DNA of 64,000 nucleotides, from positions 2,302,079-2,366,078 of the forward strand of contig NZ_NISU01000001.1 of NCBI RefSeq assembly GCF_002335805.1. Direction: 5' to 3'. A model generated the notes under the pieces. That model was not told where the DNA came from. It saw nothing but the letters and a program-made list of their open reading frames with translations, and made no database searches. This document shows, one piece after another, positions 1 to 64,000 of this stretch. The stretch is from Bacillus sp. FJAT-45350 (GTDB taxonomy: Bacteria; Bacillota; Bacilli; Bacillales; NISU01). A program made the position numbers and the translations under genes. How positions within the stretch are numbered: the stretch's first letter is position 1; each line of letters begins with the position of its first letter.

Positions 1-316
1 CCCGTTCCCCGAGAAACAATACAGTAAAAAAGAAAACGGATAGGAAACTAACCCCTAGCCGCAATACAATCACTCTGTCAATTTTCTTCGCCCATCTTCC
101 TGCTAATATAAAAGCTAATGGTTGCATTACAACTGCGGCTAGATTATATAAAGCAATATCTCTAAATTCTCCAGATTGTTTCCACAAATAAACATTTACA
201 AACGTATTAGAAAGGGCAATGCTTAATGCATAAAGACCACCAATAAGTAAAAGAAATTTCAAATCTTTATTTACTTCTACATCACCAATCATTTTCTGAA
301 AAATACGCTTTACCAC
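1..316 (-). CDS. yqgE: MFS-type membrane transporter, YqgE-like (5' part only)
   Basis: Only the first 105 codons are in the window; the rest lies beyond the left edge. The reverse strand reads MVKRIFQKMIGDVEVNKDLK, followed by hydrophobic stretches that look like the first membrane segments of a multi-pass transporter. From memory this resembles Bacillus YqgE, a major-facilitator protein that sits beside sodA, and the neighbour agrees. I place the start at a GTG because AGGGTGG lies 8 nt upstream of it; two other GTG codons a few codons upstream are alternatives without usable ribosome-binding sites. The substrate is unknown. Confidence 0.75.
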   Translation of the reverse strand, partial: MVKRIFQKMIGDVEVNKDLKFLLLIGGLYALSIALSNTFVNVYLWKQSGEFRDIALYNLAAVVMQPLAFILAGRWAKKIDRVIVLRLGVSFLSVFFFTVLFLGER

Positions 317-415
317 CGACTCCACCACCCTTATGGGTAGTTTGGCATTTGTAGTATTCGATTATACTCACGTAAATTGACTTTATCCTCTTTTCAAAAT
401 GGCATTAGTTATTAC

Positions 416-459
416 AAAAAAAAGGTTGCTATATGTATCAACATAGCAACCTTTTTTTT
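416..459 (-). terminator. Intrinsic terminator of sodA
   Basis: A 9-bp perfect stem (GGTTGCTAT/ATAGCAACC) with a 10-nt loop, extended by A/T pairs, lies directly after the sodA stop. The strand read from sodA ends in a run of U. It is flanked by A and T tracts, so it could work in both directions. Confidence 0.9.
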
Positions 460-463
460 GTAA

Positions 464-1075
464 TTATTTTGCTGCGCTATAACGCTTAGCAACTTCATCC
501 CAGTTTACTACATTCCAAAATGCGCCAATGTAGTCAGGACGACGGTTTTGATAGTTTAAGTAGTATGCATGCTCCCAAACATCAAGACCAAGGATAGGTG
601 TTTTACCTTCCATTAATGGAGAATCTTGGTTCAATGTGTTCATAACTTCTACTTCACCGTTATTAACTACTAACCAAGCCCAACCAGAGCCAAAACGAGT
701 TAAACCAGCTTTTGTAAATTCTTCTTTAAAGCTGTCTAAGCTTCCAAATTTCTTGTTGATTGCTTCTGAAAGCTCTCCAGTAGGCTCGCCACCACCGTTA
801 GGGCTCATTACTTGCCAGAATAAAGAGTGGTTAGCATGTCCTCCACCATTGTTACGAACTGCTGTGCGAATACTTTCTGGAACAGCGTCTAAGTTGCTTA
901 CTAGGTCTTCAATTGATTTACTAGCTAAATCATCATGACCTTCAAGAGCAGCATTTAGGTTTGTTACATATGTGTTATGGTGTTTACCATGGTGAATGTT
1001 CATTGTTTGCTCATCGATATGTGGTTCTAATGCGTTTGCAGCGTAAGGTAATGCCGGTAATTCGTACTTTGCCAT
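464..1075 (-). CDS. sodA: Superoxide dismutase [Mn/Fe]
   Basis: Converts superoxide to hydrogen peroxide and oxygen in the cytoplasm. The 203-residue product has the family's usual length. The metal ligands are visible: the first His in [10 protein letters not shown] (H28), the His of the [11 protein letters not shown] segment, and Asp and His in [28 protein letters not shown] is typical of Mn-preferring enzymes, although metal choice cannot be proved from sequence. The open frame extends 12 codons further upstream, but AGGAGGAG sits just before the chosen ATG, and the protein then starts [11 protein letters not shown] as in other Bacillus SodA. It is monocistronic, with its own terminator, beside yqgE as in B. 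subtilis. Confidence 0.97.
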
Positions 1076-1340
1076 AATAAAATCTCCTCCTAAAATATAC
1101 AATAAATTCAAAATAAAGTTTTTCGATTTACTAAATAGAAATGTTTAGTAAGTTCTCTCATTTATTACATTAGCAGAATTAGCTAAATTGTGCAATTAAT
1201 ACACACTAGAATGTTTTATTCTATCTTTATAGCTAATGATACGATTCCCAAATACCTAAAAAATAAACTCCATGTCATAAAAAATATAAACAATCATACA
1301 TTTTATTATCAAAGAGACAAGCTAGGAAGGAGGAATATTA

Positions 1341-2165
1341 TTGAATTGGTTTGAAGCCTTACTACTTGGAATCATTCAAGGGGTTACAGAATTTTTACCT
1401 ATTTCAAGTTCAGCTCACCTAATTCTAGCAGAAAAGTTGTTAGGGTTAGAGGTCGGTAGTACGCTGTCATTTGAAGTACTATTACACCTTTCATCACTAA
1501 TAGCGGTTATCTGTTTCTTCTGGAAAGATTTAATTATCATTATTCGGGACTTTTTCTCTTATTCATTAAAGAAGAAACAAGAATCATATGGAAACTATCG
1601 GTTTGTATGGCTAATGGTAATAGCTACGGTTATAACAATGATTGTTGGGAAAAGTGTTGAAATGGTACTAGAAGAACGAATTACAAATACAGCAACTATC
1701 GGTGCTTCATTAATTATTACTGGGATTTTTCTTATTTTAATCGAGCATGGAATAACTCCTGGAAAAAGAACTGAGCGTGAGATGACATGGAAAGATGGTG
1801 TAATAGTAGGGCTAGGTCAAGCACTGGCCGTTATTCCTGGAATTTCAAGAGCAGGAAGTACACTAATCGCTTCCCTATGGTGTGGTTTATCAAAAGAAAC
1901 AGCTGTACGCTATTCATTCTTATTATCAATCCCAGTCATTGCAGGGATTTCAATCATTAAACTACCGGAATTATCAACAGGACAGTTCGAACCATTTTTA
2001 TTCGAACTTTCAATAGCAGCTATTGCTTCTTTTGTTTTTGCAATTATCGGTATTAAATGGCTTATCCAAATGTTAAATAACGCAAAATTAAGCTATTTTG
2101 CTGTTTACTGTATTGCTATCGGGTTAGTTACGTGGGTTTTTTTAAAGGACATTCCTGTAGCATAA
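1341..2165 (+). CDS. uppP: Undecaprenyl-diphosphatase (bacitracin resistance protein)
   Basis: Dephosphorylates undecaprenyl diphosphate to undecaprenyl phosphate, recycling the lipid carrier for peptidoglycan and teichoic acid synthesis; extra copies can raise bacitracin tolerance. The 274-residue protein is an integral membrane protein with about eight hydrophobic segments. Both family signatures are present: GVTEFLPISSSAHL (residues 14-27, with the catalytic Glu) and PGISRAGST near residue 165. The start is TTG, preceded by AAGGAGG at 7 nt. It is transcribed alone, divergent from sodA and convergent with the tRNA operon. I see no strong terminator of its own. Confidence 0.95.
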   Translation: MNWFEALLLGIIQGVTEFLPISSSAHLILAEKLLGLEVGSTLSFEVLLHLSSLIAVICFFWKDLIIIIRDFFSYSLKKKQESYGNYRFVWLMVIATVITMIVGKSVEMVLEERITNTATIGASLIITGIFLILIEHGITPGKRTEREMTWKDGVIVGLGQALAVIPGISRAGSTLIASLWCGLSKETAVRYSFLLSIPVIAGISIIKLPELSTGQFEPFLFELSIAAIASFVFAIIGIKWLIQMLNNAKLSYFAVYCIAIGLVTWVFLKDIPVA

Positions 2166-2205
2166 AAGAGAAAAGGGTCTTATATGATAACATCCCAACA
2201 CTAAT

Positions 2206-2250
2206 AATAAAAAACGACACTTATGATTAGCTAGTAATCACAAGTGCCGT
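2206..2250 (-). terminator. Terminator of the tRNA operon
   Basis: A 16-bp stem (positions 2214-2229 with 2235-2250, G-U pairs allowed) with a 5-nt loop follows the last tRNA gene. On the reverse strand it is followed by a T-rich run. Confidence 0.9.
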
Positions 2251-2264
2251 TGGGTATGTAAGTA

Positions 2265-2357
2265 TGGCGGAGGAAGAGGGATTCGAACCCCCGCGCGGTT
2301 TAACCCGCCTGTCGGTTTTCAAGACCGATCCCTTCAGCCGGACTTGGGTATTCCTCC
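2265..2357 (-). tRNA. tRNA-Ser (anticodon TGA)
   Basis: 93 nt including an encoded CCA end. It folds as a type II tRNA with a long variable arm typical of serine. The acceptor stem GGAGGAA pairs with TTCCTCC, the discriminator is G, and the anticodon loop CTTGAAA contains TGA. It is the last gene of the five-tRNA transcript. Confidence 0.95.
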
Positions 2358-2374
2358 GCGTTAACATATGAAAA

Positions 2375-2451
2375 TGGTGGACCCTGTAGGACTCGAACCT
2401 ACGACCAATCGGTTATGAGCCGATTGCTCTAACCAACTGAGCTAAGGGTCC
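2375..2451 (-). tRNA. tRNA-Ile2 (anticodon CAT, lysidine type)
   Basis: 77 nt including CCA. The acceptor GGACCCT pairs with AGGGTCC, discriminator A. The anticodon is CAT in the loop CTCATAA. This is the body expected for the minor isoleucine tRNA whose C34 is converted to lysidine by TilS so that it reads AUA; the elongator tRNA-Met in the same operon has a different body. Automatic callers may label it Met. Confidence 0.85.
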
Positions 2452-2461
2452 ACTTAAAAAA

Positions 2462-2538
2462 TGGGGCGACTGATGGGAATCGAACCCACGAATGCCGGAA
2501 CCACAATCCGGTGCGTTAACCACTTCGCCACAATCGCC
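2462..2538 (-). tRNA. tRNA-His (anticodon GTG)
   Basis: 77 nt with encoded CCA. The extra G at position -1, diagnostic of tRNA-His, is encoded at the 5' end and faces discriminator C73. The anticodon GTG lies in the loop TTGTGGT, and the acceptor stem has one G-U pair. Confidence 0.96.
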
Positions 2539-2567
2539 ATAATTGAAACTCTACAAAAAAATAAACA

Positions 2568-2644
2568 TGGTAGCGGCGGAGGGAGTCGAACCCACGACCT
2601 CACGGGTATGAACCGTACGCTCTAGCCAGCTGAGCTACACCGCC
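2568..2644 (-). tRNA. tRNA-Met, elongator (anticodon CAT)
   Basis: 77 nt with CCA. The acceptor GGCGGTG pairs with its complement, discriminator A, and the anticodon loop is TTCATAC. The body matches Bacillus elongator tRNA-Met and not the initiator type: the anticodon stem lacks three consecutive G-C pairs. Confidence 0.92.
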
Positions 2645-2649
2645 ATGTT

Positions 2650-2724
2650 TGGCTCCACAGGTAGGACTCGAACCTACGACCGATCGGTTAACAGCCGATT
2701 GCTCTACCACTGAGCTACTGTGGA
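2650..2724 (-). tRNA. tRNA-Asn (anticodon GTT)
   Basis: 75 nt with encoded CCA, acceptor TCCACAG, discriminator G, anticodon GTT in the loop CTGTTAA. It is the first gene of the operon Asn-Met-His-Ile2-Ser, which has short spacers. Confidence 0.96.
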
Positions 2725-2747
2725 ATAATTACTTAACGACATTTGTA

Positions 2748-2777
2748 ATATTACCATATTACCTTGTAACCCGTCAA
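2748..2777 (-). promoter_or_regulatory. Sigma-A promoter of the tRNA operon
   Basis: On the reverse strand TTGACG and TAATAT are separated by 18 nt and lie about 24 nt upstream of tRNA-Asn. Confidence 0.75.
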
Positions 2778-2900
2778 GAATCTAATTATATGAATATTTC
2801 GTAACAATTTGTACTATATCATATTCCTAAATGTTGTACAAGCCACTTTTTATAGAAAAACAAATTATAACAGTCAAGCTGGGCTATAACTTATTATAGG

Positions 2901-2931
2901 AAAAGGGGCAATAACCAACGTCACTGCTCCC
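2901..2931 (-). terminator. Possible weak terminator of the Na/Pi gene
   Basis: GGGaGCA can pair with TGCCCC (one bulge) shortly after the stop codon, followed by TTTTCC on the reverse strand. The stem is short, so this is tentative. Confidence 0.4.
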
Positions 2932-2940
2932 TCCGAATAT

Positions 2941-4572
2941 TTAATCTTCTCCAATAACCGCTTCTGCAATATTTACTGCATGGTCACCAATTCTCTCTAA
3001 GTTACTTACAATATCAACAAAAACAATTCCTGCTCCACCATCACATTTACCTTCATTTACTCGGATAATATGTTGTTTACGAAGCTTACGTTCCATTTTA
3101 TCGATACGTTCTTCCTTCTCAAGTACTAGTTGAGCTTGTTCAATGCTTCCATTATCTAAACAAGACATTGCCTCTTTTAACGTATCACTTGTAAGAGTAA
3201 ACATCTCGTCCAGGTCCGATAACGCTGTTTCAGAAAGGCTAATTTTATTTGTTAATGCATAATCCTTTAATTCTATAATATTTTCAAAATGGTCACCAAT
3301 TCTTTCAATATCTCGAACAGTATCCATTAATGTTGAGTGTAATTTTGAATCCGGATCTGATAAAGAACGGGATGAAATTTGTATTAAGTACTCAGTAATT
3401 TTTCTATCAAGGTTATTTATTGCTTCCTCAAATTGAACAGCCATCTCTGCATGTCGCTTCTGACCTGTAGCCATATACTGACTTGCTTCTTGAAGACCTT
3501 TTTCTGAGAAATCAGCCATACGAAGAACTTCTGCTTTCGCTTGACCTAAAGCAATTGATGGTGAGCTACCAATAAAGCTTGGATCTAAGTGCTTTGCTTT
3601 ATATTCGATTTCATACTCTTGTCCAGGGATTATTTTAACTGCAATTAACGCTAGTAGTGCTACAAATGGTAGTTGTATTAATGTGTTTGCTACATTAAAT
3701 ATACCATGAGCAAAAGCAATAGTCATTTCGGGATTTAACATAAGCTGATCGCGTAATGCACTAATAAAACGTAAGTATAACGGGAATATAGATAGTACAA
3801 TTATTGTACCAATTAAGTTAAAAATAACATGTACTAGAGCAGCGCGTTTCGCTGTGATTGAAGCACCAATTGCTGCTAATACAGCTGTAATCGTAGTTCC
3901 AATATTATCACCAAACAATACTGGTAATGCAGCTGATAATTCCATAGCACCTTGTGAATATAACGTTTGTAATAAGCCTATAGATGCTGATGAACTTTGT
4001 ACAGCAACAGTGAAGATAGTTCCTATGACTACACCAAGGATTGGATTAGTACTCATACTTACTGTCAAATCAGCAAACGCTTGTACTTCTCTTATTGGTT
4101 TTAGACCTTCCCCCATTATATTCAATCCATAGAAAAGAGCACCAAAACCAAACACAACCTGTCCATAGTTACTAACCTTTTTATTCTTAAAGAAGAATAG
4201 TAAGAATGAGCCGACAGCTATTATAGGTAAAGCGTAGGCAGAAATCTTAATACCAATAATAAAAGCCGTCACTGTTGTACCTATATTGGCACCCATAATA
4301 ACACCAACAGCTTGTTTTAATGTCATGAAGCCTGCATTAACAAGACCAATTGTTAAAACAGTAGTTCCGGTACTTGTCTGCAGTAATATCGTTACGAATA
4401 GACCCGCTATTACCCCCATGACTGGATTAGAAGTAAAGCGGTCTAGTAATTCTCTTAAGCGATCTCCTGCTACCTTTTGAAGACCATCACCCATAAATTT
4501 AATACCAAATAGGAAAATCCCTAAACCCCCAAAAAACATAAAAAGCAATGTCTGTAAATCCAATTCTCTCAT
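2941..4572 (-). CDS. Na/phosphate cotransporter family protein with C-terminal PhoU domain
   Basis: Probable sodium-dependent phosphate transporter of the NptA/Na-Pi II family in the plasma membrane, with a soluble tail. The 543-residue protein has two inverted Na-Pi repeats with the QSSSA-type signatures (QTSTGTT near residue 65 and QSSSASIGLL near 193), several membrane segments up to about residue 310, then a PhoU-like helical domain from about 350 containing two repeats of the ERIGDH pattern. Tail domains of this kind usually tie transport to phosphate status. It stands alone behind a PhoP-box-like array. The ATG touches GAAGGG with no spacing; a TTG three codons later sits 9 nt from AAGGG and may be the true start. 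Confidence 0.9.
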   Translation of the reverse strand: MRELDLQTLLFMFFGGLGIFLFGIKFMGDGLQKVAGDRLRELLDRFTSNPVMGVIAGLFVTILLQTSTGTTVLTIGLVNAGFMTLKQAVGVIMGANIGTTVTAFIIGIKISAYALPIIAVGSFLLFFFKNKKVSNYGQVVFGFGALFYGLNIMGEGLKPIREVQAFADLTVSMSTNPILGVVIGTIFTVAVQSSSASIGLLQTLYSQGAMELSAALPVLFGDNIGTTITAVLAAIGASITAKRAALVHVIFNLIGTIIVLSIFPLYLRFISALRDQLMLNPEMTIAFAHGIFNVANTLIQLPFVALLALIAVKIIPGQEYEIEYKAKHLDPSFIGSSPSIALGQAKAEVLRMADFSEKGLQEASQYMATGQKRHAEMAVQFEEAINNLDRKITEYLIQISSRSLSDPDSKLHSTLMDTVRDIERIGDHFENIIELKDYALTNKISLSETALSDLDEMFTLTSDTLKEAMSCLDNGSIEQAQLVLEKEERIDKMERKLRKQHIIRVNEGKCDGGAGIVFVDIVSNLERIGDHAVNIAEAVIGED

Positions 4573-4643
4573 CCCTTCAAAAAGTAATCCCCTAATTTAA
4601 ATAAAAATCTGTTCTTTCGACAAACCTCTACAAGCATACTCGT

Positions 4644-4686
4644 CTAATATTGATTTAATATTAATGATTTGTAAAGTTTTTATTAA
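4644..4686 (-). promoter_or_regulatory. PhoP-box-like repeats and -10 upstream of the Na/Pi gene
   Basis: Reverse strand: TTAATA-N5-TTTACA-N5-TTAATA-N9-TATTAG. The hexamers fit TT[ATC]A[CT]A at an 11-bp period, as in Bacillus PhoP boxes, and no sigma-A -35 is seen. The -10 is about 72 nt upstream of the gene. The rest of the 426-bp gap holds AT-rich sequence and the promoter of the next rightward gene; no other gene is visible. Confidence 0.55.
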
Positions 4687-4926
4687 GTTTTTTAAATATA
4701 TTTCACTGTATATGTATGGGACTATATCAAAACATGATTATTAAATACTTCATGTTTAATCTCGAGCGCGCCCTTTACAATTCTTTTACAAAGTTCGTCA
4801 TATTTCAAGTGTTTTTTATGTTTTTTTTGTAAACATTTTGATTACCTTCCAAGATTTCTTCTTGTACCTAGTATGAACATAACAAGAGTTAACATCCATT
4901 TTATTTTGTAAATGTCCTTACTTTCC

Positions 4927-4956
4927 TTGTCGTTAGGAAGTTTTATCGTTTAAAAT
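4927..4956 (+). promoter_or_regulatory. Sigma-A promoter of the DUF1189 gene
   Basis: TTGTCG and TAAAAT are separated by 18 nt, 42 nt upstream of the start codon. Confidence 0.65.
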
Positions 4957-4998
4957 GATGACGTAGCAAATAAATAGATAGTTAAAAAGGAGTTCCTA

Positions 4999-5787
4999 AT
5001 GAACATTTTTAAGCAATTTTATAGAAGTCTTTTTTCACCAAAGGATATTGCCCTCTTTCGCTTTCAGGGTATTGGCAAGACAATCCTTTATATCTTTGTC
5101 CTAATGGCAATCGTTTCAATCCCTGCTGGTGTTTCACTAGCTCTATCTTTATCCAATGGTGTACAGCAGTTCCATCAAGCAATTGAAAGTGATATTCCTG
5201 ACTTTGAATTTACTAATGGGGTTCTTACCTCAGAAATTGATGAACCTTTTATTGAGGAACTTGATGGAGTTATTTTTGTACTAGACCCTACAGATACAGT
5301 ATCTAGTGATGAGCTACTAGCATATAATAATGGTTTAGCATTAACATCACGTGATGCCTACTTAATAACAGATGGAATTATTGAACAAATACGTTACCGA
5401 GATTTCGGAAACATTAATATGACAAAGACAGAAATTGAAGCACTTATAGCTGGTCTATCATCGATGATGCCCGTTATTATTACCTTACTTCTACTTGTAC
5501 TATATATATTTACTACTGGTATGAAATTTATTGGTGTAACTGTATTAGGAGTAATCGGTTTGATAATTCGTTCTAAGCTAGGTGTGAAACTAACTTATAA
5601 GCAGCTATGGGTTTTATCCGCCTATGCCGTAACTTTGCCTACAACGATATTCGCTCTACTGGATTTACTATATTTAAATATTCCTTTCTCTTTTACAATT
5701 TATTGGGTTCTTGCAATTGTCATGCTCTATATGGCTGCTCAAAGAGTTCCTAAGCCTCGTCCAAAGGTTGAAGTACCCGAGGAGTAA
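4999..5787 (+). CDS. yqgB: DUF1189 membrane protein (YqgB-like)
   Basis: The function is not known. The 262-residue protein begins MNIFKQFYRSLFSPKDIALF, characteristic of DUF1189. It has one hydrophobic segment near residues 28-50, an acidic external region of about 100 residues rich in I, D and E, and then about three membrane segments between 155 and 250, ending in a charged tail (RVPKPRPKVEVPEE). The ATG is preceded by AAAGGAG at 8 nt. Position and family match B. subtilis yqgB near sodA. It has its own promoter and shares a two-way terminator with the convergent nfeD gene. Confidence 0.85.
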   Translation: MNIFKQFYRSLFSPKDIALFRFQGIGKTILYIFVLMAIVSIPAGVSLALSLSNGVQQFHQAIESDIPDFEFTNGVLTSEIDEPFIEELDGVIFVLDPTDTVSSDELLAYNNGLALTSRDAYLITDGIIEQIRYRDFGNINMTKTEIEALIAGLSSMMPVIITLLLLVLYIFTTGMKFIGVTVLGVIGLIIRSKLGVKLTYKQLWVLSAYAVTLPTTIFALLDLLYLNIPFSFTIYWVLAIVMLYMAAQRVPKPRPKVEVPEE

Positions 5788-5790
5788 CAT

Positions 5791-5831
5791 AAAAAGCAGC
5801 AAGTTAGCTATTTACTAACTTGCTGCTTTTT
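5791..5831. terminator. Bidirectional terminator between convergent genes
   Basis: A 17-bp perfect stem (positions 5791-5807 with 5815-5831) around the GCAGCAAGTTAG core, with A and T tracts on either side. It serves the DUF1189 gene (+) and nfeD (-). Confidence 0.93.
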
Positions 5832-5837
5832 GTCTTT

Positions 5838-6497
5838 TTAATCTGTTGTTTCTTGTTCATTTGGCTTCTTTTCTAATTTTTGAATAACAATTTTTGTTCC
5901 ATCTACAGAAACTACTACAACTTCTTCATTGGCTTCAATCCACTGAGTCTCACTAGTTGCACTATATTGTTTTCCATCAACTACAATTGTTCCTATTGGT
6001 CTAAATGGAGTCAGAGTTCTACCCGTTTTCCCGATTAATAACTTATAGCTTTCATTAATTGAATTATATCCAAGATCGCCAGTTAATCTATCTCGCAAGG
6101 TCATTTTTGACCACAAATTTCGATGCGGGAATACTTTTAAAAATAAAAACGATGAAAATCCTCCAAATATAAAGCCCATTGAAACTAGTACACCGTATAA
6201 AAATGTAGGTGCAGGAATTGCTAAGCCTAATATCATTAATATAATTCCGAGAATCGCAACGGTTCCATCCGTAATGACTTTGCCGTCCACTACAATCATT
6301 ACTAACCCAGCAATATATAAAATAATAACCCATAGCCCTGTCTCAACAGATATATGGAATGAAAAATATATTGCCATAATTCCAATCCCGATAATCCCAA
6401 AAAAACCTTTCACCTTGACTAGCAACTCACCAAATAAAAATAATGTCCCTAAAAAAACAACAAAAAATCCAAAGCTTGCTATATTTAAGAGCTCCAT
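5838..6497 (-). CDS. NfeD family membrane protein, short form
   Basis: 219 residues: about four to five membrane segments in the first 130 residues (GIIGIGIMAIYF, ILGIILMILGLAIP and others), followed by a soluble OB-fold-type NfeD domain (LIGKTGRTLTPFRPIGTIVV at about 153-172, then VVVVSVDGTKIVIQKLE). NfeD proteins usually work beside flotillins in membrane microdomains, but no flotillin gene is adjacent here; the floA-yqeZ pair is about 42 kb away. It lacks the serine-protease-like domain of YqeZ. The ATG has GAGGAGG at 7 nt. The partner is unknown; it may be a second flotillin elsewhere. Confidence 0.85.
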   Translation of the reverse strand: MELLNIASFGFFVVFLGTLFLFGELLVKVKGFFGIIGIGIMAIYFSFHISVETGLWVIILYIAGLVMIVVDGKVITDGTVAILGIILMILGLAIPAPTFLYGVLVSMGFIFGGFSSFLFLKVFPHRNLWSKMTLRDRLTGDLGYNSINESYKLLIGKTGRTLTPFRPIGTIVVDGKQYSATSETQWIEANEEVVVVSVDGTKIVIQKLEKKPNEQETTD

Positions 6498-6610
6498 ATT
6501 ATATCCTCCTCTTCTTTCATTACTTAATACGTTATAGATGCAAATAAGTTTCGAGATTTACTAATATTATTTCCAACATCTGTGGGTACACTATTATTGA
6601 GGTGATATTA

Positions 6611-6745
6611 GTGAATAAAAATGAACCATCAGCCAAACATCAAAAAAATAATTTAAAACACAATCTCAAAAAGACAAAACCGAACATTAGCCAAGAAGAA
6701 GCAAACGTTTTCCTTCAGTTTACCTCAAATACGTTTTCGGTTTAA
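6611..6745 (+). CDS. Small basic hypothetical protein (44 aa)
   Basis: I do not recognise this protein. It is rich in Lys, Asn and Gln (starting MNKNEPSAKHQKNN, ending FTSNTFSV), with no membrane segment. Support for a real gene: GAGGTGA at a good distance before the GTG start, and a strong terminator 22 nt after the stop. It is divergent from nfeD. No clear vegetative promoter is seen, so expression in another phase such as sporulation is possible but not shown. It lies in the 322-bp gap between nfeD and the DUF1002 gene; nothing else was found there. Confidence 0.6.
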   Translation: MNKNEPSAKHQKNNLKHNLKKTKPNISQEEANVFLQFTSNTFSV

Positions 6746-6766
6746 GTTTACCAAATTATAATACAT

Positions 6767-6805
6767 AAAAAGAGAGAAAAGCGAATTTACTTTTCTCTCT
6801 TTTTT
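6767..6805. terminator. Bidirectional terminator
   Basis: A 15-bp perfect stem (AAAAAGAGAGAAAAG and its complement) with an 8-nt loop and T tracts on both strands, between the small ORF (+) and the DUF1002 gene (-). Confidence 0.88.
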
Positions 6806-6819
6806 GCTATTGATATTCT

Positions 6820-7692
6820 TTATCTAAAAAATCCTTTAATCGCATCGATAAACCGATTTAATAGGTCTAAGAAGGAAGAAATCATTCCTTGGGTGTCGTC
6901 TCTAGCTAAAAAGTCGCCAAGATTATCGCGGATTTTTGTAATTTGATTTTGTAATTGATCCCAATCAATATTCAAATCCTTAATTCGCATAAATAACGAA
7001 ACTAACCCATTTAATTCTTCATCCGTTAATGTAATACCCAATTCATTTGCAATACGCTGTATTAAGGAACGTAAGTCTTCCTCAGTTTCAATTGGATTTT
7101 TCGCAAGCTCTTCTTTAATCCTTGTCATTAATTCAGTTGCTTGTTCTACCCCAATTGTTTCAGCCAGTTCTGCTGTCTTGACCATTTCCTCATTTGCTGC
7201 TTGCTTCTGTTCCTCTGGAATCTCAATATCAGCTGTGATTTCATATGCCTTTATTAACCCCGTTAATGCTGCTGTGCCTGATACCAATGTAGGTGCAGTT
7301 ACGTAGATATCCACATCTTCTACACCTGCTGTTATTAGGGCATTAGCATACATTCCCTCAGATACCCAACGAATATTGTTTGTTTCAACATTGATACCTG
7401 AGCCTTCTCTACCTATCGTAATCATCGTAGAAGACAAAGCCCTCGTACCAATTTGGTCCTTACTAATATAGTCACCTAAATATTGGTGTTCTTCAGCGTT
7501 ACTTACATAAATAATCTCAGCATCTTCAGGGGCTCCCATTTCAGTAAGTAGCTGCTGTTTCTGTTGTTCAGATAGGTTTTCTCCTAACGTCACAATCGTT
7601 TCTCCATAAATTGCATCTGCAAAGACTGCTGTTGGTAATAATAGTGACAGAACTAGCAACAACGACAATGCTTTATTCTTTAATTTGTTCAT
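6820..7692 (-). CDS. DUF1002 exported protein
   Basis: Exported protein of unknown function. The N-terminus is a signal peptide (positive MNKLKNK, a long Leu-rich core, and a probable cut after PTAVFA near residue 25). The DUF1002 domain follows, with features such as VTLGENLSEQQKQQLL, an internal conserved GREGSGINVET stretch and a long helical C-terminal half (AELAETIGVEQATELMTRIK). The total of 290 residues is normal for the family. The start was chosen at the second ATG because AAAGGAG is 7 nt upstream of it; the first ATG touches that site. It is monocistronic. The mature protein is probably extracellular or wall-bound. Confidence 0.88.
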   Translation of the reverse strand: MNKLKNKALSLLLVLSLLLPTAVFADAIYGETIVTLGENLSEQQKQQLLTEMGAPEDAEIIYVSNAEEHQYLGDYISKDQIGTRALSSTMITIGREGSGINVETNNIRWVSEGMYANALITAGVEDVDIYVTAPTLVSGTAALTGLIKAYEITADIEIPEEQKQAANEEMVKTAELAETIGVEQATELMTRIKEELAKNPIETEEDLRSLIQRIANELGITLTDEELNGLVSLFMRIKDLNIDWDQLQNQITKIRDNLGDFLARDDTQGMISSFLDLLNRFIDAIKGFFR

Positions 7693-7807
7693 GTACATTC
7701 TCCTTTTAAAACCAAGTATACTAAGCAGCTTCCTTCTCTTAAATTAAGAAAGAAGCTCTAAGCAATAGCAAACAACTTTTCAGACAAAAATAAAAGGTAC
7801 TAATGAC

Positions 7808-9028
7808 TTATTTTTGTGGACAGTACTTCATAATTGGAATACATGTCCAAGACATCATTAGTATAACGATCGGCACACCAATCGATAATATTGATAAATA
7901 AAACATCTCTTGCACATTTGCCATCCACATACTAAACGTAATAGGACCGAAAGCCACACCTAGAAAGCGAACCATCGAATATAGAGAAACAACCGTGCCT
8001 CTCTCCTCTTTACTAACAGACGATGTAATTGCTGTACTTGATGCAGGTAGAAACAACCCTAAACCAGTTGCCAACATAGTAGAGTAAATTAATAGGCTTC
8101 CTAACCCATGAAAAAACAATAAAAGGCAAAAAGAAACAAATACAAGTAGTAACCCGATAATCATATAGCGTTTAATCTGATTCACATTTGTTCCAATATT
8201 TTTACCAGCAATATAAGAGAATAACGTAAGAAATGCCAATGGTAAAGCTAATAACAATGATTTCGTAACCCCTGATATTTGATGCATTACTTCCAGTTCA
8301 AATGATAAGAAAAACAACATCCCAAATAGTAAAAACAAGCCTACACCACTTGAAATAAAAATTGGAATAATCCATTTATATTTTTCAAGCATAACACTAC
8401 TTACCTTCTTCATATATAGGGAAAAGCTGATACTACTCTTTGTACCCTCTTTATCCTTAATAAATAACACAATACCCACAAAAGATACGAAAGAAACGAC
8501 TGCATAAAAATAAAAGCTACTTTCCCAAAACCATATAGCTGCAAGTGCTCCTATAATTGGGCTAATTACCTTACCAATTCCATTGAATACTTCAAGGATC
8601 CCTAATGTACTACTTCGCTCTATACCTTCAAACAAATCACCAGCTAGAATCATTGCAAGTGGTGCAGTACCTCCTGCACCTAAACCTTGAAGTAATCTCC
8701 CAAATAATAAAATCGAAAAACCTGTTTGGCCAGGAACATAAGTCGAGGCTATTGCTGATAGTAAACAACCAATGATAATAAAAATAAGGGAAACCAGGAC
8801 AATGATCCTTCGTCCGATCCGATCAGCTAAGATTCCTACAAAAGGAATGATAAGGGCGGCAGGTATTGCAAAAACTGTTAGAATCATTCCACCTTCAATA
8901 GTGTTTAATCCCATTTCTGTTTGAATATTAGGTAAGATAGGTATTAGCATCGAATTTCCAAGTACCATTAACAACGGTAATAATCCAAGATTTAAGGTTA
9001 TTAGCCACCTTGTCCCTTTTACACTCAT
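7808..9028 (-). CDS. MFS transporter, probable drug-type exporter
   Basis: 406 residues with about 12 membrane segments. The loop between segments 2 and 3 carries motif A (GILADRIGRR), and PALIIPFVG and GLLQGLGAGG segments resemble the proton-antiport drug exporter group (DHA1). The substrate is not predictable. The C-terminus ends in a short polar tail (KYCPQK). The start ATG is preceded by GGAGG at 7 nt. It is monocistronic, between the DUF1002 gene and yqfZ, and is not at this site in B. subtilis as far as I recall. Confidence 0.88.
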   Translation of the reverse strand: MSVKGTRWLITLNLGLLPLLMVLGNSMLIPILPNIQTEMGLNTIEGGMILTVFAIPAALIIPFVGILADRIGRRIIVLVSLIFIIIGCLLSAIASTYVPGQTGFSILLFGRLLQGLGAGGTAPLAMILAGDLFEGIERSSTLGILEVFNGIGKVISPIIGALAAIWFWESSFYFYAVVSFVSFVGIVLFIKDKEGTKSSISFSLYMKKVSSVMLEKYKWIIPIFISSGVGLFLLFGMLFFLSFELEVMHQISGVTKSLLLALPLAFLTLFSYIAGKNIGTNVNQIKRYMIIGLLLVFVSFCLLLFFHGLGSLLIYSTMLATGLGLFLPASSTAITSSVSKEERGTVVSLYSMVRFLGVAFGPITFSMWMANVQEMFYLSILSIGVPIVILMMSWTCIPIMKYCPQK

Positions 9029-9169
9029 ATATATTCCTCCAATTTAAGAAAAGACATGACGATAAAATCAATAAAGAAAATTTTTTCTAATTAGTCATAT
9101 TTCTTTTTCACGAGCATATAATTTATTAATTATGGACTATTATCGAACTAATAAAAGGGGGACAAGCCT

Positions 9170-9508
9170 TTGAAACGGCTTTTAGTCATTCTCATTATAT
9201 TTATTATTGCATACGCTACTTATTATGATCTCTCTGCTGGAACTTTACCCAAAGCTGTAGAAGAAAATAAACAAGCCAGTGATGAAACACCAAACGAGAA
9301 CCACGACATTCAACAAACAATTCCTTCTGAAGATGTAATAGTTGAGCCCGGCTATACAGTTCTATCGATTGTGGAACATTTACATCAAGGTTCTGTTCCG
9401 GTTACTATTCAGCAAGTAATTGATGATTTTAAAATGCTGAACCCTGAAATACAAAATCCTGACGAAATTCAAATCGGCAAAACCTATATGTTTCCATTAT
9501 ATGAATAA
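9170..9508 (+). CDS. yqfZ: LysM-domain protein, YqfZ-like
   Basis: 112 residues: an N-terminal membrane anchor or signal (MKRLLVILIIFIIAYA), an acidic Gln/Asn-rich linker and a C-terminal LysM-like module (GYTVLSIVEHL...VIDDFKMLNPEIQNPDEIQIGKTYMFP) expected to bind peptidoglycan. The start is TTG with AAAGGGGG 8 nt upstream. In B. subtilis yqfZ also precedes ispG. It is probably tethered on the outer face of the membrane; its precise role is unknown. Confidence 0.85.
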   Translation: MKRLLVILIIFIIAYATYYDLSAGTLPKAVEENKQASDETPNENHDIQQTIPSEDVIVEPGYTVLSIVEHLHQGSVPVTIQQVIDDFKMLNPEIQNPDEIQIGKTYMFPLYE

Positions 9509-9662
9509 TAATTTACATACCCGCCAGACAGAGTTTTGGTGAATTTCAATAACTTGAAAAGATAATAGTTGCAATAAAAATCGTCTCATTGATAAAATAG
9601 GCTTATGTGTGTGAAAGTATTATTACAATGTAAGACTTATCAATAGAAGGGGCGGTACGTAA

Positions 9663-10760
9663 ATGACCCAAATGACACACCGTACGAAAACAAGACCAGT
9701 TAAGGTTGGTAACCTTACGATTGGTGGAAATAATGAAGTAGTAATTCAAAGTATGACAACGACAAAAACACATGACGTTGAAGCAACTGTTGCTGAAATT
9801 AAGCGCTTAGAAGAAGCTGGATGTCAGGTAGTTCGTGTTGCTTGTCCTGATATGCGTGCAGCAGAAGCAATTGCTGATATAAAGAAACAAATCTCTATTC
9901 CACTTGTTGTTGATATTCACTTTGATTATCGTTTAGCTCTTAAAGCTATAGAGGGTGGAGCAGATAAGATTCGTATTAACCCTGGTAACATAGGTAAGCG
10001 CGAGAAAGTTGAAGCAGTTGTAAATGCTGCTAAAGCGAAAGGAATTCCTATTCGTATCGGTGTAAATGCTGGCTCATTAGAAAAAAGAATTCTGGAAAAA
10101 TACGGATACCCAACAGCTGATGGAATGGTAGAAAGTGCTCTTCATCACATTAAAATCCTTGAAGACTTAGACTTTCATGACATTATTGTTTCAATGAAAG
10201 CATCTGACGTTAATTTAGCTATCGAGGCATACCAAAAAGCAGCAGCAGCATTCGACTACCCTCTTCACTTAGGTATTACAGAATCTGGCACATTATTTGC
10301 AGGTACAATCAAGAGCGCAGCAGGCCTTGGCGCTATCCTAAGCTTAGGGATTGGGAATACGGTTCGAATTTCATTAAGCGCCGACCCAGTTGAAGAAGTT
10401 AAGGTAGCAAGAGAATTATTAAAATCCTTTGGACTAGCAGCTAATGCAGCTACATTAATTTCTTGTCCTACATGTGGACGTATCGAAATTGATTTAATCA
10501 GTATTGCAAATGAAGTAGAAGAATATATCTCTAATATCAAAGCACCTATTAAAGTCGCTGTATTAGGATGTGCCGTTAATGGGCCTGGAGAAGCAAGAGA
10601 AGCTGACATCGGTATTGCAGGTGCTCGCGGCGAAGGATTATTATTCAGACATGGAGAAATTGTAAGAAAAGTTCCTGAAGCAACAATGGTTGAAGAGCTA
10701 AAGAAAGAAATTGACCAAATCGCTAAGGAATATCAAGAAAAAGAAAAGCAGAAAATTTAA
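9663..10760 (+). CDS. ispG: 4-hydroxy-3-methylbut-2-enyl-diphosphate synthase (GcpE)
   Basis: Penultimate step of the non-mevalonate isoprenoid pathway: converts methylerythritol cyclodiphosphate to HMBPP using a [4Fe-4S] cluster. The 365-residue length is the normal bacterial size. The TIM-barrel half ([20 protein letters not shown] at the N-terminus) is followed by the cluster domain, with ISCPTCGR and [18 protein letters not shown] supplying three Cys ligands, plus the conserved Glu in GPGEA. IspH, the next enzyme, is in this window about 14 kb away. The start ATG has AAGGGG at 10 nt. Confidence 0.97.
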
Positions 10761-10774
10761 GACCCAAAATCAAA

Positions 10775-10807
10775 AGGAGACCATGCTGCGAATTAGCATG
10801 GTCTCCT
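10775..10807 (+). terminator. Terminator of ispG
   Basis: A 13-bp perfect stem (AGGAGACCATGCT with its complement) and a 7-nt loop after the ispG stop, followed by a T-rich but interrupted tail. Confidence 0.75.
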
Positions 10808-10864
10808 CTTATTAACTCCTCATTAACAAATCACTGCTCCAAGGTGATTTATCATGGACGGAGG

Positions 10865-11263
10865 TTAAAAGAAAGGTGAGAAAAATACGGTCAAGATAAT
10901 TGACACTGCACCAATACCAATAGCCCAGTTACCTAGTCCAGTTGCTCCATTTCTTCTTGAAATGAAACCAACGATAATACCAGAAGCCCCCAATAATACT
11001 GGTAAGAAGAATAACGAAAGAATAGATAATACAAGGGCAAATGTGCCTACCCCTTTACCGGCAGTTGCATCATCTACATTAGCCTCTTCCGTTGCATCGC
11101 GCTCGTCATCTGCAAATGGACGACTTCCTACGAAACCATTCATTGGGGCTACCTCAGCAGCAGTCTCTTCTTGATACTCTTCTGCTCTAAGTTCTTGATT
11201 TTCATCTCTTTCTGAATCTTCAAGTTCAAGTGAACGTTCGTCTCGCTGATTAAAGTCAGTCAA
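10865..11263 (-). CDS. yqfX: YqfX-like membrane protein with acidic N-terminus
   Basis: 132 residues. The first 70 are very acidic and hydrophilic (ERSLELEDSERDENQELRAE); the rest forms two membrane segments (TFALVLSILSLFFLPVLLGA and IGIGAVSIILTVFF) separated by a short Arg/Gly/Asn loop. This is the DUF4190-like layout of Bacillus YqfX. Function unknown. The start is TTG with GAGGG at 6 nt. It is monocistronic, between ispG and yqfW as in B. subtilis. Confidence 0.8.
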   Translation of the reverse strand: MTDFNQRDERSLELEDSERDENQELRAEEYQEETAAEVAPMNGFVGSRPFADDERDATEEANVDDATAGKGVGTFALVLSILSLFFLPVLLGASGIIVGFISRRNGATGLGNWAIGIGAVSIILTVFFSPFF

Positions 11264-11447
11264 TTTGATCCCTCACTTTCTTTTTTTCGGGAGCAGTCTT
11301 AGTATGACTCTGGATGAACGAATTATGGGTGTTAATCTTTGCATGTTTAGGAAGTATGAAACTTAACCTCTCCTTATATAAATCATGAATTTTATTGTAT
11401 GATAGAAGAGCTTGGTTATTTTAATATGAAGAAGGTGAGGAATTAAA

Positions 11448-12026
11448 TTGAATAAAAAGAAAAAATTTGGTTTAGACATTGATGGTACTATCACACACCC
11501 AGCAACGTTTATCCCTTATCTAAATAAGCATTTTAATAAAAGCATAACGTTAGATGATATAAAAGAATACGATTTAACAAAAGTCCTTCATGTTACACAG
11601 AATGATTTTTGGGACTGGTTAGTAAAGCATGAACATAGTATTTATTCAGAAGCAATTCTTGCAGAACATGTTGAAGATGCATTAACTTTCTGGAAGGAGT
11701 CTCACCACATGATCTACATTAGTGCGAGAGGAAACCATTTGCATCAAATAACAACCAATTGGTTTGAAACAAGAAAGTTACCTTATGATCATATTGAATT
11801 AATTGGTCAACACGATAAGATTAACGCAGTAAAAGAACATCAATTAGATATTTTCTTTGAAGATAAACATGATAATGCATGCGATATTGCTGAAGAATGT
11901 GATATTCCTGTTATTCTAATGGATACTCCTTATAATCGACTATCAACACCAAAGAATGTAGTCAGAGCGAACGATTGGCGGGAAGCTAAGGATTGGGTAG
12001 ACAATTGGCTAAAAAATAACGGTTAA
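11448..12026 (+). CDS. yqfW: HAD-family nucleotidase, YqfW-like
   Basis: 192 residues. HAD motif I is KKFGLDIDGTITHP, giving the nucleophile and acid Asp pair (DxDGT). Motif II is the Ser of YISARGNH, and the acidic motif is IFFEDKHDNA. The family is annotated as 5' nucleotidase-like (NT5C type); the substrate is not established. The start is TTG with AAGGTGAGG 7 nt upstream. It is convergent with zur, sharing a two-way terminator. Confidence 0.88.
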   Translation: MNKKKKFGLDIDGTITHPATFIPYLNKHFNKSITLDDIKEYDLTKVLHVTQNDFWDWLVKHEHSIYSEAILAEHVEDALTFWKESHHMIYISARGNHLHQITTNWFETRKLPYDHIELIGQHDKINAVKEHQLDIFFEDKHDNACDIAEECDIPVILMDTPYNRLSTPKNVVRANDWREAKDWVDNWLKNNG

Positions 12027-12065
12027 TTAACCAAAAGTCATATTGAACCGTTAATGATTATAAAA

Positions 12066-12104
12066 AAAGAAACAGGCTAACAGTTTACATTAGCATGTTT
12101 CTTT
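12066..12104. terminator. Bidirectional terminator, yqfW / zur
   Basis: A 15-bp stem with one mismatch (12066-12080 with 12090-12104), 9-nt loop, A/T tracts on both sides. On the zur strand the hairpin begins within the zur stop codon. Confidence 0.8.
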
Positions 12105-12521
12105 TGTTTTTTCTTTACACCCATCACAATACCCATAAATTTCAAATTTATGTCCTGTTACTTCAAAGCCTGGGAATTTACTCTCTAATCCATCCATTGG
12201 ACAATTATGGATATGTTTTGTTGTACCACAATCTAAACAAATAATATGGTGATGATGACTTACTGTAGGACAACTAAAACGAAATCGTTTTTCCCCATCT
12301 AACTCTGTTACTTCAAGAATTTCTAGATCTGTAAATAACGATAAGTTTCGATATATTGTATCAAAACTAAGGCCAGGAAAATCGCCTGACATATGCTCAA
12401 GGACGTCCTTGGCAGAGAGATATCTCTTTTCTTCTGCAAATATGTTAAGCATCTCTTCCCTCTTGCCCGTATGTTTATAACCTTTGTTTTTTAATACGTC
12501 CATTGCTTCAGTTACATTCAC
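12090..12521 (-). CDS. zur: Zinc uptake repressor, Fur family
   Basis: 143-residue DNA-binding repressor of zinc uptake genes. The N-terminal winged helix (GYKHTGKREEMLNIFAEEKR, LSFDTIYRNLSLF) is followed by a His-rich metal site (SHHHHIICLDCG) and a second Cys pair (YGYCDGCKE) forming the structural zinc site. The sequence closely matches my memory of B. subtilis Zur (YqfV). The start is GTG with AGGGGGG 7 nt upstream. It is the last gene of the znuC-permease-permease-zur run, so it is probably autoregulated, with a zinc site at the operon promoter. Confidence 0.94.
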   Translation of the reverse strand: MNVTEAMDVLKNKGYKHTGKREEMLNIFAEEKRYLSAKDVLEHMSGDFPGLSFDTIYRNLSLFTDLEILEVTELDGEKRFRFSCPTVSHHHHIICLDCGTTKHIHNCPMDGLESKFPGFEVTGHKFEIYGYCDGCKEKTKETC

Positions 12522-12536
12522 AATGTGTCCCCCCTC

Positions 12537-13370
12537 TTACCTAGAACTCACAACTTTTTTCGCCAGAATTGAAATGATTAGAATAATTACAGCCGATAAA
12601 ACAATTACTCCACCAGTTGCTATATTTAAATGATATGAGAAGTAAATACCACTTCCCATTGCAATTTGACCAAAAAGGATACCTAAAAATATAAGCTTTT
12701 TAAAACTTTTTGCGAGCTGTACAGCTGCAGCGACCGGTAAAACGACCATCGCACCTACAAGTAAGATACCAACTACTTTCATTGATAAGGCAATTACTAA
12801 AGCAACTAATAATGAAAAAACAAAATTCATCTTTTTAATTGAAATCCCTGATACCTTTGCATACTCTCGGTCGAAGGATATAGCTACAAATTCTTTATAA
12901 AAGAAGATTACAATAATTAAAACAGCAATCGATATAGCAATCATGAAGTAAAGGTCTTCTAATGTGACACTGACAATACTTCCAAATAGATAAGCAAACC
13001 ATTCATTATAACCACTTCTTGAAATGCTCATGATGATCGCACTCATTCCAATTCCAGTTGAGAGAATAATTGGAATTGCCAACTCCTGAAAACTAGGGTA
13101 TACCTGCCGTAATCGTTCAATTAGTAACGACCCCACTAAAGCAAACACTAAACCAACATACAAAGGATTAATCACTGAAAAATATGTTACTGTCTGAGAT
13201 AGTAACAAACCTACAGAAATCCCTGTTAAAGTAATATGAGAAAGAGATTCTGAAATAATTGACATCCGACGTACTAATAAAAATGCTCCTAATATAGGAC
13301 AAACAAAGCCTATTAGTACAGCAGCAACAATTCCTCTTTCAATAAAAGTCAAACTTGCTAGTATTTCCAT
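12537..13370 (-). CDS. Metal ABC transporter permease, second paralogue
   Basis: 277-residue ABC-3 family (ZnuB-like) membrane protein with about seven to eight segments. Conserved stretches: CPILGAFLLVRRMSIISESLSH near residue 25 and VVGILLVGAMVVLPVAAAVQ near 200. It is clearly paralogous to the neighbouring upstream permease. Presumed to import zinc because it shares an operon with zur and a ZnuC-type ATPase. It is followed by zur after 15 nt. The ATG has AGGAG at 10 nt. No substrate-binding protein gene is in the operon, so ZnuA would come from elsewhere. Confidence 0.88.
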   Translation of the reverse strand: MEILASLTFIERGIVAAVLIGFVCPILGAFLLVRRMSIISESLSHITLTGISVGLLLSQTVTYFSVINPLYVGLVFALVGSLLIERLRQVYPSFQELAIPIILSTGIGMSAIIMSISRSGYNEWFAYLFGSIVSVTLEDLYFMIAISIAVLIIVIFFYKEFVAISFDREYAKVSGISIKKMNFVFSLLVALVIALSMKVVGILLVGAMVVLPVAAAVQLAKSFKKLIFLGILFGQIAMGSGIYFSYHLNIATGGVIVLSAVIILIISILAKKVVSSR

Positions 13371-13451
13371 GTATAATTTACTCCTGTCTAAATTCCCTGT
13401 TAATTTTACCTGAGAATAGACATGAACACAATCATCGGCTTTATAATATAG

Positions 13452-14324
13452 CTACATTTTGACTACGTTCTTCAGCTCTCTTCTCGTAATAAATAAGTTC
13501 TTCCACTTTTTGATATATATAGTTGATACTAAAATGAGTACAGCTAACATAACGATTGTTCCGCCAGGTGCTAAATCTAATTGATATGCCAAAATTAGTC
13601 CCCCAATAACAGCAATTTCACCAAATATAATCGAATAGATAAACATTTGCTTAAAACCTTTCGCAATTCTCATGCTTGCTGCTACTGGTAATGTCATTAA
13701 GGAAGACACGAGTAGAATTCCAACAACTCTCATTGAAGCTGCAATTACTAGTGCAACCATGACAATAAAAGCAAAATGAATTAATTTGCGATTAATTCCC
13801 GAAACAATAGCTTGTTCTTCATCAAATGATAAGAAAAAGAGCTCTTTATAGAAGAAAAGTAAAACAACAATTACAATAATAGTAATTCCAAGGATTGTCC
13901 ATAAATCGGAACGACTAACAGCAATTACACTTCCAAATAAGTAGTTAAATAAATCATTATTAAAGCCGTCTGCCAACGAAATAAAAACGACCCCGATTCC
14001 AATTCCAGCAGACAAAATAATCGGGATTGCTATTTCTTGATAAAATTTATATACACTTCTAAGTTTTTCAATCAAAATTGAACCCATGACAGAAAACACC
14101 ATTCCTAAATATAGGGGATTCAAACCTTGAAAAAATACCAGATACTTTCCTAAAAGAAGACTTGCTGCAATTCCGGAAAGTGTAATATGAGACAAAGCCT
14201 CAGCAATTAAAGCTAAACGACGAACGACTAAAAACACACCTAAAATAGGCGCTAAAAAACCAATCATAATTCCAGTATAAAAAGCATTTTGTAAAAATTC
14301 GTACCGTAAAAAAGCTTCAACCAT
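13452..14324 (-). CDS. Metal ABC transporter permease, first paralogue
   Basis: 290-residue ABC-3 family permease with the same layout as its neighbour: APILGVFLVVRRLALIAEALSH, LRSVYKFYQEIAIPIILSAG and VVGILLVSSLMTLPVAAS. Its start overlaps the znuC end by 8 nt, which suggests coupled translation. Two permease genes with one ATPase suggest either a heterodimeric channel or two alternative homodimers. Zinc is the likely substrate from context (zur, Zur-like site at the promoter); manganese or iron cannot be excluded from sequence. Confidence 0.9.
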   Translation of the reverse strand: MVEAFLRYEFLQNAFYTGIMIGFLAPILGVFLVVRRLALIAEALSHITLSGIAASLLLGKYLVFFQGLNPLYLGMVFSVMGSILIEKLRSVYKFYQEIAIPIILSAGIGIGVVFISLADGFNNDLFNYLFGSVIAVSRSDLWTILGITIIVIVVLLFFYKELFFLSFDEEQAIVSGINRKLIHFAFIVMVALVIAASMRVVGILLVSSLMTLPVAASMRIAKGFKQMFIYSIIFGEIAVIGGLILAYQLDLAPGGTIVMLAVLILVSTIYIKKWKNLFITRRELKNVVKM

Positions 14325-15102
14325 GGGAATGACCTCCGTGGTCGTGGTTATGAGTTAATAAATGAACATCATGACCATAAAAAGAGGATAAATCTTGATT
14401 TTGCTCAAATTCCTCTGTATTTCCATGAAAATGAAGGTGCTTATTTAAACATGCGACATCCGTTACATGATCTGTCATCGCTCCAATATCATGAGTAACT
14501 AACACTAGTGTAATCCCGTGTTGTTTATTTAAATTACTAAGCATTTCATAAAAATTCTTTACTGATTTAGCATCAACACCGACAGTAGGTTCATCTAAGA
14601 TTAGTAATTCTGGATCACTTACTAATGCCCTTGCTATAAATACTCGCTGTTGTTGTCCACCAGACAGTTCTCCAATGTTTTGATTCATATAATCAGTCAT
14701 ACCTACACTCTCAATTACATCTCTTACCTTCTGTTTATGATGCTTTCTCAAAAATCGAAATAAACCTACTTTGGCAAATAATCCCATCGAAACAACCTCA
14801 AAAACAGTTGCTGGAAAACCAGAATTAAAGCTATTTGCTTTTTGGGATACAAAGCCAACCTTATCCCAATCTCGAAATTTTGAAATTGGTTGACCGAACA
14901 ATTGAATAGAACCTTGCTGTGGTGTCAATAAACCTAATAGACATTTAACTAAGGTAGACTTACCTGAACCGTTCGGACCTACCAGTCCAAGAAAGGCTCC
15001 ATTTCTAACTTGTATCGATATATCTTCTAATACATTGCGATTACCATAACGGAAACTAAGGTGATTAATATCGATAGCCACCCTATTTTCATTAGTACTC
15101 AT
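14317..15102 (-). CDS. znuC: Zinc-type ABC transporter ATP-binding protein
   Basis: 261-residue ABC ATPase. Walker A is GPNGSGKSTL, the signature is LSGGQQQRVFIARAL, Walker B is LLILDEPTVG, and the switch His is in VTHD. It ends in a His-rich tail (LLTHNHDHGGHSHG, six His in 14 residues), common in zinc ABC ATPases and likely metal-binding. It is the first gene of the four-gene operon and overlaps the first permease gene by 8 nt. B. subtilis keeps its znu genes elsewhere; here they sit with zur. Confidence 0.92.
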   Translation of the reverse strand: MSTNENRVAIDINHLSFRYGNRNVLEDISIQVRNGAFLGLVGPNGSGKSTLVKCLLGLLTPQQGSIQLFGQPISKFRDWDKVGFVSQKANSFNSGFPATVFEVVSMGLFAKVGLFRFLRKHHKQKVRDVIESVGMTDYMNQNIGELSGGQQQRVFIARALVSDPELLILDEPTVGVDAKSVKNFYEMLSNLNKQHGITLVLVTHDIGAMTDHVTDVACLNKHLHFHGNTEEFEQNQDLSSFYGHDVHLLTHNHDHGGHSHG

Positions 15103-15169
15103 AAGAGAACCCCCATACTACTTTTTCAAAGTAGAAAAAGCTTTATATATACATTTTTTCACGTTCATT

Positions 15170-15201
15170 ATTATAACACCTTATAAGAACGATTACGATT
15201 T
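15170..15201 (-). promoter_or_regulatory. znuC promoter -10 with Zur-box-like site
   Basis: A perfect -10 (TATAAT, reverse strand, positions 15170-15175) lies 68 nt upstream of znuC. The sequence over the expected -35 is AAATCGTAAT plus a degenerate right half (15181-15201 in total). The left half equals the Bacillus Zur-box half site as I recall it; only about half of the right arm matches. Confidence 0.5.
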
Positions 15202-15337
15202 ATTAACTTCTATTTTTTATATTTTGTTGTTCAAATTTTCATTATACCTTTCTTTCTTGGAATAACAATGCAATTGAGCGTAAAAAACGTTATAATAAAG
15301 GAATTAGTAACATTTTACATTTAAGGAAGTGAGCATC

Positions 15338-16882
15338 TTGAACGAACATAAATATGCAATCATCGATATGGGCTCAAATTCCATACGGCTTGTCATTAAC
15401 TCAATTGATAATCATGGCTATTATAAGGAATTATACAATTTTAAAGTGGTTGCCAGACTAAGTAGCCTTGTGACAAAAGAAGGTCTCATCACTAATCACG
15501 GAAAGGAAACTATCTTAGAAACCCTCAAGAAGTTTGAAGAGATTATTAATGACCATCATGTTGATGAAGTCAAAGGTGTTGCTACAGCGGCTGTAAGGAA
15601 AGCTGTAAACCAACAAGAAATACTACAAGCTATTTCTAATGAAACATCACTAAAATTTGATGTTCTTTCTGAATATGAAGAAGCCTACTATGGCTATTTG
15701 GCAGTAGTGAATTCAACAAATCTTGAAACAGGTGTGACAATTGATATTGGCGGTGGTAGTACTGAAGTGACACTTTTTGATAACCGCGAACTTATCCACT
15801 ACCATAGCTTTCCATTTGGTGCTATCACGTTGAAACAGCAATTTATTCAACATGACCAGCCTACTAATGAAGAGCTCCAAGAACTGATTTCTTTCCTAAA
15901 TTCTCAGTTTAGTTCTTTACCGTGGTTACATGGTTGTAACCTTCCTGTTATCGGTATCGGTGGTAGCGCAAGAAACCTCTCATTAGTTCACCAACTAAAA
16001 GTGAATTATCCATTATCCGGTTTACATCAATATGTAATCAAATTAGAAGACATTCAATCCATTTTAGAACAATTTGTGTCTCTAAGCTTTGAGGAACGAC
16101 AGAATATAGATGGATTATCTAACGAAAGGGCAGACATTATTATCCCTGCAGTTCAAGCAATCGCATCTTTAATGACAATGACTGCTTCTACTCAATTTAT
16201 AATGAGCAATAAAGGGCTTCGAGATGGTATTTTTCACGAAAAAGTTTTTCAAAAATTAGGATTAAAGCAGTTTCCAAATGTAGCTGAAGAAAGCTTCTAT
16301 CAGCTAACACAAAGCTATAACATTAACATGTATCATGTAAAACAAATTGCAAAAATAGCTGGTATAATTCTCAAACAGACACATTCACTTTCAGAGTCTA
16401 CTTATACTTTGGAAGAAGATTTACGCCTACTACGATATAGCACTCGGGTACTTTACCTTGGAGAGTTTATTAGTTCTGAAGCTAGTAGTCAGCATACATT
16501 TTATCTACTAACGAATATGACAATAGATGGTTTATCACATGAAGACAGGCTTGCTATAGCCTTCATAGCTTCCTTTAAATCTCGCTCGTACCTTAACAAG
16601 TATTCTCAAGCATTTAGCGAGCTTGTTACTAGTGAACAATTAAAAAGATATGAGAGATTAGGGGCAATTTTAAAGCTTGCTTATAGCCTAAATCGAACAC
16701 GTAGAAATGTAATTACAGATATAACTGTAACTAAACTTCCAAAAAGAGCATTAGCTTTTTATATACAATGTCGTAAGGATGCACATTTTGAAGGGCAACA
16801 ATCACAAAAGTATAAAAAACACCTAGAAAAAGCGATTGGTTTTCAGGTTGAACTTCAATTTGAACAGAATTCTTCTAATTAA
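15338..16882 (+). CDS. ppx: Exopolyphosphatase, Ppx/GppA family
   Basis: Releases orthophosphate from polyphosphate chains. The 514-residue length is that of long Ppx proteins with a C-terminal HD-like helical domain. The ATPase-fold motifs are AIIDMGSNSIRLVI at the N-terminus, EYEEAYYGYLAV, and the phosphate loop TIDIGGGSTEVTLF near residue 137. The C-terminal part (from about 300) is helical. The start chosen is TTG with AAGGA 9 nt upstream; a GTG three codons earlier touches the same site. It lies immediately before ppk on the same strand, an arrangement of opposed enzymes for polyphosphate balance. Its stop codon lies inside the PhoP-like array of ppk. Confidence 0.92.
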   Translation: MNEHKYAIIDMGSNSIRLVINSIDNHGYYKELYNFKVVARLSSLVTKEGLITNHGKETILETLKKFEEIINDHHVDEVKGVATAAVRKAVNQQEILQAISNETSLKFDVLSEYEEAYYGYLAVVNSTNLETGVTIDIGGGSTEVTLFDNRELIHYHSFPFGAITLKQQFIQHDQPTNEELQELISFLNSQFSSLPWLHGCNLPVIGIGGSARNLSLVHQLKVNYPLSGLHQYVIKLEDIQSILEQFVSLSFEERQNIDGLSNERADIIIPAVQAIASLMTMTASTQFIMSNKGLRDGIFHEKVFQKLGLKQFPNVAEESFYQLTQSYNINMYHVKQIAKIAGIILKQTHSLSESTYTLEEDLRLLRYSTRVLYLGEFISSEASSQHTFYLLTNMTIDGLSHEDRLAIAFIASFKSRSYLNKYSQAFSELVTSEQLKRYERLGAILKLAYSLNRTRRNVITDITVTKLPKRALAFYIQCRKDAHFEGQQSQKYKKHLEKAIGFQVELQFEQNSSN

Positions 16883-16921
16883 CAAAATCTTTACATAATA
16901 TTAACAAATAGCTGATAAAAT
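16879..16921 (+). promoter_or_regulatory. PhoP-box-like array and -10 of ppk
   Basis: TTAACA (16879-16884), N5, TTTACA, N5, TTAACA (16901-16906): three near-perfect hexamers at exactly 11 bp, then 9 nt and TAAAAT. The array overlaps the ppx stop codon. No -35 hexamer is recognisable, as expected for an activator-dependent promoter. Confidence 0.7.
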
Positions 16922-16975
16922 GAGGATAGATTTTATGACGAATAATCCATTATATTAGAGAAAGGTTGACTTTTT

Positions 16976-19081
16976 ATGGAAGATACTAAAATAGAAAAAC
17001 AAGTAGACCTTAATAACCCAACCTTCTATAACAACCGCGAATTAAGTTGGCTTGCCTTTAATGAGAGAGTGTTAGAAGAAGCCATAGATGAACGCAACCC
17101 CCTTCTAGAGCGACTTAAATTTTTAGCAATTTTCAGTTCTAACTTAGATGAGTTCTTTATGGTACGAGTTGCAGGTCTTAAAGATCAAGTAAAAGCAGGT
17201 TATAATCGCCCGGAAAATAAAGCAGGATTAACACCTAAGCAACAGTTGAAACAAATAGCTGAAAAGAATCATCGACTAGTACGTTTACAGGATAATGTTT
17301 ATACAGAAACATTACTTCCTATGCTTTATCATGAGGGAGTACAATTTTTATCAATTGATGAGCTTGATGATATTCAAATGCAATTCTTAGAGAATAGGTT
17401 TGACCATTACATCTTCCCTGTCTTAACACCTATGGCAGTAGATGCTTATCGCCCTTTTCCTATGCTTCTAAATAGAAGTGTCAACCTAGCAGTTGTTCTC
17501 CAAAAAGACCGTCAAAAATCTAGAGAACAACTTGCTATCGTTCAAGTACCAGGAGTACTTACTCGATTTATTAAAATTCCTAGTGCCAATGGGAAGCATC
17601 AATATATTTTACTTGAAAATGTAATTAGTCATTTTATCGGGAAGCTTTTTTCAGGTTATGTAGTTAAGTCAGTTTCTCCATTTCGAATTACCCGTAATGC
17701 AGACTTAACGATCCATGAAGAAGGTGCACGGGACCTATTAAGAGAAATCGAAAAAGAATTAAAGAAACGTAAATGGGGAGCAGCCATTCGGCTAGAAATG
17801 CAAGAAGGGTTGATGGATCCAAAGGTGTTAAATCTATTACTAGATGTACTAGAAATACACAAAAACGATGTGTATTCATTCAATGGTCCTTTAGACTTAA
17901 GCTTCCTTTTTAAATTTTACGGAGAATTAGTACAGGATTATGAGCATCTAGCAAATGACACGCTAATACCTCAGCCAGCTAACGATTTAGTCGATGAGGA
18001 AGACATTTTTTCAGCGATATTGAAAAAGGATATCTTTTTTCACCATCCATATGAATCGTTTCAACCAATCGTTGATTTTATTTCCTTAGCCGCGGATGAC
18101 CCAAATGTGCTAGCTATTAAACAGACACTCTATCGCGTAAGTGGAGACTCTCCTATCATTACAGCGTTAGCTCGTGCAGCAGAAAATGGAAAACAAGTTA
18201 CTGTCCTCGTTGAACTGAAAGCACGATTTGATGAGGAAAACAATATTCAGTGGGCGAAAAAACTAGAAAAATCCGGTGTACATGTTATTTACGGCATTAC
18301 TGGTCTAAAAACTCATAGTAAAATTACGTTAGTTGTTCGTCATGATAATAACTGTATTCAACGGTTTGTTCACTTAGGTACAGGAAATTACAATGATTCG
18401 ACAGCAAAACTTTATACAGATATGGGAATTCTTACATCTGGTGAATCATTTGGCATTGATGCTACTAATTTTTTTAACTATTTAAGTGGCTATAGCGAAA
18501 AACCTCTATGGAATCATATTTCAACAGCACCTTTTGAAATACGTGAAACTTTCATTGATATGATCGAAAGTGAGATAGAGTACCATAAACAATATGGTCA
18601 AGGTCGAATCATTGCAAAAATGAATTCCCTAACAGACAAACCGATAATTCTTAAATTATATGAAGCTTCACAAGCAGGAATTAAAATTGATTTGATTATT
18701 AGAGGCATTTCTTGTTTACGTCCAGGTATTGAAGGAGTTAGTGATAATATACGAGTCATCAGTATCGTCGATCGGTTTTTAGAGCATAGTCGAATTTTCT
18801 ATTTTCATCATGGTGGAAGTGAAAAGTTATTTCTATCCTCTGCTGACTGGATGACAAGAAATATGGAAAAACGTATTGAAATCCTCTTTCCAATCGAAAG
18901 TGAGACTATAAAAGAACGTATCAAGGATATATTACAAATCACCTTACAGGATAATATGAAGGCAAGGGAGCAAGACAAAACAGGATGCTACCATTACGTG
19001 AAGAAAACTGAACTCGAACAACCAATACAAAGCCAACTAACCTTCTACGAAATGGCTGCACAATTTAGTGAAGATGAATAA
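16976..19081 (+). CDS. ppk: Polyphosphate kinase 1
   Basis: Transfers the terminal phosphate of ATP onto polyphosphate chains, reversibly. At 701 residues it has the usual Ppk1 size with N, head, C1 and C2 domains. YNNRELSWLAFNERVLEEA marks the N domain. C1 contains the histidine that is autophosphorylated in this family (TGLKTHSKITLVVR), and C2 carries HSRIFYFHHGG and the SSADWMTRN motif. The phospholipase-D-like fold cores are both intact. It may be transcribed from its own phosphate-starvation promoter. Paired with ppx, it would let the cell store phosphate and release it. Confidence 0.97.
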   Translation: MEDTKIEKQVDLNNPTFYNNRELSWLAFNERVLEEAIDERNPLLERLKFLAIFSSNLDEFFMVRVAGLKDQVKAGYNRPENKAGLTPKQQLKQIAEKNHRLVRLQDNVYTETLLPMLYHEGVQFLSIDELDDIQMQFLENRFDHYIFPVLTPMAVDAYRPFPMLLNRSVNLAVVLQKDRQKSREQLAIVQVPGVLTRFIKIPSANGKHQYILLENVISHFIGKLFSGYVVKSVSPFRITRNADLTIHEEGARDLLREIEKELKKRKWGAAIRLEMQEGLMDPKVLNLLLDVLEIHKNDVYSFNGPLDLSFLFKFYGELVQDYEHLANDTLIPQPANDLVDEEDIFSAILKKDIFFHHPYESFQPIVDFISLAADDPNVLAIKQTLYRVSGDSPIITALARAAENGKQVTVLVELKARFDEENNIQWAKKLEKSGVHVIYGITGLKTHSKITLVVRHDNNCIQRFVHLGTGNYNDSTAKLYTDMGILTSGESFGIDATNFFNYLSGYSEKPLWNHISTAPFEIRETFIDMIESEIEYHKQYGQGRIIAKMNSLTDKPIILKLYEASQAGIKIDLIIRGISCLRPGIEGVSDNIRVISIVDRFLEHSRIFYFHHGGSEKLFLSSADWMTRNMEKRIEILFPIESETIKERIKDILQITLQDNMKAREQDKTGCYHYVKKTELEQPIQSQLTFYEMAAQFSEDE

Positions 19082-19097
19082 GAAGAATACTTGATCT

Positions 19098-19127
19098 AAA
19101 AAGCTGAGCCAAATAGCTCAGCTTTTT
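19098..19127. terminator. Bidirectional terminator, ppk / histidine kinase
   Basis: A 12-bp perfect stem (AAAAAGCTGAGC with its complement), 6-nt loop. On the reverse strand it begins at the kinase stop codon. Confidence 0.9.
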
Positions 19128-20166
19128 AGGTCAATGGTAAATTTATTTCTATCGTTGTTCCCTGATTAATTTCACTACTTATTTCAAAGCTTCCTCCGTG
19201 ATCCTCTATTATTTTTTTACATAAAGGAATACCTACTCCTGTACCTTTTTCCTTTGTAGTGAAAAAAGGCTTTCCAAGCTGAGCTAACACTTCATGATTC
19301 ATTCCTGGTCCATTATCCTCAACCACTATTTTATAATAATCCCCATATCTAAATGTAGTAAGTTCAAAGCTTCTATCTTGCTTATTTTCATACGCTTCTA
19401 TAGAATTTCTAAGTAAATTTAACATCACTTGTTTAATCATCGGTTCATTTACTTCTACTTTTTCATCGGTCCTTTCGATATGATGCTTAAAAGTCACATT
19501 ATGTAAAAGACATTCCGACTTTATTATTTCCACTAATGAAGTCATGATTAAATCTGGTTCCTGTATCTTTCTCTCTGTTTTTTTCCTTGAAACAGACAAA
19601 AAGTCTTCGATTATTCCGTTCATCCGATTTAACTCAGACATTATCGTTCCTGAATATTTCTGGTATCCATTAGTTAACTCTGCTAACTGTAAAAAACCTT
19701 TTATTACGGATAATGGGTTTCTGAGCTCGTGAGCAACTCCCGCAGCGATTTGTGACACTTCTTCCATTTGGTGATGAAAAGTCACTAAGTTTTCAAACCT
19801 TTTCTCAAGTGAATAATCATATACAAATAAATAAATTGAACGATTATCTTTACTAGGAATTCCTTTTATGTGGTAGAAAAGTTCCTCTTTTTCATACTCT
19901 ACATAATTAGACTGATAAGTTTCTTGAATCTGTTGAATTAGTTGTAGTATTGGATAAATAAGAACGTGTTTTGCTTCAAATAATGAAATTTCTTTATATC
20001 TTATAAAATCTAATGAAACTTCTCCAAAAAGCTCGAGAAAGGTATTATTACAATCAATAATTAATTTATTCTCATCAACCTTTACGTATGGAATATTCAA
20101 TTGTTTTAAAATTTCATTTTCTTCTGAGGGAATAGATTTTTCCATCTCCGATTCATAGAAATCCAA
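19126..20166 (-). CDS. Sensor histidine kinase with PAS-like domain (soluble)
   Basis: 346 residues. An N-terminal PAS-like region lies at about 20-110 (IPYVKVDENKLIIDCNNTFL). The HisKA H-box is AAGVAHELRNPLSVIKGFLQ near residue 150, and the HATPase domain has the N box LLRNSIEAY, the G1 box DNGPGMN and the F and G2 boxes FFTTKEKGTGVGIPLCKKII. No membrane segment is seen, so it acts in the cytoplasm, as sporulation kinases such as KinA do. No response regulator gene is adjacent. The start is TTG: AAGGAG lies 8 nt upstream, and the ATG six codons earlier overlaps that site. It is convergent with ppk. It could feed the phosphorelay, but the target is unknown. Confidence 0.88.
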   Translation of the reverse strand: MDFYESEMEKSIPSEENEILKQLNIPYVKVDENKLIIDCNNTFLELFGEVSLDFIRYKEISLFEAKHVLIYPILQLIQQIQETYQSNYVEYEKEELFYHIKGIPSKDNRSIYLFVYDYSLEKRFENLVTFHHQMEEVSQIAAGVAHELRNPLSVIKGFLQLAELTNGYQKYSGTIMSELNRMNGIIEDFLSVSRKKTERKIQEPDLIMTSLVEIIKSECLLHNVTFKHHIERTDEKVEVNEPMIKQVMLNLLRNSIEAYENKQDRSFELTTFRYGDYYKIVVEDNGPGMNHEVLAQLGKPFFTTKEKGTGVGIPLCKKIIEDHGGSFEISSEINQGTTIEINLPLT

Positions 20167-20421
20167 TATAAATGCTCCTTCCATTTTTATACGTTAAAAT
20201 GATAAGTGACCTGTATTGTAAAAAATGGTGTTTAGATTAGAATAATGTATATTAGTTAAAAAATTACTTATCGCTAACATAGTCCTAATTATATAAAAAA
20301 TTCTATTATTTTCATAGAATCTTTTTACCTATGTACGTATTATATTTACCAATAAAATCACACTTTTACATGAATTGTCATACCCTATTTTATCATCTAG
20401 ATATTTTAGGAGTGATAATAT

Positions 20422-20685
20422 ATGAATCCAATGGTAGTACAAATGGTCAATCACAAAGTAAATAATATTACTGCATCAGAATTAGTTGAACTTGGTAAAC
20501 AATACCAAATGCCTATAAACAAAGAGCAAGCAGAAAAGGTTGTACGCATATTACGTTCTGAAACGATAAATGTATCAAATAAAGCTCAAGTAGAGAGAAT
20601 GATTGAAAGATTAAAAACAGAGGTCGACCCCAAGGTTTCGACCATGATTAACCAATTATTACAGCAATTTGGACAATATCTATAA
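20422..20685 (+). CDS. yqfT: DUF2624 protein, YqfT-like
   Basis: 87-residue soluble, mostly helical protein of unknown function: MNPMVVQMVNHKVNNITASE, with a Lys/Arg- and Glu-rich middle (NKEQAEKVVRILRSETI) and a Gln-rich C-terminus. It matches the DUF2624 (YqfT) family of Bacillus. AGGAGTGA precedes the ATG at 8 nt. A strong terminator follows about 50 nt after the stop. It lies between the histidine kinase and nfo, where B. subtilis also has yqfT. Confidence 0.85.
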   Translation: MNPMVVQMVNHKVNNITASELVELGKQYQMPINKEQAEKVVRILRSETINVSNKAQVERMIERLKTEVDPKVSTMINQLLQQFGQYL

Positions 20686-20732
20686 GTACATCTAAGGGAC
20701 ATATTACAGTAGAATAAAGCAATAACCAAACG

Positions 20733-20764
20733 AAAGAGCTTGCAAAAACTGGCAAGCTCTTTTT
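20733..20764 (+). terminator. Terminator of yqfT
   Basis: An 11-bp perfect stem (AAAGAGCTTGC with its complement) and an 8-nt loop, followed by a T run. Confidence 0.9.
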
Positions 20765-20791
20765 AAACATCCATAATAATAATAAATACTA

Positions 20792-20983
20792 TTACTTATA
20801 AACTAATCGGCGATAAACAACGCAACATCTACTACAGCCATTCCAATTATAAACTATCTCCTGCTTATAGCTGCAATCTGAACATAGCAATAACTCGCAA
20901 TATGGACACTCTTTCCCCTTATTGATTCGATTAGTTTCTTTCTTACCATCTTTGCCACAATCAACACAACGTTTAACCGACAA
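20792..20983 (-). CDS. Small Cys-rich (zinc-ribbon-like) protein, 63 aa
   Basis: Not recognised. The Cys pattern is striking: CVDCG, CPYCELLLCSDC and CSRCC, nine or ten Cys in about 50 residues, suggesting one or two zinc ribbon or knuckle folds. The protein is basic, with no membrane segment. The start is TTG with GGGAGG 8 nt upstream, a strong site that supports translation. It is read leftwards, convergent with yqfT. The function is open; it may be DNA- or protein-binding. Confidence 0.65.
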   Translation of the reverse strand: MSVKRCVDCGKDGKKETNRINKGKECPYCELLLCSDCSYKQEIVYNWNGCSRCCVVYRRLVYK

Positions 20984-21129
20984 AACCTCATCCTCCCTTC
21001 TCTCTAAAATATGAAGTGAATATTATCAATATGTTTTTGATTGTGATTGTTACAGTTTAAATCCATTTCAGAAGGGAAATTTCTCTATATAAGATAATAA
21101 ATAAGCTAAAAAAAGAGGAGTTGGTTTAA

Positions 21130-21165
21130 ATGCCAGCACAATTTTGTTCGTTAGTATTTGTTTAG
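21130..21165 (+). CDS. Possible 11-residue peptide gene
   Basis: ATG with GAGGAG 9 nt upstream opens an 11-codon frame reading MPAQFCSLVFV, closed by TAG. A perfect two-way terminator starts 6 nt later, so a short dedicated transcript of about 70-100 nt is possible. No convincing promoter was found in the AT-rich upstream stretch. It could be a real micropeptide, a small RNA, or chance; the good ribosome-binding site is the main evidence. Confidence 0.35.
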   Translation: MPAQFCSLVFV

Positions 21166-21170
21166 TTACT

Positions 21171-21210
21171 AAAAAAGTCTTCTCCTAAATTAAACGGAGA
21201 AGACTTTTTT
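21171..21210. terminator. Bidirectional terminator, micro-ORF / nfo
   Basis: A 15-bp perfect stem (positions 21171-21185 with 21196-21210, core GTCTTCTCC) and a 10-nt loop. It ends 10 nt before the nfo stop codon. Confidence 0.93.
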
Positions 21211-21219
21211 ATCTAATTT

Positions 21220-22125
21220 TTACGTTGTTGCAAGTAAATGATTTTGTAATTCTGAATCAAATACTTTTGATTTTAACATTTCAATTTCTAGTTTATATGG
21301 AGCTTTTTTATTTTTCTTGTCTGGTCCAACAAAAGGTGTTTCTAAAATCTTAGGCACATCTTGTAATTGCGGATGGTGAACAATAGTCGTTAGAGCTTCG
21401 AAACCAATATGACCAAAGCCGATATTTTCATGTCGGTCTTTTGCTGCTCCACATACATTTTTACTATCATTTATATGAAGTACTTTTATGCGGTCAATAC
21501 CAACAATCTTATCAAATTGATCTAATACGCCATCAAAGTCATTCACAATATCGTAGCCAGCATCATGAGTATGGCAAGTATCAAAACAAACAGAAAGCTT
21601 CTCATTATGTGTGACACCTTCAATTATCTGAGCAATCTCTTCAAATGTTCTGCCACATTCTGAACCTTTCCCAGCCATTGTTTCAAGTGCAATTTGAACT
21701 TGTTGGTCTTGCTCAAGTACTTCATTCAAGCCTTCAATTATTTTCGAAATTCCTGCTTCTACCCCAGCGCCAACGTGTGCTCCGGGGTGAAGAACAATTT
21801 GCTTTGCACCTAGAGCCTCTGTTCTCTCAATCTCTGACCGTAAAAATCGTACACCTAACTCAAATGTTTCCGGTTTCGTAGTATTTGCAATATTGATTAT
21901 ATAAGGAGCATGGACAATAATTTCTGCGATCCCATTTTCTTTCATATGAGCAAGACCAGCTTCTATATTTAATTCTTCTATTGCTTTTCTTCTCGTATTC
22001 TGAGGCGCTCCAGTATAAATCATAAACGTACTTGCACCATATGAAACTGCTTCTTCACTCGATCCTAAGAGCATTTTCTTGCCACTCATTGAAACATGTG
22101 AACCTAATCGTAACAATTTCTCCAC
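21220..22125 (-). CDS. nfo: Endonuclease IV (AP endonuclease)
   Basis: Cuts the backbone 5' of abasic sites and trims 3' blocking ends in base excision repair. The 301-residue TIM-barrel protein carries the three-zinc site: [44 protein letters not shown] and VLHINDSK, then [12 protein letters not shown], all intact. It is transcribed after cshB with 16 nt between them, so the two probably form an operon, and it ends at a shared terminator. It corresponds to B. subtilis yqfS. Confidence 0.96.
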
Positions 22126-22141
22126 TCCCTAAACTAACTCT

Positions 22142-23473
22142 TTATTTTTTCTTTTTCGTTCGGCTCGTAATTCTACGTTGTTTTTGGTCTTCTTTTGCTT
22201 GCTTAAACTTAGCTTTTTTCTTATAGCCTGGTTTTACATTCTTTGCCTTTGCTACAGCTTTTCCACCTGTATTTTTCGTTTCTTTTCTTTTTGTTACAAT
22301 CGTTGTGCTCGTTGTCGGCCTTGTTCTCGGCTTCTCTAATTGAGCCCATTCCCCTTTTTTCACATCTACGTACGAGAAGGAGATTCCTCGCTTAATAAGC
22401 TTATCGACAGCTTGTTGGTCAGATGGCTCAAAAATAGTCAGTGCAATACCCTCTTCCCCAGCTCTAGCTGTACGACCCACTCGATGGATATAATAATCTA
22501 AATCCTTAGGAATATCTACATTTACAATATGACTAATCCCTTTAATATCAATTCCTCTTGCAGCTAAATCAGTTGCTACAAGGTATTGAATCTTAGCCTC
22601 TTGTAATTGCTTCATTACTTGTTTGCGATGTCTAGGGTTTAGTCCTCCATGTAGCCTTTCTACATTCATCCCTGCTGCTGCCATAGCATCAGCTACTTCA
22701 TCTGCATGTTCCTTTGTATTCGTAAAGACAATAGCTAAATAAGGGTTTAGAAGCTTAGCTGCTTCAATTACCACTTGAATTTTGTCTCTATGACGTAATG
22801 GTAATAGCTGATGGTCAATTTTTTTCGCTGTTGCATTTTTTGGTTCCACATGTACGTGACGTGGATTATTCATATACTTCTTAAGGAATGGTTGAAGGTT
22901 CTCTGGAATCGTTGCTGAGAATACAAGCATCTGTAAGTCTTCAGACATTCTTGATGCAACTTTATCTACCTCAGCTATAAAGCCCATATCCAACATCTGA
23001 TCAGCCTCATCAACGACTAGTGTAGAGCCAGTGTAAATTTTCAGGGCTTGCTCGTCCATCATATCGGCAATTCTTCCTGGTGTACCAACAACAATATGTG
23101 GTTGTTGATTTTTCAATTTTTCAATTGTACGTACGCGGTCTGTACCCCCTACAATTAACATTGCTTGGATAGAATCTTCTTTTTCTAACAAAGATTTTAA
23201 CACTGATAAAATTTGTGAAGCTAGCTCCCGTGTAGGTGCTGTAATAACAGCTTGTACTTCACTAATAGCTGGGTCAATTCTATCTAAGAGCGGTAATAAA
23301 AAGGCAAGTGTTTTTCCTGAACCGGTTTGTGATTGACCGATTACATCCTTTCCATTTTTTATCGCTGGAATTAAACGTTCTTGTATTTCAGTTGGCATAT
23401 CAAATCCTTGCTCCAACATGGAATCAATTAAAAATGGTTTTAGCTCAAACCGTTCAAAATTAGAGTTCATCAT
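22142..23473 (-). CDS. cshB: DEAD-box RNA helicase, CshB-like
   Basis: ATP-dependent RNA helicase acting in RNA turnover and cold adaptation. In order: Q motif (FELKPFLIDSMLEQGFDMPT), motif I SQTGSGKT, Ia PTRELA, GG, Ib TPGR, II VDEAD, III SAT, then the second RecA domain with the RGIDIKGI and HRVGRTAR motifs. A highly basic tail of about 90 residues (lysine- and threonine-rich) probably binds RNA. The frame opens further upstream, but AGGAG lies 5 nt before the chosen ATG; the next ATG (8 nt) is equally good. It sits beside nfo as B. subtilis yqfR does. Confidence 0.92.
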   Translation of the reverse strand: MMNSNFERFELKPFLIDSMLEQGFDMPTEIQERLIPAIKNGKDVIGQSQTGSGKTLAFLLPLLDRIDPAISEVQAVITAPTRELASQILSVLKSLLEKEDSIQAMLIVGGTDRVRTIEKLKNQQPHIVVGTPGRIADMMDEQALKIYTGSTLVVDEADQMLDMGFIAEVDKVASRMSEDLQMLVFSATIPENLQPFLKKYMNNPRHVHVEPKNATAKKIDHQLLPLRHRDKIQVVIEAAKLLNPYLAIVFTNTKEHADEVADAMAAAGMNVERLHGGLNPRHRKQVMKQLQEAKIQYLVATDLAARGIDIKGISHIVNVDIPKDLDYYIHRVGRTARAGEEGIALTIFEPSDQQAVDKLIKRGISFSYVDVKKGEWAQLEKPRTRPTTSTTIVTKRKETKNTGGKAVAKAKNVKPGYKKKAKFKQAKEDQKQRRITSRTKKKK

Positions 23474-23700
23474 AAAATCTCCTACCTTCACTTATCTAAG
23501 TTACTGTCAATATTTCTTTGCAATAGTTTATTATAACATAATTTTCTTCTCTGTTTTTAAAAAAGCTTTATTCCTATTTGTTTTTCAACTTTTTTAATTA
23601 ATTGTTACCTTATTATGATACTTGTTTACTTTCACCAATATCCTAAAAGAGCATAGTTTACTTATAGAGAATCATTTCATGAACGAAAGGATGACACATA

Positions 23701-24417
23701 ATGTTTTCTCCTATGCATCATCAACCATCACCAATGCCAATGCAATCTCAGACCGGTCCTTCACTTTTTGAATTTCCTGGCTCGCCAATGCATGCTCCTA
23801 TACAGCAACAATCAATGCCAATGCATGGAATGCCTTATCAACAACCGATGAATCCTTCTCCTCAACCAAAAGGTGGTTTCCTTTCACGCTTATTTAAACG
23901 TAGCGGTGGGTCTCCATCAATCGGTAATCATGGTACAGCATTTAATTCAAACCCATCATTCGGATTTGGTGGAGGTGGAAATCCAACAGGAGCCTTTCCT
24001 CAGGCTGCCGGTTTAGCTGGAGCAGCGGGTGCAACAGGTGCAGCTGCTGCAACAACTGGTGCTGCTACTGGCGGAGGTTTTATGGGCTTCATTAATAATG
24101 CTCAGAAAGTCATTGGTGTAGCACAACAAGTAGGGCCGATGGTTCAACAATACGGTCCTCTAGTTCGTAGCGCGCCTGCATTATATCAAATGTTCAAGGG
24201 GAGTAGTGGCGGTCAAACCAATCCCGCTGAAACAACTAATGAAGAAGCAACACCAGCTGAACCAGTTTCTAATACACAGCCATCTAAATCACTCACTGCA
24301 ACAACTTCTACTAAATCAAACCATACTCCACTAATGACCGAAGATTTCCCATTGTCTGAACCAGTAGCTAAAAAGAACACTGTAGCTGGTATGCCAGGTC
24401 CTAAATTATACGTTTAA
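23701..24417 (+). CDS. yqfQ: YqfQ/VrrA family protein
   Basis: 238 residues. The first 75 are rich in Pro, Met, His and Gln (MFSPMHHQPSPMPMQSQ), then a Gly/Ala segment (AAGLAGAAGATGAAAATTG) that may be helical or membrane-touching, then a Ser/Thr/Pro-rich tail. This layout is that of YqfQ and its B. anthracis relative VrrA, whose role is unclear (a coat or surface role has been proposed). AAAGGATG precedes the ATG. It is followed by the ispH promoter. The sequence has low-complexity drift and no catalytic motif. Confidence 0.8.
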   Translation: MFSPMHHQPSPMPMQSQTGPSLFEFPGSPMHAPIQQQSMPMHGMPYQQPMNPSPQPKGGFLSRLFKRSGGSPSIGNHGTAFNSNPSFGFGGGGNPTGAFPQAAGLAGAAGATGAAAATTGAATGGGFMGFINNAQKVIGVAQQVGPMVQQYGPLVRSAPALYQMFKGSSGGQTNPAETTNEEATPAEPVSNTQPSKSLTATTSTKSNHTPLMTEDFPLSEPVAKKNTVAGMPGPKLYV

Positions 24418-24441
24418 TATATTATGCCCTAGCCTAATTCA

Positions 24442-24470
24442 TTGTCAGTCTACAATAACTCCTTTATAAT
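24442..24470 (+). promoter_or_regulatory. Sigma-A promoter of ispH
   Basis: TTGTCA, 17 nt, TATAAT. Start of transcription is expected near 24477. Confidence 0.8.
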
Positions 24471-24478
24471 TAGAATGT

Positions 24479-24500
24479 GCAAGTACATCCATGTACTTGC
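24479..24500 (+). promoter_or_regulatory. Hairpin at the predicted 5' end of the ispH mRNA
   Basis: An 8-10-bp inverted repeat (GCAAGTACAT, then CC, then ATGTACTTGC) starts 1-2 nt after the predicted transcription start, followed by AGATTTTTTG and the ispH ribosome-binding site. It could stabilise the mRNA or act as a terminator/attenuator for yqfQ read-through. Confidence 0.6.
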
Positions 24501-24523
24501 AGATTTTTTGTAGGAGGCCTGTC

Positions 24524-25471
24524 ATGAAAGTTTTAAAAATATCTCCACGAGGCTATTGTTATGGTGTAGTAGATGCAATGGTCCTAGCAAGACAAGCTGC
24601 ACAAAACCTTGATTTACCAAGACCCATTTATATTTTAGGAATGATCGTTCACAATAAACATGTTACAGAGGCATTTACTGAAGAAGGTATTATATCATTA
24701 GATGGCCCAAACAGAATGGAAATTATAAAGAATGTCGACAAAGGAACTGTAATTTTTACAGCACATGGTGTATCACCAGAAGTACGTAAGGTTGCAAAAA
24801 ATAAGGGCCTAACGATTGTTGATGCAACATGCCCTGATGTAACAAAAACACATGATTTAATAAGGGAGAAAACATCTGAAGGCTATCACATCATCTATGT
24901 TGGTAAAAAAGGTCACCCTGAGCCAGAAGGAGCTATCGGTGTTGCTCCTGAACATGTTCATCTTATCCAGACAACTGATGACGTAGCACAGTTAGATCTT
25001 ACTTCAGATAAGCTCCTTGTAACAAATCAAACAACAATGAGTCAATGGGATGTAGCAGATATTATGAATGCAGCATTAAAGAAATATCCTCATGCCGAAA
25101 TTCATAATGAAATTTGTCTCGCTACTCAAGTTCGTCAAGAGGCTGTTGCAGAGCAAGCTGCAGAAGTAGACCTCGTTATCGTTGTTGGTGACCCAAAGAG
25201 TAATAACTCTACTCGCCTTGCTCATGTTTCTGAAAAAATTGCTGGTACTAAAGCATATCGTGTGGCAGACGTAAGTGAAATTCAGCTCGATTGGCTAAAG
25301 GGCATTACCTACGTAGGAGTAACATCCGGTGCTTCAACACCTACTCCTATTACAAAAGAAGTTATAAACTTCCTCGAGAATTATAATCCTGAAGATGAAA
25401 CAACATGGACATTAGAAAAGAAAGTAGAACTTAACAAAATTCTACCCAAAGTTCGTCCAAAGAAAAATTAG
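24524..25471 (+). CDS. ispH: 4-hydroxy-3-methylbut-2-enyl diphosphate reductase
   Basis: Last step of the non-mevalonate pathway: converts HMBPP to IPP and DMAPP using an Fe-S cluster. The 315-residue enzyme begins [20 protein letters not shown] (cluster Cys in GYCYG). It has [10 protein letters not shown], the acid [21 protein letters not shown] (second Cys) and [13 protein letters not shown] (third Cys). The frame is open 11 codons further upstream, but AGGAGG sits 7 nt before the chosen ATG, and the resulting protein starts as in B. subtilis (YqfP). Its own promoter and terminator flank it. Confidence 0.97.
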
Positions 25472-25479
25472 CACACATT

Positions 25480-25525
25480 AAAGAGGCTGCCTATTTGTAA
25501 AAACTTTAAAATAGGCAGCCTCTTT
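25480..25525. terminator. Bidirectional terminator, ispH / yqfO
   Basis: A 17-bp stem (core AAAGAGGCTGCCTATTT) with an 11-nt loop, flanked by A/T tracts. Confidence 0.92.
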
Positions 25526-25555
25526 TCATTTTCACAAAAACTAATTAAATGACTT

Positions 25556-26677
25556 TTACACAAAAGTAAAAGGATCTGTATTTATTTTAGATGCTGTGAT
25601 TTCAATTGCATGATTATTTCTTTCTGCCCAGGCCTGAAGGTATATTCTTACTCCATCCTTCATTATTTTTTCTACATTATGTCCCGGATCGACAATATTT
25701 AAACCATCCATCATAGCATCATGTGCAACATGATAATAAACATCACCTGTAACAAAAACATCCGCGCCTTTAAATCTTGCCTGTGACATATACTTATTGC
25801 CATCTCCACCTAAAACAGCTACCTTCTTCACCTTATCGCTCAGATTACCTACGACCCGCGCTCCCTTTACATCAAAAGTCTTTTTGACATGATGAGCGAA
25901 CTCTTCTAACGTCATTTCAGTTTCTAATTCACCAATTCTCCCTAAACCTAGTGACTCTCCTTGGTTGTCTAATGGATAAATATCGTAAGCAGGCTCTTCA
26001 TATGGATGAGCTTTAATCAAAGCTCTTAGTACTTTATTTTGAAGGTGAATTGGGATAATTGTTTCAATTTTTGTTTCCTTCACAAACTCTAGTGTTCCTT
26101 TTTGACCGATATAAGGGTCTGTACCTTCCTCAGGTAAGAATGTTCCTGTTCCAACACTATTAAATGTACAGTTACTATAATTCCCTATATGACCAGCACC
26201 CGCAGCTCCTAATGCCTGTCTAACCTCATTTTCATGTGATTCCGGTACAAAAACTACTAATTTCTTTAAAGCAATCGTTGTTGTCGGGGCAAGTACATCT
26301 ATATTTTCTAAGCCTAATGCTTCTGCCATTAAATCATTGACTCCACCTTTTGCAACATCTAAATTTGTATGAGCCGCATAGATAGTAATGTCATTCTTAA
26401 TTGCCTTTTCAACAATTCTCCCATTCGGTCTATCAGTTGCAATACTTTTTAACGGACGAAAAATAAGAGGATGATGTGCAATAATTAAATCTACATTCTC
26501 TTCAATTGCTTCATCAATAACCTCTTCTAACACATCGAGAGCAATCATTACTTTATGTATAGGCTTATTTAGTGTACCGATCATTACACCATTCTTATCT
26601 CCTTCTACCGCAAGAGATTTTGGTGACCACTCTTCAAAAGCTTGAATGACTGTTTGTCCATTTAGTGATTTATTCAT
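25556..26677 (-). CDS. yqfO: Nif3-like dinuclear metal protein, YqfO
   Basis: 373-residue NIF3 family protein with a metal site (IIAHHPLIFRPLKSI), the PII/CutA-like insertion of Bacillus members (roughly residues 125-225) and the C-terminal signature GDVYYHVAHDAMMDGLNIVDPGH. Often labelled GTP cyclohydrolase 1 type 2 homologue, but the reaction is not firmly established. It overlaps trmK by 4 nt (ATGA), so translation is coupled. It ends at the two-way terminator shared with ispH. Confidence 0.9.
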   Translation of the reverse strand: MNKSLNGQTVIQAFEEWSPKSLAVEGDKNGVMIGTLNKPIHKVMIALDVLEEVIDEAIEENVDLIIAHHPLIFRPLKSIATDRPNGRIVEKAIKNDITIYAAHTNLDVAKGGVNDLMAEALGLENIDVLAPTTTIALKKLVVFVPESHENEVRQALGAAGAGHIGNYSNCTFNSVGTGTFLPEEGTDPYIGQKGTLEFVKETKIETIIPIHLQNKVLRALIKAHPYEEPAYDIYPLDNQGESLGLGRIGELETEMTLEEFAHHVKKTFDVKGARVVGNLSDKVKKVAVLGGDGNKYMSQARFKGADVFVTGDVYYHVAHDAMMDGLNIVDPGHNVEKIMKDGVRIYLQAWAERNNHAIEITASKINTDPFTFV

Positions 26678-27384
26678 CCTTTTAAAACCCCCTCAACTTT
26701 TTCTATTAAAGACGTTAGCTCCTCTTTCTTTTGTAACACTTCTTCTGTTTGCTTTGCTTCTTTAAATTGTGACAAAATCCTTCTCCAATTTTCTAATTCA
26801 TAAGTCCACTTTTTACAGAAGGCTTCATTTCTCTCCAGCATTAAGTAAGGCCCTAATAATATAGAAAGCTCTTTGTTATCTTCGTAAAGCTCTTCAGCTT
26901 CTCCTCTATCAGCAACTAATACTTCATATATTTTATTATCTTCTTCTAGAATTGTTTCTTTCGTTAATGCCCAACCATTGTTCATGAGCCAAATTCGAAC
27001 TTTATCTGCTGTAACATTAGGTTGTAAAACTAAGCGCTGTACGCCGTCGAGCTTATCTTTCCCCTCTTCAAGAATCGTGGCAATCAACACTCCACCCATC
27101 CCAGCAATTGTTATTACCTCTACTTCACCTGGTTCCATTACCTCTAATCCATTTCCCTTACGTACCGAAATAACAGACTGGAGTGAAAGTTTCTCTACTT
27201 GTTCCTTAGCAGAGAGAAAAGGTCCCTCATTTACCTCCCCTGCTACTGCTTTATGTAGTTTCTTATGCAACGCTAAATAACACGGTAAATACGCATGATC
27301 AGACCCAATATCAGCTACACTTGAGCCATTTGGTACATATTCTGCGACTTCCTTTAAGCGTCTTGATAATTGCAATTCGTTCAT
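26674..27384 (-). CDS. trmK: tRNA (adenine(22)-N1)-methyltransferase
   Basis: Methylates N1 of A22 in bacterial tRNAs using S-adenosylmethionine. The 236-residue Rossmann-fold protein has the SAM site SVADIGSDHAYLPCYL near residue 20 and EVITIAGMGGVLIATIL (acidic motif), followed by LQPN(V) and the C-terminal coiled coil characteristic of TrmK. The ATG has AGTGGTGA 7 nt upstream. It is the first gene of the trmK-yqfO pair, which is conserved next to cccA and rpoD. Confidence 0.94.
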   Translation of the reverse strand: MNELQLSRRLKEVAEYVPNGSSVADIGSDHAYLPCYLALHKKLHKAVAGEVNEGPFLSAKEQVEKLSLQSVISVRKGNGLEVMEPGEVEVITIAGMGGVLIATILEEGKDKLDGVQRLVLQPNVTADKVRIWLMNNGWALTKETILEEDNKIYEVLVADRGEAEELYEDNKELSILLGPYLMLERNEAFCKKWTYELENWRRILSQFKEAKQTEEVLQKKEELTSLIEKVEGVLKG

Positions 27385-27525
27385 CTATTATTCACCACTA
27401 ACCTTATTTATTAGAGGTATTGTTCCTCATAAAAACTAGTTTCATTATACGGAAGTTGTAAGTCGCCTTGCAACCAGTAGACAGTATAAAATCTGTAAAG
27501 TGATCTTTTCGTTTCATAAGCAATG

Positions 27526-27552
27526 AAAAAAGAGGGTATATATACCCTCTTT
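27526..27552 (-). terminator. Terminator of cccA
   Basis: A 12-bp perfect palindrome AAAGAGGGTATA-TATACCCTCTTT, with no separate loop, followed by a six-T tract on the reverse strand. Confidence 0.88.
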
Positions 27553-27559
27553 ACATTCA

Positions 27560-27937
27560 TTATTCAGAAATTGATAGCAAGTATGTAGCGATTGCATCAG
27601 CTTCAACTTGATTATGTGGCATTGGAGGCATTGAGCCGATACCTTTTTGAACGATGTTAGCGATTTCTTCCTCAGAATATCTACCATCTAAGTCGCTAAT
27701 AGCAGGGTTAGAACCTACACCTTGAAGGTCGCCACCATGACATCCGATACATGATCTGTTTACAAGTTCTTCACCAGCAGTAATTGGATCTTCAAATTCT
27801 ACTACTTCTTCAGCACCTTCACCGTCCGCCTCATCTGCACTTAATTTCTCAGATAATCCAACGAATGAAAGAGAAAACATAAGAAGAATTCCAATAATTG
27901 CTATAACTCCAAATGGAACTAATGGTTTACCTTTCAC
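27560..27937 (-). CDS. cccA: Cytochrome c-550, membrane-anchored
   Basis: Small periplasmic-side electron carrier. 125 residues: an N-terminal membrane segment (PFGVIAIIGILLMFSLSFV), an acidic linker, then a class I haem c domain with the attachment motif CIGCH (RSCIGCHGGDLQGVG) and an axial Met in the MPPMPHNQVEA segment near the C-terminus. The start is GTG with AAAGGGGG 8 nt upstream. It indicates an aerobic or at least respiratory cell. The gene lies between trmK and rpoD as in B. subtilis. Confidence 0.95.
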   Translation of the reverse strand: MKGKPLVPFGVIAIIGILLMFSLSFVGLSEKLSADEADGEGAEEVVEFEDPITAGEELVNRSCIGCHGGDLQGVGSNPAISDLDGRYSEEEIANIVQKGIGSMPPMPHNQVEADAIATYLLSISE

Positions 27938-28128
27938 TTTCTTATCCCCCTTTACACTATAATAATTGTATTCACCTATTATGTTTGTGAATATCGGTTA
28001 GGATTCCCTCTATATTTTACTTGAAAACATTACAAGAGAAAAGAGATAAGATCAGATTTGCTTATTTTGTCACTCTTTTCCCTTGATATACACTCCTATG
28101 TAAACATTATCTACTTGAACTTACTCTA

Positions 28129-28674
28129 TTATATAGCAAATAAAAAGAAAATCAAAAGTACAAACCCAATTGAACCTGCAATTGTAAAGTATTTTAATTT
28201 AAATTTTACACCGATTGCAAGCCAAGTTACACATGTTAATAGTATTGTGAGCGCCATTGCTAGGCTGTTGTTTGGAAAGAGTTGATCTGTTCCATGAACC
28301 ATTAGGATAAACAATACTAGTGCCCCTACTAAATAATATAAATGAGCGAGCATTTGATGTGATTCAAACATTTTTCGCCCCATAAAGAAAATTGCTACGA
28401 CAAAAAATGTTCCTAGGAGCATTTGCATTACAAACGAAAAATCAGTAAAATAAATTACAAGAACTGTTAATGCTAAAGATAGATTAACAAGGAAAAATGT
28501 ATAAATAACTTTGATATTCCATTTTGAACGTTGAGTCTGGGCTGGTTCTTCTTTAGTTTCGTTTCCTTCTGAATACAGACTTAACAGAAAATCACAATAA
28601 TGGGCAGGTAATAAATTACTTGCTTTCCAATGTTTTATTTCTTTAATAATTGTTTCTTTACGTTGCGGGTCCAT
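28129..28674 (-). CDS. Hypothetical membrane protein, DUF2157-like
   Basis: 181 residues. A hydrophilic N-terminus of about 50 residues (KHWKASNLLPAHYCDFLLSL, a short motif typical of DUF2157-type proteins) is followed by about six membrane segments, ending LLIFFLFAI. Function unknown. AGGAGGAG precedes the ATG at 5-6 nt. It stands alone downstream of the rpoD terminator. The DUF assignment is from memory of the N-terminal pattern and needs a profile search. Confidence 0.7.
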   Translation of the reverse strand: MDPQRKETIIKEIKHWKASNLLPAHYCDFLLSLYSEGNETKEEPAQTQRSKWNIKVIYTFFLVNLSLALTVLVIYFTDFSFVMQMLLGTFFVVAIFFMGRKMFESHQMLAHLYYLVGALVLFILMVHGTDQLFPNNSLAMALTILLTCVTWLAIGVKFKLKYFTIAGSIGFVLLIFFLFAI

Positions 28675-28705
28675 TGGCTCTCCTCCTAACCCCCATAACC
28701 GCGTA

Positions 28706-28744
28706 CAAAAATGGTTTACTTCTCGATAAATACGAAGTAAACCA
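28706..28744 (-). terminator. Terminator of the dnaG-rpoD operon
   Basis: An 11-bp perfect stem (TGGTTTACTTC with its complement, 28712-28722 and 28734-28744), then TTTTT on the reverse strand. Confidence 0.9.
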
Positions 28745-28761
28745 TAGATAGATATTAAATT

Positions 28762-29880
28762 TTACTCTAAGAAATCCTTTAATCGCTTGCTTCTACTTGG
28801 GTGCCTTAATTTACGTAAAGCTTTAGCCTCAATTTGACGGATACGCTCCCTAGTAACACCAAATACTTTTCCTACCTCTTCTAATGTGCGAGTTCTTCCG
28901 TCATCTAGACCAAAACGAAGACGTAACACATTTTCTTCTCTATCAGTAAGAGTATCTAGTACATCTTCTAATTGCTCTTTTAAAAGCTCGTAAGCCGCGG
29001 CATCCGATGGAGCAAGTGCATCTTGGTCTTCAATGAAATCTCCAAGATGAGAATCATCTTCTTCACCAATTGGCGTTTCTAATGATACTGGTTCTTGAGC
29101 AATTTTTAGAATTTCACGAACTTTCTCAGGAGTTAAATCCATCTCCTCTGAAACTTCTTCTGGCGTAGGTTCACGACCAAGGTCTTGAAGTAGCTGTCTT
29201 TGAACACGGATTAATTTGTTGATAGTCTCAACCATATGAACCGGGATACGAATCGTTCTTGCTTGGTCAGCAATTGCTCTTGTAATTGCCTGTCTAATCC
29301 ACCAAGTTGCATACGTACTAAATTTATATCCTTTTTCATAATCGAACTTTTCAACAGCTTTAATTAGACCCATATTACCTTCTTGAATTAAGTCAAGGAA
29401 CAGCATCCCACGTCCAACGTAACGCTTTGCAATACTTACAACTAAGCGAAGGTTCGCTTCTGCTAAACGACGTTTCGCTTCTTCGTCACCCTGTTCAATA
29501 CGTTTTGCTAATTCAATTTCTTCTTCTGCTGATAAAAGTGGTACTCGGCCGATTTCTTTTAAATACATACGTACAGGATCATTAATTTTAATACCTGGTG
29601 GTACGCTTAAATCATTTAAATCGAACTCTTCCTCTTTCTCAACTTGCTGTAAACTAGGTGGGACATCATCTGATTCATTTAAAATCTCAATACCCTGTTC
29701 ACCTAAATATTCAAAAAACTCGTCCATCTGATCTGAATCCTGATCAAATGCAGCTAGTCTTTCTGTAATTTCAGTATAGGTTAGGACACCACGCTTTTTC
29801 CCTAGCTCTACTAATTGTTCCTTAACCTGATCGATTGACAACTCGCCTTCCGCCAATGGGCGTAATGGTTTCTCAGCCAT
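28762..29880 (-). CDS. rpoD: RNA polymerase primary sigma factor (SigA)
   Basis: 372-residue housekeeping sigma factor. Region 1.1 is at the N-terminus, then sigma-70 region 1.2 ([17 protein letters not shown] type), the region 2 core ([20 protein letters not shown] and [15 protein letters not shown]), region 3, and the region 4 helix-turn-helix ([20 protein letters not shown]). The apparent frame begins six codons earlier, but AAGGAGG lies in that stretch, so the start is the ATG of [13 protein letters not shown]. It is transcribed with dnaG, 69 nt apart, as the macromolecular-synthesis operon. Confidence 0.97.
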
Positions 29881-29949
29881 TCGATCCCCTCCTTCCATTG
29901 TTCAAGACAATTTATATCTTTACTTACTTAATTTTTGATTGTTCGAGAC

Positions 29950-31761
29950 TTACTTCTGTTTCAAGTCTCTCTTCATTTGAATAATTTCCATTGCTATTTG
30001 AGCAGCAAGAACAGCATCTTGCTGTCTTTCAGCTGCACGTTTGTCTTTTTCTCTCTGTTCTATTTCTACCCACTTTGGATAATCTTCAACCTGTCTAATA
30101 TAATCAGCCAGTTCTTGTTCCGTTAATTCAGCAACATCAATCAAGGCAATTTCAGACGCTACCTTAATTATTTGTTGGTCAGGAAGTCTTTGTACAAACC
30201 TTCCTGGGTCTGGTGGATTTCCTTCTGCATAATAAGCATATAAGTATGCAGCAATGGCATGATGTTCATCTATATTAAAGGCTCCTCCAATACGTTCTTG
30301 GATTGTATCCGCTAAGTCAATATCCCTCATCATATGCGCAAGCAATCGCCTTTCTGCCATATGAAAGGCTGGTAACAACCTCTTTTGCTGAATTTGCCTT
30401 TGGATTGCTATAGGCTTTTTTTCAGTAGGTTGTTGACCCATCTTTGATTTCTTTTGTTCTCGAAATATTCGATATTGCTCTTGCTTTAATGAATCTAATG
30501 ATAATGAAAATTCCTCAGCAATTTGCCTTAAATAATGATCCCTTTCAACCGAACTTATTAACTTACTGATTTCTGTAAGTACTTCTTCGATATAACGTAT
30601 TCTTTCTCCTTCATCTTGAAGGTTTCTATCCTGACGTAGATATCTTATCTTAAAAGCCATTAATGTTAAGCTTGCCCCTATTACATCCGTTTTAAATCGA
30701 TTTCCACCAAATTTCTGGATGTAGTCATCAGGATCAAGTCCGTCAGGTAATATTGCTACTTTGACGAAACACCCTACAGATTCTAAAGTAGAGGAAGCTC
30801 GAAATGCCGCACTCTTTCCTGCTGAATCCGGGTCGTAGCAAATGACAACAGTTTCTGCATTACGACGAATTAATTTTGCCTGCTCTTCAGTTAATGATGT
30901 ACCTAGAGTAGCGACACCATTTTTCACATCTGCCTTCCAAGCGGCAATTACATCAACATATCCTTCAAATAGAACAGCTTCGTTTGCCTTTCGGATTGTC
31001 GGTCTAGCAAGGTGTACACCATAGAGTGTTTTACTTTTATTGAAGATTTTTGATTCTGGGCTATTTAAGTATTTTGGTTTCCCGTCCCCAATAACTCTTC
31101 CACCAAAGGCGATTGGCTTACCTTGACTATCCCAAATTGGAAACATAATTCGACTTCGAAATCTGTCGAAATACTTTCCATCAAACTCTCTTACTGATAA
31201 TAGGCCAGCTTGCTCTACCTTTTTTAAATCATACTTTCGTTTTTCTAAAAAGGTTTGTATGCTATTCCAAGCATCAGGAGCATACCCAATTTGAAAGGTT
31301 TCTATCTGCTCTTTCGAAAAGCCTCTACCTTCCAAGTACTTTCTCCCAACCTCACCATGTTCTGTATTAACTAAAATATGATGATAAAATTTTGAAATAA
31401 GTTCATGAACTTCACTCATTTGAGTTAGCTCGTCATCTTTATTTCTTCCTTCAAAATCACTAACCTCTGGAAGGTCTATTTTGGCTCTAGAAGCTAAATT
31501 CTTAACTGCTTCTATAAACGTATATCCCTCAATTTCCATGATAAATGAATATACATTGCCACCTGCCCCACAGCCGAAGCAATGATATAGTTGCTTTTCG
31601 GATGACACAGAAAAGGAAGGTGACTTTTCCCCATGAAACGGGCAAAGACCTACATATTGACGCCCTTGCTTTCTAAGCTGAACATAATCGCTTATCACTT
31701 CAACGATATCAACAGATTGTCGTATCTTTTCTATCTTTTCATCTGAAATTCGACTCCCCAT
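29950..31761 (-). CDS. dnaG: DNA primase
   Basis: Makes RNA primers for replication with DnaB/DnaC. 603 residues: the N-terminal CHC2 zinc domain with CPFH and CFGC (spacing as in DnaG), then the catalytic core and Toprim domain (ALFEGYVDVIAAWK-like Glu at about 265; VICYDPDSAGKSA Asp), and a C-terminal helicase-interaction domain with a charged coiled region. I choose the ATG with GGTGA 7 nt upstream; a GTG two codons earlier touches that site. It is followed closely by rpoD. Confidence 0.97.
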   Translation of the reverse strand: MGSRISDEKIEKIRQSVDIVEVISDYVQLRKQGRQYVGLCPFHGEKSPSFSVSSEKQLYHCFGCGAGGNVYSFIMEIEGYTFIEAVKNLASRAKIDLPEVSDFEGRNKDDELTQMSEVHELISKFYHHILVNTEHGEVGRKYLEGRGFSKEQIETFQIGYAPDAWNSIQTFLEKRKYDLKKVEQAGLLSVREFDGKYFDRFRSRIMFPIWDSQGKPIAFGGRVIGDGKPKYLNSPESKIFNKSKTLYGVHLARPTIRKANEAVLFEGYVDVIAAWKADVKNGVATLGTSLTEEQAKLIRRNAETVVICYDPDSAGKSAAFRASSTLESVGCFVKVAILPDGLDPDDYIQKFGGNRFKTDVIGASLTLMAFKIRYLRQDRNLQDEGERIRYIEEVLTEISKLISSVERDHYLRQIAEEFSLSLDSLKQEQYRIFREQKKSKMGQQPTEKKPIAIQRQIQQKRLLPAFHMAERRLLAHMMRDIDLADTIQERIGGAFNIDEHHAIAAYLYAYYAEGNPPDPGRFVQRLPDQQIIKVASEIALIDVAELTEQELADYIRQVEDYPKWVEIEQREKDKRAAERQQDAVLAAQIAMEIIQMKRDLKQK

Positions 31762-31863
31762 GGTCACTTCACCATTCTTTACCTAAAGGGTTACTTACAA
31801 ATAGTCATGTTATTATTTACCTCAACAAATACTTTGAACGCTATTAGGATTCGAGCTTTTTCT

Positions 31864-32325
31864 TCATAATCCTTCTTTTTGAGATAAAATCTTTCTTAAT
31901 ACATTAGAAAAATTAATTCGGTCAGTTTCTGTAAACTTTTTCGGACCTTTCGTCTTATTCCCAGCTCTCCTCTGTTTTTGAGATAAATGTCTCAGGTGTA
32001 GTAAGTTAGAAATATTATCCTCATCGTAAATCATTCCCCTCGGAGAAATAACATTTGCACCTCGAGGTAACAATAAAGAAGCTAAAGCATGGTCTTGAGT
32101 CACTACCACATCCCCCTTCTGAACATGGTTAATGATATACAAGTCAGCTGCTTCACGGTCTTTATCAACAATGATTGATTTGGCAACTCTCTTATCTACG
32201 ACATTATGAGCATAAGACGAAATAAGAAAAACCTCTGACTTAAATTCTTCTGCAATAATAATAATTTCTTCTTTTACTGGACATGAGTCAGCATCCACTA
32301 TAATGTTTTGCTTTATTCTCTCCAT
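31864..32325 (-). CDS. yqxD: UPF0178 protein YqxD/YaiI
   Basis: 153 residues with IIVDADSCPVKEEIIII at the N-terminus, a PIN/NYN-like aspartate pattern (VDADSCP, VVTQDHALASLLL) and a basic C-terminal part. The family is UPF0178 and the role is unknown, although the fold suggests a nuclease. It lies beside dnaG as in B. subtilis. Start: ATG; I see no well-spaced Shine-Dalgarno site, so the exact start is less certain. Confidence 0.85.
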   Translation of the reverse strand: MERIKQNIIVDADSCPVKEEIIIIAEEFKSEVFLISSYAHNVVDKRVAKSIIVDKDREAADLYIINHVQKGDVVVTQDHALASLLLPRGANVISPRGMIYDEDNISNLLHLRHLSQKQRRAGNKTKGPKKFTETDRINFSNVLRKILSQKEGL

Positions 32326-32593
32326 ATAACTTTAATTCTACATCCCCTTGCATTATCCTGCTTAGATTTTGTGAATACGAAGAAATTTGTCGACAAACCT
32401 TTATCTCTTACTATCATTACCAAAAAAAACAATAAAAAATCTTGACTTTCTCAATTTATTTGTTCTTTTTTCGATTTATGCTTGATTTTTTGATATTTGA
32501 TCACAATTTTTTATTATAGTAAATATTTACGAGTTTGACTACATATTTGTTATATTTTTATTTATTTCTTAATTTCCCTGAAAGAATACCTTA
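32326..32593. other. Intergenic AT-rich stretch, no gene seen
   Basis: Very AT-rich region with runs of T. It contains the 12-bp palindrome GTAAATATTTAC around 32520-32531. Promoter-like hexamers occur by chance at this base composition; none is convincing. No ORF with a ribosome-binding site was found. Confidence 0.6.
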
Positions 32594-32703
32594 GATTAGT
32601 TATGAGTTATGAGTTATGAGTTCCAAGTATTTATTTTTTTAGCTAGTTAAAAAGCTTTTGCGGTACTTTCAATTCATAATTCATAACCCATAATTTATAA
32701 TTT
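32594..32703. repeat. Inverted repeat built of 7-bp units (element A)
   Basis: The left arm has three tandem TTATGAG units; the right arm, about 45 nt further on, has AATTCAT twice, then AACCCAT and AATTTAT. The arms are imperfect complements, so the whole can fold as a long hairpin. Related elements lie at 51161-51305 and 61349-61444. Confidence 0.75.
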
Positions 32704-32730
32704 AAAAAAACTCCCTATCACTAGAGAGTT
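32704..32730 (-). terminator. Terminator of ccpN-yqfL
   Basis: A short stem (AACTCTC with GGGAGTT, one G-U) and an 8-nt loop, followed by seven T on the reverse strand, right after the yqfL stop. Confidence 0.8.
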
Positions 32731-32739
32731 CATTCATGA

Positions 32740-33555
32740 TTACTTTCCTTGAAACATGTTTGAAATTAAATTTGCTGTTTCTTCTACCGCTTTGCTTGAT
32801 ACATCGATAACAGTACAACCAATTCTATTCATAATGTCTTCAGCATATTCTAACTCTTTCTTAATACGGTCAATATTTGCATAGTTAGCTTCTGCTTTTA
32901 GGCCTAATGCCTTTAGGCGCTCTGCACGGATGTCATTTAACTTTTCTGCACTGATTTTTAAACCTATACATTTTTTGGGAGATACTTTAAAGAGTTCTTC
33001 TGGTGGCTCTACCTCTGGTACTAAAGGTACATTCGCAACCTTTAAACGTTTATGAGCTAAGTATTGCGAAAGAGGTGTTTTTGACGTTCTTGAAACACCA
33101 ATTAATACGACATCTGCTCTCATAATCCCTCTAGGATCTCTACCGTCATCATATTTAACCGCAAACTCAATTGCCTCTACTTTACGAAAATATTCCTCAT
33201 CTAAACGATAAACAAGTCCAGGCTCAAAGCGAGGCTGTTGATTCGTTAATGCACTAATTTTCTCAAGCATAGGCCCAATTATATCTACAATTTCTACCTT
33301 TTCTTTCGATGCTTGCTGAATTAAATATTGTTTAATTTCAGGTACAACTAGTGTAAATGCTATGACAGCATTTACTTGTTTAGCTAAAGTAATAATTTCA
33401 TCAATTGTGACTTTATCTTCCACATATGGAATTCTCCTAACTTCCACTCCTGTGCCACTAAATTGACTAGTAGCTGCCTTGACTACTAAATCTGCTGTTT
33501 CACCAACAGAATCGGATACTACATAAACGACTGGTCGGTGTTTTAAATCTACCAT
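32740..33555 (-). CDS. yqfL: Pyruvate, phosphate dikinase regulatory protein (DUF299)
   Basis: 271 residues. The family is the bifunctional kinase/phosphorylase that controls dikinases by reversible phosphorylation. The P-loop-like motif is [16 protein letters not shown] near residue 152, and the N-terminus carries [17 protein letters not shown]. In Bacillus YqfL works with CcpN in control of gluconeogenic genes; the exact target here is not known. It follows ccpN by about 37 nt in the same direction, so they form an operon. Confidence 0.92.
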
Positions 33556-33592
33556 TCCTACCTCCTATAGAGTGTTCAATTATACCTTGACC

Positions 33593-34246
33593 TTAAATTA
33601 AATCATCGCTCGCTAAGTCTACCAATAACTTAGTTATATTTGTTTTCGTCATTCTACCAACAACTTCGTATCCTGAACCTTTGTCACACTCACACACTAC
33701 AGGAAGGGCATCTATTTGTTTATCAATTAACTTGTTGGCTACTTCTATTATTAAATCATCCTTCTTGCACATCGTTATGTTCGGCATTCTTGTCATAATA
33801 ATACTGACCGGCATTGTTTCTAGCTTTTGCTTTCCGATACTTGCTCTTAACAAATCTTTTCTTGATAGAACACCAACTAAAGTTGAATGAGAATCTATTA
33901 CAAATAGAGTGCCCACATCTTCTAAAAACATTGTACAAATCGCATCATATACTGATGAAGATTCACTTACTGATACTGGTATTGACTGATATTCTGAAAC
34001 TGTAATGTTCTTTACCTTCTCAGTGAGCATTTGGGAACCAGTCTTACCTGTATAAAAATAACCTACTCTAGGTCTTGCATCCAAAAATCCTGCCATTGTT
34101 AAAATCGCTAAATCAGGTCTAAGGGTTGCTCTAGTTAAAGATAGCTTTTCAGCAATCTGTTCGCCCGTAATTGGACCGTTTTCCTTAACAATATCTAAAA
34201 TATGTTCTTGACGAATAGTAAGTTCGATTGTTTTCACCGCCTTCAT
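33593..34246 (-). CDS. ccpN: Transcriptional repressor of gluconeogenic genes, CcpN
   Basis: 217 residues. The N-terminal helix-turn-helix (RQEHILDIVKENGPITGEQI, LSLTRATLRPDLAILTM) is followed by two CBS domains (YDAICTMFLEDVGTLFVID, LIDKQIDALPVVCECD), which in CcpN sense adenine nucleotides. In B. subtilis (YqzB) it represses gapB and pckA during glycolysis. The ATG used lies inside a perfect palindrome and lacks a clear ribosome-binding site; a GTG at codon 4 would give MKTIEL as in relatives but has AAGG only 2 nt away. The start is therefore uncertain. Confidence 0.92.
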   Translation of the reverse strand: MKAVKTIELTIRQEHILDIVKENGPITGEQIAEKLSLTRATLRPDLAILTMAGFLDARPRVGYFYTGKTGSQMLTEKVKNITVSEYQSIPVSVSESSSVYDAICTMFLEDVGTLFVIDSHSTLVGVLSRKDLLRASIGKQKLETMPVSIIMTRMPNITMCKKDDLIIEVANKLIDKQIDALPVVCECDKGSGYEVVGRMTKTNITKLLVDLASDDLI

Positions 34247-34263
34247 AACACAAATGTGTTATG
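34244..34263. promoter_or_regulatory. Perfect palindrome at the ccpN start, possible operator
   Basis: CATAACACA-N2-TGTGTTATG, 9+9 perfect, covering the ATG of ccpN. The top-strand TGTGTTATGCT fits the CcpN motif as I recall it (TRTGHYATAYW) at 10 of 11 positions, so autoregulation is possible. Confidence 0.45.
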
Positions 34264-34371
34264 CTTATTCATAAGAACATTATATACTAATTCAATCAAA
34301 TTTGAAATATATGCATAACATTTCTGTTTTTTTTGAAAAATATTAATCAAACTTCTACTAGATATTGAAAA

Positions 34372-34412
34372 TGAGGTGTCCAAAAGACACTTATATCTTT
34401 TGGAGCACCTCA
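34372..34412 (-). terminator. Terminator of glyQS
   Basis: A 15-bp stem with one bulge (TGAGGTG... with its complement) downstream of glyS, followed by ATTTTCAAT on the reverse strand. Confidence 0.75.
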
Positions 34413-34437
34413 GAATGAGCTAACGTTAGCGTATTAG

Positions 34438-36510
34438 CTAAAAAACAATGACATCAAAGTGTGCGAAAGATTGAATTGTTTCCGCTAGCTTTTTCATTTG
34501 AGTCAAACGATTTTGTTTAACTTTTTCATCATCACTCATAACCATAATGTTATCAAAATAATTATTAATCACAGGTTGAATTTTTTCAAGAGCTTGTAGG
34601 GCTTCTGAAATATTACTTTTTTCAATCTCCTCATCAACCACTTGTTTTGTTTCTATATATGCCTTATAAAGTGCCTGTTCTTCTTCTTTTTCAAACAATG
34701 CTTCTTCTATTTCACCTTCACCAGTGGCTTTCTTAGAAATGTTCGTTACGCGACTTAAAGCTTCGACTAAATCTTTTAAATCTGACTCATTTAATTTCTT
34801 CATCAACGTCTCTGCTTTAGTAACTAAAACTTCTACAAGACCAACAGACCCACCTAGAACTGAGTCAATTACATCATAGCGTACCCCACGTTCTTGTAGA
34901 GCATTTTTTATACGTAGCTTAAAGAAATTTAGTAACTCATCATAAACCTCTTCCTTACCACGCTTCAGCAATTGGCGTTGTTCAATAATGTTTAATGACA
35001 TTTGTAGAAGTTCTTCTAGCTTAATTGCTAACTTATGGTCTAAAAGCATTTGCACGATCCCAGTCGTCTGCCTTCTAAGTGCGTATGGGTCTTGTGAACC
35101 TGTAGGAATTAGGCCAATAGCAAAACAAGCTGTAACTGTATCTAGCTTATCGGCTATACTAACAACAGTACCAATTAGGGTTTCAGGGCTAGCATCTCCT
35201 GAGAAGCGAGGCATATAGTGCTCATAAATCGCTTTCGCTACCGATTCATCTTCTCCTGCTTTTAGTGCATACTCTTGACCCATTCTTCCTTGTAGTTCTG
35301 GGAATTCGTATACCATTTGTGTAACTAAATCAAATTTACATAGCTGTGCTGCTCTGTCAATTTTTTCACGGTCGTCTATTGCAAGTAGACTTGATAATTT
35401 ACTCGCACTATCTCTAACTCGACGTACTTTGTCACCAATTGAACCTAGTTCTTCATGATAAACAATGTTTTCAAGCTGAGAAAGAGCATCCTCAATTTTC
35501 ATCTTCTGGTCCTCACGATAGAAAAACTGAGCATCAGATAATCTAGCGCGAAGAACTTTTTCATTACCTTTTACTACGTTGTCAAGGTGTTTATGGTCAC
35601 CATTTCGAACCGTTATAAAACGAGGTAATAACGTATTAGACTTGTCTTTAACTGGGAAATAGCGTTGATGCTCCTTCATTGATGTGATAAGCACCTCTTG
35701 TGGTACTTCTAAAAAGCTCTCATCAAACCCACCGAACAATGCTGTTGGATATTCCACAAGATTATTTACTTCCTCAAGTAAGTCTTCATCTATTGGGACA
35801 GTCCATTGATTTTCTTCTTCAATTAACTGAATTTGCTTACGAATTGCATCCTTTCTCTCTTCAGGATTTACAATTACATACTGCTGTAACAATGTTTTAG
35901 CGTAATCAGAAGGTTGATTAATGTCTACTTTTTGACCTAGGAAACGGTGTCCATATGTAAAGCGGTCTGTATGAACATTAGTAATTTCAAATGAAAGAAC
36001 TTCCTCACCATATAATGCTACTAACCATTGAATTGGACGAACAAAACGTAAATCATAGTTATTCCATCTCATATTTTTAGGAAAATGTAATGATGTAATT
36101 AACTCCTGCACTTGAGGTAATACTAGCTTCGTTTCTTGTCCTGCTGTGAATTTTTTTGCAAATACATATTCTCCACCATTAACTTCTTGGAAAAATAAAT
36201 CTTCAGGGTCTACACCTTGTCCACGGGCAAATCCTAAAGCTGCTTTTGTCCAATTACCATCATCATCTATTGCAATTTTCTTTGCAGGCCCTCTTGCTTC
36301 TTCTTCCATATCTTCTTGCTTTTCAGCTAAACCATGTACAAGTACAGCTAAACGTCTTGGCGTTGAATACGATTCAATTGTATCAAAAGAGATTTTCTCA
36401 GTATTTAGCCATTCCGCAACCTTAGTCGATAACTGATTCATCGCATCAGTAACAAAACGGGCAGGCATTTCTTCCATTCCGATTTCTAATAAAAAGTCAC
36501 GTTTACTCAT
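34438..36510 (-). CDS. glyS: Glycyl-tRNA synthetase, beta subunit
   Basis: 690-residue beta subunit of the alpha2-beta2 bacterial GlyRS; with GlyQ it charges tRNA-Gly. The N-terminal tag [14 protein letters not shown] is typical, and the sequence is otherwise the standard B-subunit layout with C-terminal tRNA-binding helices. It overlaps glyQ by 8 nt (coupled translation) and is followed by a terminator. It is under the T-box leader upstream of glyQ. Confidence 0.96.
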
Positions 36511-37393
36511 CGTTCTTCTCCTCCTTCACCTTAAGCATTGGGAAGCCTAAGCGCTCTCTCTCCTCATAATAAACAGATGCACATTTTCTTGCTAAATTAC
36601 GAACTCGACCAATATAGCCTGTTCTTTCTGTTACTGAAATTGCACCTCTTGCATCAAGTTGGTTAAAGACATGTGAGCACTTTAAGACGTAATCATAAGC
36701 AGGGAAAACAAGTTCTTCTTCTAACGCCCTTTGTGCTTCTTGCTCATATGTGCTAAATAAACTAAATAACATTTTGCTATCAGACACTTCAAACGTATAT
36801 TTTGAGTGCTCATATTCAGGCTGTAAATATATATCTCCATATGTGAAGCCATTAACCCATTCAAGGTCAAATACATTTTCTTTATCTTGGATATAAGACG
36901 CTAACCGTTCAATTCCATATGTAATCTCAGCTGCTACAGGATTCGCATCAATCCCACCTACTTGTTGGAAATATGTAAATTGAGTAATTTCCATTCCATC
37001 AAGCCAAACTTCCCACCCTAGTCCCCATGCACCAAGAGTAGGAGCTTCCCAGTTATCTTCAACAAAACGAATGTCATGTTCTAGAGGGTTAATTCCTAAT
37101 TCCTTTAAACTTTCTAAATACAATTCCTGAATATTATCAGGTGACGGCTTCATAATTACTTGGAATTGGTGATGTTGATAAAGACGATTTGGGTTTTCAC
37201 CGTAACGACCATCTACAGGGCGTCTTGAAGGCTCAACATAGGCTACATTCCAAGGCTCTGGACCTATACTTCGTAAATAAGTCATCGGGTTCATCGTTCC
37301 TGCACCCTTCTCAACATCATACGCTTGAGTGATAATACAGTTTTGTTTAGCCCAAAAATTTTGTAAAGTTAAAATCATATCCTGGACATTCAT
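36503..37393 (-). CDS. glyQ: Glycyl-tRNA synthetase, alpha subunit
   Basis: 296-residue class II catalytic subunit with the motif [38 protein letters not shown], and [20 protein letters not shown]. The ATG has a good Shine-Dalgarno sequence (GGAGG). It is the first gene of glyQS; expression is set by the tRNA-Gly T-box about 90 nt upstream. Confidence 0.97.
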
Positions 37394-37480
37394 AATACAT
37401 CCTCCATTCTTTAATCAAACAGTTGTAAAGCTGGTGTCAGCTGAAGTTGGTTCTAGTTTGGGCAAATAGAGATTAAAAAC

Positions 37481-37703
37481 AAAAAAAACCTCTCGTCCCT
37501 ATGTTTAAAATAAATTAAACATAGGGACGAGAGGTTTTCCCGCGGTTCCACCCTAATTGCTTATCATCAAAGAATAAGCCACTTTCACCGATTGTGCTCC
37601 AGACTGCCTTCGTTATCTTCAACACCCCTAGCTCTCACTATCCTAGGTTCGCTTTCTGTTGAGAGGATAAGTACTACTTTCCTTCTTTACACCATATAAA
37701 TTT
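37481..37703 (-). promoter_or_regulatory. T-box riboswitch, tRNA-Gly responsive
   Basis: Reverse strand: the T-box AGGGTGGAACCGCGG at 37540-37554 is followed by a 19-bp perfect terminator stem (37489-37507 with 37516-37534) and a T run. The T-box variable base is A, pairing with U73 of tRNA-Gly. A GGC, the likely specifier, occurs at 37606-37608 in the upstream stem I region. It terminates or reads through according to tRNA-Gly charging. It fills the 341-bp gap before glyQ. Confidence 0.9.
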
Positions 37704-37709
37704 AATTGA

Positions 37710-37738
37710 ATCATACTGAAATTTTCTGAAGATGTCAA
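37710..37738 (-). promoter_or_regulatory. Sigma-A promoter of glyQS
   Basis: Reverse strand TTGACA, 17 nt, TATGAT; the -35 overlaps the recO stop codon. Transcription start is expected near 37703. Confidence 0.85.
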
Positions 37739-38490
37739 ATTTCGTCATAGCCCATTCGCTCAAGCTGTTCCAAAAAACGCTTTGACTTTAGGTTAAGCCC
37801 TGAATATTGGTCGTAATATGTAGAGATAACTTTTTTTATTTCATCCTTCGTTTCTCTTTTGACTGACACTTTCCCTAATCTTTTTAAATCGAAGTGATAA
37901 AATATACGTAATAATTTTACTGTCGCTGGAGTAATTTTGATTAGGTGTGGATCTTTATAAAAGCAACGATGACAAAGAAATCCCGCTTCTTTTATCGAAA
38001 ATCCAAAATCCCCTTCTTGATTGCCACAGCTATTACAGCTATCTAGTTGTGGGTGAATCCCTGCTACTGGCAGCATCTTCATTTCAAAGATACGAATCAA
38101 TATCTCCGGATCAACTTCTTCATTCATATAGTGAAGAGTTTGAAATAATAGCTCAAATAAAAATGGATTACGCTGTCGTTCGTCCGTTAGTTTATCTAAT
38201 AATTCTACAATATAGGAAGCATAAGAGGTTCGAAACAAGTCATTTCGAACCTCACGAAATGAGTCTATGATTTCACCTTGCTGTAACAGTCCTAGTCCCG
38301 TACTTTTTTGAAAAAGAAATGAACCATAGATGAAATGTTGTGAAATCGCAGTAAACCGACTCCGGGGCTTTTTCGCACCTCTAGCCATAACCCCAATCTT
38401 TCCATATTCTCTTGTATATAAAGTAACAATCTTATTCGATTCACCGTAATCCATTGTTCGGATTACAATACCTTCTGCTTTTTGCAACAC
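37735..38490 (-). CDS. recO: DNA repair protein RecO
   Basis: 251 residues. Loads RecA with RecR and RecF onto gapped DNA. The N-terminal OB-fold [20 protein letters not shown] and [11 protein letters not shown] are typical, and a zinc-finger-like C-terminal part has CNSCGN and CHRC. The start is GTG or the following TTG; both have weak spacing to GGTGA. It lies between yqzL and glyQ, in the same direction as yqzL and 40 nt after it, probably in one operon. Confidence 0.95.
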
Positions 38491-38530
38491 CTACATCACC
38501 ACATTTACTTAGTGTAAGGTGCAATAAGGG

Positions 38531-38671
38531 CTAATGAGCGTCTACTTTATCTAATTCATCCTCAAAATCATTTAACTGTGTGTCGTCATTATCACGTTCT
38601 AACTCTTTAAGTAGCAAATACGTGTCAACATTGCCTGTCATTGAAAATACTTTCCATGAGAAATCAAGCAT
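38531..38671 (-). CDS. yqzL: YqzL family small protein (46 aa)
   Basis: Too short to be listed by usual ORF scans. The protein, MLDFSWKVFSMTGNVDTYLL followed by LKELERDNDD..., matches the Bacillus YqzL family that sits between recO and era. AAAGGTGGAG lies 6 nt before the ATG. Function unknown. Confidence 0.92.
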   Translation of the reverse strand: MLDFSWKVFSMTGNVDTYLLLKELERDNDDTQLNDFEDELDKVDAH

Positions 38672-38760
38672 CTAAGACTCCACCTTTCTATGAATTCAAT
38701 TTAGACCGCTCTATAGTCCTATCTTGACCTATTTTTTAAAAATCATGTTAAGGAAAATTT

Positions 38761-38794
38761 GTAAATTAAAAACTAAGAGCTGTTTTTAATTTAC
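38761..38794. repeat. Perfect 13-bp AT-rich inverted repeat
   Basis: GTAAATTAAAAAC and GTTTTTAATTTAC with an 8-nt loop. It lies at the 3' end of the small gene remnant and has low stability; its role is unclear. Confidence 0.6.
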
Positions 38795-38926
38795 GCACAT
38801 GTTTTCTGAGCGATGTCCCAAAAGCTTGTTTTTTACTTTGAGGATACCCTCGTACAACCATGTGTAGAAATCGAAACCATTGCTCATCTTTGCCCCAGCT
38901 AAAATACTTTTTACTAACTCAATCAT
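38766..38926 (-). pseudogene. Possible frameshifted small gene (about 53 codons)
   Basis: Two overlapping reading frames on the reverse strand. One starts ATG (MIELVKS...); another continues to a stop at 38766 with a protein-like sequence (YFSWGKDEQWFRFLHMVV... ending RKLKTALSF). Adding one A to the five-A run at 38908-38912 joins them into one 53-residue basic protein. I do not recognise the family. There is no ribosome-binding site and the era terminator lies just upstream, so it is probably a remnant. Outside it, the 409-bp gap between yqzL and era holds only the terminator and the perfect repeat. Confidence 0.35.
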
Positions 38927-38940
38927 AAATTTTTTCAATA

Positions 38941-38974
38941 GAAAAAACAATGGCTACAGATTGTGCCATTGTTA
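38941..38974 (-). terminator. Terminator downstream of era
   Basis: Stem AACAATGGC with GCCATTGTT (perfect 9 bp), then TTTTTTC on the reverse strand, about 107 nt after the era stop. It ends the era/cdd/DUF502/dgkA/ybeY/pgpH run. Confidence 0.8.
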
Positions 38975-39080
38975 AATCTTTGTTAACAGTATATTACATT
39001 CCTACAATTGGTTGCGGACGACTAAGAATTACCCTACAAATTCTATATAATCTAGACTTCATAAAACCTGTGTTGATATT

Positions 39081-41134
<2,054 letters not shown>

Positions 41135-41200
41135 TTAAGAATAGGACTCCTCTCGTTTCATATCAGGTATAATTCACCTGTCAAATTTCATATGTAAGAG

Positions 41201-41238
41201 GTGAGTGAAGACATAAACTACCGCAGTTCTTCACTCAC
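41201..41238. repeat. Inverted repeat between dgkA and DUF502
   Basis: A perfect 11-bp stem (GTGAGTGAAGA with its complement) around a 16-nt loop. It has no T tract on either strand, so it is unlikely to be a terminator; it may be an RNA processing or attenuation element. Confidence 0.4.
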
Positions 41239-41249
41239 ACTCTAATCCT

Positions 41250-41639
41250 TTACCCTATTAACTCAATAATTGGCGGAATGAAAATGAGCAATCCAACAAT
41301 TATCGCTACTAAACTAAAAATAAATACAGCTCCAGCTGATACATCCTTCGCTAATTTGGCTATGGGATGAAATTCATCTGTAATTAAATCAACCGTTCGT
41401 TCAATAGCTGTATTCATTACCTCTAAAGCCAACACTCCACCTATGACTACAATCAAAATAAGTTTATGCATTAAAGGGATATTTAAAAATATCGATAGAG
41501 CAATAACAAATACACTTGCCACTAGATGAATTCTCATATTTTGCTCTTTTTGTACTACATATTTCAAACCAGAACAAGCATAAACAAATGAACGAAGTAG
41601 GCGTTTAAATCCCCAACGATTTTTATCGTGTAAGCCCAT
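41250..41639 (-). CDS. dgkA: Undecaprenol kinase, DgkA
   Basis: 129-residue integral membrane kinase, three helices. The conserved LEVMNTAIERTVDLITD and EFHPIAKLAKDVSAGAV motifs show the family. The Gram-positive DgkA phosphorylates undecaprenol in preference to diacylglycerol. Its start overlaps the ybeY end by 17 nt; the ATG has no strong site of its own, so coupling is likely. Confidence 0.94.
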   Translation of the reverse strand: MGLHDKNRWGFKRLLRSFVYACSGLKYVVQKEQNMRIHLVASVFVIALSIFLNIPLMHKLILIVVIGGVLALEVMNTAIERTVDLITDEFHPIAKLAKDVSAGAVFIFSLVAIIVGLLIFIPPIIELIG

Positions 41640-42093
41640 ATGCAGTTAAAATTTCCTCTTGTCTTGCAAACATCACTTTTTCTTCATTTTCATCAATATG
41701 ATCGTAACCGAGTAAATGAAGAAAGCCATGTACTGCTAGAAAGGCTAATTCACGTTCAAATGAATGCTCATAACGGTTTGCCTGCTCTGTAATACGAGGA
41801 ACAGAGATAATGATATCCCCTAATAAATTAGGCCCTTCTCCACCTACTATCTCCATTTCATCTTCACCTTGTTCATTTAACGCAAAGGAGATGACATCAG
41901 TAGGCTTATCCTTATCTCTGTATTCTCGATTAATTTCCTGTATCGTTTCATCATTAACAAAGGTAATTGAAACTTCTGAATCCATCTCCACAGATTCCAT
42001 TTCAGCAGCCTTTGTTAATACATTAGTAACGAGCTCTAGCTGTTCTTCTTTTAATTCACCTGTTTCATCAACAGAATCAATTGCTAATCTCAT
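41623..42093 (-). CDS. ybeY: Endoribonuclease YbeY (rRNA maturation factor)
   Basis: 156 residues. The metal site HGFLHLLGYDH near residue 121 gives the three-His pattern HGxLHLxGYDH. It processes the 3' end of 16S rRNA and takes part in ribosome quality control. It overlaps pgpH by 4 nt (ATGA). B. subtilis name YqfG. Confidence 0.96.
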   Translation of the reverse strand: MRLAIDSVDETGELKEEQLELVTNVLTKAAEMESVEMDSEVSITFVNDETIQEINREYRDKDKPTDVISFALNEQGEDEMEIVGGEGPNLLGDIIISVPRITEQANRYEHSFERELAFLAVHGFLHLLGYDHIDENEEKVMFARQEEILTAYGLTR

Positions 42094-44261
42094 GAGGAAG
42101 CCCCCTTTTCTTTTGGGTCATCAGGATATTCAATTCTCGAATGGAAAGTTCCTTTTAACGTTTCACAAATTGATTTCGCAATAACATCTAACTCCTTCAA
42201 CGTTAAATCACATTCATTAAATTGACCATCTTCTAATCGGTCCGTAATAATCTTTCGAACCATCGTCTCAATTTTATCTGGTGATGGTTTAGCAATAGAG
42301 CGAACAGCTGCTTCAACACAATCTGCTATCCCCACAATTGCTGCTACTTTCGTCTGAGCTTTTGGCCCTGGGTATCGGAATTGAGATTCTGGTATCTTTT
42401 GTTCTGTTTCTTGGTTTGCCTTATGGTAAAAATACTTTAATAATGTCGTCCCATGATGTTGTTCGGCAATATCAATAATTTCTTTAGGCATCTTATACTC
42501 TCTTAACATTTCTGCTCCATCATATGGATGAGAGATAATAATCGTTTTACTTAGCTGAGGTGAAATTTTATCATGTGGATTTTCCATTTTCATCTGGTTT
42601 TCTATAAAGAAATGAGGTCTTTTCGTTTTCCCTAAATCATGATAATAAGATCCTACCCTCGCCAATAAACCGTTTGCCCCTATTGATTCACATGCAGCTT
42701 CTGATAAGTTCCCTACCATTACACTATGATGATACGTCCCAGGTGTTTCTGTTAATATTTTTCGTAGCAATGGATGATTGGGATTGGATAATTCGATAAG
42801 CTTTGTTGTCGACAATATTCCAAATCCAGCTTCAAAGAACGGCATTAAACCTAACGTTAATACAGCAGCTATAAAGCCCGAAAGAAATGCATAACCGAAA
42901 TGTAATCCAATTTCAATCCAACTAAATTGAAAACCTTTTAATAATAATATTGAAGCGATTGTTAGCATATTAATAAATGAAACGAATAATCCAGCCTGTA
43001 AAATTCTTGTTATACGATTGGATTTCCCAAGAAAGTATACACCTGCAAAAGAGCTAAATAACACATAAACTCCAAAGGAAAAATTAAACGTACCTACCGT
43101 ATCATTGTTAAAGATTACACTCGCACAAATAGCAAAGAAAATACTTGTAAATAAAGCTACTCTTTCATGAATCAACATTGTTAAAAGCATTGTTCCTACT
43201 GCTACAGGCACAATTAAGCCAATTGCTTGGAAATCAACTCTCTCTAACAAGCTCGAGATTTTCATTACTGAAATCGTAACAAAGAAAATAAGAACATACA
43301 TAAGTAAGTGACTATTATTTGTTTTCACACTTGTTTTTGCTTCATTTAAATAATAAGATAGCATACCTACCATTAACAAAACCAATAAAGCTAATCCTAA
43401 ATACGGATAAAAAGAAAATGAATCATCAAGAAGACCTACCATTCTTAGTTGCTCATAGGCTTCATGATTAATTGTTTCTCCAGCTTTCACAAGAAGCTGT
43501 CCTTCTCGAATAATAACAGGTTCAACTGCTTCTGCAGCCTCTCTTTTCAACTGTTCAGTTGCTGCATCATCGTAAATATAGTTCGGAATAATCGCAAATC
43601 TAGCTATTTCAATGATGGCATCATGTAGTCTCGTACTAATTGTTGAAATCACTACTTTATCTTCAACTGATTGCTTAGCATCATGTAAATCATTAATAGC
43701 TATTTTCTGACTCATTACTTCAAAAACCGCATTCGTAGTAGCTTCTCTAGATAATTTAAGCTGTGATTCACTCGTTTGTATTAATGTTAGTACCGTTTCA
43801 TTGGACAAGTCATTGCTCGTCCCAGAGGAGATGACGTCCTGTACATAGTTAAGACGATTGTTCAAAATTTCTTCCTCTGTTAATTCACTTTCTAGGCTGA
43901 GCTTTTCCACTTCCTCTGCATATTCACGATTAACTTGTTTAATTAAATCAAATATATCATTAATTCTTTCAACCTGATGCTGGGCGTAATCCTTTTTTTC
44001 AAAAACAGGACCTATTGCATCTGTTGCTTCTTTCTTCTTTAAATCGGTTGCTATTTTATTCTCTACCGTTATAGGAGCTCTTATATCATTTTCTGCTACT
44101 GATGAAAGACTTACATCTACTTTTTCAGGAATAACATTATCAATCATAGATACAAATAGTATAATTCCTAGAATGATAAATAGAATGAATCTTATATAAC
44201 GGTGATCACGAATGCCTTTCCACCATTTCATCTGGTCTATTGGTGCTCGTTTATTCAACAT
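42090..44261 (-). CDS. pgpH: HD family membrane phosphohydrolase, PgpH (YqfF-like)
   Basis: 723 residues. The N-terminal membrane segment is followed by a large extracellular domain (7TMR-HDED type, about 60-280), seven membrane segments (to about 470) and a cytoplasmic HD domain: TPGTYHHSVMVGNLSE, YYHDLGKTKRP, IISHPYDGAEML and QHHGTTLLKYF. In Firmicutes it degrades cyclic di-AMP. It is the first gene of the pgpH-ybeY-dgkA-DUF502-cdd-era run, separated from phoH by a terminator. GAGGTGAAGG precedes the start. Confidence 0.94.
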   Translation of the reverse strand: MLNKRAPIDQMKWWKGIRDHRYIRFILFIILGIILFVSMIDNVIPEKVDVSLSSVAENDIRAPITVENKIATDLKKKEATDAIGPVFEKKDYAQHQVERINDIFDLIKQVNREYAEEVEKLSLESELTEEEILNNRLNYVQDVISSGTSNDLSNETVLTLIQTSESQLKLSREATTNAVFEVMSQKIAINDLHDAKQSVEDKVVISTISTRLHDAIIEIARFAIIPNYIYDDAATEQLKREAAEAVEPVIIREGQLLVKAGETINHEAYEQLRMVGLLDDSFSFYPYLGLALLVLLMVGMLSYYLNEAKTSVKTNNSHLLMYVLIFFVTISVMKISSLLERVDFQAIGLIVPVAVGTMLLTMLIHERVALFTSIFFAICASVIFNNDTVGTFNFSFGVYVLFSSFAGVYFLGKSNRITRILQAGLFVSFINMLTIASILLLKGFQFSWIEIGLHFGYAFLSGFIAAVLTLGLMPFFEAGFGILSTTKLIELSNPNHPLLRKILTETPGTYHHSVMVGNLSEAACESIGANGLLARVGSYYHDLGKTKRPHFFIENQMKMENPHDKISPQLSKTIIISHPYDGAEMLREYKMPKEIIDIAEQHHGTTLLKYFYHKANQETEQKIPESQFRYPGPKAQTKVAAIVGIADCVEAAVRSIAKPSPDKIETMVRKIITDRLEDGQFNECDLTLKELDVIAKSICETLKGTFHSRIEYPDDPKEKGASS

Positions 44262-44365
44262 CCTTCACCTCATTTAACCTCTAATTTCAGCTAATTTTAT
44301 ACCATCTTTGACACAAAAACCATACTATTAATTTAACTGTACTTAAATAGTTAAGAAAAATCGAC

Positions 44366-44403
44366 AAAAGTGTGCTCAAAAGGAAAATCTTTTTGAACAC
44401 ACA
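44366..44403 (-). terminator. Terminator of phoH
   Basis: Stem (AGTGTG-CTCAAAAG with CTTTTTGA-CACAC) with one or two mismatches, then TTTTGTCGATTTTT on the reverse strand. It ends the yqfC-yqfD-phoH transcript. Confidence 0.75.
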
Positions 44404-44439
44404 CTATAAAAGAAAACCCTCATGTAGAGGGTCTCTTAG

Positions 44440-45423
44440 CTAATCTTGGATTGGTTTTTGTTCTGCTTTGTCATAAGCATCTAATACTCGTTGTACAAGG
44501 GTGTGTCTAACAACATCAGTTGGCTGTAGATAGATAAAATCAATTTCAGACACTTTGTTTAAAATATCTATCGCAACTTTTAATCCAGACTTCTTCCCTT
44601 TTGGTAAATCTACTTGAGTGAGGTCCCCATTAACAACCATCTTCGAACCGAAACCTAATCTAGTTAGAAACATCTTCATCTGCTCTTGAGTTGTATTTTG
44701 AGCCTCATCTAATATAACAAATGAGTCATCTAACGTACGCCCTCTCATATACGCAAGAGGTGCCACCTCAATTGTACCACGCTCCATTAAACGAACTGTA
44801 TGCTCCATTCCTAGAACATCATGTAGCGCATCATATAGAGGTCTTAAGTATGGATCTACTTTCTCCTTCAAATCACCTGGTAGGAAGCCTAAGCTCTCCC
44901 CTGCCTCTACTGCTGGTCGAGTTAAAACAATTTTCTTTACTCGTCCATCCTTAAGTGCGGTAACAGCCATAACAACTGCTAGATAAGTTTTCCCTGTACC
45001 TGCAGGACCGATACCGAAGACCATGTCCCTTTTTCGAATAGCTGTTACATAATGCTTCTGCCCTAATGTCTTAACAGAAATAGGCTTTCCCTTTGCATTA
45101 ACTGCTATTTTCTCTTGGTATAAATCTAAAAGCTCTGATAATATGCCACGTTCCGCTAACTGCAGTGCATAAACAACGTCTCGCTCAGAAATTGTAACAC
45201 CTTTACGTATTAAGGAAACTAACGTGTTTAATATGTTCTCAATCGTTTCAACTGTTTTATCATCACCTGAAATGGCTACTTCTTCTCCTCGGGTAACAAT
45301 ATCAACACCTAGTTTTTCCTCAATACGTCGTAAGTGGGAATCATGTGGACCAAATAAAGCTTGAGTTTCATTAGCGTCTTTTACTTGTAACTGAATCAAC
45401 TTCATTTCTGACAATAGACTCAA
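44440..45423 (-). CDS. phoH: PhoH-like ATPase
   Basis: 327 residues. P-loop GIGPAGTGKTYLAVVM and Walker B FVILDEAQNTT, with LTRPAVEAGESLGFLPGDL; the N-terminal KH-like part (GVDIVTRGEEVAIS) is typical. Role in RNA metabolism is inferred from its partnership with ybeY. The start TTG overlaps the yqfD stop by 2 nt; another TTG three codons later sits 10 nt from AAGGGG and may be preferred. Confidence 0.93.
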   Translation of the reverse strand: MSLLSEMKLIQLQVKDANETQALFGPHDSHLRRIEEKLGVDIVTRGEEVAISGDDKTVETIENILNTLVSLIRKGVTISERDVVYALQLAERGILSELLDLYQEKIAVNAKGKPISVKTLGQKHYVTAIRKRDMVFGIGPAGTGKTYLAVVMAVTALKDGRVKKIVLTRPAVEAGESLGFLPGDLKEKVDPYLRPLYDALHDVLGMEHTVRLMERGTIEVAPLAYMRGRTLDDSFVILDEAQNTTQEQMKMFLTRLGFGSKMVVNGDLTQVDLPKGKKSGLKVAIDILNKVSEIDFIYLQPTDVVRHTLVQRVLDAYDKAEQKPIQD

Positions 45424-46607
45424 TCCCCTTGAATGATCGGTTGCTCCGATGTAATGTCTTCTATAACTTGGTAATGGATCTTTAATTTAACTTTACCATT
45501 CTCAATCGTTTGGTGCAAAACTTTTTCACCTTTAATCTCTGCATCGTCTGAAATTTTCTCTTCTATTTCGCGTCTAGACATTTCCTTCGCAACAGATACT
45601 GCTTCTTCCTCTGTATAGTCTCGGTCGAATGTTTGTTTTTCAAACCATTCACTCTTCCTATATTGTACAGGTAAGCTCCATTTTAAAAGTCTAAAATTAC
45701 TTTTTCTTTCAAATACTTCAGATTCCACAAAGTCTGGCTCAGTAAATCCCCAGATAGGAACATTAAATTCACCAAAGGAGAGGTAATGTAATGATTTACT
45801 TTCTCCTGTTAATGTTTCAAATGTTGTAGAAAGAGGAATACTCACTTCGGACTTGTACCAAATTTCACCAAGAACAACCGCTTTCGCCGGTACGATTTCG
45901 GTCTTTCCTTCTTTCCCAATAAATCCAGAAATAAGTAAATCTCCTTTATTAACATAATCATTAGGTTGCACTTGAGATTGGCCCTGTTCAACAAACAAAT
46001 CATGAATTACAGCTTTTTTCTTTGCTACTAGATGTCTTGGACTTAACTGTTGTTGTTCTTCTGGCAATGTTTGTTCTACAACTTCAAAGTGAAAGGTCGT
46101 CCCATTTAATCTCACCCCAACCCAAGTTGCATCCTCTATTTGGTCGGTTACGACTTTCTGTATATCCTCAACACTAGGAAGTAAAAATAAAAACTTCCCC
46201 CGTTCTATACCTAGTTCACTAACTACTTTCTGTAGTTCGTGCTCAACCTTTGGTGAGGCACCGTCAATACTAATGTTCCAAACAATATTAGATAAAATAA
46301 AAAGTATCAGACCAAAAGAAGCTAAGCCAGCGACAAAACCACCTCTAGATAACATCTTTTTATAAAGGAAGGGAAGTCCTCTCTTTTCTGTAAAAGTTAC
46401 TTTACAATTGGTCATTCTTAGTAAAGGACGCAGCCTTTTAACATCTTCTAACGAAACATAACATATAATTCTTGTTTCCCCAACACGTTTGATATTCCAT
46501 ACGTATAGCTCATTTTGTATACATCTGTTTAAAAACCTCTCTATGTATGGCCCATCAATCCTAATACGAACGTATCCAATAAAGAAATTCATCCATACGT
46601 TTTTCAT
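45420..46607 (-). CDS. yqfD: Sporulation protein YqfD
   Basis: 395 residues. One membrane segment at about 80-100 (GGFVAGLASFGLILFILSNI), then a long extracytoplasmic region with FHFEVVEQTLP and HDLFVEQGQSQVQPNDYVNK stretches. The family (YqfD/SpoIV-like, sigma-E regulon in B. subtilis) acts in the mother cell. The frame is open six codons further, but AGGAGG lies 6 nt before the ATG of MKNVWMNFF. It is in one operon with yqfC and phoH. Confidence 0.9.
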   Translation of the reverse strand: MKNVWMNFFIGYVRIRIDGPYIERFLNRCIQNELYVWNIKRVGETRIICYVSLEDVKRLRPLLRMTNCKVTFTEKRGLPFLYKKMLSRGGFVAGLASFGLILFILSNIVWNISIDGASPKVEHELQKVVSELGIERGKFLFLLPSVEDIQKVVTDQIEDATWVGVRLNGTTFHFEVVEQTLPEEQQQLSPRHLVAKKKAVIHDLFVEQGQSQVQPNDYVNKGDLLISGFIGKEGKTEIVPAKAVVLGEIWYKSEVSIPLSTTFETLTGESKSLHYLSFGEFNVPIWGFTEPDFVESEVFERKSNFRLLKWSLPVQYRKSEWFEKQTFDRDYTEEEAVSVAKEMSRREIEEKISDDAEIKGEKVLHQTIENGKVKLKIHYQVIEDITSEQPIIQGD

Positions 46608-46631
46608 CCAACCCCTCCTGTACACTCTTCA

Positions 46632-46913
46632 TCATTCATTTAGATATAAGACTTGGTCAATCTTTCCCTCTAAAAGAAGCTCTTCTGGTAAAATTGTTTT
46701 AATCACAAATTGCTCACCTTTGATAAGTAACTGTCCTTGCTCTAATAAAAGCCGTAACTCTTGATTAGAAAATTGAAGGACACCTCTATGGTTTTCAATA
46801 TAAATATGAATTTGACCAATCATAGTAATCCTCGGCAGATCCATCATTACATCTGCGGGAAGTTCCATTTGATCTGTCATCCATTTTTTGAATCGATGCT
46901 TAAATTTTTTCAT
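46632..46913 (-). CDS. yqfC: Sporulation protein YqfC
   Basis: 93 residues: KKWMTDQMELPADVMMDLPR and QIHIYIENHRGVLQFSNQEL, typical of YqfC, and small enough to lie on one domain. The frame is open eight codons earlier, but GAGGAGG 8 nt before this ATG sets the start. It precedes yqfD by 24 nt. No clear sigma-E promoter could be identified upstream. Confidence 0.93.
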   Translation of the reverse strand: MKKFKHRFKKWMTDQMELPADVMMDLPRITMIGQIHIYIENHRGVLQFSNQELRLLLEQGQLLIKGEQFVIKTILPEELLLEGKIDQVLYLNE

Positions 46914-47139
46914 GATGAGAACCTCCTCTCCTCTCATTTTTATGAAGGAACCATCGTATCTATCACTAAAACTTTCTCTTCAATTAAGAAACATTAAAAA
47001 AGGAATAAGGGTTGCATAAAAAATTCTTATAGAAACTTTTTTTGGAAAGTTAAGTACAACAAAAAACGAGGGGTGCTGAAAAAATCTAAAGTATAGGATC
47101 CAAGAAACTAAACACACTTTTTCAAACCTCTTCAAAAAC

Positions 47140-47177
47140 AAAAAAAACAAGGATAAGCAAAAATTTGCTTATCCTTG
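47140..47177 (-). terminator. Terminator after the YqfB-like gene
   Basis: A 14-bp perfect stem (CAAGGATAAGCAAA with its complement) overlapping the stop codon, then a run of eight T on the reverse strand. Confidence 0.9.
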
Positions 47178-47705
47178 TCTACGGAATCGATTATTTGAGT
47201 TATGTGGCCTTTGGGCACGTGGTTTCCCAAGCACCTCTGACCATATAACCCCCTTCATTGCTTCCTCATTTGTTATTTTATTAAAATTTAAACCTAAAGA
47301 TGAAGATTTCCTACCAATTTCATTAGAGAAAATCGGAGAACTTTCTTCAATATTGCCTTTAGAAATATCGTTTCTCTTTAGTCTTATTTCTTCTTTTTTC
47401 TGAAGTAACTCTGCTCTTCTTTGCTCAATTGCTTCTACATGCTGACTAAGCTCACTAGGTGACGATACTTCTGTACGTTCAGGTCTTACCTGTGATGGAC
47501 TACTTTGTTCTTGATTGGTCTGACTTCCTTCTTGCTTGAAAATTTCTTTCCAATCAACCTGGTCCTCTGCAGGCCTTCGTTGACGTCTTTGAGGAGATTC
47601 TTCCTTCTTTTCCCCTCTCATGAAAAAGTTAAATAAAGCACCTAAAATCAAAAGTATGAAAAAGAGATTTCCAAAAATAAAATCAGATATTGCTTCTAAT
47701 GGCAT
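47169..47705 (-). CDS. YqfB-position membrane-anchored protein
   Basis: 178 residues. One N-terminal membrane segment (FIFGNLFFILLILGALFNFF), then a hydrophilic, Arg-, Gln- and Glu-rich tail (RRQRRPAEDQVDWKEIFKQE and a Glu-rich coiled-coil stretch near residue 105). Not assigned a function. It lies downstream of floA in the position of B. subtilis yqfB, although this protein may be longer. AAAGGAGG precedes the ATG. It probably belongs to the flotillin operon. Confidence 0.8.
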   Translation of the reverse strand: MPLEAISDFIFGNLFFILLILGALFNFFMRGEKKEESPQRRQRRPAEDQVDWKEIFKQEGSQTNQEQSSPSQVRPERTEVSSPSELSQHVEAIEQRRAELLQKKEEIRLKRNDISKGNIEESSPIFSNEIGRKSSSLGLNFNKITNEEAMKGVIWSEVLGKPRAQRPHNSNNRFRRQG

Positions 47706-47739
47706 GACAGTCTCCTCCTTTCAAGAAGACACAGCAAGA

Positions 47740-48723
47740 TTATTGCTTATCTCTGTTATCCTCATCGGTTGCTTTACCGATGGAGTCTCTCATATCTGTA
47801 TCAGCCATGATGTTTTGATAGTTCATATAATCCATTACACCCATATTTCCTTTTTTCAATGCTTCTGAAAGGGCCATAGGTACTTCTGCCTCTGCCTCTA
47901 CTACCTTCGCACGCATTTCTTCTACGCGAGCTTTCATTTCCTGCTCTTGCGCTACAGCCATTGCACGACGTTCTTCCGCTTTTGCTTGAGCAATCTTCTT
48001 ATCTGCCTCTGCTTGGTCAGTTTGTAATTCGGCACCAATATTTTTACCGATATCAATGTCCGCAATATCAATCGAAAGAATTTCAAATGCTGTACCTGCA
48101 TCTAAGCCTTTTGATAAAACTGTTTGTGAAATCATATCAGGATTTTCAAGTACTTTCTTATGATTAATAGCAGAACCGATTGTAGATACAATCCCTTCAC
48201 CTACACGAGCGATTACTGTATCCTCACCAGCACCCCCAACTAAACGGTCAATGTTTGCACGAACTGTAATACGTGCCTTTGCTTTTACTTCAATACCATC
48301 CATTGCAACACCAGCAATGAAAGGTGTTTCGATAACTTTAGGGTTTACACTCATTTGTACAGCTTCTAATACGTCACGACCTGCTAAATCAATTGCAGCA
48401 GCTCTTTCAAACGTTAACTCAATGTTTGCACGTTGAGCAGCAATTAATGCATTTACCACACGGTCAACATTACCACCAGCTAAGTAATGACCTTCTAGCT
48501 TACTTGTGTTTAAGTCAAGTCCCGCTTTTACCGCTTTAATTAACGGGTTAACAACACGAGCAGGGATTACACGACGTAACCTCATACCTACTAATTCAAA
48601 AATCCCAATTTTAACCCCAGCAGCTAACGCTGAAATCCATAGCATTACTGGTACAAAAGTAAATAGAACAGCTAATGCAATAATAATAAGACCAACGACA
48701 ACTAATAACATAATATCTGTCAT
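47740..48723 (-). CDS. floA: Flotillin-like protein FloA
   Basis: 327-residue SPFH protein. An N-terminal hydrophobic segment ([20 protein letters not shown]) anchors it to the inner face of the membrane. The SPFH core ([20 protein letters not shown]) is followed by a long helical Ala/Glu-rich coiled coil ([19 protein letters not shown]). It organises lipid microdomains with NfeD partners. AAAGGAGG lies 9 nt before the ATG. It follows yqeZ by 28 nt. Confidence 0.96.
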
Positions 48724-48751
48724 TTAATAATTCCTCCTTTGTGTAATAAAC

Positions 48752-50092
48752 TTACATATCTTTAACTTCCCTCACAACAATACGCGAGCCAGAAGTATAG
48801 ACAACCTGTATTTTCTTGCCCTGTTCAATATATCCTCCCTCAGAGACTACGTCAAGGCGTTCATGACCAAAAACTGCCGAGCCAGAAGGACGAAGTGGTG
48901 TTAATGTTTCACCAGTCTGTGCTAGTAACTCTTCTCTTGTTGCATTCGAAATATACCCTTCTTCAGTTGATGTAGCACCAGTGAAAACAATTTTTTTCAT
49001 TGGACCTCTATTTCCAAAATATTTAAAAATGAAGATAGAAGCAATCACTGTAACTACTACTGCAATAAGAATAGCAACCAGCATATTCACTGTAGAATAC
49101 GAAGCTAAAATCATACTTCCGATTATTGCTCCAATTCCTAAGACCCCAAATATTCCAAAGCCTGGGACGAATATTTCAATGAGGATTAATAAAATACCAG
49201 CACTAAATAAAATAATCGTTTCAAAGCCAGCAAAACCAGCAAACAGATGCCCAAAGAAAAACAATAGTAAAGCACTTAGTCCCATAATCCCAGGAACACC
49301 AAAACCAGGAGAATAAAGCTCTAATACAAGTCCTAAACTTCCTACAGATAGAAGTATTGGGATAACAATTGGATTTGTAACAAAGCGAGCAATTTGTTCA
49401 GCAAAGCTCACTTCCATATCACGCTCAATTGCATTTTCAAGCTCTAGAAATTGTAAGAGCTCATCACGATTTGAAGCAATTGCCTCCGCATAACCTACCT
49501 CTAACGCCTGATTAGCAGTAAGGGTTAATAATTTCCCAGATTCAGCACCATAGTCTGGCAAATCTACATCTTTGTCAGCCATAGCCAAAGCATAAATTGG
49601 GTCACGTTCATTTAATTCTGCGGCTGCTCTCATTTCACTTAACCAATAGGATTGTGTCTTTTCTTCTGCTGCACTTCCAGCAGAATCAATTACTGCTGCA
49701 GAACCCATATTCGATGCAGGGGCCATAACAATTTGGTCAGCATTTAATGAGATATAAGCACCTGCTGAAATAGCATTATTTACTACATATGCAGTGATAG
49801 GTGTTCTAGTTGAACGTAAAATCCCCGCAATATTCCCCGCCGCATCAACCGCACCACCTGGTGTATCTACCTCCAGTACGATATGGTCTGCGCCTTCTTC
49901 CAAAGCAGTCGTTATTGACCGTTGAATAAAGGCTTCTAATCCACGTTCTACAGCTTGTTCTACCGGTATATAAAAAACAACCGGACGAGACTCATCTTCT
50001 TGACTCTGTACAAGCCCTTGAATCGGAATTAAAATAAGTGCTACGACAATGAGAGATAAGAAAAATATACTTTTCAAACTCCGTTGTGTCAC
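48752..50092 (-). CDS. yqeZ: NfeD family protein with ClpP-like serine protease domain (YqeZ)
   Basis: 446 residues. Signal peptide or anchor (SIFFLSLIVVALILIPIQG), a periplasmic ClpP-class domain (VDTPGGAVDAAGNIAGIL, VVNNAISAGAYISLNADQI with the probable catalytic Ser), four membrane segments at about 235-350 and an OB-fold NfeD domain at the C-terminus (TGETLTPLRPSGSAVF). Pairs with FloA. The open frame starts earlier, but AAAAGGGGG lies 7 nt before the chosen GTG. Confidence 0.92.
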   Translation of the reverse strand: MTQRSLKSIFFLSLIVVALILIPIQGLVQSQEDESRPVVFYIPVEQAVERGLEAFIQRSITTALEEGADHIVLEVDTPGGAVDAAGNIAGILRSTRTPITAYVVNNAISAGAYISLNADQIVMAPASNMGSAAVIDSAGSAAEEKTQSYWLSEMRAAAELNERDPIYALAMADKDVDLPDYGAESGKLLTLTANQALEVGYAEAIASNRDELLQFLELENAIERDMEVSFAEQIARFVTNPIVIPILLSVGSLGLVLELYSPGFGVPGIMGLSALLLFFFGHLFAGFAGFETIILFSAGILLILIEIFVPGFGIFGVLGIGAIIGSMILASYSTVNMLVAILIAVVVTVIASIFIFKYFGNRGPMKKIVFTGATSTEEGYISNATREELLAQTGETLTPLRPSGSAVFGHERLDVVSEGGYIEQGKKIQVVYTSGSRIVVREVKDM

Positions 50093-50315
50093 TTCTTGTC
50101 CCCCTTTTCTTACAAAACTCATTAGTCTTCTGGTTTATACTTTATACTTCACTACTATATACGTATATAATATGCCTTGGTTCCAAAAAAATTTAGCGTG
50201 TACATTAATTAAAACAAATTTCTCCAGGATACTCAAATCATATCAAGCTCATATTATGTAGTTATATGAAAAATATCAATTATGTACTATAGATCAATAA
50301 GGCGAGCAACAACAT

Positions 50316-50351
50316 AAAAGGCCTTACCAATCATTACGAGTGGCAAGGCCT
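50316..50351 (-). terminator. Terminator of rpsU-yqeY
   Basis: An 11-bp stem (AGGCCTTGCCA with TGGTAAGGCCT, one G-U) and an 11-nt loop just past the yqeY stop; the T tail is only four bases. Confidence 0.65.
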
Positions 50352-50364
50352 AATTTGTCATCTT

Positions 50365-50808
50365 TTATGATAAATGTTGTTGTACAAGACGATTCACAAG
50401 ACCACCATCAGCTTTTCCTTTAACCTTTGGCATGATGGCTCCCATCACTTTACCCATATCTGCTTTAGAAGTTGCACCGACTTCACCAATTGTTTCTTTG
50501 ACGATAGTAGATACTTCTTCTTCAGAGAGTTGCTCAGGCATATAGTGCTCTAAAATAGCAAGCTCATTCTGCAACTGGGCAGCCAAATCTTCACGGCCTG
50601 CTTTTTCAAACTCATGGAGGGAATCCTTGCGTTGTTTCAGTTCGCGATTCAAAACCGTCAATGAGTCATCTTCTGTTAGCTCACGCCCAAATTTAATTTG
50701 TTCGTTTTGTAAAGAAGATTTCACCATACGGATGACAGAGAGTTTCTGTTTATCTTTGTTCTTCATCGCTTCCTTCATATCTTGGTTTAAACGATCAAGA
50801 AGACTCAC
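50365..50808 (-). CDS. yqeY: GatB/YqeY domain protein
   Basis: 147 residues, helical. [20 protein letters not shown] and [18 protein letters not shown] match the YqeY family (related to the tail of GatB, a tRNA-binding domain). Function not established. The frame opens 3 codons earlier, but GAGAGG is 8 nt before the chosen GTG. It follows rpsU by about 18 nt; they form an operon as in other Bacillus. Confidence 0.95.
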
Positions 50809-50826
50809 TAAAAACACCTCTCTTAA

Positions 50827-51000
50827 TTAGAACTTACGCTTTCTTGCCGCCTCAGACTTTTTCTTACGCTTAACACTAGGCTTCTCATAGTGCTTACGCT
50901 TTTTCACTTCAGCTAATGTACCTTCCTTAGAAAGTGATCTCTTGAAGCGACGAAGAGCAGCATCGATCGATTCATTTTTGCGAACACGAGTTTCTGCCAT
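50827..51000 (-). CDS. rpsU: 30S ribosomal protein S21
   Basis: 57 residues, too short for usual ORF lists: [20 protein letters not shown] with a Lys/Arg-rich C-terminus ([19 protein letters not shown]). GGAGGGAGG lies 9 nt before the ATG. Directly upstream of yqeY. Confidence 0.97.
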
Positions 51001-51160
51001 CTTAATTTCCCTCCCTCCGAAACAACCAACTAACGCCTGTTTTTTTTCCGAAAATAATACTAGATATTATAAAATGTACCATCTTCTCATTGCTATTTAA
51101 ACTAGCTAAAAAACAAGTCTTTTTTGATTATAATACAATCAATTACATAGGTCAACTTAT

Positions 51161-51305
51161 ATTTAATTATAAATGATGATTTATGAATTACTAATTGCAA
51201 GATTTTTTTATTTATAAAACTGTTACAAATAAATTAACTTGATCTACAAAACAATTATTGATTTTCAAATTCATCATTCATAATTTATAATTCATAATTA
51301 ATTTA
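51161..51305. repeat. Inverted repeat built of 7-bp units (element B)
   Basis: Left arm (51164-51201) with TTATGAA-type units, right arm (51264-51305) with ATTCATC, ATTCATA, ATTTATA, ATTCATA units; arms are imperfect complements with a loop of about 60 nt. The rest of this 352-bp gap between rpsU and yqeW is AT-rich with no gene seen. Confidence 0.7.
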
Positions 51306-51352
51306 GTCATGCTTGTTCTTCCTTGTCCATAGAATGGTAAAGAGGTGGTTCA

Positions 51353-52282
51353 ATGGCACAGGAATTGTTTACTTTATTTGCAGTTTTTATTGCCCTTTTT
51401 CTTTTCGGTATGACCGTAATGAGAACTGGCTTAAAAAACGTAGTAGATAATAAATTTAAGCAAACCCTTATTTCATTAACTAATACACCGTTAAAGGGTC
51501 TTTTAGTTGGAACAATCGTCACCGCATTATTGCAAAGTAGCTCTGCTGTAATGATTATTACTGTTGGTCTTGTGGCAGCTGGATTTATTACTTTTAAACA
51601 ATCCATAGGTGTTATATTAGGAACAAATATAGGTACTTGTATAACTTTAGAGATTATTGCTTTTGATCTCTCTTCCCTTATATTACCGATGCTCCTACTT
51701 GGTGTTTTCATGCTCATGATTCCCAAACATCTTACATACTGTATTGGATGTGTTTCCTTTGGATTAGCTTGTATTTTCATAGCCATGCAAGGTCTCGAGA
51801 AGTTAGCATACCCTTTAGCTTCATTACCTTTCACTCATTCCTTCTTCCAGCTTACGAATGAGAGTGAATTAATAGGAGTTGGTGTTGGTACTGCAATGTC
51901 TGCAATTATTCAGTCAAGTACAGCAACAACTGCTATAACGATGGGCTTTATGAACCAAGATATGCTAGCATTACCTGCTGGAATTGCCATTATGTTAGGA
52001 GCTAATATCGGAACTTGTTTTTCTGCCTTTTTAGCAAGTGTTGGGGCAAATCATACTGCAAAATTAGTTGCCTTTGCTCACATCTGGTTAAATATTGTAG
52101 GAGTACTTTTATTTTTACCATTAATCGGTTGGCTAGAGTCCATCTCTAGTTCATTGACTTCTTTACCAAACCTCCAGCTAGCTCATGCAAGTACAATTTT
52201 TAACATTATTTCTTCTCTTATCGTATTACCATTTGTTCATTATTTTTCAAAATTTATCCTATATGTTCATGGAAAGAAATAA
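51353..52282 (+). CDS. yqeW: Na/phosphate cotransporter family protein, YqeW-like
   Basis: 309 residues, about eight membrane segments, the two Na-Pi repeats marked by QSSSAVMIITVGL (near residue 60) and QSSTATTAITMGF (near 182). Unlike the PhoU-containing paralogue in this window it has no PhoU tail. A likely sodium-coupled transporter; substrate not proved. It lies between rpsU and mtaB as does B. subtilis yqeW. GAGGTG lies 5 nt before the ATG. No PhoP-type array is visible upstream. Confidence 0.88.
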   Translation: MAQELFTLFAVFIALFLFGMTVMRTGLKNVVDNKFKQTLISLTNTPLKGLLVGTIVTALLQSSSAVMIITVGLVAAGFITFKQSIGVILGTNIGTCITLEIIAFDLSSLILPMLLLGVFMLMIPKHLTYCIGCVSFGLACIFIAMQGLEKLAYPLASLPFTHSFFQLTNESELIGVGVGTAMSAIIQSSTATTAITMGFMNQDMLALPAGIAIMLGANIGTCFSAFLASVGANHTAKLVAFAHIWLNIVGVLLFLPLIGWLESISSSLTSLPNLQLAHASTIFNIISSLIVLPFVHYFSKFILYVHGKK

Positions 52283-52286
52283 TTCG

Positions 52287-52332
52287 TAATGTAAAAGCCG
52301 AGTCCTTAAAAAGAGGCTCGGCTTTTACATTA
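52287..52332. terminator. Bidirectional terminator, yqeW / deoC
   Basis: A 16-bp perfect stem (52287-52302 with 52317-52332, core TGTAAAAGCCGAG) with a 14-nt loop between convergent genes. Confidence 0.93.
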
Positions 52333-52350
52333 CAATTTCTAATTCAATAT

Positions 52351-53025
52351 TTAATAGCTGGCATCTGATACTTCACCTTTGACGATTGCAATTCCCGCAC
52401 TTGCTCCAATTCTAGTTGCTCCTACTTCTATCATGGCTAAAGCAGTTTGGCGGTCTCTTACCCCTCCAGAGGCTTTTACACCGATAGTAGGACCGACCGC
52501 TTCTCTCATTAGCTTAATATCTGGAAGTGTAGCTCCTCCTATCGAAAATCCAGTAGATGTCTTAACAAAATCTGCTCCTGCCTTTACAGAAAGCTGACAA
52601 GCTCTCAACTTTTCCTCATCTGTCAATAAAGAAGTTTCAATAATAACTTTCGTTAATGCACTGCCTTTTGCAGCGTCTACAACCGCTCGAATATCTTGCT
52701 CTACTAAAGAATCGTTTTTATCCTTTAATGCCCCAATATTAATGACCATATCTATTTCTGTTGCCCCATTCTCAATCGCATTCTTTGTCTCAAATGCTTT
52801 TACTTCTGGAGTAGACGCTCCTAAAGGAAAGCCTATAACCGTACATACCTTAACATTAGGCTTGTCCTTTAACTCTTCATAGGCAACAGATACCCATGTA
52901 GGATTAATGCATACAGACGCAAAATCAAATTCTGCAGCTTCTTTAGATAATTGAATAATTTGTTCTTTTGTAGCCTCAGGCTTTAGTAATGTATGATCAA
53001 TCATACGTGCAATTTTATCACTCAA
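52351..53025 (-). CDS. deoC: Deoxyribose-phosphate aldolase
   Basis: 224 residues, TIM-barrel class I aldolase. Splits 2-deoxyribose 5-phosphate to acetaldehyde and glyceraldehyde 3-phosphate in nucleoside salvage. Schiff-base Lys in [22 protein letters not shown] and [13 protein letters not shown] are conserved. Start: TTG with AAAGGG 8 nt upstream; a GTG three codons earlier touches it. It stands between mtaB and yqeW. Confidence 0.95.
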
Positions 53026-53161
53026 AAAGTACACCCTTTCATCACTTTGTTATTTAAACTTTACAAAACTTTATGTATTTTTCCAATTTAATCCTACCAC
53101 ATCGACAAAGGTTGAATAAGCGAACATGAACTTATTATGTGCAATTATAACCATAAACATG

Positions 53162-53199
53162 AAAAAACTTAGTAACTCATGTCTATGAGCTACTAAGTT
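53162..53199 (-). terminator. Terminator of mtaB
   Basis: A 15-bp stem with one mismatch (AACTTAGTAACTCAT with ATGAGCTACTAAGTT), 4-nt loop and T6 on the reverse strand, directly after the mtaB stop. Confidence 0.9.
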
Positions 53200-53202
53200 C
53201 TT

Positions 53203-54543
53203 TTATTTCATACTAGCGACCTCTTCTTTTACAACTCGTACAAATTCACCTTCATTGTATGGGTAACCAGCTTTTATAACTTTTACTTTTACAATTTCAC
53301 CAATCATGTCTTTATCAGCAGTAAATTTTACCTTCAAGTAGTTATCAGAGTAGCCAGTATACATCCCTGATTCTGGATTTTCTTTATCCTTTTCTTCAGG
53401 AATAACCTCTAGAACTTCTCCTTCAAACTTTGATGAGTACTCTTTTGCAAGCTGGTTTGAAAGCTCAATTAAACGATGAACACGTTCATTTTTCACGTCT
53501 TCATCTACTTGGTCTTCCATTCTTGCAGCTGGCGTACCAGTTCTCTTTGAATATGGGAATACGTGAAGCTCAGAAAATTGATGTTTCGCAATAAAATCAT
53601 ACGTTTCTTGGAATTCTTCTTCCGACTCACCAGGGAAACCAACAATTACATCAGAAGTTACCGCTAAACCAGGTAATACTTCTTTCAAACGATCAATTCG
53701 CTCACCAAAGAATTCCATCGTATATTTACGTCGCATACGTTTTAGAACTGTATCTGAACCAGATTGTAGAGGAATGTGTAAATGGCGAACTACCTTCTCA
53801 GAACGGTCAATTACACGAATTACTTCATCGGTAATTTGACTAGCTTCTATTGAAGAAATTCGAATTCTCTTTAACCCTTCTACCTTCTCTAAATCTTCTA
53901 AAAGCTGTGCAAGACTATAATCCTTCAAGTCTTCACCGTATCCACCTGTATGGATTCCTGTTAGAACAATTTCTTTATAACCAGCTTCTACTAATTGTGT
54001 CGCTTGTTTCACTACATCGACAGGGTCTCTTGAACGCATTAACCCACGAGCCCATGGAATAATACAGAATGTACAGAAGTTATTACAGCCCTCTTGAATC
54101 TTAAGAGAAGCTCTCGTACGGTCAGTAAATGAAGGAACATCAAGTTCTTCGTATACTCTCGTCTTCATAATGTTTGATACACCATTTATTGGTTCACGTT
54201 CTTTTTTGTATTGTTCAATATACTCAAGCATCTTCTTACGATCTTGAGTACCAACAACAACGTCTACACCAGGGATTGCCATTACTTCAGCAGGAGATGT
54301 TTGAGCATAACAACCTGTTACACAAATAACAGCATCAGGATTTCTTCGAATTGCTCGACGAATAACTTGTCGACTCTTTTTATCACCAGTATTCGTCACT
54401 GTACATGTATTAATTACATATACATCAGAAGCCCCATCAAAATCTACTTTATCATAACCCTCTTGCTGAAACAGTTGCCAAATTGCTTCTGTCTCGTAAT
54501 GATTGACCTTACAGCCTAATGTATGAAATGCAACTGTTGGCAT
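53203..54543 (-). CDS. mtaB: tRNA t6A37 methylthiotransferase
   Basis: 446 residues. Adds a methylthio group to t6A37, giving ms2t6A, in ANN-reading tRNAs. Three N-terminal Cys (HTLGCKVN, VINTCTVTN, VTGCYAQ) bind the auxiliary cluster. The radical-SAM triad is CNNFCTFC (C-x3-C-x2-C), and a TRAM-like domain ends the protein. It starts 7 nt after the rsmE stop, in the same transcript. Confidence 0.96.
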   Translation of the reverse strand: MPTVAFHTLGCKVNHYETEAIWQLFQQEGYDKVDFDGASDVYVINTCTVTNTGDKKSRQVIRRAIRRNPDAVICVTGCYAQTSPAEVMAIPGVDVVVGTQDRKKMLEYIEQYKKEREPINGVSNIMKTRVYEELDVPSFTDRTRASLKIQEGCNNFCTFCIIPWARGLMRSRDPVDVVKQATQLVEAGYKEIVLTGIHTGGYGEDLKDYSLAQLLEDLEKVEGLKRIRISSIEASQITDEVIRVIDRSEKVVRHLHIPLQSGSDTVLKRMRRKYTMEFFGERIDRLKEVLPGLAVTSDVIVGFPGESEEEFQETYDFIAKHQFSELHVFPYSKRTGTPAARMEDQVDEDVKNERVHRLIELSNQLAKEYSSKFEGEVLEVIPEEKDKENPESGMYTGYSDNYLKVKFTADKDMIGEIVKVKVIKAGYPYNEGEFVRVVKEEVASMK

Positions 54544-54550
54544 TGTTCTT

Positions 54551-55303
54551 TCACCTCAATATTTCAAAATGATACGAAACAGCAGATAAAAAATACAACG
54601 GTGCTGTTTCCGTACGCAAAATTCTAGGTCCGAAGCTAGCACGTATAAAACCAGCTTCATCTAATTTATTAACTTCTTCTTCAGAGAGTCCACCTTCAGG
54701 ACCAACTAATACAAGCGCCTTGTCTCCTGGCTTCAATGAGTTTAATGCTCTCCCTAAGCCCAGATGTTCTCCTTCTTTAGCACTCTCTTCATAGGCTACT
54801 ATTTTTACATCGTATTGCTGATTAACAGAAAGTAATTCAGCTAACGACATCGTTTGTTCAACTGTTGGTAGATAGCTACGGTGTGACTGTTCTGCTGCCT
54901 CTTTTGCAATTTTAGATAAACGCTCTATCTTCTTTCCTTCTTTCTTCTTGTCCCATTTCACTATTGAACGAGAAAGAGAAACAGGAATAAAAGAGGAAGC
55001 ACCAAGCTCTGTACCTTTTTGTACAACATACTCTAATTTATCACCCTTTGGGAGGCCTTGAGCAATCGTTATATGCACTGATAATTCACTATTGTTAGTA
55101 ATGTCAGAGAGTATCGTTGCAACAATCTCTTCTTCAGAAATTGAGGCAATCTCACAATTAACAACACGAGACTCACCATCACTACAAATAATTTTGTCAC
55201 CAATACCCATTCGCATGACTCGGCTAATATGTTTTACATCATCACCATTTATAACTACTTGTTCATCTACCATTTGTTCTTTATTAATAAAATAGCGTTG
55301 CAC
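54551..55303 (-). CDS. rsmE: 16S rRNA (uracil(1498)-N3)-methyltransferase
   Basis: 250 residues, SPOUT class. GPEGGLSEEEV and RILRTETAPLYFLSAVSYH are the knot motifs. The chosen GTG has AGGTGA 6 nt upstream; the GTG two codons earlier touches it, and the protein then starts MQRYFINKEQ as in relatives. Follows prmA by about 50 nt. Confidence 0.95.
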   Translation of the reverse strand: MQRYFINKEQMVDEQVVINGDDVKHISRVMRMGIGDKIICSDGESRVVNCEIASISEEEIVATILSDITNNSELSVHITIAQGLPKGDKLEYVVQKGTELGASSFIPVSLSRSIVKWDKKKEGKKIERLSKIAKEAAEQSHRSYLPTVEQTMSLAELLSVNQQYDVKIVAYEESAKEGEHLGLGRALNSLKPGDKALVLVGPEGGLSEEEVNKLDEAGFIRASFGPRILRTETAPLYFLSAVSYHFEILR

Positions 55304-55354
55304 AACCACTCACCTGCTACTATCGAAGTTTACACTGAAATGACAGTGTTTATT

Positions 55355-56290
55355 TTACGCCTTTTTTGCAATTATGGCTACCCAATCTTCTAGTTGCAAT
55401 GTTTCCTCGATTACAAAACCATGGGAAAGAAGGGCATCTTTTACTTCTTCCTTCTTTCTCGAAATTATTCCTGATGTAATAAAGGTACCATTTGGTTTAA
55501 GTACCCTTGCCGCATCTTGAACAAATTGAACAATAATTTCAGCTAAAATATTAGCTACAATTGTATCATACGGCCCATCTATCCCTTGAATTAAGTTGTT
55601 CTTCTTAACAGTTACTTGTTCAGAAACATGATTCAACTCAACATTCATCGTTGCACTTTCTACAGCAACATCATCAAGATCTAGAGCTAATACTTCCTTT
55701 GCTCCTAGTTTTGCGGCAGCGATACTTAATACACCAGAACCAGTTCCAACATCAATAACTCGTTCTTCTTTACCAAGCATTTTTTCTAAGGCTTGAATAC
55801 ATAATACTGTTGTTGGATGAGTCCCTGTTCCAAATGCCATACCTGGATCAAGCTCAATAATCTTTTCTCCTTCAACAGGCTCATACTCCTCCCACGATGG
55901 AGTAATAGTAATTGAGTTAGAGATTTTTACTGGCTTATAATATTTCTTCCAAGCCGTTTCCCAATCTTCTTCATGTACTTCAGCCAATGTCACCTTATTA
56001 AAGCCCAAGTCAATGTTATGAGCCGATAACCCGTCAATTTCTAACTTAATTTCTTCAACTGTTTCAGCTAATGAGCTAGTTACAGGGAAATATGCCTTAA
56101 TAATAACTCCTTCTTCTGGATAATCATCAGGAGAGAGTTGGTACATTTCGCCTAAGTGGCCGCCCCAATCCTTTGTTAAGTCCTGAGGATCTTCAATCAC
56201 AACTCCACTCGCACCTGCCTCATGTAAAATATTACAGACCGGCTCTACAGCTTCCTCTGTTGTATGAATGCTAAACTCCGACCACTTCAT
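55355..56290 (-). CDS. prmA: Ribosomal protein L11 methyltransferase
   Basis: 311 residues. Methylates ribosomal protein L11. N-terminal domain ([20 protein letters not shown]) and class I SAM fold: [20 protein letters not shown] and the N(PPY-like) [12 protein letters not shown]. The frame extends five codons earlier, but GGAG lies 9 nt before this ATG. It follows dnaJ by 53 nt. Confidence 0.95.
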
Positions 56291-56343
56291 TAATACCAAC
56301 TCCATTTCCTGTAATAAGAAAAACGCAAAGCGTCTTTTCTTTG

Positions 56344-57462
56344 TTATTCTCCCTTAAACGCTCGTTTCACCTTTGTAAAAAAGTTTTCAGTTTGTTCATC
56401 AGCAGGCTGCGAACCAGTAATTTGAGCAAATTCACGTAATAGGTCCTTTTGCTTTTCCGTTAAGTTAGTAGGTGTATTAACCTTTACAATCACATGCTGG
56501 TCCCCGTGACCTCTACCATGAACATTAGGTATACCTTTTCCTCTTAAGCGGAATACTTTACCTGTTTGCGTTCCTGCCGGGATTTTTATTTTTACTTTAC
56601 CATGCAAAGTAGGTACTTCGATTTCATCACCTAGTGCAACTTGCGTGATTGTTAATGGCATTTCTAGGAATACGTCATCGCCATCACGCTCGAATAATTC
56701 ATGATCCTTCACACTGAATACAACATAAAGATCACCAGGAGGTCCACCATTTACGCCATCTTCACCTTGCCCAGAAATACGAATTTGTTGTCCATTGTCA
56801 ACACCCGCAGGTACCTTGACCTTAATTTTCTTTCGTTTACGAACTTTCCCTTTACCGCCACACGTCGTACACTTATCTTTAATCATCTTCCCTGTACCTT
56901 CACAATGATTACAAACTCGACGATTAACTATACGGCCGAATGGAGTATTTTGTTCAATATTTAATTGACCAGCTCCATTACAATGTGAACATGTTTCTGG
57001 ACTAGTTCCTGGCTTTGCTCCCGAGCCATCACATGTTGAACATTCTTCTTCTTTCGGTATTTCAATTTCTGTTTCTTTTCCGAATACTGCTTCTTTAAAT
57101 TCAAGTGTCATCGTGTATTGAAGATCTGCTCCTTGTCTAGGTGCATTCGGGTTTCTACGACCACTACCGCCACCAAAGAACATATCAAAAATATCACCGA
57201 ATCCGCCACCAAAGTCGCCAGCTCCGCCACCAAAGCCCTGATTTGGATCAGCATGACCAAACTGGTCGTAATTCGCTTTTTTCTGCGGATTACTTAACGT
57301 ATCATAGGCATCTTTCACTTCTTTAAATTTATCTGAGGCATCTGGTGCTTTATTTACGTCTGGATGGTATTTTCGAGCGAGTTTTCTGTAGGCTTTTTTA
57401 ATTTCATCTTCTGAAGTACCTTTTTCTACCCCAAGTACTTCATATAAGTCTCGTTTACTCAT
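56344..57462 (-). CDS. dnaJ: Chaperone protein DnaJ
   Basis: 372 residues. J-domain ([23 protein letters not shown] intact), Gly/Phe-rich linker ([15 protein letters not shown]), four zinc-finger CxxCxGxG repeats ([40 protein letters not shown]) and C-terminal substrate domains: complete type I DnaJ. Three codons of extra frame precede the ATG; GGAGTG 6 nt upstream sets it. Cooperates with DnaK and GrpE. Confidence 0.97.
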
Positions 57463-57617
57463 GCTATCCACTCCCGATTACTTTTAGAAAACATTCATGT
57501 CTTCTTTTTAGGTACGCTTTTACATAACGATTATCTTACCATTATATCTTTCATCCTTGCAATACAAACTAATTTATATGTTTTCAAGGTAATATAAGAA
57601 AAAGTTCATTACTAGCA

Positions 57618-57653
57618 AAAAGTCAAAGTCAAGATAACCTGACTTTGACTTTT
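57618..57653 (-). terminator. Perfect hairpin with T tail between dnaK and dnaJ
   Basis: A 14-bp perfect stem (AAAAGTCAAAGTCA with its complement), 8-nt loop, then five T on the reverse strand. It could stop part of the dnaK transcripts and lower dnaJ expression. Confidence 0.75.
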
Positions 57654-57664
57654 CGCATTAGTTA

Positions 57665-59500
57665 TTACTTTTTCTCTTCTTCTTTTACTTCTTCGTACTC
57701 TGCATCAACTACATTATCATCTGCTTGTTGCTCTGCTCCACCTTCAGCACCTTGTGCTTGTTGTGCGGCTTGAGCTGCTTGCTCGTATAATTTAGTAGAA
57801 AGCTCTTGAACGATTGTTTGAAGTTCGTCTTTAGCGGTACGAATTGCTTCAATATCCGTTCCTTCTAAAGCAGTTTTTACTTTTTCTTTTGCTTCATTTG
57901 CTTTATCAATCTCTGCTTGTTCTACGTTTTCAGCTAAGTCTTTTAATGTTTTTTCTGTAGTAAACACTAATTGGTCAGCTTCGTTACGAAGTTCAACTTC
58001 TTCACGACGCTTCTTATCTTCCTCAGCATTTGCTTCAGCGTCTTTTACCATTTTTTCAATCTCATCATCAGAAAGACCAGATGAAGAAGTGATTGTAATT
58101 GACTGCTCTTTGTTTGTACCAAGATCTTTCGCTTTAACATTTACGATACCATTTGCATCAATATCGAAAGAAACTTCGATTTGCGGCACACCTCTTGGAG
58201 CTGGCGGTAAATCTGTTAATTGGAAACGACCTAATGTTTTGTTGTAAGCAGCCATTTCACGCTCACCTTGAAGAACATGAATATCAACAGATGGTTGGTT
58301 ATCAGCCGCCGTTGAGAATGTTTGAGACTTACTTGTTGGAATAGTAGTGTTACGGTCAATTAACTTCGTGAACACTCCACCCATTGTTTCAATCCCTAGT
58401 GATAATGGCGTAACATCTAAAAGAACTACATCTTTAACGTCCCCTGTTAATACACCTGCTTGAACTGCTGCACCTAGCGCAACAACTTCATCTGGGTTTA
58501 CACCTTTATGAGGGTCTTTTCCAGTTAATTTCTTAATTGCTTCTTGAACTGCTGGAATACGAGTTGAACCACCAACTAGGACTACTCTATCAATTTCATT
58601 TGCTGTTAAACCAGAATCCTTTAATGCTTGGCGTGTTGGACCCATCGTACGTTCTACTAAATCACTAGACATCTCTTCAAACTTTGCACGAGTTAACGTA
58701 AGCTCTAAATGCTTCGGTCCAGTTGCATCAGCAGTAATGAATGGTAAAGAGATTTGTGTTTGCGTTACACCTGATAAATCTTTTTTCGCTTTTTCGGCTG
58801 CATCTTTTAAACGTTGCATTGCCATTTTATCTTGAGAAAGATCAATTCCGTTTTCTTTCTTAAATTCAGTAACTAAATGGTTCATAATTACTTCGTCAAA
58901 GTCATCCCCACCAAGTTTGTTATCACCTGAAGTTGCTTTAACCTCGAAGAAACCGTCTCCAAGCTCTAGGATTGATACGTCAAACGTACCACCACCTAAA
59001 TCATAAACTAAAATTGTTTGGTCTTCTTCTTTTTCTAAACCATATGCTAAAGCTGCTGCTGTTGGCTCATTCACAATACGGTCTACTTCAAGACCTGCAA
59101 TACGTCCAGCGTCTTTTGTCGCTTGACGTTGTGAGTCATTAAAATAAGCAGGAACAGTAATAACTGCCTTCGTTACTGTTTCACCTAAGTATGCTTCTGC
59201 ATCAGACTTTAATTTTTGTAAGATAATTGCAGAGATTTCTTGAGGAGTATAATCTTTACCTTCTATCGTTTCTTTGTGGTCTGTACCGATGTAACGTTTA
59301 ATCGACATTACTGTATTGGGGTTTGTGATTGCTTGACGTTTCGCTACTTCCCCTACTAAACGCTCACCATCTTTGAATGCTACAACTGAAGGAGTTGTAC
59401 GATTTCCTTCTGGGTTAGGGATTACAGTTGCTTCTCCACCTTCCATTACAGCAACACAAGAGTTTGTTGTTCCTAAGTCAATACCAATAATTTTACTCAT
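57665..59500 (-). CDS. dnaK: Chaperone protein DnaK (Hsp70)
   Basis: 611 residues, standard Hsp70. ATPase motifs [35 protein letters not shown] and [17 protein letters not shown]; substrate domain [17 protein letters not shown]; acidic C-terminal end. AGGAGG precedes the ATG. Third gene of the hrcA operon. Confidence 0.98.
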
Positions 59501-59547
59501 CGCGAGATTCCTCCTATATATAATTTCTTTCTTTTTTTATGTAGGTT

Positions 59548-60111
59548 CTATGAATTTACCTTAACCATTGCTGGACGTAGAACACGGTCCTTTAACTTAT
59601 AACCTTTTTGTAATTCTTCAACAACAGAATTGGCTTCAAAATTACTATCTTCAACTTGCATCACAGCTTGGTGTAAATGAGGGTCAAACTGCTCACCAAC
59701 TGCTTGGATTGCTTCAACACCTTCATTCTTCATTGCATCCTGAAGCTGACGATAAACCATTTCCATTCCTTGAAGTAATGATTTTGTTTCATCATGCTCA
59801 GGTTGCACCATTAATGCTCTTTCAAAATTATCTAGAGCTGGTAACAATTGCTCTACTAAGCTCTGAGCTCTATATTTGCTAGCCGCTTCTCTTTCTTCCT
59901 TTGTTCGACGGCGAAAGTTATCATAATCTGCTGTAGCTCGTAATAAACGATTTGAAAAATCAGCCACTTGATTTTCTAATTCTTTGATTTTTGCTTGTTC
60001 CTCTGAAAGCTCAGATTCTTCAGTTTCCTCAACAACTTCTTCAGTTGACTCATCTGCTTGCTCTACTTCCTCAATTACTTCTTCTGCTGATTGATTTTTA
60101 GTTTCTTCCAA
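59548..60111 (-). CDS. grpE: Nucleotide exchange factor GrpE
   Basis: 187 residues. Glu-rich N-terminal part, long coiled coil ([20 protein letters not shown]) and the conserved [18 protein letters not shown] and [12 protein letters not shown]. The start is TTG with GGGAGGTGA 5 nt upstream; the extra frame upstream has no such site. Releases ADP from DnaK. Lies between hrcA and dnaK. Confidence 0.95.
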
Positions 60112-60172
60112 CCTATTCACCTCCCTAATATGATAAACAATACACATTCTATTAAATTAAACGCATCAAAAG

Positions 60173-60199
60173 AGTTGGGAGAATTTATCTCCCACAACT
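60173..60199 (-). other. Hairpin between hrcA and grpE
   Basis: A 10-bp stem with a 2-nt bulge (AGTTGTGGGAGA with TCTCCCAACT on the reverse strand). Processing at this intergenic region is known for the B. subtilis operon; whether this hairpin serves that purpose is an inference. Confidence 0.5.
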
Positions 60200-60219
60200 A
60201 ATTCTCAATATTACCATTC

Positions 60220-61248
60220 CTAGCCTCTTTGATACAAGTCAGTCAACACTTTTGTTAAATCTTTTGAAATATAATCTAGTATTCCAATCACGCGACGGTA
60301 TTCCATGCGAGTTGGTCCTAATATACCTACTGTCCCCATATGCTTACCACCAATTGAATAAGAGGCAGTAATGATACTACAGCTTTCAAATGCTTCTACA
60401 TTGTTTTCTTGCCCAATTCTTACATGAATACCAGTTGAATCTGTACGTAACAATTGCTGTACGAGGTCATCTTCTTCCAAAATATTCAATAGCATTCGAA
60501 ATTTATCTACGTCACGAAACTCTGGTTGTGTAAGTAAATTTGTTCTACCACCATAAAATACTTTTTCAGGCTTTTCATGTTCAAATGTTTGATTCAAGAA
60601 CGACAACACTTGACTATAATTATGAACGTGAGCTCTCAGGACATTGGCAACCTCATTATTCAATCTACTTTTTAATTGAAACAGAGGAACCCCTTTTAGG
60701 CGTTCATTTAAAATATTTACTATTTTTTCTAAATCATTAACCTTCATTCCATCGGGCAAGGTAACTGTTTGATTTTCAACATGACCTGTATCGGTCACAA
60801 TAATCATAACCGCAGTTTCAGCAGATAACGGAATAATCTGCATATGCTTTAAGCGAGCATCAAACATCTCAGGCCCTAAGACAATGGATATATAACTTGT
60901 GATATTAGATAAAATTTTTGCTGATTGCTGGATTGCCTGTTCAACTTCATGAACCTTTTCTGTAAAAATCGTTTCAACACCTTTAAGCTCTTCATTTGAT
61001 AAACTTTCAGGTAACAAATTATCTACATAATAGCGATATCCTTTTTGAGATGGAATACGTCCAGCAGAGCTATGCGGTTTTTCAATATAACCTAACTCTT
61101 CTAGGTCAGCCATTTCATTACGAATCGTAGCTGCACTAAATGTGACATTCTCTCTCTTTGAAATGCTCCTTGAACCTACAGGCTCTGCAGAACGAATGTA
61201 ATCGTCGACAATTGCCTGCAAAATGAGTAACTGACGCTCTGTTAACAT
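60220..61248 (-). CDS. hrcA: Heat-inducible repressor HrcA
   Basis: 342 residues. N-terminal winged helix (FSAATIRNEMADLEELGYIE) followed by the effector domain. Binds the CIRCE element just upstream and represses its own operon; folding by GroEL controls it in other Bacillus. It is the first gene of hrcA-grpE-dnaK-dnaJ. Confidence 0.97.
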   Translation of the reverse strand: MLTERQLLILQAIVDDYIRSAEPVGSRSISKRENVTFSAATIRNEMADLEELGYIEKPHSSAGRIPSQKGYRYYVDNLLPESLSNEELKGVETIFTEKVHEVEQAIQQSAKILSNITSYISIVLGPEMFDARLKHMQIIPLSAETAVMIIVTDTGHVENQTVTLPDGMKVNDLEKIVNILNERLKGVPLFQLKSRLNNEVANVLRAHVHNYSQVLSFLNQTFEHEKPEKVFYGGRTNLLTQPEFRDVDKFRMLLNILEEDDLVQQLLRTDSTGIHVRIGQENNVEAFESCSIITASYSIGGKHMGTVGILGPTRMEYRRVIGILDYISKDLTKVLTDLYQRG

Positions 61249-61263
61249 TCTACATCACCTCTG

Positions 61264-61290
61264 TTAGCACTCTCAATGGTCGAGTGCTAA
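61264..61290 (-). promoter_or_regulatory. CIRCE operator
   Basis: TTAGCACTC-N9-GAGTGCTAA, perfect 9-bp arms, 16 nt upstream of the hrcA start and overlapping the transcription start region. Confidence 0.98.
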
Positions 61291-61300
61291 ATCTAAAAAT

Positions 61301-61329
61301 AAGTTATCAAAAAGGTCAGCTTTTGTCAA
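61301..61329 (-). promoter_or_regulatory. Sigma-A promoter of the hrcA operon
   Basis: Reverse strand TTGACA, 17 nt, TAACTT; the CIRCE lies directly downstream. Confidence 0.85.
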
Positions 61330-61348
61330 CCGATTATCATTGAAGTAC

Positions 61349-61444
61349 GAATTTAAAATTACAAATTGCCAATGAAAAATTAATCAAACTCTTAGGATTC
61401 ATTAATTCAATTCACAATTCTACATTTGCAATTTTCAATTAAAT
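61349..61444. repeat. Inverted repeat built of 7-bp-like units (element C)
   Basis: Left arm 61349-61384, right arm 61397-61444, with AAATTGCCAATG facing AAATTGCAAATG as complementary arms and only about 12 nt between them. Of the three elements this is the most diverged. It lies between the hemW end and the hrcA promoter. Confidence 0.6.
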
Positions 61445-61452
61445 AAGAGATT

Positions 61453-62592
61453 TTATTCTACTACTAAAAACTTCTCAAACACTTCATTACCAAAAAACAA
61501 ACCTTCTCTAGTGAGTTTTATATAATCATTATCACCTTTAAGCCAACCTTGTTTGATTAAGTAAGAAATTTGTTCTCCATAAATTACATCAATAGGCGAA
61601 CCAAATTTCTCCTTGAAAATTTGGGTGGAAACACCTCTTATTTTTCGTAATCCCATAAACATGAACTCTTCCATCTGTTCATTTTTTGGTACATGATGTT
61701 CCTTTTGATGAGGTAAACCAGACTTTTCGATTAATGAAAAATATTTAGGTAAGGGACCTGCGTTAGCATGGCGCACTCCATTTACATACCCGTGTGCACC
61801 AGCTCCGAAACCATAATACTCTTCATTATCCCAATACGTTAAATTATGTTTACTCTCATAGCCCTTTTTTGCAAAATTACTTATTTCGTACTGCTCATAC
61901 CCATTCTTTTGCATCTCCTCAATTAACAACGAATACATGTTAGCTTCTTCTTCCTCTGTAGGTAATGGTAGCTTTCCCTTTCGTTGCAGATTGTAGAAAA
62001 CCGTTTTTGCTTCTACTTTAAGAGAGTAGGCTGAGAAGTGTTCTACATTAAGTTCAAATGCTTTCTTTAGCGTCGTTTGAAACTGCTCAATCGTTTGTGT
62101 TGGAAGACCAAACATTAAATCTAGTGAGATATTTTTAAATCCAGCCGCTCTTGAAAGCTCGATTGTTTTAGCAACATCTACTTCTAGATGTGTTCTTCCT
62201 ATTTGCCTTAATAATCCTTCATCAAAAGATTGAACTCCTATGCTTAAACGATTTACCCCTGCTTTCGCAAGAACCGCTAACTTGTCTACATCTACACTTC
62301 CGGGGTTCACTTCTACTGTATATTCTAAGTCATCTGATTTATTTGGGAAATATTGTTCAATACTCTCAAACAAGAATTCTAGCTGTTTTAAGCTTAATGC
62401 GGTTGGTGTACCGCCACCGATATAAATAGTTTTGATAACTTCCCCTTGTTCAGTAATTGAATTTTTCATTTCCTCTTTTAACGCAAACAAATACTCCTCT
62501 ACAGGCTGTCCATGTAAGAAAACCTTGTTAAAATCACAATAATGACAGATATGCTCACAAAAAGGGATATGAAGATAAATTGCTTTTGGCAT
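61453..62592 (-). CDS. hemW: Heme chaperone HemW (coproporphyrinogen oxidase-like)
   Basis: 379 residues, radical SAM. Cluster triad CEHICHYC (C-x3-C-x2-C) near residue 13, then IYIGGGTPTALS and VEVNPGSVD, and the HemN C-terminal region. Relatives are now viewed as heme chaperones and not true oxidases. Lies between lepA and hrcA as in B. subtilis. Start: ATG of MPKAIYLHIPFC; a TTG six codons earlier is possible and neither has a strong Shine-Dalgarno. Confidence 0.93.
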   Translation of the reverse strand: MPKAIYLHIPFCEHICHYCDFNKVFLHGQPVEEYLFALKEEMKNSITEQGEVIKTIYIGGGTPTALSLKQLEFLFESIEQYFPNKSDDLEYTVEVNPGSVDVDKLAVLAKAGVNRLSIGVQSFDEGLLRQIGRTHLEVDVAKTIELSRAAGFKNISLDLMFGLPTQTIEQFQTTLKKAFELNVEHFSAYSLKVEAKTVFYNLQRKGKLPLPTEEEEANMYSLLIEEMQKNGYEQYEISNFAKKGYESKHNLTYWDNEEYYGFGAGAHGYVNGVRHANAGPLPKYFSLIEKSGLPHQKEHHVPKNEQMEEFMFMGLRKIRGVSTQIFKEKFGSPIDVIYGEQISYLIKQGWLKGDNDYIKLTREGLFFGNEVFEKFLVVE

Positions 62593-62629
62593 AGTAACAA
62601 CTCTTTTCAAATTTTTTTATGAAATAGGG

Positions 62630-62671
62630 AAAAGGAGATGCCTTAAAGGTGTAACCCTTTGAGACATCCCC
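62630..62671 (-). terminator. Terminator of lepA
   Basis: A 16-bp stem (62634-62649 with 62656-62671, G-U pairs), 6-nt loop, TTTTCCC on the reverse strand. Confidence 0.8.
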
Positions 62672-62722
62672 TAGACATGGAACAAAATCCGCAAAGCGGT
62701 CTTTTGTTGGAAGCATAAAAAC

Positions 62723-64000
62723 TTATTTCGAATCATCCATTCGAAGTACAGCCATAAATGCTTCTTGAGGTACTTCAACATTTCCGACACTCTTCATTCG
62801 TTTCTTACCTTCTTTTTGCTTCTCTAATAGCTTACGCTTACGAGAAATGTCACCACCGTAACATTTTGCTAAAACGTTTTTACGCATTGCTTTAATTGTT
62901 GAACGAGCAATAACTTTTTGTCCAATACTTGCTTGAATTGGAACCTCAAAATGCTGTCTTGGAATTAATTCCTTTAGCTTTTCAACAATGATTTTTCCAC
63001 GCTCATAGGCTGAGTCACGATGAACAATGACAGATAATGCATCTACCTGTTCGCTATTTAGTAGAATATCCATTTTTACAAGTTTCGATTGCTTGTAGCC
63101 AATTAGTTCATAATCAAATGACGCATACCCTTTTGTACTTGATTTTAATTGGTCAAAGAAATCATAAACAATTTCAGATAGTGGAATTTCATAGACAATT
63201 GATACACGATTTTCATCTAAATATTGCATATCAATGAAAATCCCACGTTTCCCCTGACATAGCTCCATTACTGCCCCAACATAATCATTTGGTACCATAA
63301 CGGATGCTTTAACATACGGTTCTTCGACATGCTCAATTTTCTGAGCATCTGGCATATTTGACGGATTATCAATACGTACTGTTTCTTCGTTTGTTAAAGT
63401 TACGCTATAAATAACACTTGGCGCTGTTGTAATTAAGCTAATATTAAATTCACGTTCGATACGTTCTTGAATGATTTCCATATGAAGTAAACCAAGGAAT
63501 CCACAACGGAATCCAAAGCCCAATGCTTGTGAAGTCTCTGGCTCATACTGAAGTGATGCATCATTTAACTCAAGACGCTCAAGCGCTTCACGAAGATCAT
63601 TGTAATCATTCGTATCAATTGGATATAATCCACAGAAAACCATTGGGTTCATTTTTCGATACCCTGGTAATGCTTCAGCTGCTTGATTATTTGCGTGTGT
63701 GATAGTATCACCAACACGTGTATCCCCTACATTTTTAATCGCTGCTGTAAGGAATCCAACATCCCCAACAGTTAGCTCATCTCGCTTCACTGGTTTCGGT
63801 GTAAATACACCTACTTCAAGAACTTCGAACTCTTTTCCTGTCGCCATCATTTTTATTTTTTGTCCCGGCTTTACAGTTCCTTCTACGATTCGAATATACG
63901 CAACAACACCGCGATATGAATCATATAAAGAGTCGAAAATTAATGCTTTTAATGGCCCTTCTGGATCTCCAGTTGGGGCGGGAACACGTTCAACAACTTG
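62723..64000 (-). CDS. lepA: Elongation factor 4 (LepA), C-terminal part
   Basis: Translational GTPase thought to act on stalled or mis-translocated ribosomes. The frame is open to the window edge (codon CAA at 64000), so about 200 N-terminal residues including the G domain lie outside. Visible: [20 protein letters not shown] and [21 protein letters not shown]-type regions and the unique C-terminal domain ending [18 protein letters not shown] Met-starting frame at 63850 is internal to the gene, not a start. Confidence 0.95.

Follow-up and report, generated by a model that had tools for sequence, protein, structure and literature searches.

The ppx-ppk junction

The window, by which we mean the whole analysed stretch of 64,000 nucleotides, carries ppx and ppk side by side on the + strand. 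The former (15329..16882, +) encodes a Ppx/GppA-family exopolyphosphatase, with 299 bits to TIGR03706, slightly below the cut-off of 307. The latter (16976..19081, +) encodes a polyphosphate kinase 1 (PPK1) that scores above the cut-offs of both full-length PPK1 profiles (NF003920, 1139.6 bits for a cut-off of 935; TIGR03705, 934 bits for a cut-off of 466). The stop codon of ppx and the ppk ATG at 16976 are separated by a 93-bp gap, in which no terminator was found. An earlier reading of this DNA from its letters alone (the sequence-only reading) had claimed three repeats, TTAACA-N5-TTTACA-N5-TTAACA, with an 11-bp period and 9 nt before a TAAAAT, and this is exactly what lies at 16879-16921. 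The junction reads TTAACA-AAATC-TTTACA-TAATA-TTAACA-AATAGCTGA-TAAAAT, where the three hexamers (16879..16884, 16890..16895, and 16901..16906, all +) are perfect TT[ATC]A[CT]A boxes spaced at exactly 11 bp, and AATAGCTGA is the 9-nt gap at 16907-16915. The same reading gave the sequence and position of the -10 correctly but overlooked the TG at 16913-16914 which, ahead of the TAAAAT at 16916-16921, makes it an extended -10 (TGaTAAAAT, 16913..16921, +). It had also noticed the missing -35, and our promoter scan found no sigma-A -35 at 16-18 nt from the ppk -10. From the position of the -10, transcription of ppk is predicted to start at 16927..16929 (+).

The array had further been described as lying inside the ppx stop codon. 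Box 1 does cover the stop (16880-16882); however, in the relatives its position varies, box 1 being found after the stop (28), overlapping it (18), or inside ppx (3), so the overlap is incidental, an accident of close packing.

PhoP-activated promoters of B. subtilis (phoA, pstS, tuaA, and others) have tandem TT[ATC]A[CT]A boxes about 11 bp apart on the coding strand, just upstream of a sigma-A -10 and with no -35. Head-to-tail binding of phosphorylated PhoP (PhoP~P) to at least two such 11-bp boxes immediately upstream of the -10 is a known form of -35 replacement. The ppk site shares the tandem boxes, their spacing of ~11 bp, the coding-strand orientation, and the lack of a -35, whereas it differs in having an extended -10, in its target gene, and in the number of boxes, as ppk and its relatives have two or three clear ones and B. 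subtilis promoters typically, though not obligatorily, four. Our main reading, to which we give a probability of about 0.88, is that the repeats and the extended -10 constitute a PhoP-activated sigma-A promoter for ppk alone, placed at the end of ppx.

Conservation upstream of ppk

Failure of the repeats to be conserved before ppk in relatives had been named beforehand as grounds for giving up this proposal, and the outcome favors it. We compared 109 distinct ppk loci, drawn from Bacillales and Clostridia, taking the ppk strand of the query as sense and the remainder of the same loci as the source of expected pair counts. A box pair is present on the sense strand in 55 of the 109 upstream regions versus 0.68 expected, and on the antisense strand in 3, counts which, because the genomes are related, do not represent independent events and are hence not probabilities. 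The enrichment is restricted to a spacer of 5, with no pair at spacers of 4 or 6. In the window, the pair consists of hexamers 2 and 3, and T[AG]NNNT follows it at exactly 9 nt in 40 of the 109 regions (0.08 expected). Besides the TAnnnT of the -10, the TGn ahead of it recurs in the relatives (T 0.89, G 0.75), with TG being no part of the selection criterion; judged by these frequencies, the extended -10 is conserved upstream of ppk. More distant -10s tend to lie 20-21, 31-32, or 42 nt from the boxes, that is, at about 9+11k, therefore the helical phase is roughly kept where a box has decayed, as if a degenerate box stood between the last clear box and the distant -10. The number of boxes is three at the window ppk, two in most relatives, and four at a ppk paralogue of one relative (G050), and within the conserved boxes position 5 also admits T (7-20%) and position 3 also C (2-4%).

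A weight-matrix scan of relatives, suggested in the sequence-only reading as a check, also came out in favor of conservation. With a matrix trained solely on phosphate promoters other than those of ppk, 55 of the 109 upstream regions scored above the 99% shuffle level, compared with about 1 expected and 5 on the antisense strand, and the window ppk ranked 7th. The array is found before the ppk genes of two cultivable alkaliphiles, Alkalihalophilus pseudofirmus OF4 and Halalkalibacterium halodurans, and in a further family the pair is present at 12 of 16 ppk copies. A point against the PhoP reading is that half of the 109 regions have no perfect pair, including some alkaliphilic Bacillaceae (L046, L049, L063, and L097). 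The array is absent at all Aneurinibacillus and clostridial loci of this set.

The 93-bp gap without a terminator would also fit a simpler arrangement, in which ppk merely comes second in a ppx-ppk operon read from before ppx, and the repeats are an AT-rich chance occurrence or an unused relic. However, the ppk loci have kept the spacing, the strand, and the distance to the -10 but not the flanking bases, and the number of boxes varies with the phase roughly retained, which makes this arrangement very improbable. Read-through from ppx may take place alongside an internal ppk promoter.

Recurrence of the motif at other phosphate genes

The ppk array is far beyond chance. Allowing at most one mismatch, the triple has 4 matches in the 64-kb window versus 0.23 +/- 0.55 in shuffled sequences, with all 100 shuffles staying below 4. 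One of these matches (38970-38997, -) follows the gene of an Era-like GTPase and extends into what resembles a terminator, and we read it as chance. For the genome-wide search, exact patterns were used, with the strict triple defined as TTHAYA-N5-TTHAYA-N5-TTHAYA and the backward pattern as control. In the 4.3-Mb Bacillales genome, this yielded 6 hits at 5 sites, with 0 for the control. Phosphate loci account for three of the five: the divergent region between pstS and a chemoreceptor gene, the region before an nptA-type Na/Pi transporter gene, and the one before ppk. The specificity of the motif is incomplete, which counts against the PhoP reading, as one of the remaining sites lies inside moeA, where we take it for chance, and the other precedes fdhD, a formate dehydrogenase accessory gene (L033 2030-2057, G000:C1:1667429-1667456), where it is either chance or an unexpected regulon member.

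The nptA-type gene lies in the same window (2941..4572, -) and encodes a Na/Pi cotransporter with a C-terminal PhoU-like domain (TIGR00704, over cut-off). Upstream of it, 12 kb from the ppk array, is a second array, TTAATA-N5-TTTACA-N5-TTAATA (4659..4686, -), followed 9 nt further by a -10-like TATTAG (4644..4649, -), and the transporter is a probable co-member of the regulon of ppk. The chemoreceptor gene, coding for a methyl-accepting chemotaxis protein, is divergent from pstS and has four boxes, 9 nt, and then TATTGT (L031 1965-2130, G000:C1:32664-32829), while on the opposite strand the pstS promoter reads TTTACA-5-TTTACA-5-TTAAAA, 9 nt, and then TAGAGT. The 9-nt geometry of ppk is thus common to three unrelated phosphate promoters of the genome, namely those of nptA, the chemoreceptor, and pstS. 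The promoter architecture suggests that the chemoreceptor is induced by phosphate starvation, possibly as a sensor of phosphate. Its orthologue in a relative (L143) is preceded by three boxes, and 9 nt after these comes a perfect TATAAT.

Six relatives were scanned for the strict triple, with overlapping hits merged and gene names read by eye from the translations. The triple was found at 18 places (3 hits for the backward control), 11 of which precede nptA (4), ppk (3), pstS (2), a phoX-like phosphatase gene (1), or the orthologue of the pst-linked chemoreceptor gene (1). Four of the six relatives have the array before nptA, and in three of these its distance to ppk is about 12-14 kb. Given that the same motif occurs at non-homologous phosphate promoters, it identifies the class of regulator independently of inheritance. 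Among the three ppk sites is that of a second PPK1 paralogue in G050, which has diverged to 63% identity with the window PPK1 and has its own four-box array (L142, G050:C1:2462925-2462963), so that both ppk copies of this genome are predicted to belong to the regulon. In another relative (G063), strict arrays precede two genes for ABC-transporter substrate-binding proteins (L157 and L151), one of them 9 nt before TATAGT, and these proteins possibly serve organic phosphorus uptake.

Candidate regulators of the ppk promoter

PhoP and PhoR are encoded in the genome in the order mdh-phoP-phoR (the mdh-like gene being seen by its 3' end), which is also the order in B. subtilis. The receiver domain of PhoP scores higher against PhoP of B. 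subtilis (1mvo, 187.7 bits) than against YycF of that species (about 131 bits). PhoR carries the sCache_like domain and scores over the PnpS cut-off (PF16736 and NF046044, both over cut-off); the genome has a single PhoR with an sCache_like domain, and B. subtilis is the sole match to it among the 14 control genomes. A point against the PhoP reading is that no comparable box array turned up ahead of phoPR here.

Two other regulators have to be weighed. WalR (YycF) recognizes TGTWAH-N5-TGTWAH, likewise six-base direct repeats at 11 bp, and its targets are cell-wall genes. Since this box, read in reverse complement, is exactly the PhoP box, the opposite strand of the ppk array, with TGTTAA-N5-TGTAAA-N5-TGTTAA, fits WalR perfectly as well, and binding of WalR there would tie ppk to cell-wall signaling. 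However, the match exists on the non-coding strand only, the coding orientation showing no TGTWAH-N5-TGTWAH, and the strand is fixed among the relatives, with 55 sense versus 3 antisense loci. The two boxes also differ in the bases they tolerate, as the T at position 5 and the C at position 3 seen at ppk loci are not accepted in WalR boxes. Moreover, the motif occurs at phosphate and not at autolysin genes, many such sites are TTAATA, and the constant 9 nt to an extended -10 fits an activator that replaces the -35. We thus regard WalR as an improbable owner of the site. Cross-phosphorylation between PhoR and WalR and between WalK and PhoP has been reported in B. subtilis (PMC13403408), and through such cross-talk WalR may make an additional contribution.

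Direct repeats of 10-11 bp are common to OmpR-family regulators, and a different member of the OmpR/PhoB family with a similar code, ResD for instance, could in principle bind the site. In a relative (G028), the gene downstream of one strict site encodes a response regulator that is uncharacterised, and in the genome itself TTCATA-N5-TTCATA-N9-TAAAAT is found before a gene for a ResA-like thioredoxin (L118, G000:C1:1480951-1480982, -); in B. subtilis, the res genes are a PhoP target. Against this, the recurring targets (pstS, nptA, phoX-like genes, and ppk) are phosphate genes, and the ResD system is itself a direct PhoP target in B. subtilis according to Birkey 1998, as cited in PMC4415409. 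A regulator of this kind is the least plausible of the explanations considered here, and we hold its involvement to be extremely improbable.

With PhoP as the preferred regulator, the features expected of a PhoP-regulon member come together for ppk: the hexamers, the period of ~11 bp, the coding-strand orientation before a -10 with no -35, an encoded PhoP-PhoR pair, and conservation. The claim of a phosphate-starvation promoter for ppk separate from that of ppx is supported by this conservation, by the recurrence at phosphate genes, and by the presence of PhoP-PhoR. On these sequence grounds, ppk is a well-supported addition to a regulon of known type.

Proposed mechanism and comparison with known systems

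Under phosphate limitation, PhoR would phosphorylate PhoP, and PhoP~P would bind the three TTHACA boxes, spaced at 11 bp, head to tail on one face of the helix. With the last box 9 nt before the -10, it would substitute for the absent -35 and recruit RNA polymerase to TGnTAAAAT. An mRNA with ppk and not ppx would then start near 16928, in addition to any read-through from ppx, and polyphosphate synthesis would be expected to rise relative to hydrolysis. Polyphosphate synthesis is thus predicted, and probably so, to be switched on separately from its breakdown when phosphate is scarce; a promoter for the kinase but not for the adjacent phosphatase suggests how the balance could tip to polyphosphate under these circumstances.

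PPK1 is missing from B. subtilis, the model organism for the Pho response of Gram-positive bacteria. The profile search of the control genomes gave no PPK1 match in B. subtilis, in line with the statement of the sequence-only reading that this species has no classical ppk, and because of this lack there is little direct evidence on polyphosphate synthesis in the Bacillus Pho regulon. It is likely that in several families of Bacillaceae, phosphate starvation induces the PPK, and not the exopolyphosphatase, of the ppx-ppk operon via a PhoP promoter at the junction, and that the clade-wide Pho regulon adds the NptA transporter and the pst-linked chemoreceptor, a set which B. subtilis, having no PPK1, could not fully reveal. 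In the open-access literature, we found no published PhoP control of ppk in Bacillaceae; it may already be predicted in a regulon database or in a paper behind a subscription.

The PhoP box of Streptomyces lividans is of the GTTCACC type. In this species, ppk is under PhoP control (Ghorbel 2006a, as cited in PMC4415409), and by that account PPK induction is a known Pho-regulon function in other bacteria and phyla. The two cases are alike in that a polyphosphate kinase is under PhoR-PhoP and induced by phosphate limitation, as described for S. lividans and predicted here, whereas the phylum and the box are different.

The layout of direct repeats replacing a -35 is also shared with another system. 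At the PhoB box promoters of E. coli, OmpR-family direct repeats take the place of the -35 and keep a constant distance to the -10, whereas the sequence of the box is different. The gene order in E. coli is ppk then ppx, therefore an internal promoter there would serve ppx and not ppk.
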